Source: a virus | Virus record (IMG/VR): IMGVR_UViG_3300031256_000004 | Location: 1 to 24,598 of that record | DNA length: 24,598 bases | Strand: one strand, 5' to 3' | Position numbers and translations under genes: made by a program | The notes under the pieces: generated by a model | Told to the model about the DNA's origin: nothing | The model's input: the letters and a program-made list of their open reading frames with translations, nothing else | The model's database searches: none | Shown here: positions 1 to 24,598 of the stretch, in pieces | Position numbering within the stretch: position 1 is the stretch's first letter | Layout of the letters: the number at the start of each line of letters is the position of its first letter

Positions 1-1068
1 TTCGATTTCTACTGCCAGCGCATCCGGGGCGATCGTCTTACTTTTATACTCGGCAACCTGTTCGCCCGTCTCATAACAAAGTACCTGTATCACACTAGCG
101 TCTTTATCAACACCGGCACCAACATCGACACCAATTGTGTAGTGCATATCCGATCTAGGATAGCCATCAAGAATCCACAGAGTCTTATCAACTTCTCGCC
201 ACCGATTTGTTTGAAAGAAAGCCACTTTATGGAAAAATGAATCTCTCATAGCCATAAAGCACTCACTCAGGGTCATAGGATATTCCTGCTTAAATAGCTC
301 AATATCCATATCCATCTGACGAATTTTCATCCGTCTCCAAAGTACCTGACCCGGCGTTAGCTTTGGAAACTTCATAAGAAGTTCCGGCTCTTCAAACTCG
401 AGTGAGACTTCTATCGTACCATGAACCTTAGGATCATAAGGAATTGTATATTCCTCAAATTCATGCCACGGTAGAAAATGAAGCTGTGCATCATAGGTCA
501 TTTCCTGTGCCCTCAAGCAGCTTCTATGATACCAAGTCATTGCACCATTCCCAGTAGACTCACAAAAGATCTCGCCATTCGCAGGGACCGTCTGAAAAAG
601 AGCCGCAGTCATCGGCTTTGGATCATCCCAGAAGGCTACTTCAGAACAATGTAGATCTGTGATCATGTCACTACGGGCAGCCTCCGGAGAACCAGCAGTG
701 TAGATAGAGATCGAGGAGTCCGTGTCTGGGAAGGTCAATTCGTTCTTCGTATTGTAATGCAACTCTGGACTCGGCCCCTTCATATGAGCAAGGTAGTACT
801 TGACCCGAGCAAGCATCCTCTGAGTAGCAATTGTAGTATGCGCAACTATCCTTACATTTCGATTCCTCATAGCTACAGCCTTGACAGTAAACCTCCCAAG
901 GACATACGCCGAAACACCTTCCTGACGAGCCTTCGGGACCCAAAGCCTGATTGGCCATCCCGCTCTCCTTATAAGTTGTATTTTTGTGTCTAATGAATAC
1001 TGTGCCGAGTTCAGAATAAAATCAACGTCTTCTGCCTTCTTATTCGCAATCCTCAACGTCTGTTGCAT
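1..1068 (-). CDS. terL: Terminase large subunit, partial (C-terminus beyond window edge)
   Basis: This is the motor and nuclease that cuts and pumps phage DNA into the prohead. Reading leftward from ATG 1068, 356 codons are open to base 1. Residues about 46-55 (KARQEGVSAY) match the deviant Walker A of terminases. Residues 142-149 (SEVAFWDD) match the Walker B region with its catalytic Glu, and CESTGNG downstream fits the coupling motif. IGVDVGAG near residue 313 is the start of the RNase H-like nuclease domain, with its first catalytic Asp at 315. The rest of the nuclease is outside the window. The start is chosen because AGAGGG lies 7 nt upstream and it overlaps the upstream HTH gene by 29 nt, implying translational coupling. 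The order small subunit then large subunit is usual. No open frame in the short ORFs drawn over this region competes with it. Confidence 0.93.
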   Translation of the reverse strand, partial: MQQTLRIANKKAEDVDFILNSAQYSLDTKIQLIRRAGWPIRLWVPKARQEGVSAYVLGRFTVKAVAMRNRNVRIVAHTTIATQRMLARVKYYLAHMKGPSPELHYNTKNELTFPDTDSSISIYTAGSPEAARSDMITDLHCSEVAFWDDPKPMTAALFQTVPANGEIFCESTGNGAMTWYHRSCLRAQEMTYDAQLHFLPWHEFEEYTIPYDPKVHGTIEVSLEFEEPELLMKFPKLTPGQVLWRRMKIRQMDMDIELFKQEYPMTLSECFMAMRDSFFHKVAFFQTNRWREVDKTLWILDGYPRSDMHYTIGVDVGAGVDKDASVIQVLCYETGEQVAEYKSKTIAPDALAVEIE

Positions 1069-1759
1069 AGCCAGACCCTCTGAGGTGCCCGTCCAGTGAT
1101 TTTGTTTCTGAATCTGAGGTAATATCCCTAGAATCTGAGTTTCCGACATTTATATTTATCTTAGCATCGATGTTTTTTAAAAGCGAGCTCATAAATTGAG
1201 CAGCACTCATATCACCTTCCTTAGGCTTATCTTCTCGCTTCGCAAGGCCTTTTCCATTCAGTCGAAAGATCCGGTCGGCAGTCTTTATTCGAGTATCCAA
1301 ATCTACATGCTTTCGAATACCGTCTCGATAGGCCTCTAAGGCAGAGCCCATAAGTGACGAAATGTCTTCATCAAGACTTTCCATTAGATATGCCTTTGCT
1401 GCGCGGACCCTATGCTGACGAAGCCTCAGATTAATCGCCACCTCAGTCACATGGAAAAACTCAGCAAGCTCTCGAGTCTTCCAGCCTTGCATATGCAATC
1501 GAAGCGTCCTATATTCCATAGGGCTCAGAGCCATCACAGGATTATTATCTACCTCTTCTCGCGACAGGTATATACTATTTGCATACCCTGGATTCGGTCT
1601 AGGCTTTCGGCCCCGCTTAGCACCATGAGAAACCGCGGGAAGCATATCTCGAAACACTGCACCAGACAAAATCATCAGCGTGTCTGGCAACAACTCAAAA
1701 GGCCCTACAGCAAAAGGCTCCCCGACTTCCATTTGTTGAATATCACTCATGTTGCCCAT
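1040..1759 (-). CDS. HTH DNA-binding protein, probable terminase small subunit
   Basis: A 239-residue protein directly upstream of the large terminase and overlapping it by 29 nt. Residues about 79-123 (LSPMEYRTLRLHMQGW, then TRELAEFFHV) look like a LuxR/sigma-region-4 type helix-turn-helix. This fits small terminase subunits, which recognise the packaging site and load the large subunit. Residues 47-56 are a basic stretch (AKRGRKPRPN). The C-terminal third is polar, as expected for the part contacting the large subunit. The start is uncertain: ATG 1759 has no clear Shine-Dalgarno, and ATG 1750 (fourth residue) has a weak GGATGG upstream. The role is inferred from position and the HTH; a general regulator is the alternative. 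Confidence 0.75.
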   Translation of the reverse strand: MGNMSDIQQMEVGEPFAVGPFELLPDTLMILSGAVFRDMLPAVSHGAKRGRKPRPNPGYANSIYLSREEVDNNPVMALSPMEYRTLRLHMQGWKTRELAEFFHVTEVAINLRLRQHRVRAAKAYLMESLDEDISSLMGSALEAYRDGIRKHVDLDTRIKTADRIFRLNGKGLAKREDKPKEGDMSAAQFMSSLLKNIDAKININVGNSDSRDITSDSETKSLDGHLRGSGYATDVEDCE

Positions 1760-1811
1760 CCATTGGTCGATTTGTCTCAGTTCGGGAATCGAAGAAGGAC
1801 AAGGATCCCAA

Positions 1812-1868
1812 GGCTTCGAGACTCATGTGAGTATCTGTGGGAGAGCACACAGAGAGAGTCTCGAAGCC
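1812..1868. repeat. Perfect 12-bp inverted repeat, 33-nt spacer
   Basis: GGCTTCGAGACT at 1812-1823 is the exact reverse complement of AGTCTCGAAGCC at 1857-1868. It lies upstream of the leftward terminase pair. Neither side is followed by a convincing T-run, so a leader RNA hairpin or a protein binding site is more likely than a terminator. Confidence 0.7.
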
Positions 1869-1922
1869 CGGGGGCTGTTTCAGTTTGTCTAAGGCGCCTC
1901 TTGTTTGGGGCTGGAGCCCCCG
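1869..1922. repeat. Perfect 8-bp inverted repeat with inner hairpin
   Basis: CGGGGGCT at 1869-1876 pairs with AGCCCCCG at 1915-1922. Within the right half, GGGGC-TGGA-GCCCC (1907-1920) can form a separate tight hairpin that competes with it. It abuts the 1812-1868 repeat, so the two together form a compact structured block upstream of the terminase genes. Confidence 0.55.
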
Positions 1923-2118
1923 AGAGAGGTGTTTTCTGAATCCTTCTTTGAAATTCATTATTTTTCAGAGTGGAAATTTTTGGTAGTTAGAAATATGGTC
2001 TAAGATACTTGGACCCGCGCACTGAAAAGGGGGGTACAAGTGTTCATAGTTGGGTGAATGTTTGTTCCTTTGAGTTTGGCACACGGTGTGCATGGGTGCA
2101 AGTGTTGGGCCACGTTCG

Positions 2119-2300
2119 GGCATGATTTTGTATTTTGTGTTTTGTATGATGTGGAAAAAAGGTGTATCTTGCGCGCGGAAAATGGCACGGTATATGTATA
2201 TGTTGCAATTTCCGTGCCACTTTTGGGCAAGATGGGAGAAATAAATGGCCTGATCCAATCGGGTCTCCGGTTCAAGGGCTCATGTGATCATGCCAGGGGT
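2119..2300. repeat. Left arm of imperfect long inverted repeat
   Basis: Read on the minus strand, this arm contains four blocks that recur in the same order on the plus strand of 2519-2825. They are 2286-2269 (18 bases exact with 2527-2544), 2241-2232 (TTTCTCCCAT, also 2647-2656), 2220-2190 (ATTGCAACATATA core, also 2758-2770) and 2154-2119 (about 30 of 36 matching 2791-2825 with one gap). Order and orientation are conserved on both arms, which chance similarity would not produce. Within this arm TGGCACGG (2183-2190) and CCGTGCCA (2212-2219) form an extra hairpin. Confidence 0.75.
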
Positions 2301-2518
2301 GCCCCTAGATCAAAAAATGTTTCAACATCGCAAATCATATTTGAATAAAAAAAAATATATAAGAACATATAGAAACCCCATACATATCAAACATATGCAT
2401 TTATGCAAGTCCCATGCCATATTAGAAAAGTGAACATTTGGACACCCCAAAAACACGCTTTTTCACAAAAAACCCCATAATTTCAAACACCTACGCCCGG
2501 TGAACATATGGGACCCCC

Positions 2519-2825
2519 AGCATGAACACATGAGCCCTTGAACCAGGGAACCAAAGACCCAATGGTTCAAAATATGCATTCCAAGCAGGCCCGGCAGATT
2601 CTTCCCAAATGGGCATTTATTGCCGCCAAAACAGGCAAAATATGCCATTTCTCCCATTGGCACACCTTATGCATTACCTTGGAAAAAACGCCCAAAAAAC
2701 TCAAGCATTTCAACGCATTACGAAAAAATGTGTCCGTTTTTGTCCTTTGGCACCCACATTGCAACATATATACATGACTCCAGACGGGGATCACATCATA
2801 CAAGACACCTTATCAAAATCATGCC
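2519..2825. repeat. Right arm of imperfect long inverted repeat
   Basis: Partner of the 2119-2300 arm. It is about 120 bases longer because the matching blocks are separated by extra A/C-rich sequence, for example between 2545 and 2640 and between 2660 and 2745. The 18-base block 2527-2544 is identical to the reverse complement of 2269-2286, and with one mismatch the match extends a further 7 bases. Confidence 0.75.
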
Positions 2826-2839
2826 GTGATCCCTGTCTG
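2781..2839. repeat. 14-bp stem hairpin upstream of first early gene
   Basis: CAGACGGGGATCAC (2781-2794) pairs with GTGATCCCTGTCTG (2826-2839), all Watson-Crick except one G-T pair. The loop is about 31 nt and contains the outermost block of the long inverted repeat. There is no following T-run, so a terminator is unlikely; a structured leader, cruciform or binding site fits better. Confidence 0.65.
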
Positions 2840-2850
2840 TATCTTGTTCA

Positions 2851-2880
2851 TTGAAATGCAATCTTACGATTGCCTATCTA
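2851..2880 (+). promoter_or_regulatory. Possible sigma70-like promoter with palindromic operator in the spacer
   Basis: TTGAAA at 2851-2856 and TATCTA at 2875-2880 are separated by 18 bases. The spacer is filled by the perfect palindrome GCAATC-TTAC-GATTGC (2858-2873), the arrangement expected of an operator. Transcription from it would start very close to the GGGAG ribosome binding site of the 2903 gene, so the leader would be short. The promoter boxes are only moderate matches; the palindrome itself is certain. Confidence 0.4.
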
Positions 2881-2902
2881 ATATCTTTTTGGGAGAAAAA
2901 TC

Positions 2903-3487
2903 ATGACTGAAGAAAGTACCCATCTTGCAACATATCCCGCGACGTCTTCGGATGTACCACGGGATGCAAGGACAGAAGATTGCTACATCAAGATAGATGT
3001 ATGCAAAGCATTCAAGTATCAGATCGACATGTCGGCCCAAAAACCAGACGTCTTTCACGCCTGGACCAAAGGCTCAGAATCCTTGCGAACCCTTGTGGAT
3101 CATTCGATCCGGATCAAGGGAGCCGACGCACTTCGTGGCTATATGCAGGACGTTTTTGGCGAACCCAACAAAGCGATTCGTGAAAACTACACAGCCTACG
3201 CCGCGCAAATCGGATCCGATCCGGAAAAACTCTCGAAAGTCCGAGAGTACATGATTTCCTGGTGCTGGGAAGGCAAGGTAACAAAGCCAAAAACCCTGGA
3301 AGCCCAACTCGCCGAATGCATCGCAGCACAAGGAAAAATCGTACAAGCTGCAAAAGCTGGCAAGTACGTCACAGCCGACGACAAGAAGCAAGCCAAAGCC
3401 CAACTTACAGCTTTGGTTGACAAACGTGCCGCCCTGGAAACCCAACTCGCCGACCAAGAAACCGATCTGGACGAGCTTTTCGACTAA
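2903..3487 (+). CDS. Hypothetical early protein with C-terminal coiled coil
   Basis: First gene of the rightward block, 194 residues, with GGGAG 7 nt before the ATG. I do not recognise the family. Residues about 100-115 (YAAQIGSDPEKLSKVR) begin a helical region. Residues about 130-190 are rich in Ala, Lys, Gln and Leu with long charged heptad-like runs, suggesting a coiled coil, and the tail is acidic (ETDLDELFD). Its sequence looks richer in G and C than the genes that follow. It sits alone between a palindromic promoter-like site and a terminator, so it is probably a separately transcribed, strongly expressed early gene. Its function is unknown. Confidence 0.85.
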   Translation: MTEESTHLATYPATSSDVPRDARTEDCYIKIDVCKAFKYQIDMSAQKPDVFHAWTKGSESLRTLVDHSIRIKGADALRGYMQDVFGEPNKAIRENYTAYAAQIGSDPEKLSKVREYMISWCWEGKVTKPKTLEAQLAECIAAQGKIVQAAKAGKYVTADDKKQAKAQLTALVDKRAALETQLADQETDLDELFD

Positions 3488-3513
3488 AACCTTTGGTTTT
3501 TCCCGCAACCTGC

Positions 3514-3545
3514 AAAGGCCTACACTGAAAGACGTGTGGGCTTTT
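3514..3545 (+). terminator. Rho-independent terminator after 2903 gene
   Basis: GCCTACAC (3518-3525) pairs with GTGTGGGC (3534-3541) around an 8-nt loop. AAAG before the stem and TTTT after it extend the pairing. It lies 27 nt after the stop codon. Confidence 0.7.
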
Positions 3546-3563
3546 CGCATTTATGCAGCTTAG

Positions 3564-3605
3564 CAAATCGTATGATTTCAAAGTCTCGCTCATACGATTT
3601 GTTTT
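3564..3605 (+). repeat. Perfect 12-bp inverted repeat followed by TTTT
   Basis: CAAATCGTATGA (3564-3575) pairs exactly with TCATACGATTTG (3590-3601) with a 14-nt loop, then TTTTGC. It could be a second terminator in tandem with the one at 3518. It could instead be an operator for the gene at 3644, since its TACGATT half-site also occurs in the 2858-2873 palindrome. Confidence 0.6.
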
Positions 3606-3643
3606 GCTTCATAGAGACTTAAGAAATATCTTTGGGAGACATC

Positions 3644-3940
3644 ATGAAAGCTCTTTTCATACATCATACGGCAGCCGGACGCGAAGCTGGCCTTTATGAT
3701 AAGCCCTGGAGACTAATAGAACCTGACTTTGAAGTCAATGATGTATTTATTACTCGAGACGGGCAGTTAGGCTTATCTAAGACAAAGAATAGACTATGCC
3801 CGCCAAAAGATTTTACCTGTGTTATCACTACCAACAGCAAAGAGGAAATCTTAGCTATGTGGGATAAGAAAGCGCAACGTTTTTCTACTACTTGGGTTGG
3901 TGGCATAGATATCAAACACATCTGGAATAACTATCCTTAA
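3644..3940 (+). CDS. Hypothetical protein
   Basis: A 98-residue protein with TTTGGGAGA 4 nt before ATG 3644. An in-frame TTG at 3632 lies inside that ribosome binding site and is not a plausible start. No family is recognised. The protein is soluble-looking with conserved-looking aromatic residues near the end (STTWVGGIDI). It begins a run of small genes that share the same leader motif (also before 3962). Confidence 0.8.
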   Translation: MKALFIHHTAAGREAGLYDKPWRLIEPDFEVNDVFITRDGQLGLSKTKNRLCPPKDFTCVITTNSKEEILAMWDKKAQRFSTTWVGGIDIKHIWNNYP

Positions 3941-3961
3941 TTTATCTTTGGGAGACAAAAA

Positions 3962-4183
3962 ATGAAACTTCTTGCACAAGTCCTCAGGGAGGCCGCGGCG
4001 ATCCGTGAAGCCTCCTTCGACGAAGAAAAAGGATCGTATAGACTACCTGATCCTGAGGCAGTAAAAGTATCCATCAAGCGTCTCGGATACGATGACCGCT
4101 ATCTATTCCCAGCAACCTTGATGATTTATCACTGGAACGATTGCATGGCCTGGATTGATTCTGTCCTAGGAGAAAGAAAATGA
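3962..4183 (+). CDS. Hypothetical protein
   Basis: A 73-residue protein with TTTGGGAGA 8 nt upstream of its ATG, in a leader (ATCTTTGGGAGACA) identical to that of the gene before it. It ends in ATGA, overlapping the start of the next gene, so the two are translationally coupled. It has no recognised domain; it is predicted helical, with a C-terminal Trp-rich segment (YHWNDCMAWIDSV). Confidence 0.82.
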   Translation: MKLLAQVLREAAAIREASFDEEKGSYRLPDPEAVKVSIKRLGYDDRYLFPATLMIYHWNDCMAWIDSVLGERK

Positions 4184-4584
4184 CCGAACTCGAAGCATTA
4201 GAAAAGTCTGTAGTTTTATGGACAGTCTTAGTAGAGCGCTTATCAGCCTTGCAAACTACAGAGATAGAAGGGCTTGACGAACACGATTTAACTCGCTTAA
4301 AAGAAACCATAGATCTAGGCATTCGGAATTGTGCCTGGCGTTGTTACCTATGCGAGTTTTTTACTGTCGCTTATGACTTCGATAGCGATCCTACAGACGT
4401 AAACTGTAATGCTTGCTGCATCTCCGCCGATTGTGGTGAGTGTAATATAGACGAAGACAATCAATTCACAGAACTAACTAAGTATGGCAACTCAAGAATC
4501 AAAAAACTTCGTGCTGCGAATCGTATGCTTCGATCTATGAAAAAGCGGCGATCGGAGCTTCAAAAGCAGGAGACCCAAAAATGA
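4180..4584 (+). CDS. Cys-rich putative zinc-binding protein, N-module type
   Basis: A 134-residue protein with Cys pairs CYLC (55-58) and CNAC (76-79), further Cys at 80, 85 and 88, then a basic helix RIKKLRAANRMLRSM (106-120). The same modules in the same order make up the N-terminal half of the 5702-6406 protein, where the helix is RIKRLRAANRILRAM. The paired Cys suggest one bound zinc; the basic helix suggests nucleic acid contact. Both are inferences. It overlaps the previous gene by ATGA and the next by 4 nt. Confidence 0.88.
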   Translation: MTELEALEKSVVLWTVLVERLSALQTTEIEGLDEHDLTRLKETIDLGIRNCAWRCYLCEFFTVAYDFDSDPTDVNCNACCISADCGECNIDEDNQFTELTKYGNSRIKKLRAANRMLRSMKKRRSELQKQETQK

Positions 4585-4739
4585 AACTACTCTTCGACCT
4601 TCGAGACTCTGAAGGAAACATCCTTCGTACGCGTCTCATACACTCAAAACTAGTCCGAAACTTAAACCTAATCGAAATGCTGGTGAAATCCAACACGCGA
4701 TGGTACAAGGTTGACGTTGATAATCAAGTTGACGGCTAG
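4581..4739 (+). CDS. Small hypothetical protein (52 aa)
   Basis: A frame of 52 codons overlapping the stop of the preceding gene by ATGA, with GGAG 9 nt upstream in that gene's end. It starts MKLLFDLRDSEG and ends WYKVDVDNQVDG. The start suggests a beta-hairpin, the end a charged strand. No family is recognised. The overlap pattern typical of this phage and the good ribosome binding site are the support. Confidence 0.7.
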   Translation: MKLLFDLRDSEGNILRTRLIHSKLVRNLNLIEMLVKSNTRWYKVDVDNQVDG

Positions 4740-4768
4740 CCACTAATCCAATAAAGGAGGAAAATAAC

Positions 4769-4981
4769 ATGCCTACTGAAGAAACCAGAAACACTAAAGA
4801 ATGGAAAGATAGCCTGGACAAGGTACAAAAGTTCTTTGATAAAGTCGTAGAAGCTAATAAGTTATTTCATATCGAGGCAACCGACTGTGATTACTATGAA
4901 TTATTTGGCCGTCTTGAGGCACTTTCAGATAACCTAATAAGCGCTCGCGTAGCTCTAGGAAATCTAACAAAGACCCTATAA
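4769..4981 (+). CDS. Small hypothetical helical protein (70 aa)
   Basis: A 70-residue, probably all-helical, acidic protein with a textbook AAGGAGG 8 nt before ATG. No family is recognised. It is the last gene before a strong terminator at 5011-5056. Confidence 0.82.
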   Translation: MPTEETRNTKEWKDSLDKVQKFFDKVVEANKLFHIEATDCDYYELFGRLEALSDNLISARVALGNLTKTL

Positions 4982-5010
4982 AATCCCCAATGAGAGCTCT
5001 CTAAGGAGAC

Positions 5011-5056
5011 TCTCTCAGGTTGCACAAAAATTGTGCGGCCTGAGAGGCTTTTCTTT
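5011..5056 (+). terminator. Strong hairpin terminator with possible antiterminator
   Basis: CTCTCAGG (5012-5019) continues through TTGCACAA and pairs with TTGTGC-GG-CCTGAGAG (5031-5046), a 16-pair stem with two G-T pairs and a tiny loop, followed by CTTTTCTTT. TGAGAG at 4991-4996 can instead pair with CTCTCA at 5012-5017, which would break the base of the terminator, so a read-through switch is possible. Confidence 0.75.
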
Positions 5057-5103
5057 GTTGCCTCTTTTTCGTAAAAACTTTTTCTTTGGGAGAAAAAAAA
5101 AAG

Positions 5104-5481
5104 ATGAAAAAACTTACAAGAACAAAAGCCGAGACCGTACAAGAGCATCGAAAGCTCTGGAAGCGGATTGCAAAAGACTCGCTTGCTGCGAAGCTGGAAC
5201 TTAGCGGTGTGATAAATAACTGTTATTTTTGTCACTATACTGTGGAGCGTCGAGAAGGTCGGGTTATATTGGATAACGGTTGGCTATATTATCCAAGACG
5301 CATAGACTGCAAACGTTTCTGTCCCGGACTTTGGAAAGATGCTGCTGGTCGTATACTTAGCAAATGTGTATGTTTTGGCTCTTCATATTATTTATGGGCC
5401 TTTTGCTCCTCGGATAAGGCAAAAGACTACGCTTTAGAAGTAGCAAACATTGAGATTCGAAGGGAGAAAAAAGATGACTAA
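5104..5481 (+). CDS. Cys-rich putative zinc-binding protein, C-module type
   Basis: A 125-residue member of a phage protein family with the pattern CxxC, then CxxxCPxxW, then an aromatic Yxx W, ending in an IANxxxR-like motif. Here these are CYFC (40-43), CKRFCPGLW (69-77), YYLW (95-98) and VANIEIR (113-119). It is closely related to the 6403 protein (both start MKKLTRTK) and to the C-terminal half of the 5702 protein. Zinc binding is inferred from the Cys spacing; the function of the family is not known to me. The start at 5104 follows a TTTGGGAG leader; a TTG at 5086 lies inside it and is rejected. Confidence 0.88.
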   Translation: MKKLTRTKAETVQEHRKLWKRIAKDSLAAKLELSGVINNCYFCHYTVERREGRVILDNGWLYYPRRIDCKRFCPGLWKDAAGRILSKCVCFGSSYYLWAFCSSDKAKDYALEVANIEIRREKKDD

Positions 5482-5692
5482 AAAACACAAACATATAGAT
5501 CTATCCACAAAGACTTGCGCGCATCGAGATTGTTCGAAGCGCCTGAAACAGCGTCTTGTGGAAAAAAAACCCACAGTGAGCCTTTGCTACCTGCACTATA
5601 GAGAGCAGGAAGCAGGACGAAGTCACTTCATCGATATGCAGCCGCGAAAGAAACGAATCAAGGCAGGGTTGCCTGTCAGGGATTATGTATAA
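5474..5692 (+). CDS. Small putative zinc-finger protein (72 aa)
   Basis: A 72-residue basic protein overlapping the previous gene by 8 nt, with AGGGAG 8 nt before ATG. It holds CAHRDC and then CYLH, about 17 residues apart, a Cys/His pattern that could bind one zinc. A basic C-terminal stretch (RKKRIKAG) could contact nucleic acid. No family is recognised. Confidence 0.8.
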   Translation: MTKKHKHIDLSTKTCAHRDCSKRLKQRLVEKKPTVSLCYLHYREQEAGRSHFIDMQPRKKRIKAGLPVRDYV

Positions 5693-5701
5693 GGAGACAA
5701 A

Positions 5702-6406
5702 ATGACAGAAATAAGTAAGGAAGTCGAACTTGAAGCGTTGAATAGGTCTATTGCTCTTTGGACGCCCCTGATTACAGAACTCCAGGCAATGGACGAGGCT
5801 ACTCTTAATGAGCTAGAGGAGTATGATATTCAAACAATTAAGGAGCTTATAGATCCTGAGGTAGCAATACGGATTTGGAACTGTTATTTATGCGCAATGT
5901 TTTGGAACGGTACTATTGGGGTAGATTGTGAGCGTTGTTGCGTGGGCATCGCCTGTGGGCCTTGTAAGGATGACGACTTTAACGAGTATAAGATACTGGT
6001 AAACCCAGCGAGCCTTCGTATAAAAAGACTCCGCGCCGCAAATCGAATACTACGAGCGATGAAAGCAAGAAGGAAGCAACTTCAATCGGAGGTTGCCTTT
6101 CGATTGCATCAAAAGATGTGGCGAGAGCTTGCGGAGACTGGGCATGATAGAAAGCCTTGGTTGAAGGGCGTAAGGAACAATTGCTATCTCTGTCAGTATG
6201 TAGTAGACAAGGCTGGTAAGTTACAAGACGACATATGTCGTAAACACTGCCCTGCGATATGGCCGATTAAAAGTGAACGAACGTATTGGGCGGCCCCTTG
6301 TGAAGAGTCATATTACGGTCTTTGGCGAGATAGTTGCTTTCCTGACGACAGGCAAAAACTAGCCAAAAAGATCGCAAACTTAGAATATCGAAAGGAGGCG
6401 CGATGA
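5702..6406 (+). CDS. Two-module Cys-rich protein, fusion of N- and C-type modules
   Basis: A 234-residue protein with AAGGAG before ATG. Residues 1-130 match the 4180 protein (CYLC 61-64, CERC 76-79, then the basic helix RIKRLRAANRILRAM). Residues 135-234 match the 5104 and 6403 proteins (CYLC 161-164, CRKHCPAIW 179-187, YYGLW 204-208, IANLEYR 224-230). The two halves also resemble each other, each running Trp-x-x-Leu, then NCYLC, then a second Cys pair, so the family likely arose by duplication and fusion. Two zinc sites are inferred. It overlaps the next gene by ATGA. Confidence 0.9.
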   Translation: MTEISKEVELEALNRSIALWTPLITELQAMDEATLNELEEYDIQTIKELIDPEVAIRIWNCYLCAMFWNGTIGVDCERCCVGIACGPCKDDDFNEYKILVNPASLRIKRLRAANRILRAMKARRKQLQSEVAFRLHQKMWRELAETGHDRKPWLKGVRNNCYLCQYVVDKAGKLQDDICRKHCPAIWPIKSERTYWAAPCEESYYGLWRDSCFPDDRQKLAKKIANLEYRKEAR

Positions 6407-6777
6407 AAAAGCTCACAAGGACAAAACGCGAAGCTATACGCAAACATAGGAAATACTGGAAAAGGATTGCGAATGAGACACCCTACAGGCCTAAGCCCTC
6501 GTCATCTGACGTAATCAACGATTGCTATTTTTGCCATTATACTGTGGAACGCCAAGAAGGGAGAATCGTAGAGAAATCAGAATGGATTAAACCTCATTAC
6601 AAGTCGTGTGTTAAATTTTGCCCCGGGCTCTGGAAAGACCCTGAGGGGTTGGTTCTTAACTCTTGCGAAGAACAAAGTTCCTTATATTCTTTATGGTCGG
6701 CTAGCGTTAATCAGTTACTATCCACTCGTTATGCCTTGGCAATTGCGAACATAGAAATTAGAAAGGAGACACGATGA
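6403..6777 (+). CDS. Cys-rich putative zinc-binding protein, C-module type
   Basis: A 124-residue paralogue of the 5104 protein. Both start MKKLTRTK and share NDCYFCHYTVER-like and KFCPGLWKD-like segments; Cys are at 41, 44, 69 and 73. The ending IANIEIRKETR matches the family's terminal motif. AAGGAGG lies before ATG and both ends overlap neighbours by ATGA, so it is translationally coupled in a four-gene run. Confidence 0.9.
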   Translation: MKKLTRTKREAIRKHRKYWKRIANETPYRPKPSSSDVINDCYFCHYTVERQEGRIVEKSEWIKPHYKSCVKFCPGLWKDPEGLVLNSCEEQSSLYSLWSASVNQLLSTRYALAIANIEIRKETR

Positions 6778-7268
6778 ACCTATTCATATTTTGCCAAGAC
6801 TTTCATGAATCGGCAGTCTATTTCTTTCAACGATCTCCAAAGAGGGCCCGAAAGCAAATTGTAAAAGCCACGCAGATGATCGCGATCGCAGCAGACGTCT
6901 TCGATATGCCGCGGCTTATCAAATCAAACGGTGAGTTCTACAAAACGACTGCCCATAGATTGTATCCAATGTCTTTATGGGTTCGTAAATCCAAGGAGCA
7001 CCTACTCTGGACGGTTCTATACACATTCGAACTCGGTCGTGTATATGAAAAGCTGTATAAAAAGAAACACGCTTGTATTATAAGCCTGACTAATTGGCTA
7101 AAAGCGAGTGGCCTTACGCCGTCCACGATGAGAAAATTCTCCGAGATAGAGCCTATTTTTCTAGGCGCCGAGGAATATTTGCATCATCCTTTCAATGTCA
7201 CGGCCGAAACGAGCATATATCGAAAGTATGCTCTCTATTTAGATAATAAACTCTACGCGGAGGCTTAA
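6774..7268 (+). CDS. Divergent relative of the phage pyrimidine-dimer-glycosylase-like family
   Basis: A 164-residue protein starting MNLFIF. The spaced motifs (KQIVKATQMIAIAADVF, then YKTTAHRLYPMSLWVRKS, then ELGRVYEKLYKKKHAC) align by eye with phage proteins annotated as pyrimidine-dimer DNA glycosylase. Those read roughly KHVVKMILETAQLL, then YKxTHxxHPxxxW and EYxxRYGKxH. Several positions normally Asp or His differ here: the initial D-x-D and the HCDKH segment are missing. Catalytic activity is therefore doubtful even if the fold is right. The start overlaps the previous gene by ATGA. Family match is from memory; moderate confidence. Confidence 0.5.
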   Translation: MNLFIFCQDFHESAVYFFQRSPKRARKQIVKATQMIAIAADVFDMPRLIKSNGEFYKTTAHRLYPMSLWVRKSKEHLLWTVLYTFELGRVYEKLYKKKHACIISLTNWLKASGLTPSTMRKFSEIEPIFLGAEEYLHHPFNVTAETSIYRKYALYLDNKLYAEA

Positions 7269-7269
7269 G

Positions 7270-7470
7270 ATGGAGAAGCTCGTTATAGTTCTACTTGGCA
7301 TTATCATTATGTTTCTTATTCAATGGGTAGTCTATCTTCTACGCCGCCTAAAGAAAGCTGACTATATGCGCTTAGAACTGAATCGAGAGCTTCGAAAGCG
7401 AGGTCATATCTCGGCATATGATTATGAGTTCCACAGACTTAACGAGGAAGAACACAAGAAAGATAACTAA
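7270..7470 (+). CDS. Small membrane protein (66 aa)
   Basis: A single N-terminal transmembrane helix (residues about 4-24, VIVLLGIIIMFLIQWVVYLL) is followed by a charged cytoplasmic-looking tail rich in Arg, Lys and Glu. This layout fits a type II/III small phage inner-membrane protein. GGAGG precedes ATG, and it starts one base after the preceding stop. Its function is unknown. Confidence 0.82.
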   Translation: MEKLVIVLLGIIIMFLIQWVVYLLRRLKKADYMRLELNRELRKRGHISAYDYEFHRLNEEEHKKDN

Positions 7471-7477
7471 GAACGAT

Positions 7478-7566
7478 GAGCACCTACACACCCGATACCT
7501 TCGGCCTTTTGATTCCTCGCCCTAGCCTTTCTAAAGGCCTAGTCGGGCGGTAGGTGCTCTTTTATT
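7478..7566 (+). terminator. Structured terminator closed by a perfect 10-bp stem
   Basis: GAGCACCTAC (7478-7487) pairs exactly with GTAGGTGCTC (7550-7559) and is followed by TTTTATT. Inside, the sequence around 7518-7548 can form a second hairpin (CGCCC with GGGCG, and CCTTT with AAAGG), so this is a branched rather than simple hairpin. It closes the 5104-7470 run of genes. Confidence 0.7.
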
Positions 7567-7671
7567 AGGTAATTGTAAGTAATCAGCACGCAGGACACTC
7601 CTCAAAATAGTGTCTTGTTTGGTGGTTATTTTCAAACTACCGATTCCTTAACCTCTCTATGGAGAAAACAA

Positions 7672-7905
7672 GTGGCAGAAAAAACTAAACCCACGGAAGC
7701 AAAAAGTGCTCCTAAGAAAGAAGAAACACCTAACAGCTTAGTCTGGACGCTAAAATCCGAAAGCGACTCTCGTTTCGATCGCACTGGCCTAGTAGCGAAT
7801 CTAGAAGAAGCAGAAGCCGCAGCAAGGAGCTGGAAAGATGCTGTGAAGGCTACATTCGGAGCCAAGGCCCCCGCGGATATGGTCTTCGAGACAAGAAAAT
7901 TATAA
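7672..7905 (+). CDS. Hypothetical protein, probable GTG start
   Basis: A 77-residue Lys/Ala/Glu-rich protein. GTG 7672 is chosen because ATGGAG lies 7 nt before it; an in-frame TTG at 7615 lacks a binding site and sits in leader sequence. The N-terminal 25 residues are low-complexity and charged, the rest (NSLVWTLKSESDSRF, then EEAEAAARSWK) looks folded. No family is recognised. Confidence 0.75.
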   Translation: MAEKTKPTEAKSAPKKEETPNSLVWTLKSESDSRFDRTGLVANLEEAEAAARSWKDAVKATFGAKAPADMVFETRKL

Positions 7906-7972
7906 ACCTTTTGCACTTGGAGAGCACTCATGAATAACGTTGAATTAAGGTCTATTAAAAGAAGGAGAAAAA

Positions 7973-8248
7973 ATGTCAATAGTAATTCGCCATAAAGAAA
8001 CTGGCAGACGCGCACTTATAAAAGGCGCCTTTATAAATTTCACTCGGCCCGAATGTCCAAAGTATGCCTATTTTCGCATGCCCAAGAACACCCCAAAATA
8101 CGTTCAGGCAGAACGTATGAACATTGTAAAGACCTGCCGTTCATTGCCCATTCAGATGTTTGGAAAGCGAAAGGGCCCATTTTTGAAACTCGCTCCCGTT
8201 CCTGGTTGGGAGATCGTTGATGCTTGGGAGGAAATCTATGTCTATTGA
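7973..8248 (+). CDS. Hypothetical basic protein
   Basis: A 91-residue, Lys/Arg/Pro-rich protein with AAGGAG before ATG. It starts with a beta-strand-like segment (MSIVIRHKETGRRALIKGAF) and contains RPECPKYAYFRMPKN. No known domain is recognised. Its end overlaps the start of the next gene by 11 nt. Confidence 0.78.
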   Translation: MSIVIRHKETGRRALIKGAFINFTRPECPKYAYFRMPKNTPKYVQAERMNIVKTCRSLPIQMFGKRKGPFLKLAPVPGWEIVDAWEEIYVY

Positions 8249-8516
8249 AATAGAAAAGACCGTAACGGTCGATGTTGATCTAAGTGAATTCGACTCAGAA
8301 GAAGTCTGTACCTACGTGGCTGAAAATTGGGGTGTAGGAGATGTATATTCTAGGGATGATATTATAGATTTTTGCTGGTGTGAACTTGAGTTAGAAGAGC
8401 TCTATAATACCGCACACGTACAAGACTATTGCATCGATCAGAAGCCAGAGGACATTTTCTCAGAAGCTGCCCTAGCAGATTGGGCTAATCGCCACGGTTG
8501 GAAAGGCCCGAACTAA
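8238..8516 (+). CDS. Hypothetical acidic protein
   Basis: A 92-residue strongly acidic protein (many Asp and Glu, few basic residues) with three conserved-looking Cys in FCWCELELEELYN. TGGGAGG lies 7 nt before ATG 8238; an in-frame TTG at 8217 is upstream of it and rejected. Small acidic phage proteins often mimic DNA or bind host factors, but nothing here identifies a target. Confidence 0.78.
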   Translation: MSIEIEKTVTVDVDLSEFDSEEVCTYVAENWGVGDVYSRDDIIDFCWCELELEELYNTAHVQDYCIDQKPEDIFSEAALADWANRHGWKGPN

Positions 8517-8541
8517 AAATCTTATCTTGGGAGAGGACAAA

Positions 8542-9165
8542 ATGAAAACAGTAGTATTTTGCCTGCCTATTATTGAACTGTCTTATGGTTATGTGATAGG
8601 CATAGTACACCAAGAATCTTTAGCCTCATTAAAAGATTTTGGCTGGGAAATTCATCCAGAAGACCAAAAAAAGGCACCTAGCGAGATAGTTCGCATATTT
8701 AGGCCTATGCTTGAAGGAACTGAGCGCGCCTTTATATGTAGAGTGGATTCTATCAATATTGGCGATATGAGATATCGCGCTGAGCGTGAGTATGGCCTAG
8801 ATTGGAAAATTCCATCTAATTATGATAGCCTATCAGTACAGCCAGACGTAAAACTAATCCACCTAAAAAACTGGTGGGTTCAGGCCGCAACAGGCTACCT
8901 AAAGCACCAAAAGGCACCTACCATGCTTTCTGGTATTGATGCCGACACTGATGAGCTCGTGTCGGTAGACATAAAATATCTATCTCGGATAAGCGGCAAG
9001 TATTTCTCTTATACCGGGCCGGCGATTGCCTCCGAAACAGGCCCTAAGACTGAGATCCTCCACATAATTCTCAAAGATATCCGCCCAGAATACGAAAAAT
9101 GGATTCGTCGCTGGTCAGTAGAAACTTGGGATCCAGAAAACCCAATCAGATTGGAGACAAAATGA
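8542..9165 (+). CDS. Hypothetical protein
   Basis: A 207-residue protein preceded by TTGGGAGA 9 nt before ATG. It starts with a hydrophobic strand (MKTVVFCLPIIEL). No catalytic motif or family is recognised. It overlaps the next gene by ATGA. An in-frame upstream TTG (8527) is inside the binding site and rejected. Confidence 0.82.
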   Translation: MKTVVFCLPIIELSYGYVIGIVHQESLASLKDFGWEIHPEDQKKAPSEIVRIFRPMLEGTERAFICRVDSINIGDMRYRAEREYGLDWKIPSNYDSLSVQPDVKLIHLKNWWVQAATGYLKHQKAPTMLSGIDADTDELVSVDIKYLSRISGKYFSYTGPAIASETGPKTEILHIILKDIRPEYEKWIRRWSVETWDPENPIRLETK

Positions 9166-9368
9166 AAAGAACCTTACATAGCAACTCTATTCGAGCGCAT
9201 ATGAGAAATCGCGCGAAGGGTGTAGTTTCCTTTATCGTTGAAGCTATCGAAAAGCTCGACACTGATGCCCTTTACCCAGAAGAAATCATAGCCTTAGGGA
9301 CTGTCTGCAAAATATCTTCTAGGTTGCGAAAGAACTGGAAAAAAGAGATTCCAAAGGAGAAAAAATGA
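9162..9368 (+). CDS. Small hypothetical basic protein (68 aa)
   Basis: A 68-residue basic, helical protein ending in a run of Lys. It overlaps both neighbours by ATGA, with TTGGAG upstream of ATG 9162. No family is recognised; the basic tail may contact nucleic acid. Confidence 0.8.
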   Translation: MKRTLHSNSIRAHMRNRAKGVVSFIVEAIEKLDTDALYPEEIIALGTVCKISSRLRKNWKKEIPKEKK

Positions 9369-10135
9369 ACAAACCTAAATATTGGGCATGTACATGCTGT
9401 TCAGAAAACTGTCTGTTAGTAACATCTGGAGAACTGCCCGCAGCTTGTATATTAGACCCAGACGATACCGATGAGGTCCCTTGGAGAGAAATTACCCGCG
9501 ATGAATTCCAACGTCGAGACGACCTTGTAAATGACCCATCTTATATTGCCCAAACAATGGGCGATGTTCCTTTGAAAGAAACTCGAAAGCCGGAAGCAAC
9601 TTTTTTAGATTATGTATTAACGTTGCAGGAGAGGCAATTCTCTAAAGTACGCCAGCGTGAGATGGCCGGATGGCCTAAAATACCAGAGGCTGACTTGAGA
9701 AGACACCTTGAACGCCCAGAGAAATTTTGGGCTGGTGTTGATCCGGCTGGTGAGGATGGGGATAGCCAGGTAGCAATTGATTACGAATCTACGTTAAAGG
9801 ATCACAGTTCTCGCTTTTTTGACCGCCTTACAAGAGAAGGCATACCTATAGTTACAAATTGGCCCACGCGTCAATGGATAGATAAAGAATACGAAGGTAT
9901 GCTAGACGAGAGTGCTCAGCGGCTTGACCAGCATATTAATGCGGCAATTAACTCTAAATCTAGAGGCGTGGTGACTAAACGTTGGGCTGTTCCAGGGCTA
10001 GTTCTTAGTGATGAGATAAGATATGCTATAGACGAAGGTTTTGAGCAGATGTACAAAGCTTTTGAGACTAGCCGTATCAATTGGCTTATGCGAGACTGGC
10101 GACTAGAATTTATAGGCGAAGACCCTAACGACTAG
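9365..10135 (+). CDS. Hypothetical protein with N-terminal Cys cluster
   Basis: A 256-residue protein with AAAGGAG before ATG. The first 30 residues hold a Cys cluster (CTCCSENC, then a Cys at about 28), suggesting metal binding. The middle contains KFWAGVDPAGEDGDSQVAIDYES, of which GVDPAGEDGD could be a metal-binding turn, but I do not assign a nuclease fold on that alone. The last residues are acidic (EFIGEDPND). Function unknown. Confidence 0.78.
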   Translation: MNKPKYWACTCCSENCLLVTSGELPAACILDPDDTDEVPWREITRDEFQRRDDLVNDPSYIAQTMGDVPLKETRKPEATFLDYVLTLQERQFSKVRQREMAGWPKIPEADLRRHLERPEKFWAGVDPAGEDGDSQVAIDYESTLKDHSSRFFDRLTREGIPIVTNWPTRQWIDKEYEGMLDESAQRLDQHINAAINSKSRGVVTKRWAVPGLVLSDEIRYAIDEGFEQMYKAFETSRINWLMRDWRLEFIGEDPND

Positions 10136-10140
10136 CAAGG

Positions 10141-10230
10141 GAAGGATAAGCTGAAACAGCAACGAAGCATAGAAACTCATAGTTAAGAGCGCTCGTGGCT
10201 ATGTGGACACTGTTAGTAAGCTTATCCTTC
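10141..10230 (+). ncRNA. Nested hairpin RNA upstream of serine tRNA
   Basis: GAAGGATAAGCT (10141-10152) pairs exactly with AGCTTATCCTTC (10219-10230). Inside it, AACAG near 10155 pairs with CTGTT near 10209, and CATAG with CTATG further in. This makes an interrupted 90-nt stem. It ends in TTCTTCT, a weak T-run. It may be a terminator for the 9365 gene or a processed spacer in front of the tRNA. Confidence 0.45.
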
Positions 10231-10256
10231 TTCTGGTATTCATTAGGATACTAATT

Positions 10257-10339
10257 GGAGAGTTGGCAGAGTGGTTTAATGCGCCGGGCTTGAAAACCGG
10301 TGGCCTTTTGGCCCAAGGGTTCGAATCCCTTACTCTCTT
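10257..10339 (+). tRNA. tRNA-Ser (anticodon UGA)
   Basis: All arms are visible. The acceptor is GGAGAGT/ACTCTCT (10257-10263 and 10332-10338, first pair G-T). The D arm is GCA/TGC with loop containing GTGG. The anticodon arm is CCGGG/ACCGG with TGA at 10291-10293. The long class II variable arm is GGCC-TTTT-GGCC (10302-10313), and the T arm is AAGGG-TTCGAAT-CCCTT (10315-10331). A long variable arm with this anticodon defines serine. The pair next to the loop is G-A instead of Watson-Crick, and no CCA is encoded. It would read UCA codons. Confidence 0.93.
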
Positions 10340-10382
10340 CAGGTAGGCAACGACGATTTACCCTTTTAACGAGGAAAACAAA

Positions 10383-10604
10383 ATGAAAGTAGTCCAATGT
10401 ATCTACTCACCAGCAAGGCCAGTTCTTTATAGCTTCTTCACAGACATAGATCTCGAACCCGGAGATATCGTGGCTGTAGAGTCAGGTGGGAAATTCAATC
10501 CTCTTGGAATCGCGATTGTTCAAGTATATCGAACAGAAGGAATTCCGAAGGGTGACGAGCTAAAAGCTGAAAAGTGGGTAATTCAAAAGATCACACCTCG
10601 ATAA
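10383..10604 (+). CDS. Hypothetical small beta-barrel-like protein (73 aa)
   Basis: A 73-residue protein with a GAGGA binding site 7 nt before ATG. The pattern (PVLYSFFTDIDLEPGDIVAVE, then GIAIVQVYRT) resembles a small beta-barrel fold with an entry loop LEPGD, as seen in the N-terminal domain of PriA-like proteins and related phage proteins. This is a fold-level impression only. It lies between the tRNA and a structured leader. Confidence 0.75.
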   Translation: MKVVQCIYSPARPVLYSFFTDIDLEPGDIVAVESGGKFNPLGIAIVQVYRTEGIPKGDELKAEKWVIQKITPR

Positions 10605-10612
10605 CAAAAAAC

Positions 10613-10690
10613 TCTCTCCCAAAGAGGGCTAGCTGTGGAGGGTCTTGGAGTTTGTGTCTAGGGTCCTCCCGGTTGGTTGGCTGGGGAGAA
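10613..10690 (+). other. Large imperfect hairpin in the leader of the 10707 gene
   Basis: TCTCCC (10615-10620) pairs with GGGAGA (10684-10689) and GGCTAGC with GTTGGC, closing a stem that contains GGAGG (10637-10641) with CCTCC (10665-10669). The ribosome binding site AAAAGGAG of the next gene follows directly after it. It may terminate the upstream transcript or gate translation of the next gene. Confidence 0.5.
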
Positions 10691-10706
10691 AAAAGGAGCA
10701 TAAAAG

Positions 10707-11243
10707 ATGTCTGAGAAAAAACTCGAATACATGAAGCAACGGAATGCTTCAGAATATCGAAAAGAACAAGCTTCTGTCGGCTTGCCTGTAAAATCGCAAG
10801 CACAAATAAACGCCGGCAAGATTGCCGACTATCGGACGACGGTAAGGATCCGCCCAACGAAGGCTCAGGTCTGGCAGGTCCTAGAATACTGTCGAAAGAT
10901 GGGTCGAGATCCGGCTGGCCGATCTTTTCAATGGGCTTTCCAGCTCATTATCGACTCTCTGATTATTTCGCGTATCCAAGACGGTACGTTAAAGCCAATC
11001 TCGGAAGAGGCCGCAATAGCGAAGCTTCGTGAATTCAAGTCTGGAGCTCCTGTTGGGGAGGAGTATATCTCCGTAGATAATTTAGATGCCCTTCGACAGG
11101 CGGAAGAAGATACAACACTTCCAGATAATGTAAACGCCTTAGATTTTATCCGAAGTGAACAAGCTGCAGATCAGGATGATTTTGGGGATTTGTTTCCTTA
11201 TCCATCGGGAGGGAGAGTAGATGATGATGAGGAGGAAGAATGA
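10707..11243 (+). CDS. Hypothetical protein with strongly acidic C-tail
   Basis: A 178-residue protein with AAAAGGAG before ATG. It starts with a basic, Gln/Lys-rich helix, has a folded centre (IRPTKAQVWQVLEYCRKM) and ends in an acidic tail (VDDDEEEE). Such tails are typical of phage proteins that bind single-stranded DNA or compete for host replication proteins, but no family is recognised here. It is preceded by a structured leader, hinting at regulated expression. Confidence 0.82.
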   Translation: MSEKKLEYMKQRNASEYRKEQASVGLPVKSQAQINAGKIADYRTTVRIRPTKAQVWQVLEYCRKMGRDPAGRSFQWAFQLIIDSLIISRIQDGTLKPISEEAAIAKLREFKSGAPVGEEYISVDNLDALRQAEEDTTLPDNVNALDFIRSEQAADQDDFGDLFPYPSGGRVDDDEEEE

Positions 11244-11392
11244 AAGTAACTCGCTGGCATAAATTATTATGCTATCTATTTGGGCATAAGAGCTTAAATA
11301 GTCTATTCACTATAACAAACGAGCAGTGTTCTTATGGCACTCTAGTTTGTCCTCGTTGTGGTTATGAACATACTTGGCAATGGGATTTTTGA
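11240..11392 (+). CDS. Small putative zinc-ribbon protein (50 aa)
   Basis: A 50-codon frame whose ATG overlaps the previous stop, with GAGGAGGAAG just upstream. It contains CYLFGHKS and then LVCPRCGYEHTW, a CxxC knuckle plus nearby Cys and His, the layout of many tiny phage zinc-ribbon proteins. The role is unknown. Confidence 0.75.
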   Translation: MKVTRWHKLLCYLFGHKSLNSLFTITNEQCSYGTLVCPRCGYEHTWQWDF

Positions 11393-11404
11393 TAAGGAAA
11401 CAAA

Positions 11405-11527
11405 ATGAAAACACTAAAAAGAATTCTTGAAGCTCTGGGCTTTACTCTTGTTGCCATCTGGGCATTTGGCTGCTATGTAGGCATCTCAGTAATGACGCCT
11501 AAGAAAGAAAAGCGAGAAAAGAGATGA
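11405..11527 (+). CDS. Small membrane protein (40 aa)
   Basis: Forty codons from ATG 11405 after ATAAGGAAA. One transmembrane helix (LGFTLVAIWAFGCYVGISVM) is followed by a basic tail (TPKKEKREKR). Its stop overlaps the start of the lipoprotein gene by ATGA, so the two are probably made together and may act together at the envelope. Confidence 0.72.
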   Translation: MKTLKRILEALGFTLVAIWAFGCYVGISVMTPKKEKREKR

Positions 11528-11793
11528 AAAAGCTTCTATTTTCGCTTTGCTGTTCGCTTCTCCTGGGCTGCACGACACAGCTAGGCTCGACTGCCCTGTC
11601 AGAACAGGCGATTCGAAGCTCGAATGAATTCACAAACGTATACTTCATTGCGCAAAGCCCGGATTATAGTTGCTATCTTGTTCGAACGCTCGAAGGACAC
11701 ATCCAGGTCCTCTATGTGACAAGAACAAGCCCTGTTCGAGTTTTGCGTACGAAGATTCTTTTTAATTGTAATAGTTGTAAGTGGGAAGAATAG
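11524..11793 (+). CDS. Putative lipoprotein
   Basis: An 89-residue protein with a short N-terminal signal (MKKLLFSLCCS) and lipobox LLLGC at 12-16, predicting cleavage and lipidation at Cys16. The residues after it (TTQ) lack an Asp and would not retain it in the inner membrane, so an outer membrane place is likely in a Gram-negative host. The mature part is about 70 residues with Cys at the end (CNSCKW). Expressed with early genes, it could block superinfection like other phage lipoproteins; a spanin is less likely, since it is not Pro-rich and has no lysis neighbours. Confidence 0.8.
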   Translation: MKKLLFSLCCSLLLGCTTQLGSTALSEQAIRSSNEFTNVYFIAQSPDYSCYLVRTLEGHIQVLYVTRTSPVRVLRTKILFNCNSCKWEE

Positions 11794-11800
11794 GAGTCTT

Positions 11801-12031
11801 ATGTCATCATGTGAGAAATGTTGGTCGGATTCGTATAGAATAGCGAGATCGTCTGGAAAGGTTCAGGCAGAAGTTTATTCTGAATTAGTTAAAGCGAGAA
11901 AATGTACACCAGAAGAGCAAGCCGGTGAATATTCTGAAGTATGCGATATCTGTAATAGAAAAACGATTCATCAAGTTACCGGGCAATGTATGAATCCTGA
12001 ATGTAAAAATTGTAATGGAGAGATAAAATGA
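11801..12031 (+). CDS. Putative zinc-binding phage protein (CEKCW/CTPEEQAG family)
   Basis: A 76-residue protein with TAGGAG before ATG. The N-terminus CEKCWSD, the CTPEEQAG segment and the CDIC, CMNPEC, CKNC Cys pairs match a small phage family I recognise by pattern but whose function I do not know. At least two zinc sites are plausible. It overlaps the next gene by ATGA. Confidence 0.82.
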   Translation: MSSCEKCWSDSYRIARSSGKVQAEVYSELVKARKCTPEEQAGEYSEVCDICNRKTIHQVTGQCMNPECKNCNGEIK

Positions 12032-12483
12032 AATTAGAAGATCAAGTTTGCTCGTTTGATCAGGCAAGAAAACTAACTGAGCTTGGAGTTACGCTAGATA
12101 CAACTTTTCATTGGGAGTGTTTTAATTTTGAAACTCCAAAATTAGCCTATCTAGAAGCGGAAGACGTAATTGCACTTTATGATTATCCGGAGTCTTTTTA
12201 TCCGGCACTGACAGTCGCCGAACTCGGCGTTCTATTACAACCTTATACTGTAGTGAGGAATGTAGATAATGGAAAAATTTATTGGCGGCTACTGGATGAT
12301 TATTATCTTCCTAAATGGGAAAGTAAAGCGCCTTTATTTTACAAAGATACAGAGGCCGAAGGCAGGGCGGAAGCCTTAATTTGGTTAATCGAAAACGGCT
12401 ATGTAATGTGGCTCTTCCCGCAACAAAGGCGCATAGAAAAGACTGACATACACAATCTACACATCGAAGGAGTATCTAAATGA
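12028..12483 (+). CDS. Hypothetical phage protein
   Basis: A 151-residue protein with GGAG before ATG. The N-terminus (KLEDQVCSFDQARKLTELGV) and the ALTVAELGVLL and TEAEGRAEALIWLIENGYV segments resemble a protein seen in many unrelated phages without a known role. It overlaps neighbours on both sides by ATGA, so it is translated as part of the chain. Confidence 0.82.
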   Translation: MKLEDQVCSFDQARKLTELGVTLDTTFHWECFNFETPKLAYLEAEDVIALYDYPESFYPALTVAELGVLLQPYTVVRNVDNGKIYWRLLDDYYLPKWESKAPLFYKDTEAEGRAEALIWLIENGYVMWLFPQQRRIEKTDIHNLHIEGVSK

Positions 12484-12809
12484 AAAACAAAACTGAGTCT
12501 TACGTGTCCAATGACACTAATTTTTGTCGTATATTTGAACTACCAGACAAATATCCAGAAGGCTTTTTATTTTCGGGCGCCAAACCAGTAACTTTTCTTC
12601 TTATGGATTGGTTTTATCCTATTCCAAGTGAAGACATACGCGGGAAAAAAGTAAAGCCTTGGGCATATTATGCAGAGAGATTAAAAACTTTCATCCAGGG
12701 CAAATTGTATGCACGCCCCGGAAAAACATATCTCCTAATAACCAACTTTGGAAAATCTTTAATCATAGAAAAAGGAGCAGAAGATGGCTCTCTGGATAGC
12801 TCGCGATAG
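12480..12809 (+). CDS. Hypothetical protein
   Basis: A 109-residue protein with AAGGAG before ATG. No family is recognised. Aromatic residues are frequent (MDWFYPIPS, KPWAYYAERLK). Its 3' end overlaps the start of the next gene by 26 nt. Confidence 0.78.
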   Translation: MKNKTESYVSNDTNFCRIFELPDKYPEGFLFSGAKPVTFLLMDWFYPIPSEDIRGKKVKPWAYYAERLKTFIQGKLYARPGKTYLLITNFGKSLIIEKGAEDGSLDSSR

Positions 12810-12981
12810 AGATGGATACTTATACATCCATAGGCGAAAACCTACACTTCTTAAAAAGACTGGAATCTTTGAAAGTTTCACGACTCCGGAGAATTGCTGG
12901 GAGCTTCCTAAGCAAATGCTTCCAGAGGTTACATTCGAGAACTCTCCACAGAGAGTTAAACTTATTAATTTGGGAGCTTAG
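12784..12981 (+). CDS. Small hypothetical phage protein (65 aa)
   Basis: A 65-residue protein starting MALWIARDRDGYLYIHR, with AAAGGAG before ATG. The W-I-A-R-D-x-D-G-x-L-Y start and LPEVTFENSP-like end match a small protein family common in phage early regions, of unknown function. It is compact and probably all-beta. Confidence 0.78.
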   Translation: MALWIARDRDGYLYIHRRKPTLLKKTGIFESFTTPENCWELPKQMLPEVTFENSPQRVKLINLGA

Positions 12982-12983
12982 AT

Positions 12984-13328
12984 ATGGAAGACAAACAAGA
13001 CTACGCCATAGATTATTGGACTCGTCTACAAAACTCTGTAAGGCTACTAACTCACTTGGCTTTTAAACGCGCCGCACAAGTAAGGACGCCTTCTATTGAG
13101 TATTGTACAGCGATAGCAGACATACGAATGATAGATAAAATGCTTGTACACAAACTTGCCCGGGCTTACAATATAAAGAAATATACCGATCCGCTAGAAG
13201 CTGAGATCTTATATCTTAGAGAAAGACTTAAGGATGTAGAGGGCAAATTAGAAAATCAAGAGCGAGCTCAAAAGATCGTATCTGGAATTGTAGCCTTACA
13301 GAAACTTTTAAAGGAGGATCTCTCATAA
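12984..13328 (+). CDS. Hypothetical coiled-coil protein
   Basis: A 114-residue helical protein with GGGAG before ATG. Residues about 75-110 form a likely coiled coil (EAEILYLRERLKDVEGKLEN). No catalytic motif is visible. It is the last gene before the structured RNA region. Confidence 0.8.
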   Translation: MEDKQDYAIDYWTRLQNSVRLLTHLAFKRAAQVRTPSIEYCTAIADIRMIDKMLVHKLARAYNIKKYTDPLEAEILYLRERLKDVEGKLENQERAQKIVSGIVALQKLLKEDLS

Positions 13329-13329
13329 G

Positions 13330-13507
13330 GGCGATTATTATAGTAGTGGCAGAAGCGCTTAGTAGAACCTAATTTGCTCCCTAGGTTCGAAATTCTAAGC
13401 GAAAAATAATGCCTGGCTGACATACGATGTCGTAAGGGAAGCTAGCCGCTCTAGCCATCCAGCTTGACGAGGTGCGGGTTCGAATCCTATCTACTATATA
13501 ATCGCTC
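13330..13507 (+). ncRNA. Structured RNA with tRNA-like ends and a non-tRNA middle
   Basis: The ends pair over about 17 bases: GGGCGATTAT-T-ATAGTAG (13330-13346) with CTACTATATAATCGCTC (13491-13507). The inner 7 bp (ATAGTAG with CTACTAT) would be a tRNA acceptor stem. GGTTCGAATCC (13478-13488) is a perfect T-loop consensus, but its stem mostly mismatches. Between them lie about 140 nt instead of 60. They include CGCTTAG with CTAAGCG, AACCTA with TAGGTT, GACAT-ACG-ATGTC and GCTAG-CCGCT-CTAGC. No normal anticodon arm is found. It may be an interrupted or degenerate tRNA, or a new phage RNA. Confidence 0.6.
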
Positions 13508-13528
13508 TTATAAGGGATCCTTTCCCTA

Positions 13529-13588
13529 CAAAGGAGCACCTAAAGTAAGCCCTCTCAAAATCGCTCCTTTGTTTTCTTAATTGAGAGG
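13529..13588 (+). terminator. Terminator hairpin with overlapping pairing (possible pseudoknot)
   Basis: CAAAGGAGC (13529-13537) pairs exactly with GCTCCTTTG (13563-13571), followed by TTTTCTT, an intrinsic terminator. CCTCTCAA (13551-13558) inside its loop pairs exactly with TTGAGAGG (13581-13588) beyond it. The two cannot both form as simple hairpins but fit an H-type pseudoknot or a switch upstream of the 13616 gene. Confidence 0.65.
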
Positions 13589-13615
13589 CATCTAAACTCT
13601 TTACGGAGATTACAA

Positions 13616-14065
13616 ATGAAAGAACAAATCATCGAAGTTGTTGCGAATGCTAAAAAAGGTGAGAAGGAGAGAAGTATCAAAGTGCCTCTAATGGTTCCGG
13701 AAAGCATTAAAGAAGCGGAAGAAATCTTTGGGGAGAAAGTGGTCTTTGATACTTTTAACGCCCAGCTAATTATTAAATTCCAAGCATTCGTTCGTGGTCA
13801 GCTCGCAGCCGAAGACAATGAGACCGGCCTAGTGAAGAACTCAGAAGAGGAAGTCACAGCCGCTGCGGCCGCCTGGAAACTTACTGGTGGGAACAGGTCT
13901 AAATTGTCTACCAAAGATAAACTGGCTAAATTGTTCTCTGGTATGTCTAAAGAAGAAGTCGAAGCTGCCCTGGCCGATCTGGATGTCGAGGAGCTCGTCG
14001 CTTCTCAAGTCGAGGAAGGCGAGGACGAAGACGAAGGTATCAACGAACCTGAAGACTTCGAATAG
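13616..14065 (+). CDS. Hypothetical protein with acidic C-tail
   Basis: A 149-residue protein with ACGGAG before ATG. The centre has an Ala-rich stretch (EEEVTAAAAAWKL) and the last 20 residues are almost all Glu/Asp (EEGEDEDEGINEPEDFE). It is preceded by the pseudoknot-like terminator and followed by another hairpin, so it is a separately controlled, probably abundant early protein. No family is recognised. Confidence 0.82.
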   Translation: MKEQIIEVVANAKKGEKERSIKVPLMVPESIKEAEEIFGEKVVFDTFNAQLIIKFQAFVRGQLAAEDNETGLVKNSEEEVTAAAAAWKLTGGNRSKLSTKDKLAKLFSGMSKEEVEAALADLDVEELVASQVEEGEDEDEGINEPEDFE

Positions 14066-14095
14066 TCAAAAATCCTGGAAGAATAAATAAACCCT

Positions 14096-14135
14096 GAGGT
14101 CTGCGCCCTTCGTAAGGAGCGGCGCATCCTCTTTT
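14096..14135 (+). terminator. Hairpin terminator after the 13616 gene
   Basis: AGG-TC-TGCGCC (14097-14107) pairs with GGCGCA-TCCT (14121-14130) around a smaller CTT-CGT-AAG hairpin, then TCTTTT. It lies 30 nt after the stop codon and before the next binding site. Confidence 0.65.
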
Positions 14136-14148
14136 AGAGAGAAAAAGA

Positions 14149-14835
14149 ATGAAAAAAATAACTGAGATGGCTCATGACGAGATCATCAAACTTGACCAAG
14201 ATGACATTAATCGACTTGTCGATCTTGCTTGTGCCGAACAAGGGATTCCGTTACTTCCTGAGCTTTTACCGGAACCGAAGAAGCCTCATTATGATGACGC
14301 TCCAAATGCTTATGAGCTAGCAGGAATTACTTGTAGGACGCGAGATACTGCCGAGGCTATACAAGGGTGTCTTCGTAGCCATCAACACGACATTCTGGAT
14401 CATGAGCATTATGTACGACACAAGAACAATATCTGGGAAATTAAAGAATGCGTATTTGTGCCTAAATCTGAGGAGAAAAAACGAGGGGCCGCTATGTATG
14501 AGTATCAAGCAGCTCATACTAATTGGCAGGAGGATAGGGCTTTGTACCATCGGATTTCGGAACAACGCGAAAAGCTCGAACTCCCAATCGTCGAGATTTG
14601 GTCTTTAGCTACACGTAAACAAAGCACTGCCGAATGGATTCAAAGAAAAGCCCAGAAATATCTCGACCTTGCCGAAGGTAATATCGATGTTGCTGTGAAT
14701 TTCCTGACTCAGGCATATCCAGACGAGTTAGCAGAGATAAGTGATATCTTCTCTGCTCATGTATACCTTGAAGAGTTAGTCACTAGACAAGAATGGAAAG
14801 AGAATAATGAACAATTAAAGGAGGAATCCAAATGA
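14149..14835 (+). CDS. Hypothetical protein
   Basis: A 228-residue, charged, mostly helical protein; the leader carries GAGAGAAAAAG before ATG. No motif is recognised. It overlaps the next gene by ATGA and heads the DNA metabolism run that continues to the nuclease gene. Confidence 0.8.
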   Translation: MKKITEMAHDEIIKLDQDDINRLVDLACAEQGIPLLPELLPEPKKPHYDDAPNAYELAGITCRTRDTAEAIQGCLRSHQHDILDHEHYVRHKNNIWEIKECVFVPKSEEKKRGAAMYEYQAAHTNWQEDRALYHRISEQREKLELPIVEIWSLATRKQSTAEWIQRKAQKYLDLAEGNIDVAVNFLTQAYPDELAEISDIFSAHVYLEELVTRQEWKENNEQLKEESK

Positions 14836-15131
14836 GCAACGAAATGAAATCGCAAGACTGGTTAAAAACTCCGCAAGGGCGTAATCCTAAGGAGGAAATC
14901 CTAGCCCTGATAGCCAAAGCTAAGAATGACTACGAACTTAGTGGGATCGTAGGCTTTGAGAATCTTTATCGGGAAATGGAAGCCCGCTTGGATATGCTTG
15001 TAGATATACAAAAGTATTGTTTCTATAAGGAACTTCGAGATATGGTAAAGGGTGAGGATTTTAAGATAAGTTCTTCCCTTGGGGAGCTTCATCTTAAGTG
15101 CGTTAAGAATACTATCCTGGAGGCCAAATGA
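14832..15131 (+). CDS. Hypothetical protein
   Basis: A 99-residue helical protein with AAAGGAGG before ATG, coupled to both neighbours by ATGA overlaps. It starts MSNEMK, much as the next gene starts MSNELM. The bodies are different, so this is probably a shared start context rather than homology. No family is recognised. Confidence 0.8.
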   Translation: MSNEMKSQDWLKTPQGRNPKEEILALIAKAKNDYELSGIVGFENLYREMEARLDMLVDIQKYCFYKELRDMVKGEDFKISSSLGELHLKCVKNTILEAK

Positions 15132-15364
15132 GCAACGAACTAATGGCGATTCAAATCTGTGTAATGAAAGGCTCTGAGGAGAGTATTATGGAGCAGTTGA
15201 GTCGCAGTTGGCCTGACGGACAGGCGGTGCATAATTATCATGCACGAGCCACAGCCCCAAAACTTTACAAGAAAACTCTCATTGTAAAAGATACCGATAT
15301 TTTTACACGTAATCTTTTAAAAGCTATCTTGGAGGACTCAGAATGCCCACACAACAAATCCTGA
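15128..15364 (+). CDS. Hypothetical protein
   Basis: A 78-residue protein with GGAGG before ATG. Its end overlaps the nuclease gene by 22 nt. No family is recognised; the mixture of strands and helices (IQICVMKGSEESIMEQL) suggests a small folded domain. Confidence 0.78.
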   Translation: MSNELMAIQICVMKGSEESIMEQLSRSWPDGQAVHNYHARATAPKLYKKTLIVKDTDIFTRNLLKAILEDSECPHNKS

Positions 15365-16401
15365 CCTATGATAACTCCCGGATAAAGACATACAAAAAAT
15401 GTCCTCGGGAATTTCAACTTTCTCACATCCTATACTGGGCCGTGAACAAAGACGCTCCAGCTCTTGTCTTTGGCGGGGCCTACCATGAAGGGATGGCGAA
15501 GATCTTCGAGCTGAAAGATAAGCTTCCAAAAGCTGAACTCCTAAATGCAGCTATGCTCGCCTTTGATGCGGAATGGAAGAAGCGAAACGGCCCTACGACT
15601 GATGAGGGTCTCGAGATGTGGTTTCCACGAATCCCTTCCGTAGCGGCCACAATGCTTAGTAATTGGCTTGATAAGTATAAGCATTGGCTTTCAAAGATCG
15701 AAGTCTTAGAAATCGAAGAGCCCTTTGCAGTCCCGCTCTTCTCTCGGCACCAATGCCCTTATTGCATGGAACACCTATCGGAGTCCTATTGGGAGAACAA
15801 CAAGTATTGTCTTCACTGTCATGCCCCCTTAACTGAGACAATGCTCATCGGACGGCGAGACCTTGTATACAAAGAAGGCTCTAAAAAGTATTGCTTCGAT
15901 ACTAAGACCTCCTCTATGTATGCAAAAATAGGAGGCTTTCAACGCTCTTTTGTCGACAGCTTTCATATCGACTCACAGATCGATGGTTATTACTACACGA
16001 CAATCATGACTCATGGGTCATGTGAGGCTGTAGTAATCAATGCATGTATGACGAAGAAAGACCATTGGGACGTCTTTGATATGTACCCCCAATATAGGGA
16101 TTTCAACTCCCTTTATCAGTGGTATTCTGAGACCTGTCTTTATGTAAATCGCATCTTGAGTGATCTTGCAAAAGGTTCGCAGATGTTCACGCGGAATCCT
16201 GAGTCTTGCCAAACGCGTTTTGGCTCGTGTAAATTCTATGATATCTGTCGAGTGATCCACGAGCCTCATAAGGAAATCGCACAACCGATCGGATTCAAGA
16301 TCGAAAAGTGGGAGCCCTTCGACGAAGAAGAACTCAAGGCATTGATTATGAAGACCCAAGAAGCGGCTCGTGTTGAAGACACGCGTCCGATTTGCGTATA
16401 A
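15343..16401 (+). CDS. PD-(D/E)XK nuclease, Cas4/RecB type, with zinc ribbon insert
   Basis: A 352-residue nuclease of the Cas4/AddB-like class that degrades or trims DNA ends in phage recombination and replication. The catalytic set is visible: His48, Asp173 (GRRDLV), Asp186 and Lys188 (FDTKTS), and the QxxxY motif Q212-Y216. Cys20 plus C289, C296 and C302 have the spacing that binds a 4Fe-4S cluster in this class. Residues 138-159 add an extra zinc ribbon (CPYC, then CLHC) just before the catalytic Asp, not usual for the family. GGAGG precedes ATG. The neighbours (Sak4-like ATPase, SSB) make a recombination module. Confidence is high for the class. Confidence 0.9.
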   Translation: MPTQQILTYDNSRIKTYKKCPREFQLSHILYWAVNKDAPALVFGGAYHEGMAKIFELKDKLPKAELLNAAMLAFDAEWKKRNGPTTDEGLEMWFPRIPSVAATMLSNWLDKYKHWLSKIEVLEIEEPFAVPLFSRHQCPYCMEHLSESYWENNKYCLHCHAPLTETMLIGRRDLVYKEGSKKYCFDTKTSSMYAKIGGFQRSFVDSFHIDSQIDGYYYTTIMTHGSCEAVVINACMTKKDHWDVFDMYPQYRDFNSLYQWYSETCLYVNRILSDLAKGSQMFTRNPESCQTRFGSCKFYDICRVIHEPHKEIAQPIGFKIEKWEPFDEEELKALIMKTQEAARVEDTRPICV

Positions 16402-16410
16402 GAGGTAATC

Positions 16411-16626
16411 ATGCGCTGCATAATCTGCGGGGCTCCGGCCCTGCCCAAAGAATCCCATTGCCTCCCTTGTAGGCAGATGAATGATCATCTTGTATATCTC
16501 TTCATAGAGAAACCAGATCGTCTTCTTCCTTACTTGGAGGCAAAGTACTTTTTAATCCGTGCATACAAGGAGTATAATGGCGAACGAACTAAAGATTGTC
16601 CAGGCGAACAGCCTACCAAAGTTTGA
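16411..16626 (+). CDS. Small zinc-ribbon protein (71 aa)
   Basis: A 71-residue protein with AGAGG before ATG. CIIC (3-6) and CLPC (17-20) form a zinc ribbon; the rest is helical and basic at the end. Its 3' end overlaps the ATPase gene by 50 nt, the longest overlap in the window, so the two are tightly linked. It could serve the nuclease/ATPase module. Confidence 0.75.
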   Translation: MRCIICGAPALPKESHCLPCRQMNDHLVYLFIEKPDRLLPYLEAKYFLIRAYKEYNGERTKDCPGEQPTKV

Positions 16627-17407
16627 AAACGATAACTACATCCTAGTCGGGCCGGCTGGGGGAGGTAAATCAAGTCTCGCTGCAACACTTCCGGGCAAGA
16701 CTCTTGTCCTGGCCTTTGATGTCTCTGCTCGTCCTGCTTATCAGAAGTTTGGTAGCGATCACGTAGACATCATCGAGATAATGCCAGAGCAACAAGATCT
16801 TACGCCCTACACAACGAAAGACATGACGAATCCCCCACCGCCCGCACAAGGACAAAAACGCGAGACCGGTCGAGTATTTTTAGATGCTGGAGCTTTTTTA
16901 TCTAAGCTTGTAAATGATGGCGTAGTCCCAGGCGTATATCGGAACATAGTCACAGATACAGTAACAACTCTCCAAGGACACGCCCTCGATTCCGTAATGG
17001 CAAAGGACAACCGAGCTGCGCATGTCCCCACTATGACCGACTACACAGCAGCCGCTCGCCTAGTCGAGTCCTGGTTCGATAATATCTGTCGCCTTCCAAT
17101 GAACGCGATCTTTCTAATCCATGATGAGATGGTTCAAGACGAGGTAACAAAGCGAATATCTTACCAACCTTTGCTGACTGGTAAATCTGGAAAGCGCTGT
17201 ATCACGAAGGTAAATCATCTAATGCGTTGCACTCGAATGACTGAGCGCACTGGAGTAAAGTGCTATCTTCAAACAGCGCCTGATAACTATTCCGAACAGA
17301 TTCGAACATCCTTCGTTGGGCTCGAACCGAAAGAAGATGTAACAATCACAGATTTCTCACGTCCTCAAGACTTCGGTCTTGGGGCCATTATTAAGAAGCA
17401 ATTATGA
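16577..17407 (+). CDS. Sak4-like RecA-fold ATPase (single-strand annealing/recombination)
   Basis: A 276-residue P-loop ATPase of the phage AAA_24/Sak4 type, which loads on single-stranded DNA and promotes annealing or strand exchange with its SSB partner. Walker A is GPAGGGKS (25-32), the Walker B strand is NIVTD, and the conserved third motif is AIFLIHDEM. AAGGAG precedes ATG 16577; an in-frame ATG at 16559 lies upstream of that site and is rejected. A Cas4-like nuclease sits before it and a DUF669-like SSB after it, the usual neighbourhood. It overlaps MazG by ATGA. Confidence 0.88.
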   Translation: MANELKIVQANSLPKFENDNYILVGPAGGGKSSLAATLPGKTLVLAFDVSARPAYQKFGSDHVDIIEIMPEQQDLTPYTTKDMTNPPPPAQGQKRETGRVFLDAGAFLSKLVNDGVVPGVYRNIVTDTVTTLQGHALDSVMAKDNRAAHVPTMTDYTAAARLVESWFDNICRLPMNAIFLIHDEMVQDEVTKRISYQPLLTGKSGKRCITKVNHLMRCTRMTERTGVKCYLQTAPDNYSEQIRTSFVGLEPKEDVTITDFSRPQDFGLGAIIKKQL

Positions 17408-17721
17408 AACTAAATGATTATCAACTTACTATATCGGCTAGACTAAATAGCGATATAAATTATTCCGCTATGGATTTAAAAGCCAGGTTGACTTTAAATT
17501 CTTTAGCCTTATGTGGCGAAGCTGGAGAGATAGCTAATAAAATAAAGAAGTTAATTTGGTATGATCCAGAATGGACTGATAATAAAGTAGATAGTATAAA
17601 AGATGAGTTATGTGATGTGTTATACCATCTTAGTCAGCTATGCACCGAGCTTAATATGACTATGACAGATTTAGCTAGCCGTGGTTATAGCAATGTAGTC
17701 AAAAAACGCGCCTTAAGTTAA
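17404..17721 (+). CDS. MazG-like nucleotide pyrophosphohydrolase
   Basis: A 105-residue MazG-type enzyme that hydrolyses NTPs or dNTPs to monophosphates, adjusting pools or removing ppGpp-like signals. The metal motif is complete: ExxE at 39-42 (GEAGE) and ExxD at 68-71 (DELCD), on the usual helices. It is about the normal length of single-domain phage MazG proteins. The DNA is visibly richer in A and T than the flanking genes, which may mark separate acquisition. It overlaps the ATPase gene by ATGA. Confidence 0.85.
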   Translation: MKLNDYQLTISARLNSDINYSAMDLKARLTLNSLALCGEAGEIANKIKKLIWYDPEWTDNKVDSIKDELCDVLYHLSQLCTELNMTMTDLASRGYSNVVKKRALS

Positions 17722-17729
17722 GCGCCCTT

Positions 17730-17818
17730 AGAATGAAATCCCCCGCCCTCGGGATAGCAATATAAGTAGGGCATTTTTCTTTATCCCTAATCCTGCCCAA
17801 TATTTGGGCGGTCATTCT
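17730..17818 (+). terminator. Branched structure enclosing an intrinsic terminator
   Basis: AGAATGA (17730-17736) pairs with TCATTCT (17812-17818). Inside are GCCCT with AGGGC (17745-17749, 17768-17772) followed by ATTTTTCTTT, an intrinsic terminator, and GCCCAA-TAT-TTGGGC (17795-17809). The outer helix must form after the terminator is passed, so it could report read-through into the SSB gene. Confidence 0.65.
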
Positions 17819-17843
17819 CATTAAATATTTATGGAGAATAAAA

Positions 17844-18260
17844 ATGTCAGATCAAACTGTTGGAGGTACCGTATTTTCTTTACCTTCGGACTTTGCCGAT
17901 ATAAAAGAAGATCAGCCAGTCGAATTTGGTTTCTATCGTGTTGTAATTGCTGAAGCTGAACTAACGACTTCCCAGAAAGGTAATCCTATGGTTAAGGTTA
18001 TAATGCAGATTGAAGGGCAAAGTGATGACGTGCCTAATATTTGGTATAATCTGAATTTACCTTATCCAGGGTGTCACAAGTTCATCAAGCAAGAACTGAA
18101 GCGTTTTATTCAAGCTTTTGATATCGACGTTCAGCCCGACGGAAATATTGATGTAGTAAGTTTCCTAGGCAAAACTGCTGATGTGACCCTGGAAAAGAAG
18201 AAAAACAATAAAGATCGTTGGGTAAACGAAGTGAAACTTCCCGACATTGAAGAACAGTAA
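17844..18260 (+). CDS. DUF669-like single-stranded DNA-binding protein
   Basis: A 138-residue protein matching the phage DUF669/SSB-like pattern: EFGFYRVVIAEAELTTSQKGNPMVKV, NIWYNLNLP, FIKQELKRFI, FLGKTADVTLEKK. These coat single-stranded DNA and partner the Sak4-type annealing ATPase. The C-terminus is short and mildly acidic (LPDIEEQ). ATGGAG precedes ATG. It is flanked by two structured elements, so its level is probably set separately from the surrounding genes. Confidence 0.8.
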   Translation: MSDQTVGGTVFSLPSDFADIKEDQPVEFGFYRVVIAEAELTTSQKGNPMVKVIMQIEGQSDDVPNIWYNLNLPYPGCHKFIKQELKRFIQAFDIDVQPDGNIDVVSFLGKTADVTLEKKKNNKDRWVNEVKLPDIEEQ

Positions 18261-18269
18261 AAACCAGCA

Positions 18270-18306
18270 AACTAGCAGGGCCTCCTAAGAGGGGGGCCTT
18301 CTAGTT
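18270..18306 (+). terminator. Hairpin between SSB and RHH genes
   Basis: AACTAG (18270-18275) pairs with CTAGTT (18301-18306), and GGCCTCC pairs with GGGGGCC inside it. No T-run follows, so it may be a processing or attenuation site rather than a full terminator. Confidence 0.5.
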
Positions 18307-18325
18307 CCTACCAAAGGATTCTATT

Positions 18326-18547
18326 ATGAAGCGGAGAACATCTATACATATTGGTCTCGATAAGCGGACTCAAGAGATCATATCAGAAATTCCCCATAAT
18401 TATAGATCAGCCATTGTTCGAGGACTCTTGCGAGCATATAAGGCGTATGCTGACAAGAATTCTAATAAACTCAGCAATTGCTTTACGGTGATGGATGATC
18501 TCATAGAAATTAAAAAGATTGAGGAGGGTTCTAATGTTACTGGATGA
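18326..18547 (+). CDS. Probable ribbon-helix-helix DNA-binding protein
   Basis: A 73-residue protein whose layout fits ribbon-helix-helix: strand RTSIHIGL, helix DKRTQEIISEIP, turn, helix NYRSAIVRGLLRAYKAYA. Such proteins dimerise and repress nearby promoters. AAAGGAT precedes the ATG. It could autoregulate this gene block or bind the palindromes seen upstream; neither target is shown. Confidence 0.7.
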   Translation: MKRRTSIHIGLDKRTQEIISEIPHNYRSAIVRGLLRAYKAYADKNSNKLSNCFTVMDDLIEIKKIEEGSNVTG

Positions 18548-18770
18548 TATTCAAAAGAGCGCATCGAAGATGACTACGCAAGAGCTACGCCAACGGATCG
18601 AAGAGATTCGACGGGGTCGTGTACAAACTGTGAAACAGGTCGAAAAGAAAGTTAAGAAGACCAAAGCCACAAAAAAGAAGCAGGGCGTTGCCTTAGCAAA
18701 GAAACTTAATCTAACACCTCAACAAATATTGGATTTGCTTTATGGAAACGAAAAAGATACAAATAAATGA
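18534..18770 (+). CDS. Small basic protein (78 aa)
   Basis: A 78-residue, very basic protein (KKVKKTKATKKKQG) with a helical start and end. GAGGAGGG precedes ATG 18534; an in-frame TTG at 18519 lies upstream of it and is rejected. It overlaps both neighbours (14 and 29 nt). The basic centre suggests nucleic acid binding. Confidence 0.75.
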   Translation: MLLDDIQKSASKMTTQELRQRIEEIRRGRVQTVKQVEKKVKKTKATKKKQGVALAKKLNLTPQQILDLLYGNEKDTNK

Positions 18771-20121
18771 TATCAAGATCGAGGAGCGTATGCGGACCGT
18801 TTATGCTGGTGTCGAAGAGCTTGCGGCTTCTTTTAGGGAGAAGGGACAACTATCAGCAATTCTCGTAACTCCTGATATACGCTTGATTGCTGGGGGCCGA
18901 CGGCTCGCTGCAGCAAAATTTAATGGTTGGGAAGAGATTGAAGCGAAGATCATTAATACCGAGGATACCTACGAAATCGAATTCATAGAGAATCACGAGC
19001 GAGAGGATTTCGCTTGGCCAGATTTTGCCCGGGGCGTATCGAAGATACACGAAGCTCGATTGGAAAAGGACTATAAATGGTCGGCGAAGGATACAGCCCG
19101 CGTGATTGGTCTATCAAAAAGCTCTGTTCTGAATCAGCTTCAACTTGCCAAGATGATGGCCGTGATTCCTGGTCTCGATCAACTTCCTACCGAAGCAGAA
19201 GCCTTTCGAAAGATCGATGCTTTGTATGAGAATATATACGCAAAAGAGCTCGCAGCAAGGCCGGAAGAAGAACAAAAGGAAGAACAGCCTGTAGAGGCCC
19301 CACAGAAACCTCAAAGCGTATTCACAGAAGAGCAACGAGCTCAGTCTAAAAAAGAGGTCCAAGAGCTCCTTGATCGTTGTAAGCAATTAAAAGATGAAGG
19401 AATCACGGATGAAAATGGAAATCGTATCTTGCCGGCCGTTCCGGAGTTTATTATAGATGACTTCTTTACGGCTGTCGATAAGATGGCGGATGGAGAGCTT
19501 GGAGACTACTCTTTAATTGAATGCGATCCTCCTTATGGAATTGGCTTGGATGAGAATAAAGAATCTTCTCCTGCTATGATGGACGTCTATAATGAGATTT
19601 CTCGACAGGACTATCCAGAGTTTTTGAATACTCTTATGTTCCAAATGTATCGTATCTTAGGAAACAATGCACGTGTAATTTTCTGGTACGGGCCTGAATG
19701 GTATCCTACAATCATGTCGATCGCTGGAAGCGTTGGATTTAAAGTAAATCCTATTCCTTCCATCTGGTATAAACCGAACATAACAGGACAAAACAAACAA
19801 CCCCGGGTGAATATGTCAAATGTCTATGAGCCTTTCTTACTACTTCGAAAGGGCACTCCGATCCTTGGAAAATTCGGAGCAAAGAATGTCTTCGCCTTCG
19901 ACACGGTTCCGGATAAGGACAAGATCCATCCGACTGAACGACCTATTGCCTTGATCGAAGAGGTCATTCAAACCGTTGCCAGCCCTAAATCTACTTCGCA
20001 GTGCCTTGTACCTTTTCTTGGAAGTGGTAATACTTTGATTGCTTGTAAGAATCTTGGTATAAAGGTAAAAGGATATGAGAAATCTCAGGAGTATAAAGAT
20101 CGATATATAATTCGAAGATAA
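18742..20121 (+). CDS. ParB-like nuclease domain fused to DNA methyltransferase
   Basis: A 459-residue protein. Residues 1-140 are a ParB/Srx-type domain: GGRR (51-54), ENHERED (83-89) and an HTH at about 115-137. Residues about 230-459 are a beta-class DNA amino-methyltransferase, with DPPY (262-265, motif IV) before FLGSGN (425-430, motif I). HPTERP precedes motif I as in many phage enzymes. It would methylate adenine or cytosine at a site that the ParB part may help locate. No strong ribosome binding site precedes ATG 18742, which lies within the upstream gene and would rely on coupling. Confidence 0.9.
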   Translation: METKKIQINDIKIEERMRTVYAGVEELAASFREKGQLSAILVTPDIRLIAGGRRLAAAKFNGWEEIEAKIINTEDTYEIEFIENHEREDFAWPDFARGVSKIHEARLEKDYKWSAKDTARVIGLSKSSVLNQLQLAKMMAVIPGLDQLPTEAEAFRKIDALYENIYAKELAARPEEEQKEEQPVEAPQKPQSVFTEEQRAQSKKEVQELLDRCKQLKDEGITDENGNRILPAVPEFIIDDFFTAVDKMADGELGDYSLIECDPPYGIGLDENKESSPAMMDVYNEISRQDYPEFLNTLMFQMYRILGNNARVIFWYGPEWYPTIMSIAGSVGFKVNPIPSIWYKPNITGQNKQPRVNMSNVYEPFLLLRKGTPILGKFGAKNVFAFDTVPDKDKIHPTERPIALIEEVIQTVASPKSTSQCLVPFLGSGNTLIACKNLGIKVKGYEKSQEYKDRYIIRR

Positions 20122-20130
20122 GGAGGCTTA

Positions 20131-20391
20131 ATGACTAATTACACTGAAGATCCTTATATGTGTCGAGTGGATTTTTTTACTTCTTCTGGAAAATGGTATA
20201 TTACTGAAGCTATATCTTTTCGTGGATTGTATAATAAATTACCTATACATGAAGCTTTTCGTATAGCTCTTGAAAACCATCTAAAGGGCCAACGGTTAAA
20301 TGGTATGACTGCAGTCTGTCTTAAGCCATATCATAAGTTAGAGCACCCTATTATGATGACGGTATGTAAATTTGTAAAGGAGGAGCCTTAA
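20131..20391 (+). CDS. Small hypothetical protein (86 aa)
   Basis: An 86-residue protein with AAGGAGG before ATG. Its stop overlaps the polymerase start by a single base. No family is recognised. The DNA is A/T-rich with many rare-looking codons relative to the polymerase, so its origin may be different. Confidence 0.78.
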   Translation: MTNYTEDPYMCRVDFFTSSGKWYITEAISFRGLYNKLPIHEAFRIALENHLKGQRLNGMTAVCLKPYHKLEHPIMMTVCKFVKEEP

Positions 20392-23000
20392 TGTTTAATA
20401 TCCTTGGAACACAAGAAGAGAAGATTCGAGTACCTGGGCACGGAGATATAAACGCTCCTATCGTTTTAGTAGGAGAGGCCCCAGGAGCTACAGAGGAAAG
20501 GCAACGTCGGCCCTTTGTAGGTATGTCTGGTCGGCTACTTCGTGACTGCGCGCTCAAAGCAGGTATTCCAGAGTATCAACTCTATATGACAAACGTTATA
20601 AAAGAACGGCCAAAGAATAATGTAATAACCCCTTTCTTTTCGAAAGGTAAGTTTACCGAGCGTGCTCAACCTTATCTCGCAGAACTACGAGATGAGCTTG
20701 TACAGACAAAGGCTAATGTAATAGTGCCTGTTGGGAATGTTGCGTCTGCTGCTATCTGCGGCTTAGAATCAATCACGAAATATCGAGGTTCCATCATGGA
20801 ATCCACGATGCTTCCTGGACGAAAGGTAATTCCAACGATACATCCTGCGGCAGCCTTGCGTATGTATATACAGAAATACTTTATCACGCACGACCTAAAG
20901 AAAGCGCTTGTGCAAAGTGAATTTCCAGATATTCGGCTTCCTAAAAGGAATCTAATTATCAATCCAACTATCACAGACTTTTGTCTCTGGTATACAGAAT
21001 TTAAAAACCTTTGTAATCTTGAAAATCTGCCGAAGAAAATCTCCTTTGATATCGAAATTACAGGTGCTCTAGAGCTTTCCTGTTTTGCTCTTTCGTATGA
21101 TTATCGAGAGGCAATTTGTGTTCCAGTAGATCATTATAGTGCTCAGGATGAGATGGCCTCTATTCTCATCTTGGCCGAGCTCTTAGAAGATCCAGAGATG
21201 ACTATCATAGGTCAGAATATAAACTTCGATCTAATGTTTATGATTCGTAAGTATAATATTCATCCACGTTGTCGGATTGAGGATACTATGATTGGGCATA
21301 ATGTGGTATATCCGGACTTTCCGAAGGGCTTAGATTTCTTATGCTCTATATATACCGACGAGCCTTATTATAAAGCCGACGGAAAAGAGTGGCGCCAGAT
21401 TCGGGACTTTCCAAAGTTCTGGCGCTACAACGCAAAAGACGCCGCATGTACACTGGAAATCTGGGAGAATGCAATTGAGCCACAACTTAGAACGCAGGGT
21501 TTCTGGGATACTTATCGAATGGATGTAGAAAAGCACTATCCTATGTTCTATCCGATGGTTCGAGGCGTACGGGCAGATCCCCCAGCAGTGCATAAGGTAA
21601 AGGACGATCTCGAAGCCACAATATGGCGTCTCCAGGAAGAGCTTGACTCAGAAGTTGAGGCGACAATTGAAGATAATACATTGAAGGTCGTCGATAAAGA
21701 AACCCAGCAGATGGGGCTCTTAAATGAAGGCTCTCCTAAGCAGGTAATGAAGTATTTCTACTATGATCTAGGAATTCCCCCTTACCTAAACAAGAAAAAG
21801 CCAACCTGTGATGATAAGGCCCTGCAAAGGCTTGCAAAAGGTACTGCCTCAAGAGCCCCTTTAAAAGCAGCCTCTATTATACAGGAGCTTCGAAAGCATC
21901 GAAAGTTTCGAAACACTTATCTAAATATGAAGTTCGATTCCGATGATCGTTTTCGTTGTATGTATAATCCAAGAGGTACAATCTTTGGACGCTTATCTTC
22001 GTCTCAGACGATCTTCCACACTGGTATGAACCAGCAAAATTTACCGGCAGAGTTTAAACATTTTCTTCTGGCTGATGAAGGATACCTCTATATGGAATTC
22101 GATGGAATCCAGGCAGAGTGGGTTGCAACTGCATATATCGCAAATGAAGCCCGCATGATGGAAGTCGTAGAATCTGGAAAAGACCCGCACGCAGCGACTG
22201 CTGAGATGCTTACAAACATGCCACTGCCTCTTATAAAGATGGAAGATGAGCGAATTGGGCATACGTCAGATCCAGATGCAATCGAAGGTATCCGAAAAGA
22301 AATCGCCCGGGAGAATCCAGAATACCTTGCTGCCCTAAGAAAGATCACATTTATGCCTCGGATCTTCTCATTTCGACAATGTGGAAAGAAATCAAATCAT
22401 GGATTTAACTATGGTATGGGCCCTGATAAGTTTGCTTTGACGAATGAGACTCCGACTGCCGACGCGCGTATGTTTCATACTCACTACCACCGAGCTTATC
22501 CAGGATTATCTAATTGGTATCAAAGGACTCAATATGAACTGAATAAGAATCGAACGCTTATAAATCCTTTTGGCCGACGAATCAGACTTCTAGGTCGCTG
22601 GAGCCCTGAGTTGTTCAATCAGGCATACTCATTCCGTCCGCAATCGACAGTGGCGGATCAAGTGAGGAATGCAATCGATATTATATATCGTAGGGATGTC
22701 AAAGGAGATCTCATTATACGACCCTCTGAGTTGCTTTCGCAGACACATGACTCGGTCGGATATCAATATCCGCTAAGCCAGGGAATTGAGGCTCTTGCGC
22801 ATTTTGCAATCATGGTGAAGGAAGCTTTAGAGCAACCCATCACCTATGAGGGCCGAGAGTTTGTAATCCGAGCAGAATGCAAAGCCGGTTTTGATTGGGG
22901 AGCCAAGACTAAGATCGATATAAGCTCTGTAGATTCGACTATGAAAGGTATTCAAAAACTATTGGAGAGTCATGAAAAACACAAAACCGAGGCAGTGTAA
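20391..23000 (+). CDS. Uracil-DNA glycosylase domain fused to family A DNA polymerase
   Basis: An 869-residue replicase. Residues 1-170 are a family 4-type uracil-DNA glycosylase: GEAPGATEE (28-36) and the HPAAA motif with His151. Its usual N-terminal Cys pair for the iron-sulfur cluster is absent. Then comes a 3'-5' exonuclease: DIE (220-222), NFD (D280) and YNAKD (Y346, D350). Then family A polymerase: motif A D571 and E576 (FDGIQAE), the O-helix R662-K666-H670-Y674, and motif C HDS (786-788, catalytic D787). UDG-polymerase fusions exist in SPO1-like and other phages. GGAG precedes ATG. Overlaps the next gene by 29 nt. Confidence 0.95.
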   Translation: MFNILGTQEEKIRVPGHGDINAPIVLVGEAPGATEERQRRPFVGMSGRLLRDCALKAGIPEYQLYMTNVIKERPKNNVITPFFSKGKFTERAQPYLAELRDELVQTKANVIVPVGNVASAAICGLESITKYRGSIMESTMLPGRKVIPTIHPAAALRMYIQKYFITHDLKKALVQSEFPDIRLPKRNLIINPTITDFCLWYTEFKNLCNLENLPKKISFDIEITGALELSCFALSYDYREAICVPVDHYSAQDEMASILILAELLEDPEMTIIGQNINFDLMFMIRKYNIHPRCRIEDTMIGHNVVYPDFPKGLDFLCSIYTDEPYYKADGKEWRQIRDFPKFWRYNAKDAACTLEIWENAIEPQLRTQGFWDTYRMDVEKHYPMFYPMVRGVRADPPAVHKVKDDLEATIWRLQEELDSEVEATIEDNTLKVVDKETQQMGLLNEGSPKQVMKYFYYDLGIPPYLNKKKPTCDDKALQRLAKGTASRAPLKAASIIQELRKHRKFRNTYLNMKFDSDDRFRCMYNPRGTIFGRLSSSQTIFHTGMNQQNLPAEFKHFLLADEGYLYMEFDGIQAEWVATAYIANEARMMEVVESGKDPHAATAEMLTNMPLPLIKMEDERIGHTSDPDAIEGIRKEIARENPEYLAALRKITFMPRIFSFRQCGKKSNHGFNYGMGPDKFALTNETPTADARMFHTHYHRAYPGLSNWYQRTQYELNKNRTLINPFGRRIRLLGRWSPELFNQAYSFRPQSTVADQVRNAIDIIYRRDVKGDLIIRPSELLSQTHDSVGYQYPLSQGIEALAHFAIMVKEALEQPITYEGREFVIRAECKAGFDWGAKTKIDISSVDSTMKGIQKLLESHEKHKTEAV

Positions 23001-24201
23001 TGACTGGATTGAGGCATATCTTAAGTATACCTATGACAATGAATACCCAAGGTCTTTTCATCTATGGAACGCGATCTGTTGTATTTCTGGAGCTATGCAA
23101 AGAAGATTATGTATGCCTTGGGGCGCCGAGGATATAATATATCCTAATCTGTTCGTTGTCCTAGTTGGCCATTCTGGCCTGGGCAAGGGTCGATCAATGA
23201 AGCCGGCAATTTCAATCTTTAAAGAAACAGGGCTTCCTGTATCGCCTGCCTCAATCACGATTGAGCAACTTCTAGTCCATATGGCTAAGCATAATGATGT
23301 CTTTATGCATCGTATTACAAAGAAACCAATCAGTCATACGTCGATGCAGATCTTTGCCGAGGAACTTTCTGTTCTTCTTGGGCAGCGAAATATAAAGAAA
23401 CTCTCGATTCTCACAGATCTTTTTGATTCCCACGAACTATGGGAGAATGCGACTAAAACCTCTGGCGAAGAGAGTCTTCCAAATGTATGCTTAAATATGC
23501 TCGGAGCTTCTGCGCCTGATTGGTTTCCTAGTATGATTCCCCAAGAAGCTCTTGGAGGAGGTTTTACAAGCCGCATTATATTCGTAGTCGAACGGGCGAA
23601 GTTTCAGTCTATGCCTCGCCCAGTAGTAAATGACAAGCTTGCAATCCTTCGGCAATGCCTCATAGAGGATCTCCGCCAGATTGCTGCGAAGACCTTTAAT
23701 GGAGAAATATCCTTCAGTGATACTGGTTGGGCAGCTTGGGATAAGTATTATATCAATCAGGAAGACAACATAAAGAAAGATAAGTGGCCTGTACAAGATC
23801 CAATCTTTCGTGGCTATTGTAATCGCCGGGCTCTGCATGTACGAAAGCTAGCAATGGTCTTTGCTGTGGCTAGAAAGAATTTTAATTGGCTCGTAGAACC
23901 TGACGATCTTCACAGGGCAATTCGCGTTCTACGAAACGTAGAAAGGAAGATGCCTCGCTTATTTAGTGGCGTCGGGATTAATACTTATGCCCAGGTTACA
24001 AACGCGATCCGTGAGTATTTACACATGCGTGGCAAGGCATCCAGGAAAGAAATCCTAAACAATTTTGCTTCTGAACTGGATGCGCAATCAATTCAGATCG
24101 TTGAACGAACACTCCAAGAACGGGGCGTTATGCAGCTCTCATACGTAGCCGCGACCGGAGAAGTTTATTATAATCTTATAGAGAAGGAGGAGGAGATATG
24201 A
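22972..24201 (+). CDS. DUF3987-type ATPase, probable replication protein
   Basis: A 409-residue protein of the DUF3987 type, a P-loop group found next to phage polymerases and primases. Walker A-like GHSGLGKG is at 66-73, an acidic Walker B-like FAEE at 128-131, and the arginine-finger segment GGGFTSRIIFV has Arg201. The last 80 residues look like a winged helix (RKEILNNFASELDAQSIQIVERTL). Family knowledge supports a helicase or primase-helicase role; no primase motif is visible here. GGAGAG precedes ATG; the 29-nt overlap with the polymerase suggests coupled synthesis. Confidence 0.85.
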   Translation: MKNTKPRQCNDWIEAYLKYTYDNEYPRSFHLWNAICCISGAMQRRLCMPWGAEDIIYPNLFVVLVGHSGLGKGRSMKPAISIFKETGLPVSPASITIEQLLVHMAKHNDVFMHRITKKPISHTSMQIFAEELSVLLGQRNIKKLSILTDLFDSHELWENATKTSGEESLPNVCLNMLGASAPDWFPSMIPQEALGGGFTSRIIFVVERAKFQSMPRPVVNDKLAILRQCLIEDLRQIAAKTFNGEISFSDTGWAAWDKYYINQEDNIKKDKWPVQDPIFRGYCNRRALHVRKLAMVFAVARKNFNWLVEPDDLHRAIRVLRNVERKMPRLFSGVGINTYAQVTNAIREYLHMRGKASRKEILNNFASELDAQSIQIVERTLQERGVMQLSYVAATGEVYYNLIEKEEEI

Positions 24202-24515
24202 GTGTTCAAATAATGAACTTGCGAAATTCCAAACCAACTGAAAACTTCGATTTTATAGTCGATCGACGAACGGTTCTAGGAAACAAATTTATTTTGAATG
24301 CCGAAGAACAAAGAGATTCAGTGTGTGATAAGTACCACACCTGGTTTTGGCAATGTGCGCATACACAAGACTTTTTTACCTATTTAGCTGATATAACAGA
24401 GGCCTATAGAAAATATGGGCACGTTCGTCTGTTTTGTTGGTGCGTCCCTAAAAGATGCCATGCAGAGACTATTAAAGAATATTTAACGCGACTAGAACAG
24501 GAGAAGACGACATGA
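24198..24515 (+). CDS. DUF4326 protein
   Basis: A 105-residue protein matching DUF4326: an N-terminal strand (QIMNLRNSK), VDRRTVLGNKFI, KYHTWFW, then CWCVPKRCHAE (Cys-x-Cys and CH). The Cys/His set could bind metal. The family is frequent in phages and its function is not known. It overlaps the DUF3987 gene by ATGA and the next gene by 4 nt. Confidence 0.82.
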   Translation: MSVQIMNLRNSKPTENFDFIVDRRTVLGNKFILNAEEQRDSVCDKYHTWFWQCAHTQDFFTYLADITEAYRKYGHVRLFCWCVPKRCHAETIKEYLTRLEQEKTT

Positions 24516-24598
24516 GTCATATTATTAAGATTATCTTAGAATTGCTAATAATTACACTACTGGTAGTTGCCTGGCTTTTTTCTTTAATCTGTTTAGTA
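24512..24598 (+). CDS. Membrane protein, partial at window end
   Basis: Twenty-nine codons are open to the window edge from ATG 24512, which overlaps the preceding stop by ATGA and has AGGAG upstream. The visible part is almost entirely one transmembrane helix (ELLIITLLVVAWLFSLICLV). Length and function cannot be told. Confidence 0.7.
   Translation, partial: MSHIIKIILELLIITLLVVAWLFSLICLV

Follow-up and report, generated by a model that had tools for sequence, protein, structure and literature searches.

Divergent early and late regions of tailed phages place one non-coding hub between opposed gene blocks, and in the well-studied examples transcription relies on sigma-70, on sigma factors of the phage or on a phage RNA polymerase. 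Bacterial sigma-54 promoters stay silent unless switched on by an ATP-driven activator that responds to nutrients, stress or envelope damage. The -24/-12 consensus of bacterial sigma-54 (RpoN) is TGGCAC-N5-TTGCW (PMC3844500, PMC12316311), and the Desulfobacteria carry the most sigma-54 activators (PMC12316311). From phages, the open-access literature (subscription journals were outside our scope) describes sigma-54 inhibitors and one putative sigma-54-like protein; we found in it no phage run by sigma-54 promoters. The promoter kind is known; for its use as a divergent phage hub, and for its apparent frequency in uncultured viruses, no open-access report was found.

Here, we describe a mirrored gap between the divergent gene blocks of an uncultured phage which, judged from its DNA, is probably a two-way hub of sigma-54-type promoters. 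It resembles bacterial sigma-54 promoters in its GG/GC spacing, flanking consensus, scores within the ChIP range and divergent gene arrangement, but differs in belonging to a phage genome and in having several sites in one gap, on both strands, without an adjoining cognate activator gene. It shares the single hub between opposed blocks with the divergent regions of other tailed phages, but a sigma-70 scan (-35/-10 hexamers, 16-18 nt spacing) found 0 promoters in the gap vs. 2.7 in shuffles. Among named phages, the polymerase is closest in identity to that of Desulfofustis phage LS06-2018-MD01 (OP947158), which has the same two-block layout, but matches the sigma-54 pattern nowhere. This relationship, together with the abundance of activators in the Desulfobacteria, was counted in favour of a sigma-54 hub.

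The Phage Genome and Its Divergent Gap

The window, i.e., the whole stretch of 24,598 nt that was analysed, is a 24.6-kb portion of a tailed phage genome. The whole virus is represented by IMG/VR record 3300031354_000004 (45,097 nt once the 127-nt end repeat is removed), which differs from the window by a single base. The rightward early block encodes a Sak4-like protein, a single-strand binding protein, a ParB-methyltransferase fusion, a family A DNA polymerase and a primase/helicase; its first gene (2903-3487, +) has no assigned function. The leftward block consists, in order, of a 71-codon frame (1743-1958, -), a probable terminase small subunit (1040-1759, -), so designated only from its position ahead of the large subunit, with no family match, and the terminase large subunit (1-1149, -; phrog_2, E = 5e-19), which is truncated by the window edge. 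The 71-codon frame is probably a conserved gene, since it has an alignable counterpart of equal length in a related virus, and the gap therefore probably begins at 1959 rather than at 1760. The frame is unannotated and overlaps the next gene. Within it, at 1807-1873, there is a strong inverted repeat with 18-nt arms (89%), and the surrounding stretch is 69% identical in the relative; this could be either an RNA structure or a by-product of coding.

DNA comparison with known phages yielded nothing matching the gap, and no genome contig that would assign a host was found in a search for relatives of the polymerase. A profile for phage single-subunit RNA polymerase (PF00940) had no match in the virus, though the control was silent as well. 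An Rfam search gave a single match, judged to be due to chance.

The Inverted Repeat

A first-pass annotation of this DNA had described a collinear inverted repeat in the gap. The repeat is real, and comprises five nested blocks. Innermost are the arms designated A (2261-2303 and 2510-2552), which match over 43 nt at 84% and contain an exact 18-mer, 2269-2286 being the reverse complement of 2527-2544. Outside these lie block B (2232-2242/2647-2657, 11 of 11 positions) and block C (2192-2219/2748-2775, 82%). The outermost pair, block D (2119-2153 and 2791-2825), matches at 86% with one gap when compared over 2119-2154, and resolves into 2119-2130/2814-2825 (12/12) and 2137-2153/2792-2808 (16/17). 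Measured against 200 shuffles preserving local dinucleotides, the nested chain scored 85 (shuffles: mean 47, sd 9, maximum 70) and the best single block 29, where shuffles reached at most 17. In a BLAST search within the virus, the two longest repeat pairs had E values of 1.6e-7 and 8e-5. The entire region folds as a nested stem, but because this fold is dictated by the inverted repeat itself, we rejected a long hairpin RNA as its explanation.

The mirrored base composition noted in the annotation was also reproduced exactly, with 43 of 60 bases G/T on the left (2041-2100) and 41 of 60 A/C on the right (2461-2520). When 300 + 300-nt flanks were compared over the whole 45,097-nt genome, the G/T-to-A/C switch at 2300 ranked 16th of 45,097 positions, with the maximum only one base away, and the same switch is found in the relative.

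Sigma-54-Type Sites

The pattern TGGCAC-N5-TTGCA with at most one mismatch occurs six times in the genome, always within 2077-2763, and the rest of the 45,097 nt has no further match. Three of the six sites are on each strand, two being exact and four having one mismatch; dinucleotide shuffles of the window gave an expectation of 0.29. The gap sites have the -24 GG and -12 GC separated by 10 bp, as in TGGCAC-N5-TTGCW. We also rebuilt a score matrix from the 29 intergenic Salmonella sigma-54 sites bound in ChIP-chip (PMC3844500), which themselves score 15.8-23.0. The five top scores in the genome (15.7-20.4) all fall in the gap, and four gap sites, at 15.8-20.4, are within the range of the bound Salmonella sites.

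The exact pair coincides with mirrored block C and faces outward, with TGGCACGGAAATTGCA (2219 to 2204, -) directed at the terminase block and TGGCACCCACATTGCA (2748-2763, +) at the early block. The left main sigma-54-type promoter, TGGCACGGAAATTGCA (2202-2220, -), forms half of block C and has the third highest matrix score in the genome (16.0); its predicted start is at 2193, and it points toward the 71-codon frame and, beyond this, the terminase genes. The right main sigma-54-type promoter, TTGGCACCCACATTGCA (2747-2765, +), has a start predicted at 2774 from the -12 GC, toward the early block. It scores only 10.4, below the Salmonella range, because a C follows TGGCAC, and its standing comes from the exact pattern and from its position in a conserved stretch rather than from the matrix.

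Four other sites match the pattern with one mismatch each. The best score in the genome (20.4) belongs to a second right-facing site, TGGCACACCTTATGCA (2657-2675, +), and the second best (17.5) to a central left-facing site, TGGCATGGGACTTGCA (2402-2419, -). A weak left-facing site, TGGCCCAACACTTGCA, is located at 2097-2112 (-). Two sites face inward: TTGGCACACGGTGTGCA (2076-2094, +; matrix 15.8) and TGGCACGGTATATGTATA (2183-2200, +; 15.7), the latter a possible extra site that has a weak -12 element and misses the simple pattern.

Conservation in a Related Virus

The relative is represented by IMG/VR viruses 3300037483_000728 and 3300037424_000623, which are identical where compared; its polymerase is 74% and its large terminase 67% identical to those of the phage. 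Its gap has the same layout, with two sigma-54-type matches facing each way. The best matrix scores are 19.3 for a right-facing site, TGGCACGCCCGGTGCATT, the counterpart of the site at 2657, and 17.4 for a left-facing one. The outward-facing sites and their conservation thus support the proposal in the annotation that this is a two-way promoter region.

The best-conserved non-coding stretch between the two gaps is that around the right promoter (82% over 44 nt), followed by the A-rich centre (63% over 142 nt, E = 3e-7). The annotation had suggested that selection kept particular blocks. This holds for the promoter block, but not for the arms at the 18-mer or the 2119-2154 pair, for which no sequence conservation with the relative was found. 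The relative instead has its own inverted repeat around the A-rich centre, with 63-nt arms (83%) that differ in sequence from those in the window. The two viruses are accordingly alike in their divergent sigma-54-type sites, A-rich centre and flanking inverted repeat, but differ in the sequences of arms and leaders and in some site positions. The layout has thus persisted although both arms changed their sequence in concert, which suggests that the arms are homogenised within each genome, or co-evolve with a binding protein.

The A-Rich Centre and the Leaders

The A-rich centre (2308-2447) contains a dyad, GTGAACATTTGGACAC (2430-2445), that is a candidate activator site. The corresponding pattern, GTGNNC-N4-GNNCAC, occurs once in the genome, at 2430, and recurs in the centre of the relative. 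The dyad and the A arms are our candidates for activator binding; no match to an established activator site was obtained, and the known sites TGT-N10-ACA and TGCA-N9-TGCA are not enriched in the centre. A degenerate 20-nt element is present in three copies at 2361, 2430 and 2500 (2361-2519, +), with spacings of 69 and 70. Profile searches of the virus found neither an activator gene (PF00158) nor a sigma-54 DNA-binding domain (PF04552), with positive controls in both cases. Because the virus has no recognisable activator or sigma-54 gene, any activator would presumably be supplied by the host.

On the right, the predicted transcript carries a hairpin (2781-2839, +) that has a 14-bp stem from +8 and a folding energy of -24.8 kcal/mol (z of about -4.1 to -4.4). 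The right half of block D, at about +18 to +52 of this transcript, mostly forms the hairpin loop, while the left half would lie at about +41 to +75 of the transcript predicted on the left. The relative has a nine-pair stem that starts at its predicted left start (-20.3, z = -4.1). No significant hairpin was found in the left leader of the window (z = -0.9) or the right leader of the relative (z = -1.6), so that each virus has a stable hairpin at or within 10 nt of a predicted start on one side. Hairpins of this type at the 5' end commonly protect phage messages.

A Model for the Hub

The sequence basis of the proposed hub is the clustered and conserved -24/-12 elements, the way in which they are oriented, and the hairpins near predicted starts. 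In the model that we propose, host RNA polymerase carrying sigma-54 would sit in closed complexes on the outward-facing -24/-12 elements until an enhancer-binding ATPase of the host, attached at the shared centre or the arms, loops over and opens them. Opening on the left would give a leftward late transcript (terminase and structural genes), and opening on the right a rightward early transcript (replication genes). The mirror would then consist of two copies, facing apart, of one module made up of an upstream arm, a -24/-12 element and a leader element. We infer both recognition by sigma-54 and the roles of a host activator, of looping and of the arms and dyad as binding sites, as well as the choice and timing of sites. 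Several findings weigh against the model: neither activator nor sigma-54 gene in the virus, the low matrix score of the right main site, the inward direction of the sites at 2076 and 2183, the lack of such sites in the Desulfofustis phage, and the two leaders with no significant hairpin.

Since sigma-54 promoters need a sensor-controlled activator, this phage, and apparently many uncultured ones, may tie gene expression to the state of the host. If both divergent blocks carry sigma-54 promoters, phage development would be gated by the signal of the activator.

Tandem Sites in Other Viruses

In IMG/VR we looked for pairs of TGGCAC-N5-TTGC elements separated by 2-32 nt. Such tandem pairs occur in at least 120 stretches, mostly non-coding, a count that does not equal the number of phages because bacterial DNA may be present among the IMG/VR contigs. 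The reversed pattern gave 5 matches, although this control contains CpG and may be too easy. With the halves of the pattern swapped there were 65 matches, nearly all in collagen-like coding repeats (54 of the 65 inside frames of at least 150 codons, and 59 of lengths divisible by three). Outside such frames there were 56 distinct cores for the forward pattern, among the 80 loci of the matches listed, vs. 9 for the swapped one. The bases left unconstrained by the scan match the sigma-54 consensus (Y before and G after TGGCAC, W after TTGC), which lends further support to the sigma-54 reading: among the forward matches listed, T or C precedes TGGCAC in 77%, G or A follows it in 93%, and A/T follows TTGC in 81%. 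Several contigs with tandem sites carry terminase, portal or phage polymerase genes and have the array in a divergent gap, and none of the 21 further virus records searched contained an activator gene.

That host sigma-54 and host enhancer-binding proteins are the main switch for both blocks in many uncultured tailed phages is a tentative proposal, to which we give somewhat less than an even chance. If it were true, infection would proceed solely in a given host state. The tandem pattern provides a simple DNA signature for finding phages of this type.

In contig L106 (IMG/VR, 51,297 nt), a divergent gap at 1415-1547 has four sigma-54-type sites in tandem, at intervals of 25-38 nt. Ahead of and among them are several GTTAG-N6-CTAAC palindromes that resemble activator sites, a promoter-plus-enhancer layout cleaner than that in the window. 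In L125, at 8200-8450, between a replication block and a terminase/portal block, the sites (about three forward and six reverse) are interleaved on both strands. Arrays related to that of L125, with a period near 47 nt, are found in L120, L129, L134, L141 and L146.

Alternative Explanations

The annotation had also proposed a bidirectional replication origin. The arms would then be initiator sites, or form a cruciform, around an A-rich unwinding element, which could account for the conservation of the centre, for the presence of an inverted repeat at the corresponding place in the relative, for the three 20-nt elements about 70 nt apart and for the AT- and purine-skew minima inside the gap. 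However, the local strand bias has the wrong polarity. A bidirectional origin should have the G/T-rich leading strand as the plus strand on its right side, whereas to the right of 2300 the plus strand is A/C-rich, and to the left G/T-rich. The GC-skew minimum of the genome (record position 38241) misses the gap by about 620 nt, and because gene direction switches where the skew turns, the turn carries little information. Furthermore, there is no iteron family beyond the three degenerate copies, and an origin would leave the sigma-54 elements unexplained. We consider it unlikely that the gap is simply an origin; the readings are compatible, and the hub might also contain one, but nothing that we found requires it. 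As a separate observation, the plus strand is A/C-rich over 2301-2720, upstream of the right promoters, in both viruses, with a sign opposite to that of leading-strand or transcription-linked bias.

Somewhat less likely still is that the TGGCAC-N5-TTGCA sites are bound by another phage or host protein sharing the motif, or titrate the sigma-54 holoenzyme instead of initiating transcripts. Many closely spaced sites, some of them facing inward, would be in keeping with this, as would the arrays on both strands in other viruses and the lack of activator genes in the 21 records, but the sites have the spacing, the flanking consensus and the scores of genuine sigma-54 promoters, and they lie upstream of both blocks, where some leaders form hairpins near +1. 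That the symmetry is an old inverted duplication with no present function is improbable: the arm sequences do differ between the two viruses, but the promoter block is the best-conserved part, and the relative has an independent 63-nt inverted repeat at the same location, which drift by itself would not have maintained. Finally, an invertible segment, flipped by recombination at the inverted arms that flank the centre between divergent promoters, is hardly credible, as the centre has one orientation in both records of the virus and in the relative, and the families searched, a non-systematic set, gave no sign of an invertase.

Other Features of the Genome

Outside the gap, a DNA methyltransferase fused to a ParB-like domain is encoded at 18742-20121, and the early block contains a lone tRNA-Ser (TGA) gene at 10257-10340. 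Two paralogous early genes, 5086-5481 and 6403-6777, have a 38-nt stretch of DNA in common (5221-5258/6523-6560) and likely arose by duplication.
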